From Arthrobacter sp. zg-Y769 (GTDB taxonomy: Bacteria; Actinomycetota; Actinomycetes; Actinomycetales; Micrococcaceae), in the NCBI RefSeq assembly GCF_020907405.1, contig NZ_JAJJOE010000007.1:124001-188000 (forward strand): DNA of 64,000 bases. Reading direction: 5' to 3'. The notes under the pieces are model-generated. The model was not told the DNA's origin, did not search any database, and was given only the letters and a program-made list of their open reading frames with translations. The position numbers and the translations under genes were made by a program. This document shows, piece by piece, positions 1 to 64,000 of this stretch; positions within the stretch are counted from its first letter, which is position 1, and each line of letters starts with the position of its first letter.

Positions 1-327
1 GACGGCGATGTCCGCGTCCAGGTGCCCGCGCAGGTTCACTTCGCCCAGCAGCGCCGCGGCAACACCGCGGGTGAAGTTGCTGCCCGTGCGGTTGGTGAAA
101 ACCTTCAGCCCCTGGCTCTCGAGCAGCTCCACCACCATCTTGGTAGTGGTGGTCTTGCCGTTGGTTCCGGAGACGACGGCGACGCCGAGCGGCAGGTCCG
201 CGAGGGTGCGGCGGATGAAATCGGGGTCGATCTTCTCCACCACCAGGCCCGGCAGGGCGGAGCCGCCGCCACGCAGTTTGGAGGCACTGCGGACCAGTTT
301 TCCGACCAGGATGGAGAAAGAACTCAT
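1..327 (-). CDS. murT: MurT, lipid II isoglutaminyl synthase subunit (5' part only)
   Basis: The first 109 codons of a minus-strand gene run off the left edge of the window. The N-terminus is followed by the Mur-ligase P-loop VVSGTNGKTTTTKM at about residues 51-64, then NRTGSNFTRG, an arrangement typical of MurT (Mur ligase middle domain plus DUF1727) rather than MurC-F. MurT works with the glutaminase GatD to amidate D-Glu in lipid II in the cytoplasm; gatD usually follows but lies outside the window. The start ATG at 327 is eight bases downstream of a TATATT -10 box, so the transcript is probably leaderless or nearly so. It is divergent from yebC. The zinc-binding and DUF1727 parts cannot be checked. 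Confidence 0.88.
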   Translation of the reverse strand, partial: MSSFSILVGKLVRSASKLRGGGSALPGLVVEKIDPDFIRRTLADLPLGVAVVSGTNGKTTTTKMVVELLESQGLKVFTNRTGSNFTRGVAAALLGEVNLRGHLDADIAV

Positions 328-335
328 GGTTACTG

Positions 336-341
336 AATATA
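336..341 (-). promoter_or_regulatory. -10 box of murT (leaderless type)
   Basis: On the minus strand TATATT lies eight bases before the murT ATG, and no Shine-Dalgarno sequence fits between them. The distance puts the transcription start at or within two bases of the start codon. Confidence 0.45.
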
Positions 342-450
342 GCGCACACCCTTGATCCGGCGCCGATGCCGGGACGTGAGGCTGCACGCATCAGGGCAGG
401 TCAGCGGCGTGACGGGCCTGCGGATTCGGCCCCGACCAGGGCACAGGAAG

Positions 451-470
451 CGTTTCCGGCCCCGGAAACG
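451..470. promoter_or_regulatory. 20-bp inverted repeat upstream of yebC
   Basis: CGTTTCCGG-CC-CCGGAAACG is a perfect inverted repeat with 9-base arms and a two-base centre. It ends 11 bases before a TAGAAT box (482-487), so it covers the expected -35 position of the yebC promoter. That placement suits an operator, but I do not recognise the binding protein. Confidence 0.4.
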
Positions 471-481
471 GATTCGGTCGC

Positions 482-487
482 TAGAAT
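482..487 (+). promoter_or_regulatory. -10 box of yebC with a structured leader
   Basis: TAGAAT at 482-487 is the best -10 candidate between the divergent murT and yebC genes. It leaves a leader of about 110 bases holding a CCGGG/CCCGG hairpin (532-544) and a short CGGC/GCCG stem (558-570) shortly before a run of six T (574-579). That resembles a weak terminator inside the leader. Confidence 0.45.
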
Positions 488-604
488 TGTGGCAGTGCGT
501 TCGGGAAGCTTAGCTGGTCTCCCTGTTCGGGCCGGGTCTCCCGGAGTCCTGGACGGGCGGCAAGCAGCCGGACTTTTTTATCGATCAGAGGAGAAGCGTA
601 GAGC

Positions 605-1363
605 ATGTCGGGCCACTCTAAATGGGCAACCACCAAGCACAAGAAGGCCGTAATTGATGCCAAGCGCGCCAAGTCCTTCGCCAAGCTGATCAAGAACATC
701 GAAGTTGCAGCACGCGCCGGCGGGGCCGACATGGCAGGCAACCCGGCCCTGGAACTGGCCGTGTCAAAGGCCAAGAAGACCTCGGTCCCCATCGACAACA
801 TCAACCGTGCGGTCAAGCGCGGCGCCGGCCTGCTCGGTGAAGCCGTCGATTACCAGACCATCATGTACGAGGGCTACGGACCCCAGGGTTCCGCGCTGCT
901 GATCGAGTGCCTTACGGACAACAAGAACCGTGCCGCCTCCGAGGTCCGCCTCGCGGTCACCCGCAACGGCGGCAACATGGGCGACCCCGGTTCCGTGGCC
1001 TACATGTTCACCCGCAAGGGCGTAGTGAACCTGCCCAAGAACGGCCTTACCGAAGACGACCTGCTGATGGCAGTCCTCGACGCCGGTGCGGACGAAGTAA
1101 AGGAATCCGGCGAGAACTTCGAGATCATCTCCGAGCCGCAGGATCTGCGCGCCGTCGTCGGCGCACTGGAAGAGGCGAGCATCGAGTACGAGACCGATGA
1201 AGCCGAATTCCTACCGTCCATGCACGTGGAACTGGACGCGGACGCTGCCCGCAAGTTCCTCAAGCTCGTGGACGCGCTTGAAGACCTCGACGACGTACAG
1301 AATGTCTACTCCAACGCTGATATCCCGGCCGCCGTTATGGCCGAGCTTGAAGAAGACGACTAA
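605..1363 (+). CDS. yebC: YebC/PmpR-family translation or transcription factor
   Basis: A 252-residue protein of the usual family length opening with the diagnostic [14 protein letters not shown] and carrying the YEGYGP motif in the first third. YebC/TACO1 proteins are cytoplasmic; some members help ribosomes through difficult sequences such as polyproline, others are described as DNA-binding regulators. The start ATG is preceded by GAGGAG at a good distance. The gene heads yebC-ruvC-ruvA-ruvB, a conserved actinobacterial order, and ruvC follows after 11 bases, so they are probably cotranscribed. Nothing in the sequence decides between the translational and the regulatory role. Confidence 0.95.
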
Positions 1364-1374
1364 GCGCCGCCTCC

Positions 1375-1971
1375 GTGTCCTTACGCGTCCTGGGGGTGGA
1401 CCCCGGCCTGACCCGCTGCGGCCTTGGAGTAGTTGAGGTCGAGGGAAACCGCCGGGCCACCCTCGTGGCCGTCGGAGTTGTCGGCACCGTCGCCGGAACC
1501 GCGCTTGACGCGCGGCTGCTGGTCATTTCCGAAGCCATCGACCTGTGGCTGGACACGCACCGGCCCGATGTCCTGGCCGTGGAACGGGTGTTCAGCCAGC
1601 TCAATGTCAGCACCGTCATGGGCACCGCCCAGGCATCCGGCGTCGTGATTGCCGCCGCCGCCCGGCGCGGCATCCCGGTGGCCCTGCACACCCCCACCGA
1701 GGTCAAGGCAGCGGTCACCGGCTCCGGCTCGGCCAATAAGGACGCCGTGGGCAAGATGGTGACCAAGATCCTGCGGCTGGACGAAATGCCCAAGCCGGCG
1801 GACGCCGCCGACGCCCTGGCCCTCGCGATCACGCATGCCTGGCGGCGCGGCGTCGCCGGTCCCGGACCCACTGCCGGCTCTGCGTCGCGGGGTACGGCGC
1901 CGGCGACCGGGCTGACCCCGGCCCAGCGGCTCTGGGCCGAAGCGGAAGCCCGGGCAAAACGCGGACGCTAG
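1375..1971 (+). CDS. ruvC: RuvC, crossover-junction endodeoxyribonuclease
   Basis: A 198-residue Holliday-junction resolvase with an RNase H fold. The expected acidic catalytic residues are present: D9 in [12 protein letters not shown]70 in AVERVFSQ, and D143/D146 in PADAADALA. RuvC cuts four-way junctions placed by RuvAB and acts in recombinational repair. The GTG start lies 11 bases after yebC. About 38 residues after the core are Ala/Pro/Gly-rich and unlike the catalytic domain, a common variable tail in actinobacteria. Confidence 0.96.
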
Positions 1972-2010
1972 CGGCCAGCGGGGGAATGCGGGCACCAGCA
2001 AGTAGGGTAT

Positions 2011-2026
2011 TCGTAGATATGTTCTA
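2011..2026. promoter_or_regulatory. Degenerate LexA (SOS-box)-like site before ruvA
   Basis: TCGTAGATATGTTCTA matches 13 of 16 positions of the actinobacterial SOS palindrome built from CGAAC and GTTCG half-sites. The GTTC half is intact and the other half is degraded. It lies in the 76-base gap between ruvC and ruvA, close to a TAGGGT box. ruv genes are LexA-regulated in several actinobacteria, but this site is weak. Confidence 0.3.
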
Positions 2027-2047
2027 TACAGCCTCTGGAGTTCCTTC

Positions 2048-2674
2048 ATGATCAGTTCCCTCCGCGGGGTCGTTTCGCACGTGGGCCTTTCCTCCGCCGT
2101 CATCGATGTCCACGGACTCGGGATGCTTGTCCAGGCCACGCCCCAGACGCTGGCTTCGCTGCGCACGGGAAGTGAAGCGTTCGTCCACACCGCCATGATC
2201 GTCCGCGAGGACTCCATGACCCTGTACGGTTTCAGCGACGCGGACCAGCGGGAAGTCTTCGAAATCCTCCTCGGCGTCAGCGGCGTGGGTCCGCGGATTG
2301 CCCTTGCAGTACTGGCCGTGCACACGCCGGAAGCCATCCGCGTGGCAGCGTCCAGCGGGGACGACAAGGCCTTCAGCAAGGTTTCCGGCATCGGCCCCAA
2401 GGGAGCGCGCCGCATTGTCCTCGAACTGGCGGACAAGCTTGTGCCGCACGGCACCGTGGAAAACCCGGCCGCACCCCGCTGGCAGGAACAGGTCCTGGCG
2501 GCAATGACCGGTCTCGGCTGGTCCGAAAAGGACGCCACTGCCGCCATCGACGACACTGCAGCCGAGCATCCCGATGTCGCGGCCGCGGGCAACGTCGGCG
2601 AAATCCTGAAACTGACGCTGCGCCGCCTCGGCACCGACGGCGCCCGGGCCTCCTCGCGCCGAAAGGCCGGCTGA
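2048..2674 (+). CDS. ruvA: RuvA, Holliday-junction branch-migration subunit
   Basis: A 208-residue protein in the three-part RuvA layout: an N-terminal OB-fold (about 1-62), two helix-hairpin-helix motifs ([12 protein letters not shown] about 74-85 and [11 protein letters not shown] about 112-122), and a C-terminal RuvB-contacting domain (about 150-205). The tetramer binds the junction and loads RuvB rings. ruvB starts one base after the ruvA stop, implying translational coupling. The 76-base gap from ruvC is the only break in the ruv operon and holds an SOS-like sequence. Confidence 0.96.
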
Positions 2675-2675
2675 G

Positions 2676-3767
2676 GTGTCCGCCGACTCCCTGGTTGCTC
2701 CGGGGCACGATCCGGACGACAAGGCCATTGAAGCCGCCCTGCGGCCCAAGAACCTGGACGACTTCGTGGGGCAGAAGCGTGTCCGGGAACAGCTTTCGCT
2801 GGTGCTCGAAGCATCCAGGCTGCGCGGCCGGAGCGCGGACCATGTGCTGCTGTCCGGTCCTCCCGGCCTGGGCAAGACCACCCTGTCCATGATCATTGCC
2901 GCGGAGATGAACGCGCCGCTGCGGATCAGCTCCGGACCGGCCATCCAGCACGCCGGCGACCTCGCAGCCATCCTGTCCTCCCTGACCGAGGGCGAGGTGC
3001 TGTTCCTGGACGAAATCCACCGCATGTCCCGGCCGGCCGAGGAAATGCTCTACATGGCCATGGAGGATTTCCGCGTCGACATCATTGTCGGCAAGGGAGC
3101 CGGCGCCACCGCCATCCCGCTGGACCTGCCGCCGTTCACCCTGGTGGGGGCCACCACCCGCGCCGGGCTGCTGCCCGGACCGCTGCGGGACCGTTTCGGC
3201 TTCACCGGCCACCTGGAGTTCTACTCGACGGACGAACTGGAACTGGTGCTGCGCCGCTCGGCCATGCTGATGGACATGAAGGTCAACTCCGCAGGCTTTG
3301 CCGAGGTTGCCGGACGCTCGCGCGGCACCCCTCGAATCGCCAACCGGCTGCTGCGCCGCGTACGCGACTGGGCCCTGGTGCACGGCATCGAGCAGATCGA
3401 TGCCCGCTCGGCCGGGGCCGCCCTGGACATGTATGAAGTGGACGTCCTGGGCCTGGACCGGTTGGACCGCGCCGTGCTGACCGCACTGATCACAAAGTTC
3501 AACGGGGGACCGGTGGGCCTTTCCACCCTGGCAATCGCCGTCGGCGAGGAACCGGAGACCGTGGAGACGGTGGCCGAGCCCTACCTCGTCCGCGAAGGCC
3601 TGCTCGGCAGGACGCCGAGGGGCCGCATCGCCACCCGGGCCGCCTGGGAGCATCTGGGGCTCCAGATGCCCGAGAACGTGGCGGCAGCGATGCCGCAGAA
3701 CATGTTTTCCGGGCCCGGCACAAACACCTCATCCGCCCCGGCCGAGGAGACCGTGCCGGAAACTTAA
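2676..3767 (+). CDS. ruvB: RuvB, Holliday-junction branch-migration ATPase
   Basis: A 363-residue AAA+ motor with Walker [10 protein letters not shown] (61-69), Walker B LDEIHR (111-116), sensor segment GATTRAG and the C-terminal winged-helix domain. Hexamers on either side of the RuvA-bound junction pump DNA to drive branch migration. The GTG start at 2676 follows the ruvA TGA by one base. The last 30 residues are a low-complexity tail beyond the winged helix. Confidence 0.97.
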
Positions 3768-3791
3768 CGGCTGGTTCCCACGTTTTCCGTT

Positions 3792-3797
3792 TAGACT
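3792..3797 (+). promoter_or_regulatory. -10 box of yajC-secD-secF
   Basis: TAGACT in the context TTAGACTGG lies in the 101-base gap between ruvB and yajC. The same nine-base context recurs before rel (7212-7220). It suggests that the secretion genes have their own promoter with a leader of about 65 bases. Confidence 0.45.
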
Positions 3798-3868
3798 GGC
3801 CCTTGGGCACGGTCCCGGCAGCACGCCCGGACGCCCAGTACTTCCCCAACAGAAACGGAACTTTCCAC

Positions 3869-4288
3869 GTGAATATCGCTGATCTCTTTCTCCCTCTGCT
3901 GCTGGCGGCCTTCGTCATCCTGATGTTCCGCAAGCAGAAGAAGACGCAGCAGACGGTCACCCAGCAGCGGGCCCAGATGCTTCCGGGCACCGAGGTCATG
4001 ACGCAGTTCGGGCTTTTCGGCCGGATTGTTTCCGTGGACCAGGAAGAAAACAAGGCCGTTCTGGAACTTTCGCCCGGGAACACGGCCACCGTGCACCTTC
4101 AGGCACTGACCAAGGTGGTCACCGTTCCCGCTGAAGAAGAAGCACCTGCCGACGACGCCGTCGTCCCCGACGATGCTTCCACCCTCACGCTCGGCAAGGA
4201 CACCTCCGAGCGCCAGGACGCCGTTCAGGACGAGACACCTGAAGAAACACTCAAGCGCCTGAACCGCGACGACAAAAAAGAGAACTAG
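3869..4288 (+). CDS. yajC: YajC, preprotein translocase accessory subunit
   Basis: A 139-residue single-span membrane protein: one transmembrane helix at about residues 5-17, then RKQKK and the conserved soluble patch MLPGTEVMTQFGLFGRI. YajC associates with SecD-SecF in the cytoplasmic membrane. I chose GTG 3869 because it puts the helix at the very N-terminus, as in the family; the reading frame extends 22 codons upstream with no family similarity. The C-terminal 50 residues are acidic and disordered. secD follows after 94 bases. Confidence 0.93.
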   Translation: MNIADLFLPLLLAAFVILMFRKQKKTQQTVTQQRAQMLPGTEVMTQFGLFGRIVSVDQEENKAVLELSPGNTATVHLQALTKVVTVPAEEEAPADDAVVPDDASTLTLGKDTSERQDAVQDETPEETLKRLNRDDKKEN

Positions 4289-4382
4289 ACTCTCCACGAG
4301 CCAAGCGGGGCATTGATGCCCCGCTTGCCGCCCGGAGACCATGACGGTCCCGGTGATCTTCGCCCTTAAGGAAAAATTCCCT

Positions 4383-6110
4383 ATGCCCCGTACCGGCCCC
4401 GGCTCGGCCGCGAAAAAGACGCTCCTCTGGCTGGGCGTCATTTTTGCTGCCCTGGCCCTTCTGCTTGGCGGTGGTTCCATGTGGAGCAACGCCAGCTGGA
4501 CCCCGAAACTCGCCCTCGACCTCGAGGGCGGCACCCAGATGATCCTTGCTCCCGAGGTGCAGGGTGGTGACTCCGAAATCACCACCGAACAGCTCGACCA
4601 GGCCGTGGAGATCATCCGCCAGCGCGTGGACGGCAGCGGTGTCTCCGAAGCGGAGATCAGCACGCAGTCCAACCGCAACGTCGTGGTGTCGCTGCCCGGT
4701 GTCCCCGATCCCGAGACCCGCGAACTGATCCAGGCTTCGGCGAACATGGAGTTCCGGCCGGTCCTGGCCGGCGGAGGGGGACAGGGCGCAGCAGTCACGG
4801 ACCCCACCCCGGCAGAGCAGCTGCCCACCCCGTCGGCGGAACCCACCGATGCCTCTGACACCAACTGGATTTCCCCCGAGTTGCAGACAGAGTTCGAAAC
4901 CACCGACTGCCTGAACCCGGACACCATTGCCAACGCGGAGCAGGCTCCTGCAGACCAGCCGATGGTTGCCTGCGAACCCGGCACCGCCGGCAAGTACATC
5001 CTGGGTCCGGTGGAAGTTCCCGGCGTTGACATCTCCACCGCCAGCTTCGGCATGGCACAGGGCAACAACGGCGTCTCCACCAACCAGTGGGCCGTGAACA
5101 TCGAGTTCAACGGTGAAGGCACCGATAAATTCCGCGCCGTCACCGACCGGCTCTTCGCCTTCCCGGAGGGGGATCCCCGGAACCAGTTCGCCATTGTCCT
5201 GGACGGCCAGATCATCTCGGCGCCGACCGTCAACGCGGTCATCACCGACGGCAAGCCCCAGATCACCGGCAACTTCACGCAGGAGAGCTCCGAGGCCCTG
5301 TCCGAGCAGCTCAAGTACGGCGCACTGCCGATCAGCTTCGAGATCCAGAGCGAGCAGCAGGTCTCGGCAACCCTGGGCGCCGACCAGTTGAAGATGGGCA
5401 TCATCGCCGGCCTGATCGGCCTGGCCCTGGTTGCCGTCTACTCGCTGTTCCAGTACCGCGCGCTGGGCCTGGTGACCATTGCCTCGCTCGTCGTCGCCGG
5501 TCTGCTGAGCTACCTGGCCATCGCCATCCTGGGCTGGAGCCACAACTACCGCCTCTCGCTGGCCGGCGTGGCCGGCCTGATTGTCGCCATCGGCCAGACC
5601 GCGGACTCGTTCATCGTCTACTTCGAACGCATCCGTGACGAACTCCGGGACGGCCGCGGACTGGTCTCCGCAGTGGACAACGGCTGGAAGCGCGCCAAGC
5701 GCACCGTCCTGGCGTCCAAGGCCGTCAACATCCTCGCCGCCGTCGTCCTGTACTTCGTGGCCGTGGGCAACGTGCGCGGCTTTGCGTTCACCCTGGGCCT
5801 CACCGCCATTGCGGACCTCATCGTGGTCTTTATGTTCACGCACCCCACCATGGTGCTTCTGGCCCGCACCAGGTTCTTCGGTGACGGCCACCGCTTCTCC
5901 GGCCTCGATCCGAGCAAGCTGGGCGCCGTACCGCTGTACCGCGGTGCCGGACGCCTGCGGAATCCCTCCGATGTTCCTGCTGCGCGCGGCAAGAACAAGG
6001 CGGCGGCCAAGGAAGCCGAACGACGGATGACCATCGCCGAACGGCGGCTTGCCGAAAAGCAGGATTCAATGGCCGGCAGCGGCCGCAGCTCCGAGAAGGA
6101 CGGCGAGTAA
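4383..6110 (+). CDS. secD: SecD, protein translocase subunit
   Basis: A 575-residue RND-like membrane protein with an N-terminal helix (about 12-32), the family motif LDLEGGTQM (45-53), a large extracytoplasmic domain and a C-terminal bundle of five more helices. With SecF it uses the proton gradient to assist SecYEG export. ATG 4383 is preferred over the in-frame ATG at 4341 because AAGGA lies a suitable distance upstream and the helix is then correctly placed. The stop overlaps the secF start (TAATG). A Thr/Ser/Pro-rich insertion at about residues 135-170 of the outer domain is lineage-specific. Confidence 0.96.
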   Translation: MPRTGPGSAAKKTLLWLGVIFAALALLLGGGSMWSNASWTPKLALDLEGGTQMILAPEVQGGDSEITTEQLDQAVEIIRQRVDGSGVSEAEISTQSNRNVVVSLPGVPDPETRELIQASANMEFRPVLAGGGGQGAAVTDPTPAEQLPTPSAEPTDASDTNWISPELQTEFETTDCLNPDTIANAEQAPADQPMVACEPGTAGKYILGPVEVPGVDISTASFGMAQGNNGVSTNQWAVNIEFNGEGTDKFRAVTDRLFAFPEGDPRNQFAIVLDGQIISAPTVNAVITDGKPQITGNFTQESSEALSEQLKYGALPISFEIQSEQQVSATLGADQLKMGIIAGLIGLALVAVYSLFQYRALGLVTIASLVVAGLLSYLAIAILGWSHNYRLSLAGVAGLIVAIGQTADSFIVYFERIRDELRDGRGLVSAVDNGWKRAKRTVLASKAVNILAAVVLYFVAVGNVRGFAFTLGLTAIADLIVVFMFTHPTMVLLARTRFFGDGHRFSGLDPSKLGAVPLYRGAGRLRNPSDVPAARGKNKAAAKEAERRMTIAERRLAEKQDSMAGSGRSSEKDGE

Positions 6111-7126
6111 TGAGTAAGCTCCCCAGTTTCGCCGCATTCGGCAACGACCTTTACACCGGAAAGCGGTCCTACAACTTCGTTGGCAAGGCCAAGCTGTGGT
6201 TCCTCATCGCAGCGGCAGCCGTGGTGCTTTCGATCCTCATCCCGGTGGCCAAGGGCGGCTTCAACCTCGGCATAGAATTCCGCGGCGGCTCCGAATTCAC
6301 CGTCTCCAACGTCAGCACTACCGACGTCAGCGGCGGCGAGGAGGCCGTGGCCGAGGTTGCGGGCACCGCAGACCCGAAGGTCACCAACATCGCCCCCGGC
6401 ACCATGCGGATCCAGACGGAGAAGCTGAGCGATGACCAGACCATCGAGGTCAAGGAGTCACTGGCCAAGACGTACGGCGTCAGCCAGGACGAGGTCACTT
6501 CCACGTTCATCGGTCCCACCTGGGGCAGCGACGTCAGCCGGCAGGCGCTGGTGGGCCTCATCGTGTTCGTGGCACTGGCCGCGGTGCTGATGGCCGTCTA
6601 CTTCCGGACCTGGAAGATGTCGGTAGCCGCCGTCGTCGGGCTGCTGGTGGTTATGGTCGTCACCGCAGGCGTCTACGCGCTGAGCGGTTTCGAAGTCACG
6701 CCGTCGGCCATCATCGGTTTCCTTACCGTGCTGAGCTACTCGCTCTATGACACGGTGGTGGTCTTCGACAAGGTCCGGGAAAACACGAAGGACCTGGACA
6801 AGCGGACCAAGCGGACCTTCGCGGAAGAAGTAAACCTGGCCGTGAACCAGACCCTCGTGCGGTCCATCAACACTTCCGTGGTGGCGGTCCTCCCGGTGGC
6901 CTCGATCCTGTTCATCGGAGCAATGCTGCTGGGCGCCGGCACCCTGAAGGACCTGTCCCTGGCACTGTTCGTGGGTATCATCCTGGGTACCGTTGCGACC
7001 ATCTACATCGCGGCGCCTCTGTACGCGTGGCTGCGGCGCAACGAACCGGACATCCGCAAGCAGGCCAAGCGGGTGGCCGAGCGCCGGGCCAACGAAGCAA
7101 AGGGCTCCGTGGCAGTGGACGCCTAA
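6110..7126 (+). CDS. secF: SecF, protein translocase subunit
   Basis: A 338-residue partner of SecD with a first helix at about 28-45, the motif LGIEFRGG (53-60), a short outer domain and a C-terminal five-helix RND half containing YSLYDTVVVFDKVREN. Its ATG overlaps the secD stop by one base, so the two subunits are translationally coupled. The gene ends 22 bases before a strong hairpin that closes the yajC-secD-secF unit. Confidence 0.97.
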   Translation: MSKLPSFAAFGNDLYTGKRSYNFVGKAKLWFLIAAAAVVLSILIPVAKGGFNLGIEFRGGSEFTVSNVSTTDVSGGEEAVAEVAGTADPKVTNIAPGTMRIQTEKLSDDQTIEVKESLAKTYGVSQDEVTSTFIGPTWGSDVSRQALVGLIVFVALAAVLMAVYFRTWKMSVAAVVGLLVVMVVTAGVYALSGFEVTPSAIIGFLTVLSYSLYDTVVVFDKVRENTKDLDKRTKRTFAEEVNLAVNQTLVRSINTSVVAVLPVASILFIGAMLLGAGTLKDLSLALFVGIILGTVATIYIAAPLYAWLRRNEPDIRKQAKRVAERRANEAKGSVAVDA

Positions 7127-7148
7127 GGGGAAAACCCTGATCCGCCTT

Positions 7149-7186
7149 CCGGTTCCGTACTCCCCGCCAAGGGAGTACGGAACCGG
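7149..7186 (+). terminator. Strong hairpin after secF
   Basis: A perfect 16-bp stem (7149-7164 with 7171-7186) encloses the loop CGCCAA. Only a short T stretch follows (GGTTTAG), so it is intrinsic-like rather than canonical. It separates secF from rel. Confidence 0.6.
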
Positions 7187-7212
7187 CGGTTTAGGTGCGG
7201 TGCGGTCAGGCT

Positions 7213-7218
7213 TAGACT
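7213..7218 (+). promoter_or_regulatory. -10 box of rel
   Basis: TAGACT in the context TTAGACTGG lies downstream of the secF hairpin and gives rel a leader of about 78 bases. A GCACCG/CGGTGC hairpin sits in the leader at 7233-7248. The -35 region (TTTAGG at 7190-7195, 17-base spacer) is poor. Confidence 0.45.
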
Positions 7219-7302
7219 GGTTGACAGGATCAGCACCGCACGCGGTGCGCCAAAAAGCGTATTTGAGAACCTGCTCGAAGCAGCACGGAAGAAAGGTCGT
7301 CA

Positions 7303-9744
7303 GTGGCCAACAGTGCATCGCCTGCCGATGAGGCAGGAAACAGCGGCACCCCGGGTATGACCCCGGGGCATGAGGGCACCGCAGCGGGCGAGGCTGCGGC
7401 ACTGGATGCTGCCGCGGGCAAGACTGACGCACTGCTTCCGGTATCCGCCCCGGCCCAGGTGCCTGTCCCGGCGAGGGTAGGTAGCGGTGCCGGCCGTGCG
7501 CCGTCGACCGGCCGCCGTGCCTCCACCCGTGCCCGGCTCGCCCGCCTGGCCGGCCGCGGCAACCCCGGCTACTCGCCGATGCTCGAACCGCTGCTGCGCA
7601 CGGTCCGGGTGAACAACCCCAAGGAAGACCTGGACCTGATCCAGCGTGCCTACGTGGTGGCCGAGCGCAGCCACGAGGGCCAGAAGCGCAAGAGCGGCGA
7701 CCCGTACATTACGCACCCGGTGGCGGTGGCGACCATCCTCGCCGAGCTGGGCATGACCGGCACCACCCTGGCCGCGGCCCTGCTGCATGACACGGTGGAG
7801 GACACCACCTATACGCTGGACGAGCTGCGCCGGGAGTTCGGCCCCGAAGTGGCCATGCTCGTAGACGGAGTCACCAAGCTGGACAAGGTCACCTTCGGTG
7901 ACGCAGCGCAGTCCGAAACCGTGCGCAAGATGGTCGTCGCCATGGCCAAGGACATCCGCGTGCTGGTCATCAAGCTGGCGGACCGGCTGCACAACGCCCG
8001 CACCTGGCGCTTCGTCTCGCCGGAATCCTCCGCCCGCAAGGCACGCGAAACACTCGAGATTTTCGCACCGCTGGCCCACCGGCTGGGCATGAACACCATC
8101 AAGTGGGAACTGGAGGACCTTTCCTTCGCCGCGCTGCACCCCAAGGTGTATGACGAGATTGTCCGGATGGTCGGCGACCGCACCCCGGAGCGGGAAAAGT
8201 ACCTGGGCACCGTGCGGTCACAGATCGCGGATGACCTGCACGCGGTCAAGATCAAGGCCACCATCACCGGCCGGCCCAAGCACTATTACTCGATCTACCA
8301 GAAGATGATTGTCCGGGGCAAAGACTTCGACGACATCCATGACCTGATGGGCGTCCGCGTCCTGGTGGACTCCGTCCGTGACTGTTATGCCACCCTCGGC
8401 GCGCTGCATTCGCGCTGGAACCCCCTTCCCGGGCGGTTCAAGGACTACATCGCGATGCCGAAGTTCAACATGTACCAGTCACTTCACACCACGGTGATCG
8501 GCCCCGGCGGCAAGCCGGTGGAAATCCAGATCCGGACCCATGACATGCACCGCCGCGCCGAGTACGGTGTAGCCGCGCACTGGAAGTACAAGGACGGCAA
8601 CAAGGGCCCCGAAGCCCCCGACGACATGGGCTGGCTGCGCAGCCTGGTGGACTGGCAGCAGGAAACCTCCGATCCGGACGAGTTCCTGGATTCGCTGCGG
8701 TTCGAGATCAACGCCCGCGAGGTGTTTGTCTTCACCCCCAAGGGCGAGGTCATGGCCCTGCCGGCCGGGTCGACGCCGGTGGACTTCGCCTACGCGGTCC
8801 ACACCGAGGTGGGCCACCGGACCATTGGTGCACGCGTCAACGGGAAACTGGTGCCGCTCAACAGCGAGCTGCAGCACGGCGACTGGGTGGAGATCTTCAC
8901 GTCCAAGGCGGAAGGCGCCGGCCCCAGCCAGGACTGGCAGGGCTTCGTCAAGAGCCCGCGCGCCCGGAACAAGATCCGGCAGTGGTTCACCAAGGAACGC
9001 CGCGAAGAGGCGATCGAAAAGGGCAAGGATCTGCTCACCCGCGGCATGCGCAAGCAGAACCTGCCGCTGCAGCGCCTGATGACGCACGACGCGCTGGTGG
9101 CGGTGGCCGAGGAGCTGCACCACCAGGACATCTCGGCGCTTTATGCGGCTGTAGGCGACGGGCATACCTCGGCCCAGAACGTCATTGAGCATCTGGTGAA
9201 CCTGATGGGCGGCCACCAGGGCGCCGAAGAGGACCTGGCTGAAACGCCGGTGGCCACGGCCGCCCGCCGCCCCAAGTTCTCCGATTCCGGTGTCACGGTA
9301 CGCGGCACCGGCGACGTGTGGGTCAAGCTGGCCCGCTGCTGCACCCCGGTTCCGCCGGACCCCATCATCGGCTTCGTGACGCGCGGCTCCGGCGTTTCGG
9401 TCCACCGCAGCGACTGCCGCAACGTGCAGGAACTGCGGGCCACTCCGGACCGCATCGTCCCGGTGGAATGGGCGCCCACCCAGTCCAGCGTGTTCCTGGT
9501 CGAAATCCAGGTGGAGGCACTGGACCGCAAGAGCCTGCTGTCGGACGTGACGCGGGTCCTCTCGGACAACCACGTGAACATCCTCTCCGCCAGCGTGAAC
9601 ACCTCCAGCGACCGTGTGGCCATGTCGAAGTTCGTGTTCGAGATGGGGGATCCGAAGTACCTGAACCACATCCTCAGCGCGGTCCGGAAGATCGACGGGG
9701 TGTTCGACGTCTACCGGACCACGGGGTCGCAGCGGCGGGTCTAG
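7303..9744 (+). CDS. rel: Bifunctional (p)ppGpp synthetase/hydrolase (Rel)
   Basis: An 813-residue RelA/SpoT-family enzyme that makes and degrades the stringent-response alarmone (p)ppGpp. In order: a low-complexity N-terminal extension of about 85 residues, an HD hydrolase domain (H162-D163 in LHDTVEDT), a synthetase domain ([25 protein letters not shown]), TGS ([12 protein letters not shown]), a helical/zinc-finger part with RCCTPVPPD, and a C-terminal ACT domain. The synthetase carries RGKD, the RxKD form typical of bifunctional enzymes rather than the ExDD of synthetase-only RelA. GTG 7303 has GAAAGG seven bases upstream. It faces a convergent minus-strand gene. Confidence 0.96.
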
Positions 9745-9764
9745 CGGCGGGTCAACCGGCGGGT

Positions 9765-10394
9765 CTAACCCGCAGGGGCGGCGGCTGCCGTGACGCGTTC
9801 CAGGGCCGCTGCCTTGCCCGGTACGCGGTTGCCTGCCTGCAGGGCGCGCCGCACGAGGTCCAGGCGGCAGTCCAGGGCCGGGTGCGCTGCCAGACGGCGC
9901 AGGGCCGGGACAGCGTCAGCGGTGGCCGCATAGAGGGCAACGTCGACGGCGGTCCGCAGCGGGGAGGTGACTGACACCGTCCCGACGTCAACGCGGTCGG
10001 CAGGACCGAGCAGGCCCTCATGGAGGACCGCGGTGCTGAAGGGCTGCAGGGCGCCCGTGCGGCTGCGCCGGTCCGCCAGGACATCGAGCCTGGACGGCCG
10101 CGGCGCGCAGCCATAGATCCAGGCAGCGCTCAACCTTCCCATGGTCAGCCGGCGCCGCAGCGGCGCAGGCAGCGCGGCAGACGCCGCGAGGGCCCGGACC
10201 ACCGGATCCGGGCGGACATCCCAGCGCACGAAGGTTCCGGCGTACACCTGCCGGAGCAGTCCGTCCATCGCCATGGCCTGGAGTTCCCCGTGGCGGAAGA
10301 TCTCTCCGGCCGTGAACAGCGCACCGCCCGTGGAGGTGACCTGCGGGAGGGCACCGGGGTAGGGGAACAGCTGCGCGGGCATGCACACCAGCAT
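9765..10394 (-). CDS. AbiEi-antitoxin-like DNA-binding protein
   Basis: About 209 residues. The N-terminus (GGALFTAGEIFRHGEL, MDGLLRQVYAGTFV) reads as a winged-helix domain of the kind found in AbiEi-type antitoxins and the many orphan actinobacterial proteins named after them. It is followed by SPLRTAVDVALYA, typical of their C-terminal part. No AbiEii-like nucleotidyltransferase toxin lies next to it, so a toxin-antitoxin role is not supported; a transcriptional regulator is the more cautious reading. The start is uncertain: ATG 10394 is given, with TTG 10412 and ATG 10382 possible, and none has a clear Shine-Dalgarno sequence. It is convergent with rel. Confidence 0.6.
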   Translation of the reverse strand: MLVCMPAQLFPYPGALPQVTSTGGALFTAGEIFRHGELQAMAMDGLLRQVYAGTFVRWDVRPDPVVRALAASAALPAPLRRRLTMGRLSAAWIYGCAPRPSRLDVLADRRSRTGALQPFSTAVLHEGLLGPADRVDVGTVSVTSPLRTAVDVALYAATADAVPALRRLAAHPALDCRLDLVRRALQAGNRVPGKAAALERVTAAAAPAG

Positions 10395-10416
10395 GTGCAG
10401 TGAAGCCGACAAAGTA

Positions 10417-10460
10417 AAAGCCCCGGCCGCCCGCTGTGGATAACGGGGGACCGGGGCTTT
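10417..10460 (-). terminator. Terminator after the DUF349 gene
   Basis: AAAGCCCCGG (10417-10426) pairs with CCGGGGCTTT (10451-10460) around a 24-base loop. Read on the minus strand it is followed by a T-rich tail (CTTTTACTTTG), as expected 22 bases beyond the DUF349 stop. Confidence 0.6.
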
Positions 10461-10482
10461 CGCCGCGCGGAAGGGACGGAGC

Positions 10483-11913
10483 CTAGGCGAAGTCCTGCGC
10501 GGACTTCCGCAGCATTTCCAGCCACTGCTGACGGGCTTCGAGGGCCTCGCGGGCCTCGGCGATCTTCCTGGCGTTGCCGGCCTTCTCAGCGTCGGCCAGG
10601 TCCTGCTCGAGGGACGCGATGGTCGCCTCCAGCTGGGACAGGGCAGAGTTGGTGCGCGCCTTGGTCTCGGGGTTGCTCCGCTGCCAGTGCTCGTCTTCGG
10701 CAGCCTTCACGGCTTCCTCGACCTTGCGGATACCGGCTTCCATGCGGCCCATGTCCGCCCTGGGTACCTTGCCGGCGTCTTCCCAGCGTTCCCGGATGGA
10801 CTGCAGGGCCTTGCGGGCCGAGTTCAGGTCCGTGATCGGCAGGAGGGCCTGGGCTTCCCGGAGCAGCTGTTCCTTGACCACGAGGTTGGCGGCGAATTCC
10901 TCGTCAATAACCTCGTTGGCGGCCTGGCGGGCGGCGAAGAACTTATCCTGCGCTGCCCGGAAACGGGCCCACAGGGCGTCGTCGTCCTTGCGGCTGGCGC
11001 GCTTGGAGGCCTTCCACTCGTCCATGAGCTGCCGGTATTCGGCGGCGGTGTTGCCCCAGTCCGTGGACGTGGCGAGTTCCTCGGCACGCGCAATGAGTGC
11101 CTCCTTCGCAGCCTTGGCGGACGAATTTTCGCTGTCCAGCTGCGAGAAGTAGGCGCGGCGGTGGCGGTCGAAGACCGTCCGGGCGGAGCGGAACCGCTTC
11201 CACAGGCTGTCTTCGGTGCTGCGGCCGAGGCGCGGGCCGTTCTTCTGCGCGGTCTTCCACGCATCGAACAGTTCGTTCATCCGGTTGCTGCTGGTTTTCC
11301 ACTGGATGGCGGCCGGGTCCTTGGCCGCGATTTCCTCCGCCTCGGCAACGATGGCTTCACGGGCGGCAAGCTCACGGGCCTTGGCTGCTTCAGCTTCGGC
11401 GCGCTCTGCGGCCTCGGCTTCCTGGAGCGAGGTTTCAAGGGCAGCGATACGGGCATCGAGGGCCTTGATATCGCCCACCATCTTGCGCTCGGCCACCTGC
11501 TGGGCCAGATGCTTCAGGGTCTTGTGGATGTCGGCGGCCGGAGCCTTGACCTGCATGCGCTGCTCAAGGAGCAGGAGCTGGCTGGCGACGTCGTCGTACT
11601 TGCGCACGAAGTAGGCCAGGGCTTCTTCCTTGGAGGCGTCGGGGAACTGGCCAACCGGGGATTCCTCGCCGTCCACGATCAGGAAGACATGGCCGTCCTC
11701 CTCAACGCGCGCAAAGCGGGCGGCTTCCTCCAGCGGGGTGGAGTGCGCTGCCGGAACAGCCACCACCGGCTGGGCCGGCGATCCCGCCCGCGGGCCTACA
11801 GCTGCGGGGGAAGGACGCCGCGCCGCGAGTGCTGCCGGGCTCGGAGTGGCAGGCCGGGAAGTTTCCGTAGGGATCCGGTCTGCTGTTTCGTCGGATTTCT
11901 GACTGTCTGTCAC
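10483..11913 (-). CDS. DUF349 repeat protein
   Basis: A 476-residue, highly charged and largely helical protein with several DUF349 repeats of about 70 residues, recognisable from repeated Trp-Lys and WKxxxxNxxxxLFDAWK/LWxRFRxAxDxFF patterns (about residues 200-400). Coiled-coil segments flank them (about 120-185 and 420-470). The first 70 residues are Pro/Ala-rich and disordered. DUF349 proteins are widespread in actinobacteria without a firmly assigned function. The start is GTG 11913 with GAAAGA upstream. It lies downstream of the cyclophilin gene on the same strand, with a 53-base gap. Confidence 0.85.
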   Translation of the reverse strand: MTDSQKSDETADRIPTETSRPATPSPAALAARRPSPAAVGPRAGSPAQPVVAVPAAHSTPLEEAARFARVEEDGHVFLIVDGEESPVGQFPDASKEEALAYFVRKYDDVASQLLLLEQRMQVKAPAADIHKTLKHLAQQVAERKMVGDIKALDARIAALETSLQEAEAAERAEAEAAKARELAAREAIVAEAEEIAAKDPAAIQWKTSSNRMNELFDAWKTAQKNGPRLGRSTEDSLWKRFRSARTVFDRHRRAYFSQLDSENSSAKAAKEALIARAEELATSTDWGNTAAEYRQLMDEWKASKRASRKDDDALWARFRAAQDKFFAARQAANEVIDEEFAANLVVKEQLLREAQALLPITDLNSARKALQSIRERWEDAGKVPRADMGRMEAGIRKVEEAVKAAEDEHWQRSNPETKARTNSALSQLEATIASLEQDLADAEKAGNARKIAEAREALEARQQWLEMLRKSAQDFA

Positions 11914-11966
11914 CGCTAAAAGTCTTTCACTCGATGGATGGCAGTTTGCGAAGCCCGCGCCGCCAC

Positions 11967-12725
11967 TTAATTCAGGGTGAACGAGTTAATCGTCACCGGG
12001 TCTTTCGGAAAACCATCGGTCTTCCCGGAGTCTGTCCCCGAGGAAGCGATGGACTCCACTACGTCAAGACCTGACGTTACCTTACCCATTATCGTGTAGC
12101 CGCCCGTTTCCTGCGCCAGCGTCGAATCCTTGTAAACGATGAAGAACTGTGTGCCGTGGCTCATGACGTCGTCCCCGCGGGCGACGGCGATGGAGCCGGC
12201 GGGGTAGAAGCCGTCAGCCGGTGTGTTTTCCACCGGCCCCCACAGGAAATCCTGGTCTGCTTTGCCGTCCCCGTCCGGTGACCCGCACTGCAGCACGAAC
12301 GTGGTTTCAGCAGTGGTCAGACGGTGGCAGTCCTTGCCGCTGAAATACCCCTCGTCCGCAAGGGTCTTGAAGACGGCTGCGGCCTGCGGCGCCGCGTTGC
12401 CGTCCAGCTCCACGCCGATCTCGCCCTGGCCGAGGGCCAGCGAACCGGTGAACGTCCTGCCTTCAGCCATGGACGGATCCGGAACCTCCGGCAGGTCGGC
12501 GACGGAGGCCTGGTCCCGCAGCAGGTCCAGCTCCTCGGCGGTGGGATCGGAACTGAACCAGCTCACCTGCAGGGCAGCGGCAAGGGCCAGGACGACGGCC
12601 GCGGCTGACGCTGCGAAGAGGTTGTCCCGCTTCCGCCGCTTCGCACGGGCGGCAGCGAAGGCCTTCCGTGCCTCCATCCGGGCCACCCGGCGCCTGTCTT
12701 CACGGCTGGTGCGGTTTGCTGCCAC
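11967..12725 (-). CDS. Membrane-anchored cyclophilin-type peptidyl-prolyl isomerase
   Basis: A 252-residue protein: a basic N-terminus (NRTSREDRRR), one transmembrane helix at about 36-55, then a cyclophilin domain carrying GSIAVARGDD and GTQFFIVYKD, which match the family signature. It should catalyse proline isomerisation on the extracytoplasmic side. GTG 12725 is well supported: AGGAGGC lies just upstream, whereas the open frame extends 40 codons further without a ribosome binding site. Part of the active site diverges from classical cyclophilins (CHRLTTAETTFVLQCG), as in other actinobacterial anchored forms. It is divergent from hisS. Confidence 0.88.
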   Translation of the reverse strand: MAANRTSREDRRRVARMEARKAFAAARAKRRKRDNLFAASAAAVVLALAAALQVSWFSSDPTAEELDLLRDQASVADLPEVPDPSMAEGRTFTGSLALGQGEIGVELDGNAAPQAAAVFKTLADEGYFSGKDCHRLTTAETTFVLQCGSPDGDGKADQDFLWGPVENTPADGFYPAGSIAVARGDDVMSHGTQFFIVYKDSTLAQETGGYTIMGKVTSGLDVVESIASSGTDSGKTDGFPKDPVTINSFTLN

Positions 12726-12815
12726 CGTTGCCTCCTGTACTGGATCTGGGTTGGATGGGGCCGCGCCGGGACTGGGCGTCCGCGCGCCTGAAACGAGGGC
12801 TGCGTCCAAGAACGC

Positions 12816-12857
12816 TAAAATGAGTGCCGCACATAGTTTATGCACGCTCTGCGTGCA
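12816..12857 (+). promoter_or_regulatory. hisS promoter and leader hairpin
   Basis: TAAAAT at 12816-12821 is the likely -10 box, giving a leader of about 88 bases. Within it TGCACGC-TCT-GCGTGCA (12841-12857) is a perfect 7-bp hairpin. An in-frame extension upstream of hisS contains only one His codon near its start, so His-codon attenuation is not supported. Confidence 0.4.
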
Positions 12858-12914
12858 CTTTGGCCGGGCGGGGTGCTGCCTGTGCCTTTTCGCCCACCTA
12901 AGGAGTTTGCCACC

Positions 12915-14264
12915 ATGGCACGCAAGGCCTCACTGTCCGGTTTCCCCGAATGGCTACCGCAGGAGCGCCTCGTTGAACTCCATGTCCTGGACGTGCTGCG
13001 CCGGACCTTCGAGCTGCACGGCTTCTCCAACATTGAAACCCGTGCCGTAGAGACGGTGGGCCAGCTGCTGCGCAAGGGCGAGATTGACAAGGAAGTGTAC
13101 GCGCTCAGCCGGCTGCAGGCCGAAGAGGGCGAAGCCGCCGGCAAGCAGGATCCCAACCAGCTGGCCCTGCACTTCGACCTCACCGTGCCGTTTGCCCGCT
13201 ATGTCGTGGAAAACGCCGGCCACCTCTCCTTCCCGTTCCGCCGCTACCAGATCCAGAAGGTCTGGCGCGGCGAACGGCCGCAGGAGGGCCGCGCCCGCGA
13301 GTTCACCCAGGCGGACATTGACGTGGTGGGCGACGGCGACCTGCCGTTCCGGTACGACGTCGAGCTGGCGCTGGTCATCGCCGAAGCCCTCGGTGCGCTG
13401 CCCATTCCCGAATTCCGGATCCGGGTCAACAACCGCAAGCTGGCCGAAGGCTTCTACCGGGGCATCGGGCTGGAAGACACCGCCGGAGTGCTGCGCAGCA
13501 TCGACAAGCTCGAGAAGATCGGCGCGCAGCGCGTGGCCGAACTCCTGCAGGAAGAACTCGGCGCCACCCCCGCGCAGGCCGAGGCAGCCCTGAAACTGGC
13601 CTCCATCCGCACGGAGGACACGTCCTTCGTGGAGCAGGTCCGTGCCCTGGGTGTGTCGAATGACCTGCTCGAGGAAGGCCTGGATGAGCTGTTCCAGGTC
13701 ATCAGCGAAGCCTCCCGCCGGGCTCCGGGACGGGTTCTTGCGGACCTCAGCATCGCCCGCGGCCTGGACTACTACACCGGCACCGTCTACGAAACCGTCC
13801 TGGTGGGCCACGAAGCCCTCGGCTCCATCTGCTCCGGCGGCCGCTACGACGCCCTGGCCAGCAAGGGCAGCCGCACCTTCCCCGGCGTCGGACTCTCCAT
13901 TGGCGTCACCCGGCTGGTCATGCGCATCCTCAGCCAGGAATTCGCCGCCGCCTCCCGCAGCGTGCCCACCACCGTGCTGCTGACGCTGGCAACCGACGAC
14001 TCCTGGTCCGAAGCGCAGGACATCGCTGCGCAGCTGCGCAGCCGGGGCATCTCCGTGGAGGTGGCACCGAAGGCGGAAAAGTTCGGCAAGCAGATCAAGT
14101 TCGCCGACCGCCGGGGCATCCCGTTCGTCTGGTTTACCGCCGAAGACGGCAGCCACGAAGTCAAGGACATCCGCTCAGGCGAGCAGGTCCCCGCAGATCC
14201 GGCCCTTTGGACGCCGCCGGCCGAGGACCTCACCGTGCAGGTGGCCCGGGTGCAGGCGCCCTAG
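12915..14264 (+). CDS. hisS: Histidyl-tRNA synthetase
   Basis: A 449-residue class II synthetase that charges tRNA-His. Visible motifs include motif 2 YQIQKVWRGERPQ followed by REFTQADIDVVG, the His-binding motif ARGLDYYTGTVYE, motif 3 GVGLSIGVTRL, and a C-terminal anticodon-binding domain with VLLTLATDD. ATG 12915 is chosen because AAGGAG precedes it; the open frame continues 25 codons upstream without family similarity. It is divergent from the cyclophilin gene. Confidence 0.96.
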   Translation: MARKASLSGFPEWLPQERLVELHVLDVLRRTFELHGFSNIETRAVETVGQLLRKGEIDKEVYALSRLQAEEGEAAGKQDPNQLALHFDLTVPFARYVVENAGHLSFPFRRYQIQKVWRGERPQEGRAREFTQADIDVVGDGDLPFRYDVELALVIAEALGALPIPEFRIRVNNRKLAEGFYRGIGLEDTAGVLRSIDKLEKIGAQRVAELLQEELGATPAQAEAALKLASIRTEDTSFVEQVRALGVSNDLLEEGLDELFQVISEASRRAPGRVLADLSIARGLDYYTGTVYETVLVGHEALGSICSGGRYDALASKGSRTFPGVGLSIGVTRLVMRILSQEFAAASRSVPTTVLLTLATDDSWSEAQDIAAQLRSRGISVEVAPKAEKFGKQIKFADRRGIPFVWFTAEDGSHEVKDIRSGEQVPADPALWTPPAEDLTVQVARVQAP

Positions 14265-14344
14265 CGGCCCTGACGGCCGCGGCCCGCGGACTTCTGCGGG
14301 GCGGACTTGGCGAAAGGCACTGTTAGCGGGAACAGGCACAGTCC

Positions 14345-14350
14345 TAGGGT
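14345..14350 (+). promoter_or_regulatory. Leaderless-type -10 box of the deaminase gene
   Basis: TAGGGT is separated by exactly six bases from the ATG at 14357, which places the transcription start on the start codon. There is no Shine-Dalgarno sequence in between. Confidence 0.5.
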
Positions 14351-14356
14351 TTAGCC

Positions 14357-15376
14357 ATGACCGCTGATCTGCTTCCCACTCCGCCCTGCGCCGAAATCCA
14401 TCTGCACATTGAAGGGACGCTGGAACCCGAGCTGATCTTCGACCTGGCCGCGCGTAACGGCATCGACCTGCCCTACGCCGGGCTCGAGGACCTCCGCGCA
14501 CGCTACCGCTTCACGGACCTGCAGTCCTTCCTGGACCTGTACTACGCCAACATGGACGTCCTGCGCACAGAGGCGGACTTCGCCGACATGACCCGCGCCT
14601 ACCTGCGGCGGGCAGCCACCGCCGGGGTGCGGCATGTGGAGATGATGATGGACCCGCAGGCGCACCTGATCCGCGGGATTCCCCTGGAGACCTCCGTCCG
14701 CGGCGTCTGCTCGGTGCTGGAGCGCAGCGAGGAGGAATTCGGCATCTCCACCGGGCTGATCGCCGCGTTCCTGCGTGACCGCCCGGCGGCTGAGGCGCTG
14801 GAGGTCCTGGAGGAGCTGCTGGCCATGGACGCGCCGATCATTGCGATAGGCCTGGATTCGGCGGAAGTGGGGAACCCGCCGTCGTGGTTCGTCGAGCTGT
14901 ACCGGAGGGCGCGGGAGGCCGGATTGAGGACCGTTGCCCATGCCGGAGAGGAGGGGCCGCCCACCTACATCGTGGAGGCCCTGGACCTGCTCCTGGTAGA
15001 CCGGATCGACCACGGCATTACCTGCCTGGATGACCCGGCCCTGGTGGAGCGGCTGGTCCGCGAGAAAATCCCGCTGACCATCTGCCCGCTCTCCAACGTA
15101 CGCCTGCAGGCCGTGGAGAGCCTGGCGCAGCATCCCCTGCCGCAGATGCTCGATCACGGGTTGAACATTTCGGTGAACTCCGACGATCCGGCGTATTTCG
15201 GAGGCTACGTGGATGATGCGTTCCGCACCGCGCAGGAAGCCTTCGGCCTGAGCCGGGCACAGCTCGCCCGGCTCGCGGCGGATTCCATCGAAGCATCGTT
15301 CGCGTCCGCGGAACGCCGCGACGAACTGCTGGTAGAAATCCGTGCGTGGGCGGCAGCAGGACCCGAAGCAGGCTAG
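14357..15376 (+). CDS. Adenine/adenosine deaminase family metal hydrolase
   Basis: A 339-residue amidohydrolase of the adenosine deaminase superfamily. Zinc and catalytic residues are intact: H15 and H17 in IHLHIEGTLE, H194 and E197 in VAHAGEEG, H218 in DHGI, D275-D276 in NSDDPAYFGGY. The HIEGTLEPE and SDDPAYFGGY forms are those I associate with the adenine deaminase branch rather than classical adenosine deaminase, so purine-base salvage (adenine to hypoxanthine) is the better guess. It is transcribed alone from a leaderless-type promoter, and its stop overlaps that of the convergent permease. Confidence 0.88.
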   Translation: MTADLLPTPPCAEIHLHIEGTLEPELIFDLAARNGIDLPYAGLEDLRARYRFTDLQSFLDLYYANMDVLRTEADFADMTRAYLRRAATAGVRHVEMMMDPQAHLIRGIPLETSVRGVCSVLERSEEEFGISTGLIAAFLRDRPAAEALEVLEELLAMDAPIIAIGLDSAEVGNPPSWFVELYRRAREAGLRTVAHAGEEGPPTYIVEALDLLLVDRIDHGITCLDDPALVERLVREKIPLTICPLSNVRLQAVESLAQHPLPQMLDHGLNISVNSDDPAYFGGYVDDAFRTAQEAFGLSRAQLARLAADSIEASFASAERRDELLVEIRAWAAAGPEAG

Positions 15377-16680
15377 AGCGCCGGCGGGGTCTTGGAAGAG
15401 CGCGGTCGGCGGAAGCTCAGCCGGACCACCAGTCCGGCCACCAGGATGATCAGGGTCAGGCTGATGGACAGCGGGGGCAGCGCCAGGGCCAGCAGCAGCG
15501 CTCCGGCCGCTCCGGCAAGGTTGAGGATCCGGGGCGCGTAGCGCGTGCGGTCCTTCAGTGAGAACGCACACACGGCGGTGATGGCCGCATAGAACAGCAG
15601 CGCGAAGGAAGCCATCCCCAGCAGCCCGTCCAGTTCGCCGAACACTACAAGCAGCAGGACGACGACGGCGGCCGCGGCCTGGGCTGCCCAGGGGACGGGC
15701 CCCGTGCGGGAGTTCCGGGAAGCGGAGAAGACTGATGGCAGGTCACGGTCGGAGGCCATGGCGGACGCGGTCCGGCTGGCCGATTCCAGCAGAGACCACA
15801 GGCCGCCCAGGGCAGCGGCGGTGACCGCAATGACAACGGCTCCCGTACCCACATCGGCGCCGACGCTCTGCATCGGATCCAGCAGGGGAGCGGTTTCCGC
15901 GGAAAGTGCCGCCGCCCCGTAGTAGGCAAGCATTGAGGAGCCCATAAACCAGTAGAGCGCGAAGGCAACGGCCAGGGCCGCGGGGATGGCGATGGGCAGG
16001 TTTCGTGAGGGATTGCGCACACCGGAGCCCATCGTGGCCAGCCGCGTGTAACCGGAGAAAAGGAAGAACAGCAGCCCGGCCGCCTGCAGCACCCCGGAGA
16101 CGGACGCCTCGATCTCGGCGCCCACCCGTACCGGCTGGTGGGGTGCCTCGTTGAAGAGCACCACCACGGTGAACGCCAGGACACTGAAGACGAAGGCCAC
16201 AATGAAGCGGGTGACCCAGGAACTCCGGCTGAAGCCCAGCAGGTTCACCACGGCCATCGCCGCCACGGCGCCCGCGCCGCCCACCCGGGGGTGCTCCGGG
16301 AAGGCATACGCGCCGAACGCCAGGGCCAGCACCGCGGAGGAGAGCATCAGCGCCCAGATCAGGGTCCAGCCGGAAAGGAAACCGCTGTAGGGTCCCAGCA
16401 GGATCCGCGCAGCCGTTCGTGCCGTTTCATCCCCGCCCTGGTCCTCGGGAAGGCGCCGCGATACTGCCCGGCTGAGCTGGAACGTGGAGAGGCCGCAGAG
16501 GAAGGCCACAAAGGCCGCTATCCCGAGGCCCGCGCCCAGTGCCGGACCAGCGGCGGCGGCAGCCGGGGCGAAGGCAACAAACGCTCCGGCACCGACGATG
16601 GAGCCTAGGCCGGCAGTGGTGGCATCAAAGCCGCCCAGGGGAACACGCGGCTGGGTAGTGCCGGACAACAGGGCGTCCAA
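15373..16680 (-). CDS. APC-superfamily amino acid/polyamine permease
   Basis: A 435-residue polytopic protein with about 12 hydrophobic spans. The first helix holds the unwound substrate-site glycines TTAGLGSIVGAGAFVAF (about 21-37), the hallmark of APC transporters. The substrate cannot be read from sequence. The start is TTG 16680 with no clear ribosome binding site; a start a few codons downstream is possible. Its 3' end overlaps the convergent deaminase gene by three bases. Confidence 0.85.
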   Translation of the reverse strand: MDALLSGTTQPRVPLGGFDATTAGLGSIVGAGAFVAFAPAAAAAGPALGAGLGIAAFVAFLCGLSTFQLSRAVSRRLPEDQGGDETARTAARILLGPYSGFLSGWTLIWALMLSSAVLALAFGAYAFPEHPRVGGAGAVAAMAVVNLLGFSRSSWVTRFIVAFVFSVLAFTVVVLFNEAPHQPVRVGAEIEASVSGVLQAAGLLFFLFSGYTRLATMGSGVRNPSRNLPIAIPAALAVAFALYWFMGSSMLAYYGAAALSAETAPLLDPMQSVGADVGTGAVVIAVTAAALGGLWSLLESASRTASAMASDRDLPSVFSASRNSRTGPVPWAAQAAAAVVVLLLVVFGELDGLLGMASFALLFYAAITAVCAFSLKDRTRYAPRILNLAGAAGALLLALALPPLSISLTLIILVAGLVVRLSFRRPRSSKTPPAL

Positions 16681-16792
16681 TCGGTAGGTACGTGGCGGGG
16701 CGGGGGTCGGTTCACCGGTAAACTCTCAAGAAGACCGTGTATTTACAATGGGCGGAAACAGTGGTTTCCGCAAGTTTCTCGAAAGGACAGCT

Positions 16793-18586
16793 GTGCTGCG
16801 CACTCATGCCCTTGGTTCCCTGAGGGCCGAGCATATTGGACAGACCGTTACTCTCGCAGGCTGGGTCGCCCGACGGCGCGACCACGGCGGCGTTGCCTTC
16901 CTCGACCTCCGCGACGCTTCGGGCGTGGCCCAGGTTGTGGTGCGTGAAGAGGATGTCTTCCACGGCCTGCGCAACGAGTACGTCCTGCAGATCACCGGCA
17001 CCGTGCAGAAGCGGCCCGAGGGTAACGAAAACCCGGCGCTGGCCACCGGCGAAGTCGAGGTGATCGCGGACGACGTCGTCATCCTGAACACCTCCGACCC
17101 GCTGCCGTTCCAGATTGACGAGCATGTGGAGGTCGGCGAGGAAGCCCGCCTGCGCCACCGCTACCTGGACCTGCGCCGCCCGGCACCGGCCGCGGCCATG
17201 CGCCTGCGCTCCGAAGCCAACCGCGTGGCCCGCGAGCTGCTGCACGACGAAGGTTTCGTGGAAATCGAAACCCCCACGCTGACGCGCTCCACCCCCGAGG
17301 GTGCCCGCGACTTCGTGGTTCCCGCACGCCTGGCCCCGGGTTCCTGGTACGCGCTGCCGCAGTCCCCGCAGCTGTTCAAGCAGCTGCTCCAGGTGGGCGG
17401 CTTCGAGAAGTACTACCAGATTGCCCGCTGCTACCGCGATGAGGACTTCCGCGCGGACCGCCAGCCGGAATTCACGCAGCTGGACATCGAGGCCAGCTTC
17501 GTGGAAGAAGACGACATCATCGCCCTGGGCGAGCAGATCGTGAAGTCGCTGTGGAAGCTGATCGGCGTCGACATCACCACCCCCATCCCGCGCATGACCT
17601 ACGCGGACGCCATGGCCCGCTACGGCTCCGACAAGCCGGACCTGCGTTTCGGCCTGGAACTGACGGAACTCACCGAGTTCTTCAAGGACACCACCTTCCG
17701 CGTCTTCCAGGCTCCGTACGTGGGCGCCGTGGTGATGCCGGGCGGTGCCTCGCAGGCACGCCGCACCCTCGACGCCTGGCAGGAATGGGCCAAGCAGCGC
17801 GGCGCGAAGGGCCTGGCCTACGTGCTGATCCAGGAAGACGGCACGCTGACCGGTCCGGTCGCCAAGAACCTGACCGACTTCGAGCGTGAAAACCTCGCCG
17901 GGAAGGTCGGCGCCAAGCCGGGAGACTGTATCTTCTTCGGAGCCGGTGAAAAGAGCGAGGCACGTGCCCTGCTCGGCGCCGCCCGCGTGGAGATCGGCCA
18001 CCGCACGGGCCTGATCGATCCCAAGGACTGGGCGTTCGTCTGGGTTGTTGACGCGCCCATGTTCGAACCGGCCTCCGCTGCTGTCGCAGCCGGTGACGTG
18101 GCAGTGGGCGGCGGCGCCTGGACCGCCGTGCACCACGCGTTCACCTCGCCCAAGCCCGAATTCATGGACACCTTCGACACGGATCCCGAGTCGGCTGTGG
18201 CCTACGCCTACGATATTGTCTGCAACGGCAACGAAATCGGCGGCGGTTCCATCCGTATCCACCAGCGCGACGTGCAGGAACGCGTCTTCAAGGTCATGGG
18301 CCTTTCGCAGGAGGACGCACAGGAGAAGTTCGGATTCCTGCTTGAGGGCTTCAAGTACGGCGCCCCGCCCCACGGCGGCATCGCCTTCGGCTGGGACCGC
18401 GTGGTGGCCCTGCTGGCCGGCACCGATTCCATCCGCGACGTCATCGCCTTCCCGAAGTCCGGCGGCGGCTTCGACCCGCTGACCCAGGCTCCGGCCCCGA
18501 TCACGCCGCAGCAGCGCAGGGAAGCCGGCGTGGACTTCAAGCCGGAGGCCAAGAAGGACAAGGAAGCACCCGCGAAGGAAGCATAA
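16793..18586 (+). CDS. aspS: Aspartyl-tRNA synthetase (bacterial type)
   Basis: A 597-residue class II synthetase: N-terminal OB-fold anticodon domain ([24 protein letters not shown]), catalytic motifs RYLDLRRP and [20 protein letters not shown], the bacterial GAD insertion (about 290-420), and C-terminal motif 3 [16 protein letters not shown] 16793 is preferred because GAAAGGA lies upstream and the protein then begins [10 protein letters not shown] as usual. Many actinobacteria lack AsnRS and use a non-discriminating AspRS with GatCAB; this window cannot settle that. Confidence 0.96.
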
Positions 18587-18600
18587 TTTCCCACCGCAGT

Positions 18601-18632
18601 CGGTACCCGGTCGCAGATGCGGCCGGGTACCG
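18601..18632 (+). terminator. Terminator after aspS
   Basis: CGGTACCCGG (18601-18610) pairs perfectly with CCGGGTACCG (18623-18632) around a 12-base loop, 14 bases after the stop. A short TGCTTTAA tail follows. Confidence 0.65.
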
Positions 18633-18690
18633 TGCTTTAACCCGCTTGGACATACCCGCTTCCGCTGGACAGTCCGGCGCCGGCACCCGA

Positions 18691-18696
18691 TAGTGT
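18691..18696 (+). promoter_or_regulatory. Leaderless-type -10 box of the PhzF gene
   Basis: TAGTGT is followed by six bases and then ATG 18703, so the transcript should begin at the start codon. Confidence 0.5.
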
Positions 18697-18702
18697 TTGG
18701 GC

Positions 18703-19539
18703 ATGAGAGATCGCTGGTTCAAGCAGGTCGACGTTTTCGGCACAAAGCCCTACCTGGGCAACCCGGTAGCCGTGGTACTCGACGCAGACGGTTTATCCGA
18801 CGCTGCCATGGCTTCCTTTGCCCGGTGGACCAACCTGTCGGAGACCACCTTCGTGCTGCCTCCCACACAGGACGGCGCCGACTATAAGGTCCGGATCTTC
18901 ACGCCCGGGGGAGAGATCCCCTTTGCCGGACACCCCACTCTGGGCACCTGCCACGCGTGGCTGGAGGCCGGGAACATCCCGCACTATCCCGGCGTCGTGA
19001 TCTCCGAATGCGGAGTGGGGCTGGTGACCCTGCACGCCTCGGCCGGCATGGCCGCGTTCGGGGCGCCGCCGCTGATCCGCTCGGGCGAGCTGGAGGACGC
19101 CGTGCTGAAGCAGGCGGTGGATGCCCTTGGCATCAGCCGGGACCAGGTCTCCGCTTCAAACTGGATTGACAACGGCCCCGGCTGGCTGGGCCTGCTCCTG
19201 AAGGACGCCGATACGGTACTGTCCCTGACCCCGGATGCCGCGGCCATGGGCTCCCTGGCCGTAGGGGTCATCGGGCCGAAGAGCGACGGCGAGGAAACGG
19301 ACTTCGAAGTCCGCGCCTTCGCGCCAGGTCACGGTGTGCCGGAGGATCCCGTTACAGGCAGCCTCAACGCCGGACTGGCGCAGTGGCTGATCGGCGCCGG
19401 GCTCGCACCGGACCGCTACACCGTTACGCAGGGCACCGTGCTGGAACGTTCCGGACTGGTGCGGATCTTTACCCGGGACCGGAGGATCTGGGTCGGCGGG
19501 GAAACCGCCACCTGCATCGACGGCACCGTCAAGCTGTAA
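18703..19539 (+). CDS. PhzF-family isomerase/epimerase
   Basis: A 278-residue protein with the twin alpha/beta-barrel signature: WFKQVDVFGTKPYLGNPVAVV at the N-terminus, the conserved glutamate E47 in NLSETTFV, GHPTLGTCHAW (77-87), and EDPVTGSLNAGL in the second half. PhzF acts on dihydrohydroxyanthranilate in phenazine synthesis, but most homologues, including this isolated one with no phenazine genes nearby, have unknown substrates. It probably heads a two-gene unit with the nitronate monooxygenase nine bases downstream. Confidence 0.85.
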   Translation: MRDRWFKQVDVFGTKPYLGNPVAVVLDADGLSDAAMASFARWTNLSETTFVLPPTQDGADYKVRIFTPGGEIPFAGHPTLGTCHAWLEAGNIPHYPGVVISECGVGLVTLHASAGMAAFGAPPLIRSGELEDAVLKQAVDALGISRDQVSASNWIDNGPGWLGLLLKDADTVLSLTPDAAAMGSLAVGVIGPKSDGEETDFEVRAFAPGHGVPEDPVTGSLNAGLAQWLIGAGLAPDRYTVTQGTVLERSGLVRIFTRDRRIWVGGETATCIDGTVKL

Positions 19540-19548
19540 CCGCCGGCC

Positions 19549-20595
19549 GTGTTTACGCTGAAGTCCCTGCCGCACGGCGTGGTCGGGGCGCCCATGGCCG
19601 GCGGGCCGTCCACTCCGGCGCTGGCCGCGGCGGTCAGCAACGCCGGCGGGCTGGGATTCCTGGCTGCGGGCTATAAAACCGCCGAGGCCGTGGCCGCCGA
19701 AATCACTGCGGCCCGGGAGCTGACCGGAAAGCCGTTCGGGGTGAACCTCTTCGTCCCGGACGCCGCGAATACCGGCGGTTCCGGCACGTCCCGGCAGGTC
19801 GCTGCCGCCCTGGCCTACCGGGAGCAGCTGGCCCGGGACTACCCGCCGGAGCTGCTGCCGCTGCCGGACCCGGAGGACGAGGACGGCTGGGACACCAAAC
19901 TCGACCTGGTCCTCCGCCTGCTGGTTCCCGTGGTGTCCTTTACCTTCGGCCTGCCCGGCAGGGACGTTATTACCGCGCTCCGGGATGCAGGCACCGCCGT
20001 CGTGGTCACCGTGACCACCGCCGGGGAAGCAGCATTGGCCGTTTCCGCCGGTGCACGGATCCTGTGCCTGCAGGGACCGGAGGCGGGCGGCCACCGCGGC
20101 ACGTTCGACGCCGCGGCGGACGTGCCAACGCAGCCGCTGGCGGAACTGGTGCGTGCGGTGCGCGGCGCCGGCAGCGGGGTTGGATCCGGCGTCGAACTCA
20201 TTGCCGCCGGAGGAATCCGCACCTCCGCAGACGCGCGTGCCCTGCGCGCTGCCGGCGCCGATGCAGTACAGGTTGGAACCGCGCTGCTGTTGAGCCCGGA
20301 GGCCGGGACCGCCGCCGTGCACCGGGCGGCCCTGCAGGATCCGCAGTTTACGCAGACCGCACTGACCCGGGCCTTCTCCGGCCGCACCGCACGCGGACTC
20401 GCCAACCGGTTTATGGCCAGCCATCCTGACGCTCCGGCCGCGTACCCGCTGGTCAACCAGATGACCAAGGGGCTCCGGGCGCAGGCCGCAGCCGCCGCAG
20501 ATCCGCACGGCACCAGTCTCTGGGCCGGAACCGGCTACCGGTCGGCAGTGCCGGAGCCGGCCGCGGTTGTGGTCGCGCGCCTAGGCGGGCAGTAA
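19549..20595 (+). CDS. Nitronate monooxygenase-type FMN enzyme
   Basis: A 348-residue TIM-barrel flavoprotein with the NMO/2-nitropropane dioxygenase features APMAGGPSTPALAAAVSNAGG (about residues 15-35), GKPFGVNLF, the catalytic-histidine loop GPEAGGHRG, and AAGGIRTSADARALRAAGADAV near the phosphate site. Such enzymes oxidise alkyl nitronates such as propionate-3-nitronate and protect against nitro toxins. GTG 19549 lies nine bases after the PhzF stop and has only a weak ribosome binding site, implying coupling. It is convergent with the next gene. Confidence 0.87.
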   Translation: MFTLKSLPHGVVGAPMAGGPSTPALAAAVSNAGGLGFLAAGYKTAEAVAAEITAARELTGKPFGVNLFVPDAANTGGSGTSRQVAAALAYREQLARDYPPELLPLPDPEDEDGWDTKLDLVLRLLVPVVSFTFGLPGRDVITALRDAGTAVVVTVTTAGEAALAVSAGARILCLQGPEAGGHRGTFDAAADVPTQPLAELVRAVRGAGSGVGSGVELIAAGGIRTSADARALRAAGADAVQVGTALLLSPEAGTAAVHRAALQDPQFTQTALTRAFSGRTARGLANRFMASHPDAPAAYPLVNQMTKGLRAQAAAAADPHGTSLWAGTGYRSAVPEPAAVVVARLGGQ

Positions 20596-20601
20596 CCGTT
20601 C

Positions 20602-21189
20602 CTAGGGCAGGGTGACCCGGATAAAGACCGACGCCGCGTCCCGGGCCGCCTGCTCCAGCACCGCTGCTTTGGGGTCCGCGACGTCCAAGGGACGCAGCCG
20701 GGGGAGCCGTGCCCAGCGCGCAAACTCCCGCCGTCCGGCCACCTGCCCGGCCAGCATCCGGTCGCCGCCGAAGACCAGATATTCAGGAGCCGCACTGCTG
20801 AATACTGCCGCTGCCTGCTCCGCGGCGGCTCCAGCCAGGGCGTCGGCCGCGTTGGCACGGCGGCTGTTGGACGAGCCGGTTTTCGAAGCCAGCAGCCTCC
20901 CTTCCCGTGCCGCCCCTACGGCATATCCGCCCCGGCGCACCAGCACCAGGCCCAGTGTCCGGGCCTGCCCGGCCAGCGAGGTGAGGCGTTCGATGTCGTT
21001 GGCTCCCCGCCCGGGGCGGCCGTCGGCAGGCCAGGGACCCAGGAGCCGGGCCTCGGCGCCGGATACCGCACGGACCCGGAGGCCGTCGGTTTCGGGCAGG
21101 AACTCCAGGGGACCCTGGCTGGCCTCGAACCGTTCCAGCCAGCCGGGCAGCCGCTCGGCGGGAACATAGGTGGTGCGCGAGCCGGGCAC
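20602..21189 (-). CDS. acVLRF1-like (Vms1-like release factor) protein lacking the Gln loop
   Basis: About 195 residues. The body matches what I know of the actinobacterial VLRF1 family of predicted peptidyl-tRNA hydrolases: LPGWLERFEA, LGLVLVRRGGYAVGAAREG, RLLASKTGS, YLVFGGDRML and PLDVADPKAAVLEQA, ending IRVTLP. In the family the VASKVGSR-type strand is followed by a loop with a GGWSQ-type motif holding the catalytic glutamine. Here SKTGS runs straight into SNSRRANAADA, with no such glutamine. It may be catalytically inactive or divergent. GTG 21189 is preferred; TTG 21207 is possible. It shares a short divergent promoter region with rarA. Confidence 0.65.
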   Translation of the reverse strand: MPGSRTTYVPAERLPGWLERFEASQGPLEFLPETDGLRVRAVSGAEARLLGPWPADGRPGRGANDIERLTSLAGQARTLGLVLVRRGGYAVGAAREGRLLASKTGSSNSRRANAADALAGAAAEQAAAVFSSAAPEYLVFGGDRMLAGQVAGRREFARWARLPRLRPLDVADPKAAVLEQAARDAASVFIRVTLP

Positions 21190-21245
21190 GGCGGGGCCTG
21201 CTTTCAAGGAAAAAGGGGGTGGACCAGCTCAGGTTACGGCACGAG

Positions 21246-21251
21246 TAGCCT
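21246..21251 (+). promoter_or_regulatory. Leaderless-type -10 box of rarA
   Basis: TAGCCT is separated by six bases (TGAAGC) from the GTG start at 21258, so rarA mRNA is expected to be leaderless. Confidence 0.5.
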
Positions 21252-21257
21252 TGAAGC

Positions 21258-22673
21258 GTGAATGGTTTGCCGGGGAATGATTTGTTCAGCGTTGGCGGAG
21301 ACGACGACGCGGAGTTCGACGACGCCGGGGACAGCCCGGGCGCGAGGATACGGCCGCGCAGCCCCCTGGCGGTCCGGATGCGCCCGCGGACAGTGGACGA
21401 GGTGGTGGGCCAGCAGCACCTGCTCGGTCCGGGTTCGCCGCTGCGCACGCTGGCGTCCTCCGCTGACGAACGCAACCCCGCCGGTCCCTCCTCGGTCATG
21501 CTGTGGGGGCCGCCCGGAACCGGCAAGACCACGCTCGCGCACGTCGTCGCCCGCGGCGCCGGACGCAAGTTCGTGGAACTCTCCGCCATCACGGCAGGCG
21601 TTAAGGACGTTCGCCGGGTCATGGAGCAGGCCCTGACGGACCGGGACCTGCACGGGGTGACCACCATCCTCTTCCTGGACGAGATCCACCGCTTTAACAA
21701 GGCCCAGCAGGACGCACTGCTGCCGGGCGTGGAGAACCGGTGGGTGGTCCTGATGGCCGCCACCACCGAGAACCCCTCCTTCTCCGTGGTCTCCCCGCTG
21801 CTGTCCCGGTCGCTGCTGCTCACCCTGAAACCGCTGACAGAGGAAGACATCGCCGCCCTGCTCCAGCGCGCCGTCGAGGATGAACGCGGACTGGCCGGAC
21901 GCGTCACGCTTCACGCCGAGGCGCTCGAGCACCTGGTCCGGCTGGCCGCGGGGGACGCCCGCCGCGGCCTGACCGCGCTCGAGGCTGCGGCCGGCGTCGC
22001 GTACTCCGAGAAGGCCGACGGCGACGACATCCCGGAAGTCACGCTGAAGCACGCCGAAGAGGCCCTGGACGTTGCGGCGTTGCGCTATGACCGCGCGGGG
22101 GACCAGCACTATGACATCACCAGCGCGTTCATCAAGTCCCTCCGCGGTTCCGACGTCGACGCCGCGCTGCACTACCTGGCCCGCATGCTGGAGTCGGGGG
22201 AGGACCCGCGGTTCGTTTCCCGGCGGCTGATCATCTCCGCGTCGGAGGATGTGGGCATGGCCGATCCGACGGCGCTGCAGACGGCCGTCGCCGCGGCGCA
22301 GGCCGTGCAGCTGATCGGCATGCCGGAAGGGCGGATCATCCTCGCGGAGGCCGTGGTGCATATTGCCACGGCGCCGAAATCGAACGCTGCCTATATGGGC
22401 ATCAACGCTGCCATCGCCGATGTCCGGGCCGGACGCGGGCAGGGCGTACCGTCCCACCTGCGTGATGCACACTACCCGGGTGCCAAACAGCTGGGGCACG
22501 GCAAGGGCTACGTCTATTCGCACGATTCCCCGCACGGGGTGGCACGCCAGCAGTACGCCCCCGATGACCTGGTGGGAAAGAACTACTACGAGCCCACCGG
22601 CAACGGCGTGGAGCGGGACATCTCCGCAAGGCTGGAGCGGCTGCGGGGAATCATCCGGGGCGAGAAGTCCTGA
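21258..22673 (+). CDS. rarA: RarA (MgsA), replication-associated recombination ATPase
   Basis: A 471-residue AAA+ clamp-loader-like ATPase: Walker [10 protein letters not shown] (84-92), Walker [15 protein letters not shown], sensor GATTEN-type segment AATTENPSF, and the C-terminal tetramerisation/MgsA domain with [11 protein letters not shown] and AYMGINAA. RarA acts at stalled replication forks. A 40-residue acidic N-terminal extension precedes the conserved [20 protein letters not shown] 21258 fits the leaderless promoter. A hairpin overlapping the stop codon probably ends the transcript before rpsD. Confidence 0.95.
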
Positions 22674-22704
22674 CCTGCCCGGGATGCGCCCTGCCCGGCA
22701 GGTC
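22672..22704 (+). terminator. Hairpin overlapping the rarA stop
   Basis: GACCTGCC (22672-22679) pairs with GGCAGGTC (22697-22704), and further G-C pairs are possible inside. There is no T tract, so termination is likely but not canonical. Confidence 0.45.
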
Positions 22705-22717
22705 CCGCGGTGCGTGT

Positions 22718-22883
22718 TAGCATTGATGGTTGACTGGCAAGCCGGTTGTCGATTTCGACACCCTCGGCTGTAGCAGACGGCAGCGGTTGGCCGGAGCTCT
22801 CCCTAATGGAGGCCAGCATATTTCGCAGCAGTCACGGCACGCTTTACCGCCGTGGCCAAACCGCCAAACAGTGAAAGGTGAAC
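22718..22883 (+). promoter_or_regulatory. rpsD promoter and long leader
   Basis: TAGCAT at 22718-22723 is the best -10 box. Transcription from about 22730 would give a leader of about 150 bases, long for this genome. It contains TGTCG-ATTT-CGACA (22747-22760) and a possible longer pairing of GGCC segments around 22790-22815. Ribosomal protein S4 represses its own synthesis in other bacteria, so an S4-binding leader is possible but not shown. Confidence 0.4.
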
Positions 22884-23510
22884 GTGGCTAACAACACACG
22901 TGCACGCCGTCAGGCACGCGCATCGCGCGCCCTCGGCATTGCTTTGACCCCCAAGGCAGCTAAGTACTTCGAGCGTCGGCCTTACCCCCCGGGTGAGCAC
23001 GGCCGCGCCCGTCGCAAGCAGGACAGCGACTACGCGGTACGTCTGCGCGAAAAGCAGCGTCTGCGCGCCCAGTACGGCATCCGCGAAGCACAGATGACCC
23101 GTGTCTTCGAAGAAGCCCGCCGCACCGCCGGCCTGACCGGTGAAAACCTGATCGAACTGCTCGAAATGCGTCTCGACGCACTCGTGCTGCGTGCCGGCTT
23201 CGCCCGCACGATCGCCCAGGCCCGCCAGCTGGTTGTGCACCGCCACATCATGGTTGACGGCGCCCGCGTGGACCGTCCGTCCTTCCGCGTTTCCGAAGGC
23301 CAGCTCATCCACGTGCACCAGCGCAGCGAGACCATGACGCCGTTCCAGGTTGCCGCAGCCGGCGCCCACCGCGACGTCCTGCCCGCCGTTCCGGGTTACC
23401 TCGATGTTTCCCTGGACAAGCTGCAGGCACGCCTCGTGCGTCGCCCGAAGCGCTCGGAAGTCCCCGTGACCTGCGAAGAGCAGCTCGTGGTGGAATACTA
23501 CGCACGCTAA
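22884..23510 (+). CDS. rpsD: 30S ribosomal protein S4
   Basis: A 208-residue primary 16S rRNA-binding protein. It starts MANNTRARRQARASRALG, has YPPGEHG typical of bacterial S4, and an S4 RNA-binding domain (RLDALVLRAGFARTIAQARQLV, VHRHIMVDGARVD). GTG 22884 is chosen over the in-frame GTG at 22878 because AAAGG then sits five bases upstream. As in other Micrococcaceae the gene stands alone between rarA and alaS, outside the alpha operon. Confidence 0.97.
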   Translation: MANNTRARRQARASRALGIALTPKAAKYFERRPYPPGEHGRARRKQDSDYAVRLREKQRLRAQYGIREAQMTRVFEEARRTAGLTGENLIELLEMRLDALVLRAGFARTIAQARQLVVHRHIMVDGARVDRPSFRVSEGQLIHVHQRSETMTPFQVAAAGAHRDVLPAVPGYLDVSLDKLQARLVRRPKRSEVPVTCEEQLVVEYYAR

Positions 23511-23536
23511 TAACGGTAAAAACTCCGTTTACTGTT

Positions 23537-23563
23537 CAGCCCGCGGCCCTGTGCCGCGGGCTG
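23537..23563 (+). terminator. Terminator after rpsD
   Basis: CAGCCCGCGG (23537-23546) and CCGCGGGCTG (23554-23563) form a perfect 10-bp stem with a 7-base loop, followed by TTCCGTTGT. Confidence 0.7.
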
Positions 23564-23736
23564 TTCCGTTGTCCGGGGGCAGATGTCCCCGAGTGGCGCA
23601 CACGGCAAAAGTAAGTGCCGCGGCGCTGCAGTAGGTAAGGTACATACCGGGGTCTTTCGCCGTATCCAGGCAGGGGCACCAAGGCAGAACCGGCCACGGG
23701 GATGCGAACCACAATTTTTTGCGTAAAAGGAGTCCC

Positions 23737-24111
23737 ATGTCGGGTGGAGATATAGCCGGTCTGATCGCGGCCGGTGTGTTTGCCGTATTGGTCGCGTTGC
23801 TGGCCGTTCCCATCTGGAAACTGGGGAAGGTCTTTGACGAGATGCGCGGTGCCATCCGTACCCTCAGCGAGGAAACCACGCCGCTGATCGACGAGGTCAC
23901 CACGACGGTGTCCACCACCAACCAGCAGCTGCAGAAGGTGGACGGCATCTCCTCGAACGTCTCCGATGCGACGGCGAACCTGTCCGCACTGTCCTCCCTG
24001 GTGGCCGCCACCGTGGGCTCCCCGCTGATCAAGGTTTCGGCGTTCAGCTACGGCGTCCGCTCCGCCCTTGCCTCCCGCAGGACGGCCGGCCGCGGCCGGC
24101 GCAGCCGCTAA
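23737..24111 (+). CDS. DUF948 membrane protein
   Basis: A 124-residue small protein with an N-terminal transmembrane helix (about 6-28, AGLIAAGVFAVLVALLAVPI), then a helical segment with TLSEETTPLIDEVTTTV and a basic tail. This matches DUF948, a family of unknown function with possible coiled-coil character. ATG 23737 has AAAAGGAG upstream. It is followed after 29 bases by a second small membrane-associated gene, and the pair precedes alaS as in many actinobacteria. Confidence 0.88.
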   Translation: MSGGDIAGLIAAGVFAVLVALLAVPIWKLGKVFDEMRGAIRTLSEETTPLIDEVTTTVSTTNQQLQKVDGISSNVSDATANLSALSSLVAATVGSPLIKVSAFSYGVRSALASRRTAGRGRRSR

Positions 24112-24140
24112 GCAAACCTACACAACTACAGGAGCCAGCC

Positions 24141-24395
24141 ATGATCAAGCGCGTATTTTGGATGTCCATCGGCGTCGCCATCGGCGTGATCGCTGTCCGC
24201 CGGGTCACCGAGGCCAAGACCAGCCTGAGCCAGGCGGGCATCAACCGTGCCGTTGATTCCGCCGCGGGTGTGGTGCAGGGCTTCGCCGAAGCCCTGCGCG
24301 AAGGCATGGGCCAGCGCGAAGGTGAACTGCGCGCTGCCCTGGGCCTGGACAACACGGACAACGTTGCCGAGACGCTGAGGTCCACGCGCCGCTAA
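24141..24395 (+). CDS. DUF6167-type small membrane protein
   Basis: An 84-residue protein with one N-terminal hydrophobic segment (about 4-20, RVFWMSIGVAIGVIAVRRV), then a mostly helical soluble part (QGFAEALREGMGQREGELRAAL). The size and the position between the DUF948 gene and alaS match the actinobacterial DUF6167 family; its function is unknown. An AGGAG sequence precedes the ATG. It is probably cotranscribed with the DUF948 gene. Confidence 0.8.
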   Translation: MIKRVFWMSIGVAIGVIAVRRVTEAKTSLSQAGINRAVDSAAGVVQGFAEALREGMGQREGELRAALGLDNTDNVAETLRSTRR

Positions 24396-24485
24396 GCGCC
24401 GGCACCTCTTCGTTCCCCGCAGCACAGCACCAGGCACGCAGTCCTGCAGGCTGAATAATCATTACCGGAAGGGTATAGAAGCACC

Positions 24486-27179
24486 ATGAAGTCCCACGAG
24501 ATTGCACGCCGCTGGCTGGATTACTTCAGCGATAAAGGGCATACGGTGGTGCCCTCGGCGTCACTCGTTTCCAACGATCCCTCGCTGCTGTTCACCGTGG
24601 CCGGCATGGTGCCGTTCATCCCCTACCTGACTGCCCGCGAAAAGGCTCCGTACAGCCGCGCGACCAGCGTGCAGAAGTGCATCCGCACCGCGGACATTGA
24701 AGAAGTGGGCAAGACCGCCCGCCACGGCACCTTCTTCCAGATGGCCGGCAACTTCTCCTTCGGTGACTACTTCAAGGAAGAAGCCATCACCTACGCCTGG
24801 GATCTGCTGACCTCCGACGTCGAGAAGGGCGGCTACGGCCTGGACCCGCAGCGGCTCTGGGTCACCGTCTACGAAGACGGCGACGAGCGCGACGACGAAG
24901 CACGCGCCATCTGGCGGGACAAGATCGGCATCCCCAACGAACGCATCATCGGCACCGGCAAGGCCGACAACTACTGGAACACCGGACAGGCCGGCCCCGG
25001 CGGCCCCTGCTCCGAGATCTACTACGATCGCGGCCCCGCCTACGGGCAGGAGGGCGGCCCGGCAGTAGACGAGACGCGCTACATCGAGATCTGGAACCTG
25101 GTCTTTATGCAGTACCAGCTCTCCGCCGTGCGCTCCAAGACGGACTTCGACGTCGCCGGCGAGCTGCCGCAGAAGAACATCGACACCGGCCTCGGCCTGG
25201 AACGCCTCGCCATGATCCTGCAGGGCGTCGAGAACATGTATGAAACGGACCAGGTCCGTCCCGTGCTGGACAAGGCCGCCGAACTTTCCGGCAAGACCTA
25301 CACCAGCGCCGAAGACCCGTCCGATCCGCACCACACGGACGACGTCCGGATGCGCGTGGTGGGCGACCACATCCGCTCCGCCCTGATGCTGATTTCCGAC
25401 GGCGTGAGCCCGTCGAACGAAGGCCGCGGCTATGTGCTGCGCCGCCTGATCCGCCGGGCCGTGCGCGCCATGCGCCTGCTCGGGGTGGAAACGGCCGTGC
25501 TGCCGGAACTGCTGCCCGTCTCGCGTGACGCAATGAAGGGCACCTACCCCGAGGTCGAAGCCGACTTCGCCCGGATCAGCCGGATTGCCTACGCGGAGGA
25601 AAAGGCGTTCCTGCGCACCATCGCCTCCGGCACCGAGCGCCTGGAAGAGGCCGTGAAGGTCTCCAAGGCCGCGGGCGCCCCCCTCAGCGGCGAAGAGGCC
25701 TTCGCCCTGCACGACACGTACGGTTTCCCCATCGACCTCACGCTGGAAATGGCGGAGGAAGCGGGACTGAAGGTGGACGAAGCCGGCTTCCGGTCGCTGA
25801 TGTCCGAGCAGCGCAAGCGCGCCCAGGCCGACGCCCGCGGAAAGAAGCACGGGCACGCCGACATGTCCGTGTTCAACGAACTGCTGGCTGCCGGCTCCAC
25901 CGTGTTCACGGGCTACGACGAGCTCAAGACCGAATCCAAGGTCCGCGGGATCATCTCCGGGGACTCCCGGGTGGAATACGCCGGCCAGGGTTCGGAAATC
26001 TCCCTGGTGCTGGATGAGACGCCGTTCTACGCCGAAGCGGGCGGCCAGGCCGCCGATACCGGCCTGATCACCGGCGACGGGTTCGTCCTCGAGGTGCAGG
26101 ACGTGCAGCGTCCGGTCAAGGGACTGAGCGTGCACAAGGCGATTGTCCGCGAGGGCGAAATTGCCGCGGGTGCCAGCGTCCTGGCCGCCGTCGATGCCCA
26201 GCGCCGCCACGAGGCCGAGCAGGCGCACTCCGGTACGCACATCGTGCATGCCGCCCTGCACCAGATCCTCGGCCCGGAAGCGCTGCAGCGCGGCTCCTTT
26301 AACAAGGCCGGCTACCTGCGGTTCGACTTCTCCTGGGGCGAGGGCCTGTCCGATGCTGCGAAGTCCGAGATCGAAGAGGTCTCCAACCTTGCGATCCGCA
26401 GCAACTACCAGGTCGAGACCAAAATCATGTCCCTGGCCGAGGCCAAGGCCCTGGGCGCCACCGCCCTGTTCGGCGAAGCCTACGGCGACACGGTGCGGGT
26501 CGTGGAGATGAACGGCGACTGGTCCCGGGAACTCTGCGGCGGCACGCACGTCGCGTCGACCTCCCGCATCGGCAGCCTGACGCTGCTGGGGGAGCAGTCC
26601 GTGGGCTCCGGCAACCGCCGCGTCGAAGCGTTCGTGGGTATGGACGCCTTCCGCCACCTCGCCGCCGAGCGCGCCCTGGTCAACGAGCTTTCGGAAATGC
26701 TCAAGGTTCCGTCGGCCCAGCTGCCGGACCGCCTTGCCGCTACCCTGGCGAAGCTGAAGTCCACGGAGAAGGAACTGGAAAGGCTGCGCCGCGAACAGCT
26801 GGCCGCCTCCGCTGCCGCCCTCGTGGGTTCCGCAGTGGACATCGACGGCGTCCGGCTCCTGGCCCACAACGCCGGCGAGGTCGGGGGAGCGGATGACCTG
26901 CGCACCCTCGCCCTTGACCTGCGCTCCCGGCTGGGCAGCGAACCCGCCGCCGTGGCCGTGGCCGGTGTGTCCAACAACCGTCCCGTGGTGATTGTGGCCA
27001 CGAACGAGGGTGCCCGCGGTGCCGGCGTCAAGGCCGGTGCACTCGTCAAGGTTGCCGCCGGTGTGCTCGGCGGCGGCGGCGGCGGCAAGGACGACGTCGC
27101 CCAGGGCGGCGGCTCCGACGCCGGCAGGATTCCGGATGCCCTCACGGCCATCCGCGAAGCCGTGGCGGGGCGGGCCTAA
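24486..27179 (+). CDS. alaS: Alanyl-tRNA synthetase
   Basis: An 897-residue class II synthetase: catalytic domain (residues about 1-240, TSVQKCIRTADIEEVGKTARH, MAGNFSFGDYFKE), tRNA-recognition domain, editing domain with the metal-binding HSGTHIVHAALH and CGGTHV pairs, and a C-terminal C-Ala domain ending in a Gly-rich stretch GGGGGGKDDVAQGGG. It charges tRNA-Ala and clears mischarged Ser and Gly. GAAGGG/AGAAG upstream supports ATG 24486. ruvX begins one base after its stop. Confidence 0.97.
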   Translation: MKSHEIARRWLDYFSDKGHTVVPSASLVSNDPSLLFTVAGMVPFIPYLTAREKAPYSRATSVQKCIRTADIEEVGKTARHGTFFQMAGNFSFGDYFKEEAITYAWDLLTSDVEKGGYGLDPQRLWVTVYEDGDERDDEARAIWRDKIGIPNERIIGTGKADNYWNTGQAGPGGPCSEIYYDRGPAYGQEGGPAVDETRYIEIWNLVFMQYQLSAVRSKTDFDVAGELPQKNIDTGLGLERLAMILQGVENMYETDQVRPVLDKAAELSGKTYTSAEDPSDPHHTDDVRMRVVGDHIRSALMLISDGVSPSNEGRGYVLRRLIRRAVRAMRLLGVETAVLPELLPVSRDAMKGTYPEVEADFARISRIAYAEEKAFLRTIASGTERLEEAVKVSKAAGAPLSGEEAFALHDTYGFPIDLTLEMAEEAGLKVDEAGFRSLMSEQRKRAQADARGKKHGHADMSVFNELLAAGSTVFTGYDELKTESKVRGIISGDSRVEYAGQGSEISLVLDETPFYAEAGGQAADTGLITGDGFVLEVQDVQRPVKGLSVHKAIVREGEIAAGASVLAAVDAQRRHEAEQAHSGTHIVHAALHQILGPEALQRGSFNKAGYLRFDFSWGEGLSDAAKSEIEEVSNLAIRSNYQVETKIMSLAEAKALGATALFGEAYGDTVRVVEMNGDWSRELCGGTHVASTSRIGSLTLLGEQSVGSGNRRVEAFVGMDAFRHLAAERALVNELSEMLKVPSAQLPDRLAATLAKLKSTEKELERLRREQLAASAAALVGSAVDIDGVRLLAHNAGEVGGADDLRTLALDLRSRLGSEPAAVAVAGVSNNRPVVIVATNEGARGAGVKAGALVKVAAGVLGGGGGGKDDVAQGGGSDAGRIPDALTAIREAVAGRA

Positions 27180-27180
27180 C

Positions 27181-27753
27181 TTGGCTCGTCTGCACGGGGT
27201 GAAGCTGGGCGTCGACGTCGGCCTGGTTCGGGTCGGCCTCGCAGCCAGCGACCCCGACGGCGTCCTGGCCATGCCGGTCAGGACGCTGAAGCGGGACGCG
27301 AAGAAGAACAGCGACATCCGTGTGGTGGTTCGTGAAGCTGCGGAGCGGGGGGCCGTGGAAATATTTGTCGGCCTGCCCCGCAGCCTGGGCGGCGGCGAAA
27401 CGGCCTCCACGCAGATGGCGCGCGACTACGCGCAGACACTGGTCCGGGCCCTGGCGGATGCCGGGCAGGACCAGCAGGTGCGGCTGGTGGACGAACGCCT
27501 GACTACCGTTTCCGCGCACCGTTCCCTGCGTGAAGCTGGAATGAACAGCCGGAATCACCGTACAGTGGTTGATCAAGCAGCAGCTGTGGCGATTCTGCAG
27601 CAGTCTATTGACACACAACGATCCCTGAACAGGGACGTAGGGGAGCTGGTTACACTGCGCCGGCCGCGCCGCGAAAGCGGCGGGGTGCCGGCCCCGACTG
27701 AGGAGTTCGAAATTTCGCAGGACATCGAGCGCGAAGGCGGTATCACGCCGTGA
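27181..27753 (+). CDS. ruvX: RuvX/YqgF-family Holliday-junction resolvase-like nuclease
   Basis: A 190-residue RNase H-fold protein with VKLGVDVGLVRVGLAASD at the N-terminus, VEIFVGLPRSLGG and LVDERLTTVSAHR in the middle, and DQAAAVAILQ at the end, the standard YqgF motif series. Members process pre-16S rRNA and have been proposed as Holliday-junction resolvases. TTG 27181 lies one base after the alaS stop; GTG 27199 is a less likely start. The C-terminal 35 residues are a polar tail. The stop overlaps the mltG start by four bases. Confidence 0.93.
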   Translation: MARLHGVKLGVDVGLVRVGLAASDPDGVLAMPVRTLKRDAKKNSDIRVVVREAAERGAVEIFVGLPRSLGGGETASTQMARDYAQTLVRALADAGQDQQVRLVDERLTTVSAHRSLREAGMNSRNHRTVVDQAAAVAILQQSIDTQRSLNRDVGELVTLRRPRRESGGVPAPTEEFEISQDIEREGGITP

Positions 27754-28964
27754 GCCACAGATATCCCGAGTACCCGGCCATGGCTGAACCTGACCATTTG
27801 CCCGGACAGGGAGGCAGCAACCAACTGCCCGTGGGCCAGTTCTTCGAGGAACCATCGGACCTGCCCAGCCGCAGGAGCCAGCGCCCGAGCCGCGAAAAGC
27901 AGCGTCGCCGCCGTCGCCGCACCATCGTGATGATCACCGTACTCGCCGTCTTCGCCGGGGTGATCTTCGGCCTCATCATGTTCCTCCGGGACCTGCTGGG
28001 CATGAATGAGATCCAGGATTACGAGGGCGCCGGCAAAGGCACCATAGCCTTTACCGTCGCCGAGGGCGACGGTCCGCTGCTGATTGGCGGCAAGCTTGAA
28101 GCCGAAGACATCGTCGCCACTTCCAAGGAATTCATCAACGCCTTCACCGCGCAGTCGGACGGACGGGAAATCCAGCCCGGAACGTATGAGATGAAATACC
28201 AGATGTCCTCCTCCGCCGCCGTGGACGCCCTGCTCGGAGACGGCGGCAGCCAGGTGCACTACGCTGCCGTGGCACGCGACCTGCGCCAGAACGAGGTCTT
28301 TGAGGTCCTGAACACCTCCACCCGGATCCCGCTGTCGGAGTTCCAGGCCCTGGCCGCGAACCCGCAGCAGTTCGGCCTCCCCGCTGAAGCAGTGAGCCTT
28401 GAGGGCTACCTGCACCCGGGCGAATACCGGTTCGACGTCGAAATGGACGCGACGGCGATCATCACCGAGATGGTGGACAACACCTTCGCCCAGCTCGAAG
28501 AGGCCGGTATCACCGACCCCGCCGAGCAATACCGGATCCTGACCAAAGCCAGCATCATCCAGGCCGAGGCCGGGGAAGCCGACTACGGTTCCGTTGCCGG
28601 TTCCATCGAGAACCGCCTCGGCCCGGACAACAAGGAAACCAACGGGCTGATCCAGTCCGATGCAACGGTGACCTACGGCCTGGGACGCAAGAGCTACGAA
28701 CTCACCCCCGAGGAAAAGGCCGACAAGTCCAATCCGTACAACACGTACGCCAACCCCGGCCTGCCCGTCGGCCCGATCGGTTCCCCGAGCCGGGAGGCCA
28801 TTGACGCGGCAGCCAACCCGTCCGATGTCCCGTACTACTACTGGGTCACCGTCAACCTCGACACGGGCGAAACCAAGTTCTCCTCCACCCTGGCCGAGCA
28901 CGCCAAGTACGTGGAGGAATACCAGAACTGGTGCAGCACACAGAAGCCCGGGCGGTGCGGATAG
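27750..28964 (+). CDS. mltG: MltG, endolytic peptidoglycan transglycosylase
   Basis: A 404-residue membrane-anchored YceG-family protein: a disordered basic cytoplasmic part (1-57), one transmembrane helix (about 58-80), then LEGYLHPGEYRF, the catalytic E273 in KASIIQAEAGE, and NPYNTYANPGLPVGPIG-type motif near the C-terminus. MltG cuts nascent glycan strands and ends their elongation. The GTG start overlaps the ruvX stop, and aroE follows directly. Confidence 0.94.
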   Translation: MSHRYPEYPAMAEPDHLPGQGGSNQLPVGQFFEEPSDLPSRRSQRPSREKQRRRRRRTIVMITVLAVFAGVIFGLIMFLRDLLGMNEIQDYEGAGKGTIAFTVAEGDGPLLIGGKLEAEDIVATSKEFINAFTAQSDGREIQPGTYEMKYQMSSSAAVDALLGDGGSQVHYAAVARDLRQNEVFEVLNTSTRIPLSEFQALAANPQQFGLPAEAVSLEGYLHPGEYRFDVEMDATAIITEMVDNTFAQLEEAGITDPAEQYRILTKASIIQAEAGEADYGSVAGSIENRLGPDNKETNGLIQSDATVTYGLGRKSYELTPEEKADKSNPYNTYANPGLPVGPIGSPSREAIDAAANPSDVPYYYWVTVNLDTGETKFSSTLAEHAKYVEEYQNWCSTQKPGRCG

Positions 28965-29834
28965 GTGGATCAGACCCTGCGGCGGGCAGCCGTCCTGGGG
29001 CACCCGATCAGCCATTCCCGGTCCCCGCAGCTGCACCGGGCCGCGTACGCCTACCTCGGGTTCGAATGCAGTTACGAGGCAATTGACGTACGCGAAGAGG
29101 AGGCCGCGGAATTCGCGGCCTCCGTCCGCGGGCAGGCAGGCTGGACCGGCCTGTCCGTCACCATGCCGCTGAAGGCGGTCATGGTGGAGCAGATGGACGA
29201 GGTCCGGCCGCTGGTGCAGGCACTCGGAGTGTTGAACACCGTGACTTTTCGCCGGGAGAACTCCCGCACCCTCCTGGTAGGCCACAACACCGACGTGGCC
29301 GGGATTGTCGGTGCGCTGCGGCACGCGGGCATCGGCCTCCGGCCCCGCGCCCTGGTGCTGGGCGCCGGAGGGACCGCATGCGCGGCCGTTGCCGCCCTGG
29401 CGCAGTTGGACCCGGCAGGCGTTGAGGTGTGCGCGCGGCGCTTCCCCGAAGCGGCGGCGGGCCGGGCGGGAGTTCTGGAAGCGGGCCTGGCGACGGGTAT
29501 CGCGGTCCGCCCACGCCCCTGGGCAGAGGCCGCCGCCGCCTGCACGGAAGCCGACGTCGTGATCTCCACACTGCCGCCGCGGGGCGCCGACGGGCTCGCG
29601 GACACCATCCCCGGAGTGCGGCCGGGTGCCATCCTCCTGGACGCCGCCTACGACCCGTGGCCAAGCCGGCTCGCCTCCGTCTGGTCCGGGCTGGGCGGAA
29701 CCGTGGCACCGGGCATTGAGATGCTGCTTTACCAGGCAGTGGAACAGGTGAAGCTTTTCACCGGCGATGCCTTCTTTGACGAACCCGGCGTCACAAACGC
29801 CATGTGTGACGCAGCGGGAATACTGCGGCGCTGA
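28965..29834 (+). CDS. aroE: Shikimate 5-dehydrogenase
   Basis: A 289-residue NADP enzyme reducing 3-dehydroshikimate to shikimate. Substrate-site residues are visible in [16 protein letters not shown] and the catalytic lysine in SVTMPLKA; the nucleotide loop is [18 protein letters not shown] 28965 follows the mltG stop with no gap. It opens the aro block aroE-aroC-aroK-aroB. Confidence 0.94.
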
Positions 29835-29866
29835 ACGCCCGCGCCGGGCATGGCAGTATTGAAAGC

Positions 29867-31075
29867 ATGTTGCGTTGGTTGACCGCCGGTGAGTCCCATG
29901 GCCCTGCACTGGTTGGAATTGTTGAAGGTGTCCCTGCGGGAGTGGAAGTGGACAGCACCCGCATCTCCGCTGCCCTGGCCCGCCGCCGGCTCGGTTACGG
30001 CCGCGGCGCGCGGATGAAATTCGAGCAGGATGCCGTGCGCATCCTCGGTGGAGTCCGCCACGGCCTCACCCAGGGCGGCCCCGTCGCCATTGAGATCGGC
30101 AACACCGAGTGGCCCAAATGGGAACAGGTGATGGCCCCGGATCCCGTCGATCCGGCTGTTCTGGGCGATTCCGCGCGGAACGCGCCCCTCACCCGCCCGC
30201 GTCCGGGCCATGCCGATTTCACCGGCATGCAGAAATACGGCTTCGACGACGCCCGCCCCGTCCTGGAACGCGCCAGTGCCCGTGAAACCGCCACCCGCGT
30301 GGCCCTTGGAGCGGTTGCGTCCGCGTTCCTGAAGCAGCTGGGCATTGAACTGGTCAGCCACACGGTGGGTATTGCCGGTGTGATGGCACCCGGAGACTCG
30401 GCGCTGCCGCTGCCCGCCGACGTCGACGCCCTCGACGCCGATCCGATGCGCTGCTTCGACGCCGGAGTCTCGGCGGCCATGGTTGCCGAAGTGGATGCCG
30501 CCCACAAGGAAGGCGAAACGCTCGGGGGAGTGGTGGAGGTGCTGGCCTACGGACTGCCGCCCGGACTGGGCAGCTACGTGCACTGGGACCGTCGGCTGGA
30601 CGCCAGGATCGCCGGTGCCCTGATGGGCATCCAGGCCATCAAGGGCGTGGAAGTGGGGGACGGCTTCCTCACCGCCACCCGCCGCGGCTCCGCTGCCCAC
30701 GATGAAATCCTGCAGGACGCCCAGGGCCGCGTGGTCCGTTCCGGCAACCGGGCCGGGGGCATCGAAGGCGGCATGAGTATCGGCGAGCTGCTGCGGGTGC
30801 GGGCCGCCATGAAACCCATTGCCACCGTGCCGCGGGCGCTGCGCACCGTGGACGTACGCACGTCCGAACCGGCACGCGCCCATCACCAGCGGTCCGATGT
30901 CTGTGCGGTCCCCGCTGCCGGAGTGGTTGCCGAAGCCATGGTGGCGCTGGTCCTGGCCGAAGCCGTGATCGAGAAGTTCGGCGGCGATTCGGTGCCGGAA
31001 ACCGCACGGAACCTGCACGCCTACCTGGCCGCCATCCCGCAGTCGCTGGAATCCGCCGGAACCGATGTCCCTTAG
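29867..31075 (+). CDS. aroC: Chorismate synthase
   Basis: A 402-residue FMN-dependent enzyme converting EPSP to chorismate, the last step of the common aromatic pathway. It has the family signatures [18 protein letters not shown] (near residue 8), [16 protein letters not shown], and [23 protein letters not shown] lies seven bases before ATG 29867, a possible leaderless promoter. aroK starts inside its last codons (11-base overlap). Confidence 0.97.
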
Positions 31076-31607
31076 CAGCGGCCGGTCCCGGCTTTCCGAC
31101 CGGCACCTGGTCCTGATGGGCTTTATGGCCGCCGGGAAGTCGGTGGTGGGGCGCGGGTTCGCCGCCCGCCAGCAGATGCCCTTCCTGGACACGGACGAGG
31201 CAGTGGTGGCACGCTACGGCCCCATCGCCGGCCTGTTCAGTGCCTACGGGGAACACTATTTCCGCGAGGTTGAGGCCCGCACAGTCGCCGCCGCACTCGA
31301 GGCCCGGGTCCCCACGGTGATCTCGCTGGGCGGGGGCGCCGTGCTGGACTCGGGGACGCAGCAGCTGCTCGGCGGAGCCACTGTAGTGTTTCTGGATACG
31401 GACCTTGCCACTGTGCTTCCACGGATCACCCGTGCAGGCCACCGCCCGCTGCTGGCACCGGATCCGGTCCGGCGCTGGCAGGAGCTGGCGGACGTCCGCC
31501 GTCCCATATACGAATCCCTGGCCGACATCACCATTGACACCAGGGGATTGACCGTTCCGGCCATCATTGACCGGCTGACTTCCGTCCTCATCAAAGGAGA
31601 AGACTAG
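31065..31607 (+). CDS. aroK: Shikimate kinase
   Basis: A 180-residue P-loop kinase phosphorylating shikimate. The P-loop is [12 protein letters not shown], followed by FLDTDEAV (shikimate-binding Asp), [18 protein letters not shown] and the lid RPLLAP. The ATG at 31065 overlaps the end of aroC, and aroB starts immediately after the stop, so aroC-aroK-aroB are translated from one message. Confidence 0.95.
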
Positions 31608-32729
31608 ATGCCCTCCGAATCCACAATCATTCAGGTGACCGGTGCCAACCCCGCAGAGAACTACGACGTCGTCGTAGGCAACGGCCTGCTCGGACGCCTG
31701 CCGGAGATGCTCGGTGAGCGGGTGCGCCGCGTCCTGGTCATCCACCCCCGCGCCCTGCGCACCACCGGCGACACCGTCCGGGACGAACTCGCCGCAACGG
31801 GGCTGACTGCCGTCACCGCCGAGATCCCGGATGCCGAAGAGGGCAAGCACATCCAGGTGGCCTCCTTCTGCTGGCAGGTCCTGGGCCAGAACGACTTCAC
31901 CCGGTCCGACGCCATTGTGGCCGTGGGCGGCGGGGCCGTCACCGACCTGGCCGGTTTCGTGGCAGCCACCTGGCTGCGGGGCATCAAGGTAGTGCATATC
32001 CCCACGTCCCTGCTGGGCATGGTGGATGCCGCCGTGGGCGGCAAAACCGGCATCAACACCGCCGAAGGCAAGAACCTGGTGGGCGCCTTCCATCCGCCGG
32101 CCGGGGTCCTGGCGGACCTGGACGCCCTGGCCACCCTGCCCAAGAATGAACTGCTCAGCGGCATGGCGGAGGTCATCAAGTGCGGCTTTATCGCCGACCC
32201 CGCCATCCTGGACCTGGTCGAAGCGAACCCGGAGGCCGTGGCCGACGGCGGCTCCGCCGTCGTACGCGAGCTGGTGGAACGCTCGATCGCGGTGAAGGCC
32301 GACATCGTTTCCTCCGACCTGCGCGAGTCCGGCCGGCGGGAATTCCTGAACTACGGACACACCCTGGGCCATTCGATCGAACTGGCCGAACGCTACCAGT
32401 GGCGCCACGGCGCGGCGGTGTCCGTGGGCCTGGTCTTCGCCGCGGAACTGGGACGGACGGTGGGCCGCCTGGATGACGCCACCGCGGACCGGCACAAGGA
32501 GATCCTGTCCTTGCTGGGGTTGCCGGTGACGTACCGCAAGGACCGCTGGTCCGCCCTGCTGGACGGCATGCGCCGGGACAAGAAATCCCGCGGGGACCTG
32601 CTGCGCTTCGTGGTGCTGGACGGGCTGGCGAAACCGTCCATGCTTGAGGTCCCTGACACCTCCCTGCTCTTCGCCGCCTACCAGGAGATTGCTTCCGAGC
32701 CGCAGGGCGGAATCCGCCTCAGCCTGTAG
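31608..32729 (+). CDS. aroB: 3-Dehydroquinate synthase
   Basis: A 373-residue NAD- and metal-dependent enzyme for the second shikimate-pathway step. Recognisable motifs are [21 protein letters not shown] (about residues 104-124), [27 protein letters not shown] and [11 protein letters not shown] with metal-ligand histidines. The ATG is adjacent to the aroK stop, and AAAGGAGAAG at the 3' end of aroK is its ribosome binding site. Confidence 0.97.
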
Positions 32730-32745
32730 GTTCTGCGCGAGCGGG

Positions 32746-32751
32746 TAGAAT
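32746..32751 (+). promoter_or_regulatory. -10 box of efp-nusB
   Basis: TAGAAT in the 84-base gap between aroB and efp would start a transcript with a leader of about 56 bases. Confidence 0.5.
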
Positions 32752-32813
32752 AGTCGACGGACTTGAATAAAACGTACTTTGACTAACGACTGACGAACAA
32801 CGGAAGAGAAACT

Positions 32814-33377
32814 GTGGCGACGACCAACGACATCAAGAACGGCACCGTGCTGAAGCTTGAAGGCAACCTCTGGAGCATCATCGAGTTCCAGCACGTGAAG
32901 CCGGGCAAGGGTGGTGCGTTCGTCCGTACCAAGATGCGCAACGTGACTTCGGGCAAGGTAGTGGACAAGACGTTCAACGCCGGCATCAAGGTTGAGACCG
33001 CCACCGTGGACCGCCGCGATTACCAGTACCTGTACCAGGACGGCGAAGACTACGTCTTCATGGACACCTCCGACTTCGACCAGCTCACCGTGCCGGGGAA
33101 GATCGTGGGCGACAACGCGAACTTCATGATGGAGTCGATGATGGTCACCATCGCCATCCACGAAGGTTCGCCGCTGTACATCGAACTGCCGCCCTCGGTC
33201 ACCATGGAAATCACCTACACGGAGCCGGGCCTGCAGGGCGACCGCTCCACCGGCGGCACCAAGCCGGCCACCATCGAGACCGGCTACGAAATCCAGGTGC
33301 CCCTGTTCCTGGAGCAGGGCACCAAGGTCAAGGTTGACACCCGCACCGGCGACTACCTGGGACGCGTTAACGAGTGA
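32814..33377 (+). CDS. efp: Translation elongation factor P
   Basis: A 187-residue three-domain EF-P that rescues ribosomes stalled on consecutive prolines. The tip loop is [12 protein letters not shown] with K32 at the usually modified position. The C-terminal family motif [12 protein letters not shown] is present. GTG 32814 has GGAAGAGAAA upstream. nusB overlaps its stop by four bases. Confidence 0.97.
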
Positions 33378-33784
33378 GTGCACGCAGTAAAGCACGGACC
33401 CGGGCACTGGAGGTCCTGTTCGAAGCCGAGCAGCGTTCGGTTTCTGCCTTCGACGCCATCCGGGCCCGCCGCGAAAAGACCGACCAGACCATCAACCCCT
33501 ACACCATGGACCTGGTGGAAGGCGTGGTTGCGATGCAGGAGCAGATCGATGAGTTCCTGAGCACGTATTCGCAGGGCTGGACGCTTGATCGCATGCCTTC
33601 GGTGGACCGCATCATTCTCCGCCTGGGCACGTGGGAACTTCTCTACAACGACGACGTTCCCGACAAGGTGGCCATCAGCGAAGCCGTGGAATTGGCGAAA
33701 GCGTTCTCCACGGACGAATCCCCGGCCTTCATCAACGGCCTGCTCGGCCGGCTCCAGGAACTGAAGCCGTCCCTGCTGGCCTAG
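33374..33784 (+). CDS. nusB: Transcription antitermination factor NusB
   Basis: A 136-residue all-helical protein with [14 protein letters not shown] at the N-terminus, [21 protein letters not shown] in the middle and FINGLLGRL near the end. It works with NusE in rRNA antitermination. The GTG start overlaps the efp TGA (GTGA). A strong terminator follows. Confidence 0.96.
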
Positions 33785-33804
33785 GCAGAACCCGCGCAGA
33801 TACG

Positions 33805-33834
33805 AAAAGACCGGCCCCTCGGGGCCGGTCTTTT
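33805..33834. terminator. Bidirectional terminator between nusB and the PrsW-like gene
   Basis: AAAAGACCGGCCCC (33805-33818) is the exact complement of GGGGCCGGTCTTTT (33821-33834). With A and T tracts on both ends it can end both convergent transcripts. Confidence 0.85.
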
Positions 33835-33866
33835 CTGCGTTGGGAGCGGTTTGGTCCAGGTGCCGC

Positions 33867-35078
33867 TTACCGCCGTTGCCCGGCAAGCATGGCGGTCCGG
33901 ATACCGGTAACCTCGCCCAGCAGGGTCAGTTCGTACTCCATGTTGGCCGGAACATCCCGGCCGGACGCTATCTGCTGCCGGGTCAGTGCCAGGCGCGTGG
34001 CACGCCGGATGAACTCCTTCATGGCCGGGGCGGCCCCGGTGGCCCGCGCCCAGACCATTGCCTGGCGCCGGCCGGCACCGGTGGCCAGCATCAGCACTTC
34101 GGCCGGTGTGAACCAGCCCGCCCTGGCGTATTCCTGAAGCCGGCGCAGGGTCAGGCGCTGCTCGGCGCGGCGCAGCAGCCACACGCCCGTGACCGCCGCG
34201 GCGAAGAACGGGACCTGAAGCAGGAAGTAGAAGAGGAAGAAGTCACCGAACAGCAAGGCCGGTCCGCCGTTCCAGAGCATGTGCCCCAGTATTGCGGGGA
34301 TCAGGCCGAGCAAGAACGCGGGCAGGATCCATCCGTTGCCGGCGCGCCGCGCCGCGAGGCCCAGGGCGAGCCCGGTGCAGGCGGTGAACAGCACATGCGC
34401 AAAGGGCGAGAGCAGGCCGCGGAGGATGAACGTAAACCCGAGCTCGTAGACGGTGTCGGAACCGGCCCCCAGCAGCGCCGAGCCGAAATAGAGGATGTTT
34501 TCCGTGAAGGCGAACCCCGCAGCCACCGCGGCGGCAAACACGATGCCGTCCACGGCCCCGTCAAAGATCCGCCGGCGCACCAGCAGCAGCAGGAGGATGC
34601 CCAGGCCCTTGGCGATTTCCTCCACTACGGGAGCCTGGACCACCGCGCCCAGCAGGTCTGCGGAGCCGTACGGAACCAATTCCAGCAGGGCAAACGTGAA
34701 GTAGGGGCCGACCAGCAGTGCGATGGCCACCGAAACCCCGGCACCCCAGAGGAAGGAGAAAACCAGGCTGCTGCGGGGTTCCGGCTCCCACCGGTCCACC
34801 CACCAGATACCCAGCACGCAGATGCCCAGGGGCACCAGGGCGAGGAGCCCGCAGATGATGAAGGCCGGCGGGCCGAGGGTGTCGAGCAGGAACATTCCCA
34901 CCCAGGCCAGCGCCACGGCGGAGAGCGCAATCAGCACCACGGTGGCCGCCAGGCCCTTGTCCCGGCGGGGAGCGGGAGGGGACCAGAACGCCTGGACGGG
35001 TGCGGCGCCGTAGGCAGGACCATAGCCCGGAGGGGCGGGATGCTGCTGCTGGGCGGGGAAGATTCCGGGTGCGCTCAT
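33867..35078 (-). CDS. PrsW-family intramembrane metalloprotease
   Basis: About 403 residues with eight or so transmembrane helices. The PrsW motifs are in order: APVVEEIAKG, DGIVFAAAVAAGFAFTEN, HVLFTACTGLALG and a final GHMLWNG, supplying the conserved Glu and His residues. PrsW cleaves an anti-sigma factor in Bacillus; targets of actinobacterial members are generally unknown. ATG 35078 is preferred, with AGCAGG upstream; a TTG at 35123 would add 15 residues. The N-terminal 35 residues are Pro/Gln-rich, and about 90 soluble residues follow the last helix. Confidence 0.87.
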   Translation of the reverse strand: MSAPGIFPAQQQHPAPPGYGPAYGAAPVQAFWSPPAPRRDKGLAATVVLIALSAVALAWVGMFLLDTLGPPAFIICGLLALVPLGICVLGIWWVDRWEPEPRSSLVFSFLWGAGVSVAIALLVGPYFTFALLELVPYGSADLLGAVVQAPVVEEIAKGLGILLLLLVRRRIFDGAVDGIVFAAAVAAGFAFTENILYFGSALLGAGSDTVYELGFTFILRGLLSPFAHVLFTACTGLALGLAARRAGNGWILPAFLLGLIPAILGHMLWNGGPALLFGDFFLFYFLLQVPFFAAAVTGVWLLRRAEQRLTLRRLQEYARAGWFTPAEVLMLATGAGRRQAMVWARATGAAPAMKEFIRRATRLALTRQQIASGRDVPANMEYELTLLGEVTGIRTAMLAGQRR

Positions 35079-35161
35079 GCGCTGGGCCTGCTCATAGCAG
35101 ACAGGATAGTTGCACCGCGGCAATTACCGCCGGTCAACGCCTGCAGCGGCGTGCCCTGTGA

Positions 35162-35167
35162 TAGCTT
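35162..35167 (+). promoter_or_regulatory. -10 box of the pyrimidine operon
   Basis: TAGCTT lies in the gap upstream of pyrR. Transcription from about 35174 would give a leader of about 50 bases carrying the PyrR-binding loop. Confidence 0.4.
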
Positions 35168-35189
35168 GATCCCGCATTCAACCTTTAAG

Positions 35190-35211
35190 TTCCGTCCTGT
35201 GAGGCGGGGAA
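35190..35211 (+). promoter_or_regulatory. PyrR RNA-binding loop in the pyrR leader
   Basis: The RNA UCCUGUGAGGC (35195-35205) fits the known PyrR-binding consensus ARUCCNGNGAGGYU: CC/GG closes a five-base loop UGUGA, U35195 is bulged, and G35194-C205 and C-G pairs extend the stem. The 3' side of the stem runs into GGAAGGAGGAAG, the ribosome binding site of pyrR. PyrR-UMP binding should therefore block translation initiation, the mode described for mycobacteria. Confidence 0.75.
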
Positions 35212-35224
35212 GGAGGAAGCGGAT

Positions 35225-35809
35225 ATGACGGCCCATGATTCCATTTCCAGCCGTACTGTTTTGTCTTCAGCTGATATTGACCGCGCCCTGACGCGCATTG
35301 CCTACGAGATTCTCGAGGCCAACAAGGGCCCGGAGGACCTGGTCCTGATGGGGATTCCGCGCCGCGGCTATCCGTTGGCCCGGCGCCTGGCCGCCAAAAT
35401 TGCGGCGGCGGCCCCCGGCGTCGACCCCGCTGCCATTACCGGGCAGCTCGATGTCACCATGTTCCGGGACGATCTTGCCCGCAGGCCCACCCGGCCGCCC
35501 CATGCCACCCGTGTCCCGGTCACCGGCATCGATGACAAAGTGGTGGTGCTCGTGGACGACGTCCTGTATTCCGGCCGGACCATCCGCTCCGCGCTCGATG
35601 CCCTCGTGGACCTCGGCCGGCCCCGCATTGTCCGGCTGGCGGTGCTCGTGGACCGCGGCCACCGCGAGCTGCCCATCAGGGCGGATCACGTGGGCAAGAA
35701 CCTGCCCACCGCTGCCCGCGAACGGGTCCGTGTGCGGCTGGCCGAAAGCGACAGTGCGGCCACGGGTGAAGCGGCCGCTGACGAAGTGGTCATTGAGGGC
35801 CCTGCATGA
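35225..35809 (+). CDS. pyrR: PyrR, pyrimidine operon regulator/uracil phosphoribosyltransferase
   Basis: A 194-residue phosphoribosyltransferase-fold protein with the PRPP loop [18 protein letters not shown] (about 106-123), [13 protein letters not shown] and [10 protein letters not shown], all typical of PyrR. It binds RNA of its own operon when UMP is abundant. A candidate binding loop lies directly upstream. GGAAGGAGG precedes ATG 35225. The stop overlaps the pyrB start (ATGA). A 15-residue acidic tail follows the core. Confidence 0.96.
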
Positions 35810-36801
35810 GGCACCTTTTGTCCACGCTGGACCTCAGCCGGGACGATGCCCTGGCCATCCTGGACACCGCGGAGCAGATGGCGGCCGTGGGGGAGCGGGA
35901 AGTCAAGAAGCTTCCCGCTCTGCGCGGGCGCACCGTGGTGAACCTCTTCTTCGAGGACTCCACCCGCACGCGGATCTCCTTCGAAGCGGCGGCCAAACGG
36001 CTGTCCGCCGACGTCATTAATTTCTCCGCCAGGGGTTCCTCGGTTTCCAAGGGGGAATCGCTGAAGGACACCGCGCAGACGCTTGCGGCCATGGGGGCCG
36101 ACGCCGTGGTGATCCGGCACGGTTCCTCCGGAGCTCCGGCCCGGCTGGCCTCCTCCGGCTGGATAAATGCGGCCGTGCTCAACGCCGGAGACGGCACGCA
36201 CGAGCACCCCACCCAGGCACTGCTGGATGCGTTCACCATGCGCCGGCACTGGGCGCGGCTGCATGGCACGGAATCCACCGGCACGGACCTGGCGGGCATG
36301 AAAGTGGTCATTGCCGGGGACGTGCTGCACTCACGGGTTGCCCGCTCGGACCTGTGGCTGCTTCGAACCCTGGGGGCGGAGGTCACCCTGGTGGCCCCGC
36401 CGACGCTGCTGCCGTTCGGCGTCGAGAGCTGGCCGTGCACGGTCAGTTACGACCTGGACGAGGCACTGGCTACCCGGCCGGATGCGGTCATGATGCTGCG
36501 GGTGCAGGGGGAACGGATGCATTCGGCCTTCTTCCCCTCCGTCCGCGAGTATTCCCGCCGGTGGGGCCTGGACGACGTCCGCCTGGACCGGCTGGACGCG
36601 CTGGGCCTGACGGACACCATCATCATGCACCCGGGTCCGGTGAACCGCGGGCTGGAAATTTCCGCCCGTGCGGCTGATTCGCCCCGCTCCACTGTGCTGG
36701 ACCAGGTCCGCAACGGCGTCTCCGTGCGCATGGCCGCCCTTTACCTGCTGCTCTCCGGAGAGAACAGCACCGAACGTACAGCCGAGGAGCAGCCCCGATG
36801 A
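35806..36801 (+). CDS. pyrB: Aspartate carbamoyltransferase catalytic subunit
   Basis: A 331-residue enzyme joining carbamoyl phosphate and aspartate. The carbamoyl-phosphate motif FFEDSTRTR lies at about 48-56, with STRT at 52-55; HPGPVNRG is the Asp-domain signature near the C-terminus. It overlaps pyrR upstream and pyrC downstream by four bases each. No regulatory pyrI gene is present, as in other actinobacteria. Confidence 0.97.
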
Positions 36802-38126
36802 GCACCACCGGAACCTATCTGATCCGCGGAGCCTCCGTGCTCGGCACCGAACGTGCGGATATCCGCATTGAGGACGGCATCATCACCGCCGTCGGCTCCG
36901 GGCTGCCGGTGCCCCGGAACGCCGCCGTGGTCGAGGCGGACGGCCTGATCGCCCTGCCCGGCATGGTGGACCTGCACACGCACCTGCGCGAGCCCGGCCG
37001 GGAGGACGCCGAAACCGTGGCGACCGGAACCCGGGCCGCGGCGCTCGGTGGCTTCACCGCTGTGCATGCCATGGCCAACAGCATGCCGGTCGCGGACACT
37101 GCAGGCGTGGTGGAACAGGTCCTTAGCCTGGGGGAGCGGGCGGGATGGGTGGACGTGCGTCCCGTAGGGGCCGTCACCGTGGGCCTGGAAGGCAGGCAGC
37201 TGGCCGAACTCGGTGCGATGGCCGACTCCCGTGCCCGGGTACGCGTGTTTTCCGACGACGGGAAATGCGTTTCGGACCCCGTGCTGATGCGCCGTGCGTT
37301 GGAATACGTGAAGGCGTTCGACGGCGTTATTGCCCAGCACGCGCAGGAACCGCGCCTGACCGAAGACGCGCAGATGAACGAGGGCGAAGTCAGTGCAGTC
37401 CTGGGGCTGGCCGGCTGGCCCGCCGTCGCCGAGGAATCCATCATTGCCCGGGACGTCCTGCTGGCACGGCACACGGGATCCCGGCTGCATGTCTGCCATG
37501 TTTCGACCGCGGGGTCCGTGGAGATTCTCCGGTGGGCGAAGGAGCGCGGCATCCGGGTCACCGCCGAGGTCACCCCGCACCATCTGCTGCTGACCGACGA
37601 ACTGGTGCGGACCTTCGATCCGGTCTACAAGGTGAACCCGCCGCTGCGTACCGAAGCCGATGTGCAGGCAGTCCGCCGCGGCCTGGCCGACGGCACCATC
37701 GACATTGTCGGCACCGACCACGCCCCGCACCCGAGCGAGCACAAGGAAGGCGAGTGGGCGACGGCGGCGATGGGCATGACCGGCCTGGAGACCGCCCTCT
37801 CGGTGGTGCAGCACGCCATGATCGACACGGGGCTGATGGACTGGGCCGGCTTTGCCCGGGTCACCTCGACAACTCCCGCGCTGATCGGCCGGCTACCCGG
37901 GCAGGGCAGGCCCGTCGCGGCCGGCGAACCGGCCAACGTCATATTGGTGAACCCGTCTGCGCGAAGAAGGGTCGACCCTTCTAAGATGGCTAGCAAGGGA
38001 CGCAACAGTCCGTTTGCCGGACTGGAACTGCCCGGTGGAGTCGAAGCGGTTTTCTACGCCGGCCACCCCACCGTCCTGAACGGCAGGCTGAACACGCCCC
38101 ACCCCGCTGCCGCAAAGGAATCCTGA
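36798..38126 (+). CDS. pyrC: Dihydroorotase
   Basis: A 442-residue amidohydrolase cyclising carbamoyl-aspartate. Metal ligands are in [16 protein letters not shown], further histidines in LHVCHVST and EVTPHHLLL, and the catalytic Asp in GTDHAPH. It overlaps pyrB (ATGA), and its stop overlaps the next gene (TGATG). This is the type I form found next to pyrB in Gram-positives. Confidence 0.97.
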
Positions 38127-38641
38127 TGGAACTGGTCTTTTTCTTCCTGGGCCTGGCTGCCCTCATTGTCGTCGTCCTGGGCCTGTTTGCCCTGGGCTGG
38201 CGCGGCCGGCGACGCCGCCAGCAGGACACACCCCGGCCCGTGCCCCTGCCGGACGAACTGTCCGAGCCGGGCTTCCAGGCCCTGGGCCAGTACGTGGCCA
38301 CCACCACCGCCGGTGACTGGCTGGACCGCGTGGCCCTCTACGGCCTGGGCGTAAAGTCCAATGCCACCGCCGCCGTCTTCCCCGAAGGCGTGCTGTTTGC
38401 CCGTTCCGGTGCCGACGACCTCTGGATCCCGCGCGCGGACCTGCGCAGCGTCCGCCTGGAACGCGGGATGGCCGGAAAATTCGTCGAGAAGGACGGGCTG
38501 GTCATTGTGACGTGGCAGCTGGGTCCCAAGCGTGTGGACACCGGCTTCCGCACCCGCTCGGCCGACGACAAGACACCCCTGGTCCGCGCCGTTACCGAAC
38601 TCCTGCCGGCAACGGACACCCCTAGCGAGGAACAACTGTGA
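38126..38641 (+). CDS. Membrane-anchored PH-like protein of the pyr operon
   Basis: A 171-residue protein: one N-terminal transmembrane helix (about 3-25), a basic stop-transfer stretch RGRRRRQ, then a soluble beta-rich domain with [24 protein letters not shown] and [10 protein letters not shown], compatible with a bacterial PH-like fold. I recognise it as the small gene commonly found between pyrC and carA in actinobacteria, but know no function. Both ends overlap neighbours (TGATG with pyrC, GTGA with carA), so it is made together with the pyrimidine enzymes. Confidence 0.8.
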
Positions 38642-39815
38642 CAGTGCACGAAATCATCAATCCCACTCCCGCCGTCCTGATGCTGGAAGACGGCCGCACT
38701 TTCCGCGGGCGTGCCTACGGCGCGCAGGGAACGGCCCTTGGCGAGGCAGTGTTCGCCACCGGCATGACCGGGTACCAGGAGACCATTACGGATCCCTCCT
38801 ATGCCCGCCAGCTGGTGGTCCAGACCGCCCCGCATATCGGCAACACCGGAGTGAACGGCGACGACGCCGAGTCCCGGCGCATCTGGGTGGCCGGGTACAT
38901 TGTGCGCGACGCGGCCCGCCGCCCCTCCAGCTGGCGCTCCGAGCGCACCTTGGAGGAGCAGCTCGCGGAGCAGGGCGTCGTCGGCATCTCCGGCGTCGAC
39001 ACCCGTGCCGTGACCCGGCACCTGCGTGAGCGCGGGGCGATGAAGGCCGGGATCTTCTCCGGATCCGACGCCGAACGGCCCGATTCCGAGCTCCTCGCCG
39101 AGGTCCGTGCCCAGCAGGGGATGGAAGGCTCCCGGCTGGCCGAAGAGGTCAGCGTGGACGAGGCCTACCTGATCGACCCGGCGGACCACGGGTGGGCCGG
39201 CGAACCGCTGTTCACCGTTGCAGCCATAGACCTGGGCATCAAGTCCATGACCCCGGTGCGCCTGGCCGAGCGCGGAATCCGCACCTACGTGCTGCCCGCG
39301 GCCTCCACCTTCGAGGACATCAAGGCACTGAACGCCGACGGCGTGTTTATGTCCAACGGCCCCGGCGATCCCGCCACCGCCGACGTGCAGGTGGACCTGC
39401 TGCGCGAGGTGCTGGATGCCCGCATCCCGTTCTTCGGGATCTGCTTCGGCAACCAGATCCTCGGCCGCGCCCTCGGCTTCGGCACCTACAAGCTGCGCTA
39501 CGGCCACCGCGGCATCAACCAGCCCGTCATGGACCGGCGGACCGGGAAGGTGGAAATCACCAGCCAGAACCACGGGTTCGCCGTCGACGCCCCGCTGGAC
39601 GGGCCCGTCACCGCACCCGAGGCCCGCTTCGGGCGGGTGGAGGTCAGCCACGTGAGCCTGAACGACGACGTCGTCGAGGGCCTCGCCTGCCTGGACATCC
39701 CGGCTTTCTCGGTCCAGTACCACCCCGAGGCTGCCGCCGGACCGCACGACTCCGCCTACCTCTTCGACCGCTTCGTGGACCTGATGGCCGCCAGCAAGAG
39801 CAAGGAAAGCATCTA

Positions 39816-39816
<1 letters not shown>
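38638..39816 (+). CDS. carA: Carbamoyl-phosphate synthase small (glutaminase) subunit
   Basis: A 392-residue glutamine amidotransferase subunit. The nucleophile C269 sits in FFGICFGNQ, and H362 and E364 in QYHPEAA complete the triad. The N-terminal CPSase domain holds [13 protein letters not shown]. It releases ammonia for CarB. GTG 38638 overlaps the preceding stop, and its own stop overlaps the carB ATG by one base. Confidence 0.97.
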
Positions 39817-43104
<3,288 letters not shown>

Positions 43105-43112
<8 letters not shown>

Positions 43113-43965
43113 CACCGGCCCGGCGGCGCGTCCGGCTTTCGGTACCCGCCTCCGCGCAGCCATGGACCGCCGCGGGCAGCTGTGTGTGGGGATCGATCCG
43201 CACCCCGGGCTGCTGGCGGACTGGGGATTGAACGACGACGCCGCCGGGCTGGAGCGGTTCTCGCTCACTGTCCTGGCGGCGGTGGGGGAGCAGGTCTCTG
43301 CCGTGAAGCCGCAGGTGGCGTTGTACGAACGGCACGGATCAGCCGGGATCGCGGTCCTGGAACGGCTGCTGGGTGAGTGCGCGGACGCGGGAGTGCTCAG
43401 CATTGCCGACGCTAAGCGCGGGGACATCGGCTCCACGATGGCTGCCTATGCCGACGCCTGGCTGCGGGATGGCTCACCGCTGGCGGCCGACGCACTCACG
43501 CTTAGTCCGTATCTTGGGTTCGAGTCCCTGCGGCCGGCGCTGGACCTTGCCGCTGCCGCCGGCCGCGGTGTCTTCGTCCTCGCGCTGACCTCGAATCCGG
43601 AAGGGGCGGGCGTGCAGCACATGGGCGGTCCGGGCAGCCGCTCCGTGGCTGCCCGGATCGTTGACGCCGCTGCGGCGGAAAACGCCGGGCCGGGGCTGGG
43701 TTCCGTGGGACTTGTGGTGGGCGCGACCGTCGGGACCGCCCTCGCGGACCTGGGGATTGACCTCGCGGCCTCCCGTGCCCCGCTGCTCGCCCCGGGACTG
43801 GGCGCCCAGGGCGCAACGGCCGCCGACCTGCGCCAAACCTTTGCTGCCGCCTACCCCAATGTCCTGGCCACCTCCAGCCGCGGCATCCTGCGGGCCGGCC
43901 CCGATCCGCGGGCGCTGCGCGAGGCAGCGCTTCGGACCCGATCGGAACTGGTATCCGTACGCTAG
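43105..43965 (+). CDS. pyrF: Orotidine 5'-phosphate decarboxylase (type 2)
   Basis: A 286-residue TIM-barrel enzyme completing UMP synthesis. It has CVGIDPHPG near residue 30, the catalytic [13 protein letters not shown], and [11 protein letters not shown] typical of the longer type 2 subfamily. GTG 43105 overlaps the carB stop by eight bases. It closes the pyrR-pyrB-pyrC-PH-carA-carB-pyrF operon. pyrD and pyrE are not in the window. Confidence 0.96.
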
Positions 43966-43996
43966 CCGCGCGGCCCGCCCTGCCCAGCGGCCTCCA

Positions 43997-44026
43997 TTGC
44001 AATTGGGCTTCGATTGCGGATAGGTT
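43997..44026 (+). promoter_or_regulatory. mihF promoter
   Basis: TTGCAA (43997-44002) and TAGGTT (44021-44026) are spaced by 18 bases in the gap between pyrF and mihF, giving a leader of about 48 bases. Confidence 0.5.
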
Positions 44027-44080
44027 CGGACCTACCAGCAGAGCCGCTGACAGCGGTGTGTCTTCGTCCGGGAGTGTCTC

Positions 44081-44398
44081 TTGAACCTCAAGCCTCTGAC
44101 AGAAGCCGAGCGTACGCGGGCCCGTGAAAAGGCCACTGCGGCCCGGGCCGTCCGTGCCGAGGTGAAGTCACGAATCAAGTCCGGTGATCTCAGCGTGGAA
44201 GAAGTCATCCTGTCCCGTTCGGGGGAGGAGGCGGTGGGCCGGCTGAAGGTCATGGACCTGCTGCGCGCCCTGCCTGGTGTCGGGGAGCGTCGCGCAGCTG
44301 GAATAATGGCTACGGTAGGTATTGCGCCCACCCGCCGGGTCCGGGGGCTGGGCGTGCATCAGCGCAAGGCGCTGATAGAGCTGCTGGACAGCCATTGA
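44081..44398 (+). CDS. mihF: Integration host factor, actinobacterial type (mIHF)
   Basis: A 105-residue nucleoid protein with the mIHF layout: a charged N-terminal helix (TARAVRAEVKSRIKSG, about 20-35), then LLRALPGVGERRAAGIM (about 60-76, helix-two-turn-helix) and the conserved RRVRGLGVHQRKALIELL at the end. It bends DNA and is unrelated to enteric IHF. TTG 44081 is the only suitable start, with GGGAG upstream. gmk follows after 37 bases, the usual actinobacterial order. Confidence 0.93.
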   Translation: MNLKPLTEAERTRAREKATAARAVRAEVKSRIKSGDLSVEEVILSRSGEEAVGRLKVMDLLRALPGVGERRAAGIMATVGIAPTRRVRGLGVHQRKALIELLDSH

Positions 44399-44435
44399 AG
44401 TAGCAACGCATCAATAACGAGTGAATGAGGTTTAC

Positions 44436-45005
44436 GTGTCGCAACCGCGGCTGACAGTTCTTGCAGGTCCAACCGCAGTTGGCAAAGGCACTGTATCCAC
44501 CTATATCCGGGACAACTATCCCGAGGTCTGGCTTTCCGTATCGGCCACCACCCGTGCTCCCCGGCCGGGTGAAGAAGACGGCGTGCATTACTTCTTCGTC
44601 AGTAGCGAAGAGTTCGATGCCATGATCGAAGAGGACCAGATGCTCGAGTGGGCAGTGGTCCACGGACGCAACCGGTACGGCACGCTGCGCCGCACCGTGG
44701 AAGCAGCCATGGCCGAGGGGCGCAGCGTCCTGCTGGAGATCGATCTGCAGGGCGCCCGGCAGGTCAAGAAGTCCATGCCGGAGGCGAATTTCGTGTTCCT
44801 GGCCCCGCCTACGTGGGACGAAATGGTCCGCCGGCTGGTGGGACGCGGAACTGAAACATCCGAAGAGCAGCAGCAACGGCTGGAAACCGCTAAACTGGAA
44901 CTTGCTGCCGAGTCCGAGTTCGATCACACCGTCATTAATGATGACGTCAAGCGGGCTGCAGCTGAGCTTGTATCACTCATGGGAATCAGTCCGCGCACGC
45001 GCTGA
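44436..45005 (+). CDS. gmk: Guanylate kinase
   Basis: A 189-residue nucleoside-monophosphate kinase (GMP to GDP). The P-loop is [11 protein letters not shown], followed by [22 protein letters not shown] (GMP-binding) and [14 protein letters not shown]-type motif. GTG 44436 is chosen because GAGG sits five bases upstream; GTG 44421 would add five residues without family similarity. Confidence 0.96.
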
Positions 45006-45043
45006 CAAACCGCGAATCCCGTTCAAGAATTTTGGAGAACCCT

Positions 45044-45295
45044 GTGTCTGAAGGCATCATCAACCCGCCGATCGACGACCTGCTCGAAGCAGCAGATTCC
45101 AAGTACGCGCTGGTCATCTACGGTGCCAAGCGCGCCCGCCAGATCAACGCCTACTACTCCCAGCTGCACGAGGGCCTGTTCGAGTACGTCGGCCCGCTGG
45201 TGGAGACCAAGCTGAACGAAAAGCCGCTCTCCATCGCCCTGCGCGAGATCAACGACGGCATGCTCGTGTCGCGTCCGAGCGAGAGCGCCGAGTAA
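45044..45295 (+). CDS. rpoZ: RNA polymerase omega subunit
   Basis: An 83-residue omega subunit with [31 protein letters not shown] and [10 protein letters not shown], all conserved. It assists folding and assembly of beta'. GTG 45044 has GGAGA upstream at a good spacing; the in-frame start at 45032 is less likely. The gmk-rpoZ-coaBC-metK-priA order is typical of actinobacteria. Confidence 0.96.
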
Positions 45296-45326
45296 AGCTC
45301 AGCAACCACGAGGGGGAGGCGGCAGC

Positions 45327-46589
45327 GTGCGCATAGTGCTGGGTGTAGGCGGCGGTATCGCCGCCTACAAGGCTGCGTCGCTGCTGCGGCTTTTCACCGA
45401 AGCCGGCCACGACGTCTCCGTTGTCCCCACCGAATCCTCCAAGCAGTTCGTCGGGGTGGCTACATGGGAAGCGCTCTCGGGCAACCCCGTTTCCTCCTCC
45501 GTCTTTGACGAGGTGGAGAAGGTCAACCACGTGCGGCTGGGCCACGAAGCGGACCTGATCGTAGTCGCACCGGCCACCGCGGACCTGCTGGCCAGGGCTG
45601 CAACAGGCCAGGCAAATGACCTGCTGACCAATACCCTGCTGATGGCGCGCGGGCCGGTGGTGTTCGCACCGGCCATGCACACCGAGATGTGGGCCCATCC
45701 CGCCACGGCGGCCAACGTCGCCACCCTGCGCAGCCGGGGTGCCGTGGTGCTGGAACCGGGCATCGGACGGCTCACCGGCAAGGACACCGGCCCCGGCCGA
45801 CTGCCCGAACCGGACGAGATCTTTACCGCCGCGCTGGCTGCCGTCGATACCGCGGACCCGGCAGCCGACAGTCCGGCAGCGGCTCCCGGCGCCTTGGCCG
45901 GAACCACCGTCACCATCACTGCCGGGGGCACCCGCGAACCGCTGGATCCGGTACGGTTCCTCGGCAACCGCTCCTCCGGGAAGCAGGGAACCGCGCTGGC
46001 GGAAGCGGCCATGGCAGCAGGTGCCCGGGTTCGGCTCATCGCAGCGCACATGGACGTACCGGCGCCTAGCGGCGTCGAACTGGTCCGCGTGGAAACAGCG
46101 CTTGAACTGCGTGCCGCCGCCCATGCTGCCTCGGGGGATTCCGACGTCGTGATCATGGCTGCCGCCGTGGCGGATTTCCGCCCGTCCCAGGTGGTGGAGA
46201 CCAAGATCAAGAAGCGCGACGACGAAGCGGATCCCGTCATCACCCTGGTTAGGAACCCCGACATCCTGCAGGAACTCGTCCGTGCCCGCGACGCCGCCGG
46301 GACGGGCACTCCGAAACTCATTGTCGGATTCGCCGCCGAAACCGGTGACGCAACCTCCGACGTGCTTGAATACGGGCGCAAAAAACTTGCCCGGAAGGGC
46401 TGCGACCTGCTGGTGCTCAACCGGGTCGGCAAATCACTGGTCTTCGGCCAGGACGACACCGAGGTGAGGATTCTCTCACCGGCGGACTCCGCGGAGGACG
46501 CAGGCGAAAGTGCGGCCGGCACTAAAGCCGAGGTCTCGGCACGCATCATCTCGCGGATTTCCGCCGAGCTCGCAACCCGCAGCGCCTGA
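45327..46589 (+). CDS. coaBC: CoaBC, phosphopantothenoylcysteine synthetase/decarboxylase
   Basis: A 420-residue fusion in coenzyme A synthesis. The N-terminal flavoprotein decarboxylase (about 1-180) has [15 protein letters not shown], the active-site region [18 protein letters not shown], and [10 protein letters not shown]. The C-terminal synthetase (about 195-420) has [31 protein letters not shown] and a lysine-rich KIKK segment. GTG 45327 has GGGGGAGG upstream. Confidence 0.95.
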
Positions 46590-46632
46590 CCGCCCATCCT
46601 CTGCACGTGCTTCGATGGTCGGTGCGGCCCGG

Positions 46633-46638
46633 TAGAGT
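46633..46638 (+). promoter_or_regulatory. Leaderless-type -10 box of metK
   Basis: TAGAGT lies seven bases before the GTG at 46646, so metK transcripts should begin at or next to the start codon. This leaves no room for a SAM riboswitch in that transcript. Confidence 0.5.
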
Positions 46639-46645
46639 AAACCCC

Positions 46646-47869
46646 GTGACTTCTACTTCCTCTCCCGCTAAGCCGCAGTCGAACCTGCGCCTTTTCACCT
46701 CGGAATCCGTCACTGAGGGCCACCCGGACAAAATCTGTGACCAGATCAGTGACGCAATCCTCGACGGCCTGCTCAAGGTGGACCCCGAGTCCCGGGTAGC
46801 CGTTGAAACCCTGGTGACCACCGGCCTGGTGCATGTCGCCGGGGAAGTAACCACCGAGGGTTACGTCGAAATCCCGCAGTTGGTCCGCGACACCATCCTG
46901 GACATCGGCTACGACTCCTCCGCCAACGGGTTCGACGGCGCCCGCTGCGGCGTCTCCGTCTCCATCGGCCAGCAGTCCCCGGAAATCGCTTCCGGCGTGT
47001 TCAACTCCCTGGAGAACCGGACCGGGAAAGTCGTGGACCCCTACGACGCCCAGGGCGCGGGGGACCAGGGCATCATGTTCGGCTACGCGAGCGATGAGAC
47101 TTCGGTGCTGATGCCGACGCCCATCTGGCTGGCCCACCGTCTCTCCGAACGCCTCACCACCGTCCGCAAGGACGGCACCCTTCCGTACCTGCGTCCGGAC
47201 GGCAAGACCCAGGTCACCGTCGGCTACGACGGCGACCGGCCGGTCTCGGTGGACTCCGTGGTGGTCTCCACGCAGCACGCAGCCGAGCTGGACCTGGAGC
47301 AGCTGCGCGCCGACATGGTCGAGTACGTGGTCAATCCGGTACTGGCGGGCACGAACCTGGACATTTCCGATGTCGAGCACATCATCAACCCGGGTGGACC
47401 GTTCGTTATCGGCGGGCCCGTGGGCGACGCCGGCCTCACCGGCCGCAAGATCATCGTTGACACGTACGGCGGATTCGCCCGGCACGGCGGCGGTGCCTTC
47501 AGCGGCAAGGATCCGAGCAAGGTGGACCGTTCCGCGGCCTACGCCATGCGCTGGGTGGCCAAGAACGTGGTTGCCGCCGGCCTGGCCCGGCGGGCTGAAA
47601 TCCAGATCGCGTACGCCATCGGCATGGCCCGTCCCGTCGGGATCTACGTCGAGACCTTCGGCACCGAGACGGTGGACCCGGCACGGATTGCCGACGCCAT
47701 CCAGGAAGTCTTCGACCTGCGTCCGCTGGGTATCATCAACGGCCTGGACCTCAAGCGTCCCATCTACCAGCGGACTGCCGCCCACGGCCACTTCGGCCGT
47801 GAGGACGAAGGTTTCACCTGGGAGCGCAAGGACAAGGTCGAGGACCTCCGCAGCTACTTCAACGTGTAG
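46646..47869 (+). CDS. metK: S-adenosylmethionine synthetase
   Basis: A 407-residue enzyme making SAM from methionine and ATP. Motifs are [24 protein letters not shown] at the N-terminus, [12 protein letters not shown] in the middle and [22 protein letters not shown] 46646 is preferred because the homologous region starts soon after it and a leaderless -10 box lies directly upstream; the frame is open 13 codons further. priA starts six bases after the stop. Confidence 0.97.
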
Positions 47870-47875
47870 CCGGCC

Positions 47876-50023
47876 ATGCCCGCTGACGACTCCTCAGAGG
47901 CCGTGCAGCTTTCCCTGCTGCACGGCTTCACGCCGTCGGCAAAGCCGGCGGGCAAGGCGCAGCCGGCTTCGGCCCTGCCGATTGCCCGCGTGCTGCTTGA
48001 TTCTCCGCTGCCGCACCTGGACCGTCTCTTTGACTATCTGGTGCCTGCGGACTTCGACGCCGACGCCGTTGCCGGAGCGCGCGTCAAGGTCCGCTTCGGC
48101 GGACAGGAACTCCCGGGATTCATCACCGAGCGGGCAGCCGAGGCGGACACCACCGCCCGGCTGATGCCGCTGGGCAAAGTCGTTTCCCCGCAGCCGGTTC
48201 TTTCGCCTCAGATCCTGCGTCTGGCCGAGGCAGTTGCCGCCCGGTACGCGGGCACGGTGCACGACGTACTGCGGGTAGCCATTCCGCCGCGTGCCGCCCG
48301 CGTGGACAAGGAATTCACCCCCGAAGCACGGGCCGCGGAGGCCGGGGCGGGGGAGGGTGCAGCGGCCGACGCCGTACCCGGACCGGAAGGGGCCGGGGCG
48401 AACCCGCTGGCACGGTATCCGCACGGTCCCCGGTTCCTGACCCATCTTGCGGCCGGCCACAGCCCCCGGGCCGTGCTGTCCTCGCTCGGCGGATACGGTC
48501 CACAGGACTGGCCGGCCGAAATTGCCGAAGCTGTCCGTTCCACACTGATCTCGGGCCGCGGCGCCGTCGTCGTGGTGCCCGATAACAAGGACCTGGCCCG
48601 GCTGCAGTCTGTCCTGACCGCCCGGATTGGAGCGGACGCGTTTGTCCGGCTGACCGCCGAAGACGGACCCACGCCGCGCTACCGCAGTTTCCTGCAGCTG
48701 CTGCACGGCGATGTCCGCGTTGCCGTGGGCACCCGCTCGGCCGCGTACGCGCCGGTGCAGGACCTGGGCCTGGCCGTCATTTGGGACGATGCCGACGAAC
48801 TGCACGCCGAGCAGCGCGCTCCCTATCAGCACGCCCGCGATGTGCTGCTGCTGCGGTCCGAACTGGAAAACGCGGCTCTGCTGCTGGCATCGCATTCGCG
48901 TAGCACCGAGGCGCAGCGGCTGGTTGCCAGCGGCTGGGCGGCTGGCATAGCCGCGGAGCGTTCCACCGTCCGGGCACATGCCCCGCGCGTTGTCAGTACT
49001 ACCGACTCCTTCTCGATGGAACGTGATCCCCTGGCGGCGCGTGCCCGGATACCGCATGCAGCATGGAAGGCCGCCCAAGACGGACTCACGCGGGGCCCCG
49101 TGCTGGTCCAGGTGGCCCGGACGGGATTCTCGCCTGCGTTGTCCTGCCAGGAATGCCGGGAACCCGCCCGCTGCCGGAACTGTTCCGGACCGTTGGGGCT
49201 GGCGAGCAGGAACGGCATACCCGCCTGCCGCTGGTGCGGGCGTCCGGAGCCGATGTGGCATTGCGGCAACTGCGGCGGAACCCATCTGCGCGGATCCACC
49301 GCCGGAGCCGGCCGCACCGCTGAGGAACTCGGCCGTGCCTTCCCCTCCACCACCGTGATCTCTTCCGCCGGAGACCACATCCGGACCGAGATTCCGGACA
49401 CTCCCGCTCTGGTGGTTGCCACCCCCGGCGCCGAACCCGTGGTTCCGGGCGGCTACGCCGCAGCCATCCTGCTGGACGGCAACGCCATGCTGTCGCGCGA
49501 GTCCCTGCGGGCCGGCGAAGACACCCTGCGGCGTTGGTTTACGGCAGCGTCGCTGGTTCGTCCGGCGACCGAGAAGGGCCTAGTGGTAGTCACCGCCGAT
49601 GATTCGGCAACTGTCGGGCACCTGCTCCGGTGGGATCCGGCGTCGGCGGCGGAACGCGAACTGGAGCTGCGGCGTGAACTGGGCCTGCCTCCTGCCGTGC
49701 GGTATGCCGAACTTACCGGCTCCCGGGAGGGCCTCGATGCCTTTATCGCCCGGCTCGGGCTGCCCGAGGGAGTGCGGGCTGTGGGACCGGCGCCGCTCGC
49801 GCCGCCCGTTGTTCCGCCGTCGGCCAACGCCCAAACACGCGATGTCCGGTCTCCGGACGGCCAGCTGGGAGGCGCCGGCGGACGCTACCGGACGCTCTTG
49901 TTCTTCCCCTACGGGCAGGCACCGGCCATTACCGCGGCACTGCGTTCCACGAAGGCTGCAGCCTCGGCCCGCCGCACCGGAGATCCCGTGTACATACGGG
50001 TGGACGGTACTGACGTCCTTTAA
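47876..50023 (+). CDS. priA: PriA-like primosomal protein with degenerate helicase motifs
   Basis: A 715-residue PriA homologue. The N-terminal DNA-binding domain (VLLDSPLPHLDRLFDYLVPADF, about 37-58) and the zinc region (eight Cys in CQECREPARCRNC and CRWCG...CGNCGG) are kept. The helicase core is decayed: where Walker A GxxGSGKTE is expected the sequence reads SSLGGYGPQDWP, and the DEEH box is DDADELHAEQ. Loss of helicase motifs is known for actinobacterial PriA. It may keep a structural role in replication restart. It is convergent with a tiny membrane-protein gene six bases away. Confidence 0.9.
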   Translation: MPADDSSEAVQLSLLHGFTPSAKPAGKAQPASALPIARVLLDSPLPHLDRLFDYLVPADFDADAVAGARVKVRFGGQELPGFITERAAEADTTARLMPLGKVVSPQPVLSPQILRLAEAVAARYAGTVHDVLRVAIPPRAARVDKEFTPEARAAEAGAGEGAAADAVPGPEGAGANPLARYPHGPRFLTHLAAGHSPRAVLSSLGGYGPQDWPAEIAEAVRSTLISGRGAVVVVPDNKDLARLQSVLTARIGADAFVRLTAEDGPTPRYRSFLQLLHGDVRVAVGTRSAAYAPVQDLGLAVIWDDADELHAEQRAPYQHARDVLLLRSELENAALLLASHSRSTEAQRLVASGWAAGIAAERSTVRAHAPRVVSTTDSFSMERDPLAARARIPHAAWKAAQDGLTRGPVLVQVARTGFSPALSCQECREPARCRNCSGPLGLASRNGIPACRWCGRPEPMWHCGNCGGTHLRGSTAGAGRTAEELGRAFPSTTVISSAGDHIRTEIPDTPALVVATPGAEPVVPGGYAAAILLDGNAMLSRESLRAGEDTLRRWFTAASLVRPATEKGLVVVTADDSATVGHLLRWDPASAAERELELRRELGLPPAVRYAELTGSREGLDAFIARLGLPEGVRAVGPAPLAPPVVPPSANAQTRDVRSPDGQLGGAGGRYRTLLFFPYGQAPAITAALRSTKAAASARRTGDPVYIRVDGTDVL

Positions 50024-50028
50024 CGGTC

Positions 50029-50178
50029 CTACAGCAGTTCGAGCAGGACGGCGCCGGCGCCGAGCAGGGAAAGCAGCGCCAGCTGGGCTGCGCCGCCCAA
50101 CCGGGACAGCTGCCCCAAGAGTCCGCGGGGTACTCCGTGGATCATCCAGTTCCGATGATTGACAGTCGGCAGCCTCAT
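50029..50178 (-). CDS. Small predicted membrane protein (49 aa)
   Basis: A 49-residue frame, MRLPTVNHRNWMIHGVPRG followed by a hydrophobic C-terminal helix (about 31-49, AAQLALLSLLGAGAVLLELL). GGAAAGGGGA lies 6-8 bases upstream of ATG 50178, a good ribosome binding site. The frame stays open 30 more codons upstream to ATG 50268, but that part is basic and low-complexity. I do not recognise a family. It is convergent with priA. Confidence 0.5.
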   Translation of the reverse strand: MRLPTVNHRNWMIHGVPRGLLGQLSRLGGAAQLALLSLLGAGAVLLELL

Positions 50179-50336
50179 CGCTGCGTCCCCTTTCCTGGCT
50201 GCCCGGCCTTGACGGCGGCTTTGACTGCGCAGCCTCTTGCCCGGGTCGAATCGGTTATGGCGTACATTTCCCAGTATCGCGCTCCGGAGAAGTGCAGCCG
50301 GACCGGAACCGGGTGAACTTCGCCACGGGCAGGCAC

Positions 50337-50370
50337 AAGGAAGGGCTCCGGAGATCCGGAGCCCTTCCTT
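50337..50370 (-). terminator. Terminator after hsp20
   Basis: A 34-base, nearly perfect palindrome (arms 50337-50352 and 50355-50370, core CTCCGGA/TCCGGAG) begins 16 bases beyond the hsp20 stop. Read on the minus strand the arm ends in CCTTCCTTG. Confidence 0.7.
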
Positions 50371-50385
50371 GCTGGTTCTGTCTAT

Positions 50386-50844
50386 TTATGCCTGGACGGC
50401 TTCACGGGTATCGCCCTCGGAGGCTTCCCCGCTGATCGTCGTGGATTCAGCGGATGTCTGGACTGCAATCTTGCGGGGCTTCGCCCGCTCAACCACCGGG
50501 ATGATGACGCTGAGGACACCGTTCTCGTACTGCGCGGAGATCTTTTCAGTGTCGATTCCCTGGCCCAGGTTGAGCTGCCGAAGGAAGGATCCGCTTTCAC
50601 GTTCGCGGGTCAGCCACTTCACCCCGTCAGTGTTCTGCAGCGTGCGCTGGGCGCGGATCGTCAGCAGCTGGCCGTCAACGTCAATGTCGATGGAGCCAGG
50701 GTCGATCCCCGGGAGGTCGGCTGCGAGGATGTACTGGTCGCCCTGCCGGTAGAGGTCCATGGGCATGCCGCGCAGAGTTCCTTCGCCGCGCAGTGCCTGA
50801 GTCATGCGGTCCAGTTCCTGGAACGGATCAAACTTCATAGCCAT
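50386..50844 (-). CDS. Hsp20/alpha-crystallin small heat-shock protein
   Basis: A 152-residue ATP-independent chaperone: N-terminal FDPFQELDRM, an alpha-crystallin domain (about 33-125) with MDLYRQGDQYILAADLPG, RERESGSFLRQLNLG and the classical YENGVLSVIIPV, then a short tail. ATG 50844 is preferred because AAAGGAG lies upstream; the frame extends 26 codons further through the operator region. The promoter carries a CIRCE and a HAIR element, so HrcA and HspR control are both predicted. Confidence 0.93.
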   Translation of the reverse strand: MAMKFDPFQELDRMTQALRGEGTLRGMPMDLYRQGDQYILAADLPGIDPGSIDIDVDGQLLTIRAQRTLQNTDGVKWLTRERESGSFLRQLNLGQGIDTEKISAQYENGVLSVIIPVVERAKPRKIAVQTSAESTTISGEASEGDTREAVQA

Positions 50845-50879
50845 GGTGGTACCAACTCCTTTATCAAGATTCAGTTCCA

Positions 50880-50904
50880 AAGTTGAGTCGGTGTCACTCA
50901 ACTT
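50880..50904. promoter_or_regulatory. HAIR-type operator (HspR) of hsp20
   Basis: AAGTTGAGT-N7-ACTCAACTT is a perfect inverted repeat with 9-base arms. Its core differs from the HspR consensus CTTGAGT-N7-ACTCAAG only by a compensatory outer base pair. It lies just downstream of the predicted transcription start of hsp20. Confidence 0.75.
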
Positions 50905-50912
50905 GCAGAAAG

Positions 50913-50942
50913 AGATTAGCACTCACCTGTGGCGAGTGCCAA
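50913..50942 (-). promoter_or_regulatory. hsp20 promoter
   Basis: On the minus strand TTGGCA (50937-50942) and TAATCT (50913-50918) are separated by 18 bases. Both hexamers overlap the CIRCE arms, so HrcA binding would exclude RNA polymerase. Confidence 0.65.
50916..50942. promoter_or_regulatory. CIRCE operator (HrcA) of hsp20
   Basis: TTAGCACTC-N9-GAGTGCCAA matches the CIRCE consensus TTAGCACTC-N9-GAGTGCTAA at 17 of 18 positions with the exact nine-base spacer. It begins one base after the stop codon of the upstream MBL gene. Confidence 0.88.
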
Positions 50943-51677
50943 CTACTTTTTCTGGTGTGGAAATTGTTCTCCGGCCCGTCGGGCGAGCTGTTGTAGGTCT
51001 CCGGGATTTCCACGCCACGGAGCGCCGTGCCCGGGAAGCACCCAGCTGGCCTGAATACCCGCGAGACGGCCCAGGGATTCGAGGGCTGCCTCCGGATCGT
51101 CGGTGAATGGCGCGGGTTGAATGCCCGATACCCCGGTCAGTACGTGGCGGGTGGTCAGTGCATCGCCGACGAAGACGGCATCCGCCTCCGGCACATGCAC
51201 TGCGATACTGCCCGGAGAGTGGCCAGGAAGGGCTATGACCCGCGGTGAGCCCGGCAGCGGAAGGACATCCCCGTCTGCCACCTCGGTTACTTCGGTGAGG
51301 TAGGTGGTGCGCCAGCCGTGCTTTCGGAGTCCGTAAAGGAGGAACTGGATCAGTGGGAAAACCCGCAGCCGGCCCATTGCGGCTTTGGGTTTGCTGCCGC
51401 CGCGCGCACGGTCGGCGTCGAGCGAGTGCACAAAGACCGGTACGCCGCCTTCCCGCCGCAACTTTTCGGCAAAGCCGATATGGTCGCTGTCGCCGTGGGT
51501 CAGAACGGCCCCGCGCACGTCGTCGAGGGAGCGGCCCATTGCCTTCAGCTCCGTGAGGAAATCGTCCCAGTGTCCGGGGAGCCCGGTGTCGATGACGGTT
51601 ATCCCGTCCTCCGTGTCGACCAAGTAGGCAGCAACAATGTCATTACCGATGCGGTGCAGGTGAGGTGCGAGTCTCAT
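50943..51677 (-). CDS. MBL-fold metallo-hydrolase
   Basis: A 244-residue metallo-beta-lactamase-fold protein. The metal motif is LTHGDSDHIG (59-68): H61, D65 and H66 are kept while the second His of HxHxDH is replaced by D63, a variant seen in several MBL subfamilies. A second metal region reads LPGHSPGSIAVHV and VFVGDAL. The substrate is unknown. ATG 51677 has AAGGAA upstream. Its stop abuts the CIRCE element of hsp20, so read-through into hsp20 is possible. Confidence 0.87.
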   Translation of the reverse strand: MRLAPHLHRIGNDIVAAYLVDTEDGITVIDTGLPGHWDDFLTELKAMGRSLDDVRGAVLTHGDSDHIGFAEKLRREGGVPVFVHSLDADRARGGSKPKAAMGRLRVFPLIQFLLYGLRKHGWRTTYLTEVTEVADGDVLPLPGSPRVIALPGHSPGSIAVHVPEADAVFVGDALTTRHVLTGVSGIQPAPFTDDPEAALESLGRLAGIQASWVLPGHGAPWRGNPGDLQQLARRAGEQFPHQKK

Positions 51678-51732
51678 CAGGGGTTCCTTGCAGGTAGTGG
51701 ACGTCGCTTTAGCGACACGGTGCAGGGTGGAA

Positions 51733-51912
51733 TCAGGCGGCCCGGATCAGGTCTGCCAGGCAGGCTTCGAAGGAGGAGTCTTCTATCGGCAGGCTAACCG
51801 CCGGAAGTTTCCCAGGTAAGGGTGGTGGGGTGGAGCGGTAGGTGCGCACGGATGGCAGCGAGTCCCAGCTGCGTCGGCGGGCAGTACGGCGGTAATCGGG
51901 GATTCCCAGCAT
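51733..51912 (-). CDS. Possible small protein (59 aa)
   Basis: A 59-residue frame in the otherwise empty 317-base gap between the MBL gene and ohrR. The protein begins MLGIPDYRRTARRRSWDSLP and ends FEACLADLIRAA, basic then mildly amphipathic. There is no Shine-Dalgarno sequence, but TAGGCT lies exactly six bases before the ATG, the same leaderless spacing as at neighbouring genes. Third-position GC is somewhat lower than average. No family is recognised. Confidence 0.4.
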   Translation of the reverse strand: MLGIPDYRRTARRRSWDSLPSVRTYRSTPPPLPGKLPAVSLPIEDSSFEACLADLIRAA

Positions 51913-51918
51913 CCGGAC

Positions 51919-51924
51919 AGCCTA
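51919..51924 (-). promoter_or_regulatory. Leaderless-type -10 box of the 59-aa frame
   Basis: On the minus strand TAGGCT-N6-ATG. It lies about 60 bases from the oppositely directed ohrR -10 box, with the candidate operator between them. Confidence 0.35.
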
Positions 51925-51958
51925 GGGCCACCACGGAAACTTCCGCGGACCGACATAT

Positions 51959-51980
51959 ATTGTGCACAATCGAATTGTGC
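51959..51980. promoter_or_regulatory. Candidate OhrR operator
   Basis: Two overlapping inverted repeats: ATTGTGCACAAT (51959-51970) and GCACAAT-CGA-ATTGTGC (51964-51980). Their AT-rich ACAAT/ATTGT arms resemble known OhrR/MarR boxes, and they end two bases before the ohrR -10 box. Confidence 0.55.
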
Positions 51981-51982
51981 CC

Positions 51983-51988
51983 TACGGT
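51983..51988 (+). promoter_or_regulatory. Leaderless-type -10 box of ohrR
   Basis: TACGGT is followed by six bases and ATG 51995. Confidence 0.5.
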
Positions 51989-51994
51989 GTATCC

Positions 51995-52429
51995 ATGAAC
52001 GAATCACTGCAGCGTCAGGTGTGCTTCTCGCTGTATTCCGCCTCCCGTGCCGCTACGGCCCTGTACCGTCCCATGCTTGAAGAGCTTGGCCTGACCTACC
52101 CGCAGTACCTGGTGATGTCGCTGCTCTGGGAGGAAGACGGCCAAAGCGTCCGGGAACTCGGCACGGCGCTGGACCTGGATTCCGGCACGCTTTCGCCGCT
52201 GCTCAAGCGGCTGGAAGCAGCGGACCTGGTGCGGCGCCGTCGTGCCGTTGAGGACGAGCGGCGCGTGCGCATCCACCTCACGGATGCCGGACGCGCCCTT
52301 GAACAGCACGCCAGGAACCTGCCGGACCGGCTGGCGGATTCCGCCGGACTGGCGCCGCAGGATCTGAAGAGCCTGCAGGAAACCCTCGCCAAGGTCACCG
52401 CCGCCCTGCGGCAGGCCGTGGCGAAGTAG
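51995..52429 (+). CDS. OhrR-type MarR-family regulator
   Basis: A 144-residue winged-helix repressor. The N-terminal QVCFSLYSASRAATALYRP and LTYPQYLVM align with OhrR: reactive Cys at C10 and the hydrogen-bonding tyrosines at Y24 and Y35 (B. subtilis C15, Y29, Y40). Such proteins release DNA on oxidation by organic hydroperoxides. The usual ohr peroxidase gene is not adjacent; a CurA-like reductase follows after 36 bases. A palindromic site lies at the promoter, suggesting autoregulation. ATG 51995 is preferred over the in-frame start at 51962, which lies inside the operator. Confidence 0.85.
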   Translation: MNESLQRQVCFSLYSASRAATALYRPMLEELGLTYPQYLVMSLLWEEDGQSVRELGTALDLDSGTLSPLLKRLEAADLVRRRRAVEDERRVRIHLTDAGRALEQHARNLPDRLADSAGLAPQDLKSLQETLAKVTAALRQAVAK

Positions 52430-52452
52430 ATACCCACCATCAACCCCGACAG

Positions 52453-52458
52453 TAAGGT
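52453..52458 (+). promoter_or_regulatory. Leaderless-type -10 box of the CurA-like gene
   Basis: TAAGGT lies seven bases before ATG 52466, so the reductase has its own promoter as well as possible read-through from ohrR. Confidence 0.45.
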
Positions 52459-52465
52459 TCATTCC

Positions 52466-53473
52466 ATGAGCAGTTACACCGGCCGCGAAATCCAGCTTGC
52501 CTCCCGCCCCGAAGGGTGGCCGACGGAGCAGAACTTCCGCTTGGCGGAGGTGCCCGTTCCCGAACTCCGGGAGGGCCAGGTCCTGGTCCGTAACCTGTAC
52601 ATGTCCGTGGATCCCTACATGCGCGGCAGGATGAACGACGCCAAGTCCTATGTTCCGCCGTTCCAGCTTGACGCCCCGCTGGAGGGCGGCGCCGTCGGTG
52701 AAGTCGTGGAGTCACGCTCCCCGGAGCACAAGCCCGGAGACAAGGTGCTGCACGGCCTGGGCTGGCGTGATTACGCAGTCCTGGACGGGCGCCGCGCCCG
52801 CATCATCGACACGGAGGCGGCTCCGGCCAGCGCCTACCTGGGAGTGCTGGGCATGACCGGGCAGACGGCCTACGCGGGCCTGACCAAGGTGGCGGAGTTC
52901 CGGGAAGGCGACGTCGTCTTCGTTTCGGGCGCGGCCGGTGCCGTGGGTTCGCTGGTGGGCCAGATTGCCAAGGCTCTGGGCGCCAAAAAGGTCATCGGCA
53001 GTGCGGGCTCCGCCGAAAAGGTCCAGCGGCTGCTCGATCTTGGCTTCGATGAGGCGTTCAACTACCACGACGGTCCCGTGAAGGATTCCCTGAAGAAGGC
53101 CGCCGGTGCCGACGGTATTGACGTCTACTTCGACAATGTGGGCGGCGAACACCTCGAAGCGGCCCTTTCGGTGATGAACAAGTTCGGCCGGATCGCCATG
53201 TGCGGCGCCATTTCCCAGTACAACGATTCCCCCGTCGGCCCGCGCAACCTGGCGATCGCCATCGGCAAGGAAATCACCCTGCGCGGGTTCCTGGTGGGTA
53301 GCTACAACGAGTACGCCGACGAGTTCGCCACCCTGATGACCGGCTGGCTGCAGGAAGGCCTGGTCCGTTACGACGAGACCTTCGCGGACGGACTCGAAAA
53401 CGCTCCGCAGGCCTTCATCGACCTGATGAAGGGCGCCAACAAGGGCAAGATGATCGTGACCCTGGGCAAGTAG
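52466..53473 (+). CDS. CurA-like NADP-dependent 2-alkenal reductase (MDR family)
   Basis: A 335-residue zinc-free medium-chain reductase of the leukotriene B4/prostaglandin reductase group. Signatures are LYMSVDPYMRGRM (about 45-57), LGMTGQTAYAGL, VFVSGAAGAVGSLVGQIAK (nucleotide loop) and DVYFDNVGGEHLEA. Such enzymes reduce the double bond of reactive alkenals and enones, including lipid-peroxidation products, which fits a position next to an OhrR-type sensor. The link is inferred from position only. Confidence 0.9.
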   Translation: MSSYTGREIQLASRPEGWPTEQNFRLAEVPVPELREGQVLVRNLYMSVDPYMRGRMNDAKSYVPPFQLDAPLEGGAVGEVVESRSPEHKPGDKVLHGLGWRDYAVLDGRRARIIDTEAAPASAYLGVLGMTGQTAYAGLTKVAEFREGDVVFVSGAAGAVGSLVGQIAKALGAKKVIGSAGSAEKVQRLLDLGFDEAFNYHDGPVKDSLKKAAGADGIDVYFDNVGGEHLEAALSVMNKFGRIAMCGAISQYNDSPVGPRNLAIAIGKEITLRGFLVGSYNEYADEFATLMTGWLQEGLVRYDETFADGLENAPQAFIDLMKGANKGKMIVTLGK

Positions 53474-53476
53474 GGA

Positions 53477-54574
53477 TCAACGACGGCGGCGGCGGCCGGG
53501 GAACAGGCGGACAGCCTCCCCGGCCGCTTCCATAAGCTGGGCCGCGGAGGCACCCCAGCTGTAATCGGCTGCGCGCTGCACACCGGCGTCGGACGCCTTC
53601 TGCCAACGTCCGGGCTCCCCAAGGTTCCGGACGGCATCGGCGAAGGCAGAGGGATCATCCGCATCCACCAGCAGCGCCGCGCCCCCCGAAACCTCCCGGA
53701 AGATCGGAATGTCGCTGGCGACAACCGGCGTACCCACAGCCATCGCCTCGATCACCGGCAGCCCGTAGCCCTCGGCTTTCGACAGGGTCACCAGCGCCGT
53801 GGTGCGGCGCAGCAGGGCGTCATACTCCTCATCGCTCACACCGTTGTGGAACCTCACGCGGGCACCGGCTGGAACAATCGCTTCGAGCTCGCTCCGCCGC
53901 GCATCGGAGATACGGCTCAGCAGGTGCAGCGTGAAGTCCGGCAGATACTCCATGCCGCGGATGATGGTTTCGACGTTTTTGTAGGGCATGAAGGAGCCCA
54001 TATACAGCAGCGAAGCCTCCGCCCCGGCGTCCGGATCCCGCGGGACGGCACCTGCCTGGGGTGCGTTGGCCACTATCCGGACCGGACGCTTCGTGAGCCG
54101 GTGCCCGTCCATCAGCCCGCGCGTGGTGTCGCTGATGGTGGCGACGACGTCGGCCCGGTTCAGCAGCAGCCGCTGCGGCCAGTAGGCCAGGTGGTAGAGC
54201 CGCCACAGCCAGCGAACCGGCAGCGGAAGGAACGACGGCGGCGTCGGGTTCGAGTAGTAGATCAGGTCATGGAGGGTCAGGACCAGCGGATACTTCCGTC
54301 CCCAGCTGCCCATGGTCTGCATCGGGCTGAAAACGGCGTCGGGGCGGAGACGGTTGATCCGGAAGGCCGCGAACAGCTCCGCGGGGGAGAGCGGACTGTT
54401 GATCTTCACCCACGGCAGGTCCGGAAGCAGGGCGAGCTGGCGTTCGTCGGAGATCAGCATCAGGACGTCCGCGTGCCCGCTGACGGCTTCGATCAGGCTG
54501 GCGCCGTACCGGCTGATGCCGTCATGGTGGTCGGTGCGGGTAAAGCGTGCGTCTACGGCCAGGCGCATCCTCAT
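53477..54574 (-). CDS. GT4-type glycosyltransferase
   Basis: A 365-residue GT-B fold transferase of the glycosyltransferase 4 family. The N-terminal part has VDARFTRTDHHDGISRYGASL; the nucleotide-sugar site has YMGSFMPYKNVE (191-202) and the EX7E pair E268/E276 in KAEGYGLPVIEAMA. Donor and acceptor are unknown; retaining mannosyl- or glucosyltransferases share this layout. Its ATG overlaps the stop of the preceding hydrolase gene (ATGA), so it is the last gene of a coupled three-gene operon. Confidence 0.9.
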   Translation of the reverse strand: MRMRLAVDARFTRTDHHDGISRYGASLIEAVSGHADVLMLISDERQLALLPDLPWVKINSPLSPAELFAAFRINRLRPDAVFSPMQTMGSWGRKYPLVLTLHDLIYYSNPTPPSFLPLPVRWLWRLYHLAYWPQRLLLNRADVVATISDTTRGLMDGHRLTKRPVRIVANAPQAGAVPRDPDAGAEASLLYMGSFMPYKNVETIIRGMEYLPDFTLHLLSRISDARRSELEAIVPAGARVRFHNGVSDEEYDALLRRTTALVTLSKAEGYGLPVIEAMAVGTPVVASDIPIFREVSGGAALLVDADDPSAFADAVRNLGEPGRWQKASDAGVQRAADYSWGASAAQLMEAAGEAVRLFPGRRRRR

Positions 54575-55500
54575 GGGTGCCTCCGGGAAAGGAAATCCTC
54601 GATCTTTTCGGCCGCTTCCGCCGGCTTCTCATAGTGCACCAGATGCCCGACGCCGGGCAGCATGTGCAGTTCCGCGTCGGGAATGCGCTCCGCAAGCAGG
54701 CGCTGTCCCTTCACCGATCCGATGTCGTCCTGTTCCGCCGCGATGAGCAGCACCGGCATCGTCAACTGCGCGGCGACGTCGCGCACCGTGGCCGAAATGG
54801 ACGCCCGGAAGGCATCCAGGACCACCCGGCGGTTGGCGAACGCGCTGAAGTAGGCATCGTGCTGGGCGTGGATCCAGCGGCGCAGGCCGGGATCCTTCGT
54901 CTTCGCCATCAGCATGCTCATGCCGCGGACAATGACCGGGCTGCGCAGCACCGCCATGCCGGGTTTCTCCGGCAGCGCCGCGGCCAGCCGGTAGTAGAAT
55001 TCGGCGGCCTTGCTGGTGATCCCCTTGGGCCCCTCCAGTGCCGGCTCGCAGATCGGGTTGACCAGCACCAGTTCACTGATCAACTCCGGCGACTCGGCCG
55101 CCAGACGGGAGGCAATGATGGAACCGAAGGAATGGCCGAGCAGGACGGTGTCCGGTCCCAGGCCAAGCTCCTCGAGTGCGCCGCGGACAAATGCGGTGTA
55201 GGCGGGGACATCGTGCCGGCCCGGAAGGGCGGCACCGGCCCCGAAGCCGGGAAGATCCGGCACCAGGACCCGGTGGCGGGGGAGCGCTTCGACAATCCGC
55301 AGCAGCCCATGGTGGTCGCCCCGGAAGCCGTGGACCATAAAGATCGGCGGAAGGCCGGGGTCGCCGTCAGTCACCGGCGCAAAATCCCGGCACACCTGTT
55401 CAGCGCCGCCCACCGTAAAGGACCGCACTGCGGCCCTGCGCGAGAAGGGCACCGGGGCACCCGACGGCGTCAGCTGCCGGCGTGCCGCCGTACCGGACAT
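54571..55500 (-). CDS. Alpha/beta-fold hydrolase
   Basis: A 309-residue hydrolase with oxyanion loop VHGFRGDHHG (56-65), nucleophile elbow LLGHSFGS (S124), acid D258 or D259 in EQDDIG, and H286 in GVGHLVHYE, all in canonical order, plus a cap domain in between. The substrate is unknown. The ATG directly follows the stop of the aldo-keto reductase gene, and its own stop overlaps the glycosyltransferase start. The N-terminal 25 residues are a short non-hydrophobic extension. Confidence 0.9.
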   Translation of the reverse strand: MSGTAARRQLTPSGAPVPFSRRAAVRSFTVGGAEQVCRDFAPVTDGDPGLPPIFMVHGFRGDHHGLLRIVEALPRHRVLVPDLPGFGAGAALPGRHDVPAYTAFVRGALEELGLGPDTVLLGHSFGSIIASRLAAESPELISELVLVNPICEPALEGPKGITSKAAEFYYRLAAALPEKPGMAVLRSPVIVRGMSMLMAKTKDPGLRRWIHAQHDAYFSAFANRRVVLDAFRASISATVRDVAAQLTMPVLLIAAEQDDIGSVKGQRLLAERIPDAELHMLPGVGHLVHYEKPAEAAEKIEDFLSRRHP

Positions 55501-56337
55501 TCAGTTCACCTCGTCGGGATGCGAACCGGAACGGTGCCCGCGGTCCAGCGCGTTCAACGCGGCCCGGTGCTCGTCGGACAACTCGAAGGAGTACAGGTCC
55601 AGGTTCCCGGCAATCCGCTCCGGGCTGCTTGCCTTGGGAATAACGATGTTCCCCAGGTCCAGGTGCCAGCGCAGGATCACCTGTGCGGGGGTGCGCCCCA
55701 GCTCCGCGGCAATCCGCTCAATCACCGGGTCCGCCAGTACGGCGCCGCGGCCCAGCGGACTCCAGGCGGCCGTGCGGATTCCCAGGCGCCGGTGCAGCCG
55801 CCTCAGTTCCTCCTGTGCCAGCCACGGGTGCAGCTCAATCTGGTTTACCGCGGGAACAATTCCGGTTGCGTCCAGCAGTTGCTCCAAATGGGAGGGCTGG
55901 AAATTCGAGACGCCGATGGCACGGACCCGGCCCGCCGCGTAGAGCTCCTCCAGCGCCCGGTACGTGTCAATGAACTGTTTCCGCTGGGGGCACGGCCAGT
56001 GAATCAGGTACAAATCCAAGTAGTCCAGGCCCAGCCGGGACAGGGATGCGTCGAAGGCCCGCAGGGTCGAGTCGTAGCCCTGGTCGGTGTTCCAGACCTT
56101 GGAGGTGACGAAGATGTCGCTGCGTACGGCACCGCCCCCGGCGGTAAAGGTGTTCACTGCCTCGCCCACCCCGGCTTCGTTGCCGTACAGGGCCGCCGTG
56201 TCGATATGCCGGTAGCCCGCCCCGAGGGCGTCCAGGCACAGCCGGGCTGCGTCGTCGGCAGGGATCTTGTAGGTGCCGAAACCGACCTGGTCGATCAGGA
56301 CGCCGTTATTAAGCGCGATTCGCGGTGCAGGCTGCAT
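55501..56337 (-). CDS. Aldo/keto reductase
   Basis: A 278-residue NADPH-dependent AKR of the 2,5-diketo-gluconate reductase type. The catalytic tetrad is intact: D46 and Y51 in RHIDTAALYGNE, K80 in TSKVWN, H113 in LIHWPCP. Cofactor motifs GVSNF and IPKASSPERI are present. It is the first gene of the operon with the hydrolase and glycosyltransferase and has a leaderless-type promoter. The natural substrate cannot be read from sequence. Confidence 0.92.
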   Translation of the reverse strand: MQPAPRIALNNGVLIDQVGFGTYKIPADDAARLCLDALGAGYRHIDTAALYGNEAGVGEAVNTFTAGGGAVRSDIFVTSKVWNTDQGYDSTLRAFDASLSRLGLDYLDLYLIHWPCPQRKQFIDTYRALEELYAAGRVRAIGVSNFQPSHLEQLLDATGIVPAVNQIELHPWLAQEELRRLHRRLGIRTAAWSPLGRGAVLADPVIERIAAELGRTPAQVILRWHLDLGNIVIPKASSPERIAGNLDLYSFELSDEHRAALNALDRGHRSGSHPDEVN

Positions 56338-56343
56338 AGGACG

Positions 56344-56349
56344 ACTTTA
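56344..56349 (-). promoter_or_regulatory. Leaderless-type -10 box of the AKR-hydrolase-GT operon
   Basis: On the minus strand TAAAGT lies exactly six bases before the ATG at 56337. Confidence 0.5.
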
Positions 56350-56407
56350 CCGAGGCGCGGGCGCGGTGCCGAATCGCCTCCTGACTACCTGTTTCTCCGT
56401 ATGAAGA

Positions 56408-56438
56408 TTGGCGTGGCGCCAAACAGGTCAGCTAAGGT
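56408..56438 (+). promoter_or_regulatory. glpFK promoter with palindrome
   Basis: TTGGCG-TGG-CGCCAA (56408-56422) is a perfect inverted repeat whose left arm can serve as the -35 box, with TAAGGT (56433-56438) as -10 after 19 bases. A repressor bound to the repeat would block the promoter. The protein is unknown; a GlpR/GylR-type glycerol regulator is a guess from the downstream genes. Confidence 0.45.
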
Positions 56439-56531
56439 AATGGCGCTTCTTGCAAAAGATTGGTTGCATAGAACCCAACAGTCCGCCCTCCCACTTGGGT
56501 CGTGGACAGATACGAATGATCGGAGGAGTCG

Positions 56532-57278
56532 ATGGTGACTCTGGGAGAAGTTTTCATCAGTGAGCTGGCGGGAACAGCCATCCTCATTATTCTGGGCTGC
56601 GGTGTGGTGGCCAACGTGGCACTCGCCAAAACGAAGGGTGCCGGCGGCGGCTTCCTGATGGTCAACTGGGGGTGGGCCATCGGTGTATTCGCCGGCGTGT
56701 ACGCGGCCGCTATTTCCGGCGCACACATCAACCCCGCCGTGACGGTAGGCCTCTGGGCAGCCGGCAACGAGGAGTTCGCACCGGGCGTCGAAGTTTCCTT
56801 CGGCGCGGCGATGGTTTACTTCGCCGGACAGATGGCCGGTGCCATTGTCGGCGCCATTGTGGCCTGGCTTGCCTATAAGAAGCAGTTCGACGACGAACCC
56901 GACGCCGCGAACATCCTGGGTGTCTTCTCCACCGGTCCTGCCATCCGGTCGTACGGCTGGAACGTCGTGACCGAGGTGGTGGGCACCTTCGTCCTGGTCT
57001 TCACCATTGTTGCCTTCGCCGGAACGCCCACGGAGCTCGGCCCGCTGGCCGTCGCGCTCGTGGTGCTCGGCATCGGCGCCTCGCTCGGCGGACCCACCGG
57101 CTACGCCATCAACCCGGCCCGTGACCTCGGCCCGCGCATCGTGCACGCCCTGCTGCCGATCCCGAACAAGGGCAGCAGCGACTGGGCCTACGCCTGGGTG
57201 CCCGTCGTCGGCCCGCTGATCGGCGGTGCCCTCGGCGGCCTTATCGGCGCCCAGCTTCCCCTCCCGCTTCCGGTATAA
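56532..57278 (+). CDS. glpF: Glycerol uptake facilitator (MIP family)
   Basis: A 248-residue six-helix channel. The two selectivity loops are HINPAVTVG (NPA at 67-69) and YAINPARDLGPR (NPA at 194-196 with D198), the second with the NPARD form typical of glycerol facilitators rather than water channels. GGAGGAG precedes ATG 56532. glpK follows after 63 bases, so uptake and phosphorylation are cotranscribed. Confidence 0.95.
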   Translation: MVTLGEVFISELAGTAILIILGCGVVANVALAKTKGAGGGFLMVNWGWAIGVFAGVYAAAISGAHINPAVTVGLWAAGNEEFAPGVEVSFGAAMVYFAGQMAGAIVGAIVAWLAYKKQFDDEPDAANILGVFSTGPAIRSYGWNVVTEVVGTFVLVFTIVAFAGTPTELGPLAVALVVLGIGASLGGPTGYAINPARDLGPRIVHALLPIPNKGSSDWAYAWVPVVGPLIGGALGGLIGAQLPLPLPV

Positions 57279-57341
57279 GCGCACCGGCTGGCCGGCAGGT
57301 CCGCCACCACCCAAAGACCCCCACCGCAAGGAGCAGAAACA

Positions 57342-58865
57342 ATGCCTGACAATCCCAGGTACATCATCGCCATCGACCAGGGCACCACCAGCAGCCGTGC
57401 AATTGTTTTCGGCCACGACGGAAACATCGTTTCCACCGGGCAGAAGGAACACGAGCAGATCTTCCCGCACGCGGGCTGGGTGGAGCACGATCCGATGGAG
57501 ATCTGGACGAACGTCCGCGAGGTCGTGGGCAGTGCCCTGTCCAAGGCCAACCTGACCCGGCACGACATTGCCGCCGTCGGAATCACGAACCAGCGTGAAA
57601 CGGCCGTTGTCTGGGACCGCAACACGGGCGAGCCCGTCTACAACGCAATTGTCTGGCAGGACACCCGCACGCAGCCCATCGTCAACGAGCTGGCGGCAAA
57701 CGGCGGACTGGACCGCTTCAAGGACACCGTTGGCCTGCCGCTGGCGACATACTTCTCCGGCACGAAGATCAAGTGGATCCTGGACAACGTAGAGGGGGCA
57801 CGTGAACGGGCAGAGGCGGGGGACCTCATGTTCGGCAACACGGACTCCTGGATTGTCTGGAACCTGACCGGCGGGACGGACGGCGGCGTGCACATCACCG
57901 ACGTCACCAACGCTTCGCGCACCCTGTTTATGAACCTCGAGACGCTCACCTGGGATGAGGACATCCTCAAGGAGTTCGGTATTCCGCGGTCGATGCTGCC
58001 GGAAATCAAGTCCTCCTCCGAGGTCTACGGCATAGTTGCCGGCTCCCAGCTGCTGCGGGAAACCCCGGTGGCAGGCATCCTCGGTGACCAGCAGGCCGCA
58101 ACGTTCGGCCAGGCGGCGTTCGAAAAGGGCAACGCCAAGAACACCTACGGGACCGGTTGCTTCCTGATCTTCAACACCGGTGAGGAAATTGTCCGTTCCG
58201 AGAACGGGCTCATCACCACCGTGGCCTACCAGCTGGGCGACGCCAAGCCGGTTTACGCGCTTGAAGGTTCCATTGCCGTCACCGGTTCCCTGGTCCAGTG
58301 GCTCCGCGACAACCTGGGCATCATCAACAGCGCCCCGGAGATCGAAGAGCTCGCCCGCAAGGTGGACGACAACGGCGGCGTGTACATCGTGCCCGCGTTC
58401 TCCGGACTCTTCGCACCGTACTGGCGTGCAGATGCGCGCGGTGCGATGGTGGGCCTGACCCGTTACGTGAACAAGAACCACATTGCCCGGGCCGCACTGG
58501 AAGCCACCGCCTTCCAGACCCGGGAAGTGCTCGACGCCGTGAACGCTGACTCCGGTGTCCCGCTGACGGAACTGCGCGTAGACGGCGGCATGGTCGCCAA
58601 CGATGCCCTGATGCAGTTCCAGGCAGACATCCTCGGCGTCGACGTCGTCCGGCCCAAGGTCATCGAGACCACCGCACTGGGTGCCGCTTACGCGGCCGGC
58701 CTGGCTGTCGGTTTCTGGAACGGCACCGACGAGCTCGAGCAGAACTGGGCTGAAGGCAAACGCTGGATCCCGCAGATGGAAGAATCCGAACGTGACCGCC
58801 AGATGCGCCTCTGGAAGAAGGCCGTCACCAAGACCTTCGACTGGGTTGACGACGACGTTCAGTAA
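57342..58865 (+). CDS. glpK: Glycerol kinase
   Basis: A 507-residue FGGY-family kinase making glycerol 3-phosphate. Signatures are [15 protein letters not shown] (about 6-20), the glycerol-site stretch [26 protein letters not shown] and [21 protein letters not shown] precedes ATG 57342. The kinase traps the glycerol brought in by GlpF. A strong terminator follows. Confidence 0.97.
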
Positions 58866-58886
58866 TTCGAAGGCAGACTAGTAGTG

Positions 58887-58919
58887 AAAGGCCCCGGCAG
58901 CGAGACTGCCGGGGCCTTT
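58887..58919 (+). terminator. Terminator after glpK
   Basis: AAAGGCCCCGGCAG (58887-58900) pairs perfectly with CTGCCGGGGCCTTT (58906-58919) around a CGAGA loop. Confidence 0.85.
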
Positions 58920-58991
58920 CGCTTCCCCCGCTCGGGCGGGGTCGGTTTGACGGGCACATCAACCCTTCGGTACCGTTCGGGCAGCATCGAC

Positions 58992-59007
58992 GGTGATGCA
59001 GGTCACA
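58992..59007. promoter_or_regulatory. CRP-like palindrome before the monooxygenase gene
   Basis: GGTGATGCAGGTCACA has GTGA-N6-TCAC symmetry and matches nine of the ten half-site bases of the CRP/GlxR-type consensus TGTGA-N6-TCACA. It lies 13 bases before the chosen GTG, so binding would more likely repress than activate. Confidence 0.3.
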
Positions 59008-59020
59008 GAAGCAGGTGGAA

Positions 59021-60373
59021 GTGTCTCCCGCAGCAAACTTTGTACGATCGGAACTGCCTGTCGCCGTTATCGGCGCCGGACCCAGCGGCCTTGCCGCCAT
59101 GCGGGCCCTATCCAGGCAGGGCCTCGCTTTTGTCGGCTTTGAGCGGCATACCGACGTCGGCGGACTCTGGAATATCGAGAATCCGGCCAGTACGGTCTAC
59201 GAATCGGCCCACCTGATCTCGTCGAAATCCACTACGCAGTTTGCCGAATTCCCCATGCCGGAGGGCACCCCCGACTACCCCGGGCACCGCCATCTCCAGG
59301 CCTATTTCCGGTCCTACGCCGACCGCTTCCAGCTGCGTCGGTCCATCCGGTTCGGTGTCCGGGTCACCGCAGCGGTGCCGTCCGAGGACGGCGCGTGGAT
59401 GGTGTCCTGGGAGGGCGCCGACGGACCGGACAGCGGACGGTTCAGTGCTGTCATCGTCGCTTCGGGCACCCTGCACACCCCGGCAATTCCCACCCTGCCC
59501 GGGCAGTTCAGCGGCGAGATCCGCCACTCGGCGTCCTACAAAAACCCCCGGGAACTCTCCGGAAAGCGCGTGCTGATTGTTGGAGCCGGCAACAGCGGCT
59601 GCGACCTGGCCGTGGACGCCGTCCACCACGCCGCCTCCGTCGACATCAGCGTCCGGCGGGGTTACTACTTCATTCCCAAGTACGTCTTCGGCCGGCCCAC
59701 CGACACCCTGAACCAGGGAAAGCCGCTGCCCCGGCCGCTGAAGCAGTTCTTCGACAAGCGGCTGCTGCGCATGTTCACCGGAGACCCGCGCCGCTTCGGC
59801 TTCCCGAAACCCGACCACCGCATCTACGAATCCCACCCCGTGGTGAACTCCCTGATCCTGCACCATCTGGGACACGGGGATCTTCAGGTCAAGGGCGACA
59901 TTGCCCGGCTGGACGGGCACACCGTTCACTTCCGGGACGGAACCTCGGGGGAGTACGACCTCCTTCTCCTTGCCACGGGCTACGTGCTGGACTATCCGTT
60001 CCTGGACCCGGCGCTGCTTGGCTGGGACGGCCCGTCGCCGTCGTTGTACCTGAACATGTTCAGCCGCCAGGCGGAGAACCTGCTCGTGATCGGCATGGTG
60101 GAGGCCTCGGGCCTGGGCTGGGAGGGCAGGTTCCGGCAGGCCGAACTGGCGGCCGCCTACCTGGCCGCCCAAAAACGCGACCCGGAGTCCGCCGGGGAGT
60201 TCCGGCAGCTGCTGGCCGGAGAATCACCGGATGTCACCGGCGGTTACCGCTATCTGGGCCTGGACCGGATGAGCTACTACGTCAACAAGGACGCCTACCG
60301 TGCCGAACTTGAAGCGCACCTGGAGCGGCTGGCGTCAGCCGGGTCCGCAGCGCGTGAAGAGGCGAACCGCTGA
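59021..60373 (+). CDS. Flavin-containing monooxygenase-like NAD(P)/FAD protein
   Basis: About 450 residues (451 or 449 with the nearby GTG starts at 59015 and 59021; neither has an ideal ribosome binding site). FAD loop VIGAGPSGLAA (about 18-28), the FMO fingerprint FSGEIRHSASY (about 163-173, FxGxxxHxxxY) and NADPH loop VGAGNSGCDLAV follow the class B monooxygenase order; LLLATGY sits near the end of the core. Such enzymes oxygenate N, S or ketone groups. The stop overlaps the start of a BASS transporter gene, implying a shared pathway. The substrate is unknown. Confidence 0.88.
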   Translation: MSPAANFVRSELPVAVIGAGPSGLAAMRALSRQGLAFVGFERHTDVGGLWNIENPASTVYESAHLISSKSTTQFAEFPMPEGTPDYPGHRHLQAYFRSYADRFQLRRSIRFGVRVTAAVPSEDGAWMVSWEGADGPDSGRFSAVIVASGTLHTPAIPTLPGQFSGEIRHSASYKNPRELSGKRVLIVGAGNSGCDLAVDAVHHAASVDISVRRGYYFIPKYVFGRPTDTLNQGKPLPRPLKQFFDKRLLRMFTGDPRRFGFPKPDHRIYESHPVVNSLILHHLGHGDLQVKGDIARLDGHTVHFRDGTSGEYDLLLLATGYVLDYPFLDPALLGWDGPSPSLYLNMFSRQAENLLVIGMVEASGLGWEGRFRQAELAAAYLAAQKRDPESAGEFRQLLAGESPDVTGGYRYLGLDRMSYYVNKDAYRAELEAHLERLASAGSAAREEANR

Positions 60374-61311
60374 TGCCCATTGACGACGTCGTCCTGAGCT
60401 TTACGCCTGCCTCGCTGCTGATCCTGAACGTAGTGCTGGCGGTGATTATCCTTGGCATCGCCCTCGAAGTACGTCCGGCGGATTTCCGCACCGTGGCGCG
60501 CAGCCCAAAGGCGGTGCTGCTGGGAATCGGCGCCCAGTACCTGGTGCTTCCCGCCGTGACGGTCGGGCTGGCGCTCCTCCTGCAGGTCCCGGCATCGATT
60601 GCCCTGGGCATGATCCTCGTGGCCTGCTGTCCGCCCGGGGGCATCTCCAACGTCCTGACACACCGGGCGCACGGCAATGTTGCCCTGTCCGCTTCCATGA
60701 CCGCTGTCTCGAACCTGGTGGCCATCGCCGTGATGCCGCTGAATGTGGCGCTGTGGGCGCGGCTGAATCCGGCCACTGCCGGGCTGATGCGGGACTTCTC
60801 CCTGGACCGCTGGGAAATGCTGATCCAGGTCCTGCTCATCATCGGCGTGCCCTTTGCCGTGGGCATGCCGCTGGCCCGTCGCTTCCCCGCGGTGACCGAC
60901 ATCCTGCGGCCCTGGGTACAGCGGATAGGCCTGGTGGCCCTGCTTGTATTCATTGTCGCCGGGACAGCCAGCAACCTTGGCCCGCTCCGCGAGCATCTCG
61001 GGACCATCTTCCTGATCGTGCTGCTGCATGACGCGGTGGCACTGGCTGTGGGCTACTGGACGGCGGCGGCGGTGCGGCTGGATGAACCCAGCCGGCGGGC
61101 GTTTACCTTCGAAGTCGGCGCCCGCAACACCGGACTCGGGCTCGGCCTGACTCTAACCTTCTTTGCCGGTCTGGGCGGCATGGCCATGGTCGCCGCCTGG
61201 TGGGGCATCTGGGACATCCTGGCCGGACTGCTGCTGGCGGCCTGGTGGCGACGGCGTGACGCACGCCGCGGTTCGCCGGCCCCGGCCGCGGAGCGGGGGA
61301 CAGGACGATGA
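60373..61311 (+). CDS. BASS-family (bile acid:Na+ symporter-like) transporter
   Basis: A 312-residue polytopic protein with 9-10 hydrophobic spans and the BASS crossover motif VACCPPGGISNVLT (83-96). The family moves organic anions such as bile acids, pantoate or other carboxylates with sodium. Its ATG overlaps the monooxygenase stop by one base (TGATG), and its stop overlaps the SDR start (ATGA), so it is fully embedded in the operon. The direction of transport and substrate are not visible. Confidence 0.88.
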   Translation: MPIDDVVLSFTPASLLILNVVLAVIILGIALEVRPADFRTVARSPKAVLLGIGAQYLVLPAVTVGLALLLQVPASIALGMILVACCPPGGISNVLTHRAHGNVALSASMTAVSNLVAIAVMPLNVALWARLNPATAGLMRDFSLDRWEMLIQVLLIIGVPFAVGMPLARRFPAVTDILRPWVQRIGLVALLVFIVAGTASNLGPLREHLGTIFLIVLLHDAVALAVGYWTAAAVRLDEPSRRAFTFEVGARNTGLGLGLTLTFFAGLGGMAMVAAWWGIWDILAGLLLAAWWRRRDARRGSPAPAAERGTGR

Positions 61312-62264
61312 CCCGGGTCTGCGTGACCGGCGGCAACGGCTTCCTGGGCAGTGCGGTGGTCGCCGGATTGGCGGACCATCCGGAGATTTCGCATGTCCTC
61401 AGCCTCGACATCCGGGAACCCGCGGAGGAACGCCGGCTCGCCGGGGTCGAGTACGCCCTCGCGGATGTATGTTCCCCGGACGTGGCGCGGCTGCTGCAGG
61501 CGCACCGGATCGACACCGTGGTCCATCTTGCCGCCATCGTGAATCCGGGAAAGCACACCACGCGGGAACAGGAATTCTCGGTGGACGTGGTGGGCTCACG
61601 GAATGTCCTGGCGGCCTGCATTTCCTCCGGGGTGAAGCACGTGGTCATTTCCTCTTCCGGCGCCGCCTACGGCTACCACCCGGACAACCCCCCGTGGCTG
61701 AAGGAATCCGATGCGCTCCGCGGCAATGACGAGTTTGCCTACTCCCGGCATAAACGGCTGGTCGAGGAGGAGCTGGCAAGGGTCCGCGAAGAACATCCCG
61801 AGCTGCAGCAGACCATCTTCCGGATCGGCACCATCCTCGGCGAGCGGGTCCGCAACCAGATCACGGCCCTTTTCGACGCACCGAAGCTGCTGCGGGTAGC
61901 CGGCAGCGACTCCCCGTTTGTGTTCATCTGGGACGAAGACGTGGCCGGCATCATGGTCCAGGCCGTCGTCACGGGACGCAGCGGCATCTTCAACGTTGCC
62001 GGAGACGGTGCCCTGACTGTGCGGGAGATAGCGGGACTGCTGGGACGCGGCACCGTCACGGTTCCGGCACCCGTCCTGGCTGCCGCGCTCTGGCTGGGTC
62101 ACCTGCTGCGGCTGACCGTCCACGGTCCCGAACAGGTGCGGTTCCTGCGCTACCGGCCGGTGCTGGACAACACCGCACTCAAGCAGGAGTTCGGCTTTAC
62201 TCCTTCCCGCACCAGCAGGGAAGCGTTCCTCGCGTTCCGGGCAGCGCGGGACACGGCCGGCTAA
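61308..62264 (+). CDS. Extended SDR (NAD-dependent epimerase/dehydratase-like)
   Basis: A 318-residue extended short-chain dehydrogenase with TGGNGFLG (7-14), VVHLAAIVNP, catalytic Ser in ISSSGAAYG and Y145-K149 in YSRHK. The substrate part (about 190-318) resembles sugar epimerases or 3-beta-hydroxysteroid dehydrogenase-like reductases without pinning either. The ATG overlaps the transporter stop. Third gene of the monooxygenase/transporter/SDR operon. Confidence 0.88.
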   Translation: MTRVCVTGGNGFLGSAVVAGLADHPEISHVLSLDIREPAEERRLAGVEYALADVCSPDVARLLQAHRIDTVVHLAAIVNPGKHTTREQEFSVDVVGSRNVLAACISSGVKHVVISSSGAAYGYHPDNPPWLKESDALRGNDEFAYSRHKRLVEEELARVREEHPELQQTIFRIGTILGERVRNQITALFDAPKLLRVAGSDSPFVFIWDEDVAGIMVQAVVTGRSGIFNVAGDGALTVREIAGLLGRGTVTVPAPVLAAALWLGHLLRLTVHGPEQVRFLRYRPVLDNTALKQEFGFTPSRTSREAFLAFRAARDTAG

Positions 62265-62315
62265 AGCTCCCGCGGCTCACCCGGGCACACTGGCTTCGAG
62301 GGCCGTGTGCTGTTG

Positions 62316-62321
62316 TAAAGT
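62316..62321 (+). promoter_or_regulatory. -10 box of the leuS leader
   Basis: TAAAGT is followed by GGAGAA and the ATG of the leader peptide, the six-base leaderless spacing seen elsewhere in the window. If transcription starts a few bases earlier, GGAGAA could act as a ribosome binding site. Confidence 0.55.
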
Positions 62322-62327
62322 GGAGAA

Positions 62328-62354
62328 ATGATCGCAGTTCTCCTCCTTAGCTAG
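62328..62354 (+). CDS. Leucine-rich leader peptide (8 aa) of leuS
   Basis: ATG, then codons for Ile-Ala-Val-Leu-Leu-Leu-Ser and TAG. Three consecutive Leu codons (CTC CTC CTT, 62340-62348) in an eight-residue frame directly upstream of leucyl-tRNA synthetase are the hallmark of ribosome-mediated attenuation: slow translation when Leu-tRNA is short would change folding of the RNA behind the ribosome. It is followed at once by a stable hairpin and an intrinsic terminator. The peptide itself is not expected to have another function. Confidence 0.7.
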   Translation: MIAVLLLS

Positions 62355-62376
62355 CCGCGCACCGTCCGTGCGCGGC
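62354..62376 (+). promoter_or_regulatory. First hairpin of the leuS attenuator
   Basis: GCCGCGCAC (62354-62362) pairs with GTGCGCGGC (62368-62376) around CGTCC. It starts on the stop codon of the leader peptide, so a ribosome paused on the Leu codons would cover its 5' arm. I could not find a convincing antiterminator pairing between this arm and the terminator. Confidence 0.6.
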
Positions 62377-62377
62377 C

Positions 62378-62402
62378 GCCCCTTGCTTGTCGAGGGGCTT
62401 TT
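62378..62402 (+). terminator. Intrinsic terminator in the leuS leader
   Basis: GCCCCT (62378-62383) pairs with AGGGGC (62393-62398), followed directly by TTTTGTGTG. It stands 94 bases before leuS and 24 bases after the leader-peptide stop, the usual place for an attenuator terminator. Confidence 0.65.
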
Positions 62403-62408
62403 GTGTGT

Positions 62409-62453
62409 CTGGGGAGGACCCAAAAATTTAAGGGCCGGATTTACCGCCGGCCC
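62409..62453 (+). promoter_or_regulatory. Downstream segments of the leuS leader RNA
   Basis: CTGGGGAGGA (62409-62418) can pair over 10 bases (two of them G-U) with the Leu-codon stretch 62341-62350, bracketing the first hairpin and the terminator. GGGCCGG/CCGGCCC (62432-62438 with 62447-62453) forms another 7-bp hairpin before leuS. Both suggest a structured regulatory RNA; roles are not assigned. Confidence 0.4.
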
Positions 62454-62495
62454 GCAGCGCGGATCGATTTTCTTTGAGGACAGAGGCGAAGCATA

Positions 62496-64000
62496 GTGAG
62501 CACGCAGTCACAGACTGATCAGCAGGAAGAGGCCGTCTACAGTTTCGCGGCCATCGAGCAGAAATGGCCGAAGGTCTGGGATGACCTCGGCGTTTTCACC
62601 CCTGCCGACGACGGCTCGCGCGAACGGCGCTATGTACTGGACATGTTCCCGTACCCCTCCGGCGACCTGCACATGGGCCACGCCGAGGCGTTCGCGATGG
62701 GCGACGTCGTCGCCCGTTACTGGCGCCAGCTCGGGTACGACGTGCTGCACCCGATCGGCTGGGACTCCTTCGGCCTGCCCGCCGAGAACGCGGCCATCAA
62801 GAACAACGCGCACCCCAGCGACTGGACCTACCGCAACATCGAGACCCAGGCGGAGTCCTTCAAGCGCTACGCCATCAGCGTTGACTGGTCCCGCCGGATC
62901 CACACGTCGGACCCCGAGTACTACCGCTGGACCCAGTGGCTGTTCACCCGCTTCTACGAGCGCGGCCTGGCCTACCGGAAGAATTCCCCGGTCAACTGGT
63001 GCCCCAAGGACCAGACCGTGCTGGCCAACGAACAGGTGGTCAACGGTGCCTGCGAACGCTGCGGCACCCAGGTCACGAAGAAGTCGCTGAACCAGTGGTA
63101 CTTCAAGATCACCGATTACGCCGACCGCCTGCTCGATGACATGGAACAGCTCAAGGGCCACTGGCCCGAGCGGGTCCTGGCCATGCAGAAAAACTGGATC
63201 GGCCGCTCTGAGGGCGCCCACGTCCGGTTCAACATCGAGGCCGAGGGCGGCAAACCCGCCGAGCAGGTCACCGTCTTCACCACCCGCCCGGACACCCTGG
63301 CCGGCGCCACCTTCTTCGTCGTCGCCGCGGACGCCCCGCTGGCACTGGACCTGGTGACGGATGAAAACCGCGACTCGCTGCTGGACTACCGCGAATCGGT
63401 GAAGGCACTCTCGGACATCGAGCGCCAGTCCACCGAACGCGTCAAGACCGGCATCTTCACCGGCCGGTACGCCGTGAACCCGCTGAACGGCGAAAAGCTG
63501 CCCGTCTGGGCCGCCGACTATGTGCTGGCCGACTACGGCACCGGCGCCATCATGGCCGTCCCGGCGCACGACCAGCGTGACCTGGACTTCGCCAAGACCT
63601 TCGACCTGCCCGTCAAGGCTGTCCTGGACACCGGCGAAGAGGATCCCGCCGTCAGCGGTGTTGCCACCACCGGCGAAGGCACCCTGATCAACTCCGGCGC
63701 ACTGGACGGCCTGCCCAAGGCCGAGGCCATTCCCGCCGCTGTCCGGATGCTCGAGGAACAGGGCACCGGCGAGAAGTTCGTGAACTTCCGCCTGCGTGAC
63801 TGGCTGCTGTCCCGGCAGCGTTTCTGGGGCACCCCCATCCCGATCATCCACTGCGAGAACTGCGGCGAGGTTCCGGTCCCCGATGACCAGCTGCCCGTCA
63901 CGCTGCCCACCGGGCTGCGCGGTGAAGCACTGGCACCGAAGGGCACCTCCCCGCTGGCCTCCGCCGAGGACTGGGTCAACGTGGCCTGCCCGAAGTGCGA
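62496..64000 (+). CDS. leuS: Leucyl-tRNA synthetase (5' part)
   Basis: The first 501 codons of a class I synthetase run to the right edge of the window. HIGH motif DLHMGH (57-62) lies in [32 protein letters not shown] and a zinc-site segment [15 protein letters not shown]...CERCG follow, then the CP1 editing domain with [15 protein letters not shown] and [19 protein letters not shown] 62496 has GAGG upstream. The KMSKS end is outside the window. Upstream leader sequences suggest transcription attenuation by leucine supply. Confidence 0.97.

Follow-up and report, generated by a model that had tools for sequence, protein, structure and literature searches.

The window, by which we mean the whole 64,000-nucleotide stretch that was analysed, ends within a leuS gene (leucine--tRNA ligase, start GTG, 62496..63998, forward strand) that extends beyond it and whose product passes the TIGR00396 model with 659.9 bits against a cut-off of 548.4. 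We presumed leuS to be the regulated gene. An epimerase-like gene (61308-62264) lies upstream on the same strand, and the region between the two holds a compact series of elements, all on the forward strand. A candidate -10 box, TAAAGT (62316..62321), is separated by a 6-nt spacer (62322-62327) from the start codon of a short leader frame (62328..62354; ATG ATC GCA GTT CTC CTC CTT AGC TAG), which encodes MIAVLLLS and carries three Leu codons, CTC CTC CTT, at 62340-62348. This promoter spacing would put a transcription start at or next to the leader ATG and makes the transcript a candidate leaderless one. The leader is followed by a 9-bp hairpin, hp1 (62354..62376), whose first paired base is the G that ends the stop codon TAG and which we regard, from covariation in 43 chosen sequences, as a putative sensor hairpin. 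An intrinsic terminator found by scanning (62378..62402; 8-bp stem at 62378-62398, T4 at 62399-62402) starts 1 nt past hp1 and ends 93 nt before the leuS GTG. After the T-run comes GTGTGTC (62403..62409), which is identical in 29/29 genomes of the genus and has similar counterparts (TGTGTC, CATGTC) in many relatives. A preliminary description of this DNA had listed TAAAGT-N6-ATG, the Leu frame, the 9-bp hairpin on the stop codon and the terminator with T4, and each of them was found exactly where it had been placed.

Rfam was scanned over positions 58000-64000 up to E 10, and all nine matches fell under their gathering scores and were taken as chance; no T-box match before leuS was among them. 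The match to anti-hemB at 62352-62475 (23.8 bits, gathering score 49.5) was likewise discarded as chance. The same applies to the score of the weak matches at 58883-58923, all under their gathering scores, where the window has a long GC-rich hairpin between T and A runs, perhaps a two-way terminator.

We found leuS in 29 of the 29 genus genomes searched, and in all of them, the window's own genome included, the layout of leader, hp1 and terminator stands upstream of it; this set was not preselected for Leu codons. The -10 box is TAAAGT in 28 of the 29 and TACAGT in the other (L033), and at least three consecutive Leu codons are present in 28 of the 29 leaders, the remaining one (L030) having CTC AAC CTT. 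At the tip of hp1 both sides change together. The sequence before the promoter varies much more, as does the stretch from the terminator to the leuS start region.

For wider searches we used a covariance model, R1, which was made from 43 leaders, the window's own among them and 39 from the window's family. R1 scores the window leader at 90.1 bits, its sole match up to E 10 in the 64 kb, and gives one strong match per genome in 29/29 genus genomes, with the best 150 candidates per genome scored. The only other match in the genus set (G000:C14:28185-28259, in the window's own genome) has an E-value of 0.75 and is probably due to chance.

A search of 120 family genomes found leuS in all but one (119), and 142 leuS upstream regions were examined, the 29 of the genus among them. 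The family scan demanded a TA...T or TA...C box, an ATG or GTG placed for a leaderless start, and a short frame carrying two or more Leu codons towards its end; the box at a set distance is itself a selection criterion in the leader scans. The scan was passed by 79 regions (29 of the genus and 50 others) and failed by 63, 16 of which fit a loose terminator pattern; about 15 of these 16 look, by eye, like reduced or altered forms of the element. The other 48 regions had nothing recognisable, two of them (L067 and L132) being cut by a contig end. The leuS leader element is missing in several genera of the family. Two groups of loci differ in form: five of one genus (g24; L079, L084, L087, L088, L094) have one CTA Leu codon (e.g. 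in MYSQRDLV), a small hairpin and a terminator, and three of another (g29; L052, L054, L059) have no hp1, the stop codon of their leader MAYFLG being inside the terminator 5' arm.

A further set comprised 126 leuS upstream regions, i.e. 80 named records and 46 loci, and 41 of them passed a similar scan that additionally demands a terminator. Ten of the 41 belong to named Arthrobacter or Pseudarthrobacter, and the others include Nocardioides, Marmoricola, Nonomuraea and Thermoactinospora; examples of the leaders are MRRTLLLT, MRSQILLLRQPR and VRTGLLLTEPR.

In the class, R1 had a match at E<=0.1 in 45 of 98 genomes, with the best 47 candidates per genome scored. A tblastn search found leuS somewhere within the fetched stretch at 28 of 30 R1 loci, which were the best 30 of 50 class matches. 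At one of the two loci lacking leuS (L291) the element, with the leader VARLFSLLLNLPR, is near a contig end; at the other (L304) it precedes a citramalate synthase-like gene, whose best NCBIfam match is TIGR00977, with 372 bits on a partial reading, under the cut-off of 450. Three loci with leuS (L296, L300 and L303; R1 E-values 8.1e-7, 2.0e-6 and 8.2e-6) have the leader MRAVRLLLSEPR, identical to the leuL2 peptide of Streptomyces lividans as printed in PMC8079986. Judged by these matches, the window element and the Streptomyces leuS element are of common ancestry. In the phylum, matches at E<=0.01 were obtained in 11 of 119 genomes, with the best 39 candidates per genome scored; R1 is less sensitive outside the class, and this survey demonstrates presence and cannot prove absence.

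The leader was then considered codon by codon. Of the distinct family leaders with 8 codons, 51 in number, 49 have Leu at codon 5, 43 at codon 6 and all 51 at codon 7, counts that are inflated because these leaders were preselected for at least two Leu near the end. The Leu codons 5-7 are written variously as CTC, CTT, CTG, CTA and TTG, and codons 2-4 and 8 vary in amino acid. Such synonymous changes at a fixed Leu register, as read from the alignment, are not explained by the preselection. CTT makes up 41.4% and CTG 16.8% of 292 Leu codons in 99 leaders, against 13.7% and 55.9% in 37 long ORFs of the window, a rough comparison given that the ORFs are the longest non-overlapping frames, hence putative genes, and that the leaders come from many genomes. 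CTC and CTT are presumably read by one shared tRNA. The leader is probably translated and Leu-sensing, as far as codon patterns can tell. Its stop codon stands where relatives have GAG, CAG or GGG, followed by CCG CG. In two pairs of loci (L240 and L263, L001 and L296) the stop codon shifts and the hairpin arm stays.

Covariation was assessed in an alignment, A1, which is a chosen set: 43 of 59 sequences with an hp1 span of <=32 nt, after leaving out 3 near-duplicates, two g28 sequences and 11 distant forms. In these 43 chosen sequences both partners vary in 7 of the 9 hp1 pairs, with 92.4% of the cells paired, and 5 of the 8 terminator pairs are invariant. None of 500 shuffles reached the percentage paired, the doubly changed cells or the covariation score of hp1; the number of pairs changed on both sides was reached by 7 of the 500, and that of pair types by 78. 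The terminator sequence is nearly invariant across the family (GCCCCU..AGGGGC), often with the TGTGTC/CATGTC box after it, a constancy that exceeds the terminator's apparent needs.

The geometry was measured on 99 distinct leaders, obtained from 117 by merging those with the same frame and hp1 length. The length of hp1 ranges from 18 to 69 nt in these 99 sequences, and its 3' end is 0 nt from the terminator in 55, 1 nt in 37, 2 nt in 6 and 3 nt in 1. Counted from the first base of the last Leu codon, its 5' end comes 7 or 8 nt later in 89 of the 99; hp1 follows the first Leu codon at a distance of 13 or 14 nt in 90 of the 117 leaders. This is approximately how far the front of a ribosome should reach when its A site holds the first Leu codon. 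Both geometry features together occur in 85 of 99 leaders and in 151 of 1980 shuffles. A gap of 0-1 nt to some upstream hairpin occurs in 92 of 99 leaders, yet also in about 43% of shuffles, and it is the joint geometry, not the small gap by itself, that sets the leaders apart. An abutting hairpin of at least 5 bp was present in 88 of 99 leaders and in 1 of 19 other terminator-like sites, a small control sample from which stretches near matches were excluded and in which 4 of the 19 do not fold as a terminator; the single flush control hairpin is on the minus strand near 10460, after a gene end. The leader, its synonymously kept Leu codons, hp1, the terminator, their spacing and the wide conservation of the whole are thus matters that comparison of sequences has demonstrated.

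Seliverstov et al. 2005 predicted classical attenuators before leuS in S. avermitilis and S. coelicolor (PMC1262725), and in S. lividans TK24 the leuL2 leader is reported, from RNA-seq, as leaderless and followed by a hairpin and a uridine stretch (PMC8079986). The preliminary description had presented the leader-peptide attenuation of leuS as non-standard and the leaderless start of the frame as an added oddity; both views have to be given up, the first in the light of these two papers and the second in that of the leuL2 transcript (PMC1262725, PMC8079986). What characterises the actinobacterial leuL2 type, i.e. a Leu-run frame upstream of leuS and, between the two, a hairpin and then an intrinsic terminator with a U run, is found in the window as well. 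The likeness to the Streptomyces leader comprises the gene, a Leu-run leader reported there as leaderless, and the hairpin and U stretch; unlike leuL2 (PMC8079986), the window leader stops three codons earlier, and hp1 starts on the stop codon and not within the frame.

We consider the element to be a ribosome-mediated transcription attenuator of leuS, orthologous to the Streptomyces leuL2 leader, with a probability of roughly 0.8. Very probably, on the strength of the sequence comparisons, a leaderless leader peptide controls leuS by attenuation. In the mechanism that we propose, transcription would start at the leader ATG and a ribosome would initiate at that 5' end. With charged tRNA-Leu plentiful, the ribosome would pass the three Leu codons, reach the stop codon and cover the 5' arm of hp1, the terminator would form and leuS expression would be low. 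With charged tRNA-Leu scarce, it would halt at the first Leu codon, its front just short of hp1, which would then form and occupy all but 1 nt up to the terminator, and the polymerase would read into leuS. For this last step we suggest that hp1 and the parked ribosome might obstruct, sterically and with no pairing involved, the closing of the terminator in the polymerase exit channel; taken alone, the steric blocking is a tentative proposal, to which we would give somewhat less than even odds.

For leuS we infer the start site, the translation of the leader and the direction of the response. The last is taken over by analogy from ilvB1 of M. tuberculosis, whose induction was lost once its regulatory codons were replaced (PMC13236596), a result that supports the equation of stalling with read-through. 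Two points speak against the mechanism. The base of hp1 would be masked if the ribosome stalled at the last Leu codon (formed in 0 of 99 leaders) but not if it stalled at the first, and tandem hairpins can strengthen termination, as in M. smegmatis gyrA (cited in PMC8355165). That attenuation of leuS depends on the Leu codons, as the preliminary description had it, is well supported by the synonymous Leu codons, the covariation of hp1 and the recurrence with leuS in the class.

Folding was computed under three ribosome masks, which place the ribosome on the first Leu codon, the last Leu codon and the stop codon respectively. Equilibrium folding was done on 76 family sequences, three of g20 in which no terminator was found having been dropped from 79; for g27_L128 the hairpin used begins inside the leader. 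Under each of the three masks the terminator probability has a median of 0.98-0.99 and is at least 0.5 in 74 of the 76, and for the window sequence it is 0.99 whichever part of the leader is masked. The two others (g28_L066 and g28_L078), whose leaders are doubtful, have a presumed terminator that is unformed under any mask. When these two g28 sequences are set aside and the ribosome is absent, the terminator falls below 0.5 in 4 of 74 (g1_L024, g1_L026, g1_L031 and g8_L048); in g1_L024 the Leu run then pairs with the terminator 3' arm. In the further set, f35_L176 loses the terminator with no ribosome and f11_L166 loses it under the later masks.

We also used a co-transcriptional version, in which the RNA was cut before the terminator 3' arm; this is a calculation of secondary structure, and pseudoknots are outside its scope. 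As a control, E. coli trpL was folded in the same way: its terminator 5' arm is paired at 0.83 with the ribosome at the Trp codons and at 0.03 with the ribosome at the stop, so that the antiterminator is recovered. In the leuS leaders the median pairing of the terminator 5' arm is 0.17 with the ribosome at the first Leu codon (above 0.5 in 2 of 99), 0.36 at the last Leu codon (above 0.5 in 15) and 0.40 at the stop (above 0.5 in 19). It is hp1 that responds to the mask: a ribosome on the first Leu codon leaves its base formed (P>0.5) in 85 of 99 leaders, whereas a ribosome on the last Leu codon or on the stop leaves it formed in 0 of 99. Neither equilibrium nor co-transcriptional folding, at the level of secondary structure, found a trp-type strand-exchange antiterminator exclusive with the terminator. 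In the folding model hp1 and the terminator do not compete, so that base pairing fails to account for how a stall would lead to read-through. The element is known in kind, with a testable mechanical twist.

These results bear directly on the idea that we are dealing with a classical trp-type attenuator, whose antiterminator was missed by being a pseudoknot, tertiary or kinetically trapped pairing of the leader or hp1 with one arm of the terminator. The Streptomyces leuS elements have been described as classical ones that possess both an antiterminator and a terminator hairpin (PMC1262725), the 3' side of the terminator can pair with the P1 loop in the ilvB-II motif of Corynebacterium (PMC10272879), and the four sequences that drop below 0.5 with no ribosome, with the Leu run of g1_L024 on the terminator 3' arm, are compatible with it. 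The test validated on trpL, however, gave values that rise from the first Leu codon to the stop, the wrong direction for an antiterminator, and we regard this alternative as unlikely. The likeness to E. coli trpL lies in the regulatory codons, in the intrinsic terminator before the gene and presumably in the use of ribosome position as the signal, and the difference lies in the pairing, absent from the window leader, that sequesters the terminator 5' arm on stalling. Of what defines the trp type, codons of the amino acid concerned are present and an exclusive antiterminator was not found; for the latter reason we do not file the window leader as trp-type, though it may work like one.

The sign of the response could also be the reverse of the one we propose: hp1 and the terminator would form a tandem-hairpin terminator, in which hp1 strengthens termination and translation to the stop weakens it. 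The stability of hp1 agrees with this, and two tandem hairpins after M. smegmatis gyrA are said to outperform single ones in termination (cited in PMC8355165). Such a device would, however, reduce leuS just as charged tRNA-Leu runs short; in M. tuberculosis the ilvB1 reporter rises on inhibition of the enzyme, via regulatory codons (PMC13236596), and a flush hairpin of 5 bp or more is rare elsewhere, being present in 1 of the 19 other terminator-like sites examined. We judge the reversed sign improbable.

A direct effect of the ribosome, stalled or trailing, which would need no hairpin switch and would either hinder the terminator or drive the polymerase past it, is suggested by the three g29 loci lacking hp1, where a ribosome at the stop would cover the terminator 5' arm, and by the observation that a trailing ribosome can prevent termination in E. 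coli (PMC10135430). In the window, however, the terminator starts 23 nt past the stop codon, beyond the reach of a leader ribosome, and hp1 is maintained by compensatory change, so we give this explanation little credence. The g29 relatives fit a stalled ribosome standing against the terminator, but they are few and possibly decayed.

A G-rich 10-base segment downstream of the terminator (62409..62418, forward strand) is complementary to the Leu codons, and the preliminary description had pointed it out. The pairing is indeed there in the window (-15.4 kcal/mol, with 1 of 100 shuffles as good) and is not a conserved element: comparable pairing surpasses that of shuffles (p<=0.05) in 6 of the 15 distinct sequences from the genus and in 9 of the 84 others. 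In the alignment of relatives that had been proposed as a check, the Leu codons, hp1 and the terminator proved conserved, and the complementary segment did not hold outside the genus. As an antiterminator the segment was rejected, since it lies downstream of the terminator and its pairing is not conserved outside the genus; it is made after the termination decision, a role for it is not supported, and we judged it to be outside the switch. The same pairing might be thought to exert translational control in the manner of the actinobacterial leuA LEU element, where the Leu run pairs with the Shine-Dalgarno box (PMC1262725). No start codon stands at a usable distance after 62409-62418, however, leuS being 77 nt further, and with a pairing that is not conserved beyond the genus this is very improbable.

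That the locus holds no regulator at all, i.e. an end-of-gene terminator of the epimerase-like gene with a chance short frame, is scarcely credible: the terminator does sit between two same-strand genes, but the genus keeps promoter box, leader, Leu codons and spacing together as one unit, with far more variable sequence just upstream of the promoter, and the leader unit accompanies leuS in many class genomes.

The attenuator reading of leuS can be extended to other genes with the same layout. In 9 of 9 genus genomes ilvB is preceded by a leader of the form MQIV.VVL.KRVA and then by an hp1 that abuts the terminator (0 nt); an attenuator of this kind is probable for ilvB in the window's genus. 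Locus L317 and its eight sister loci (L311-L319) have, upstream of ilvB, the leader MQIVPVVLIKRVA or close variants. For cimA-like genes of class genomes, 9 leader peptides were hand-picked from 19 loci, some from internal starts, and 7 were found and folded; in these 7 upstream regions, with leaders such as VAQALIIG and VLHRTVIIIT, the gap between hp1 and the terminator is 0-1 nt. One of the seven (L322, MTKNAIT) has just one Ile codon. Ile-run leaders with this hairpin layout (VQSALIIT, VAQALIIG, VLHRTVIIIT) stand before citramalate synthase-like genes in several actinobacterial families (L304:1500-1585 and several of L320-L338). The regulatory codons match the gene, branched-chain amino acids before ilvB and Ile before the cimA-like genes. 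A ribosome placed on the first regulatory codon leaves the terminator 5' arm paired at no more than 0.34 in these 16 ilvB and cimA leaders. As far as they were checked for it from the start used, the ilvB and cimA leaders lack the TA...T box at the distance required for leuS. The sequence of hp1 is CCGCG.. before leuS and GGCGC.. in 6 of the 7 cimA cases, and this difference between genes points to a shared design more than to shared descent. It is possible, though we put it forward with more reserve than the blocking step itself, that this is a widespread actinobacterial attenuator design with no strand exchange, in which hp1 lies one ribosome footprint past the first regulatory codon, abuts the terminator (0-1 nt) and, once a stalled ribosome lets it form, blocks the terminator sterically, for Leu (leuS), branched-chain amino acids (ilvB) and Ile (cimA). 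Reportedly, Lopatovskaya et al. 2010 is a comparative paper on attenuation of aminoacyl-tRNA genes, and it may hold more.

Among known systems, Corynebacterium ilvB-II and M. tuberculosis ilvB1 likewise have a leader with regulatory codons, a hairpin over or after the frame and a terminator, but a mutually exclusive antiterminator was proposed there (PMC10272879, PMC13236596) and none was found at the window leader. The actinobacterial leuA LEU element shares the leader with a Leu-codon run and differs in the pairing of that run with the Shine-Dalgarno sequence and in bearing a pseudoknot (PMC1262725), which were not seen before leuS. The mycobacterial polycysteine uORFs (Canestrari 2020) are also leaderless short frames with a run of codons for the amino acid sensed; they concern cysteine genes and are reported to act by translation attenuation. 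In the literature searched, with figures and most subscription papers outside its scope, we found no description of an hp1 abutting the terminator with no strand exchange, and among the papers listed by a search on leaders of this gene none named citramalate synthase.

In a large soil lineage an essential tRNA synthetase gene is preceded by a probable leucine-sensing switch, and the 2005 prediction for Streptomyces becomes one instance of an old element present in many families of the class. The occurrence of the abutting-hairpin layout before three kinds of gene makes the question of antiterminator versus terminator testable by spacing. If the proposed mechanism is true, strand exchange would not be the sole way in which a stalled ribosome controls an intrinsic terminator.
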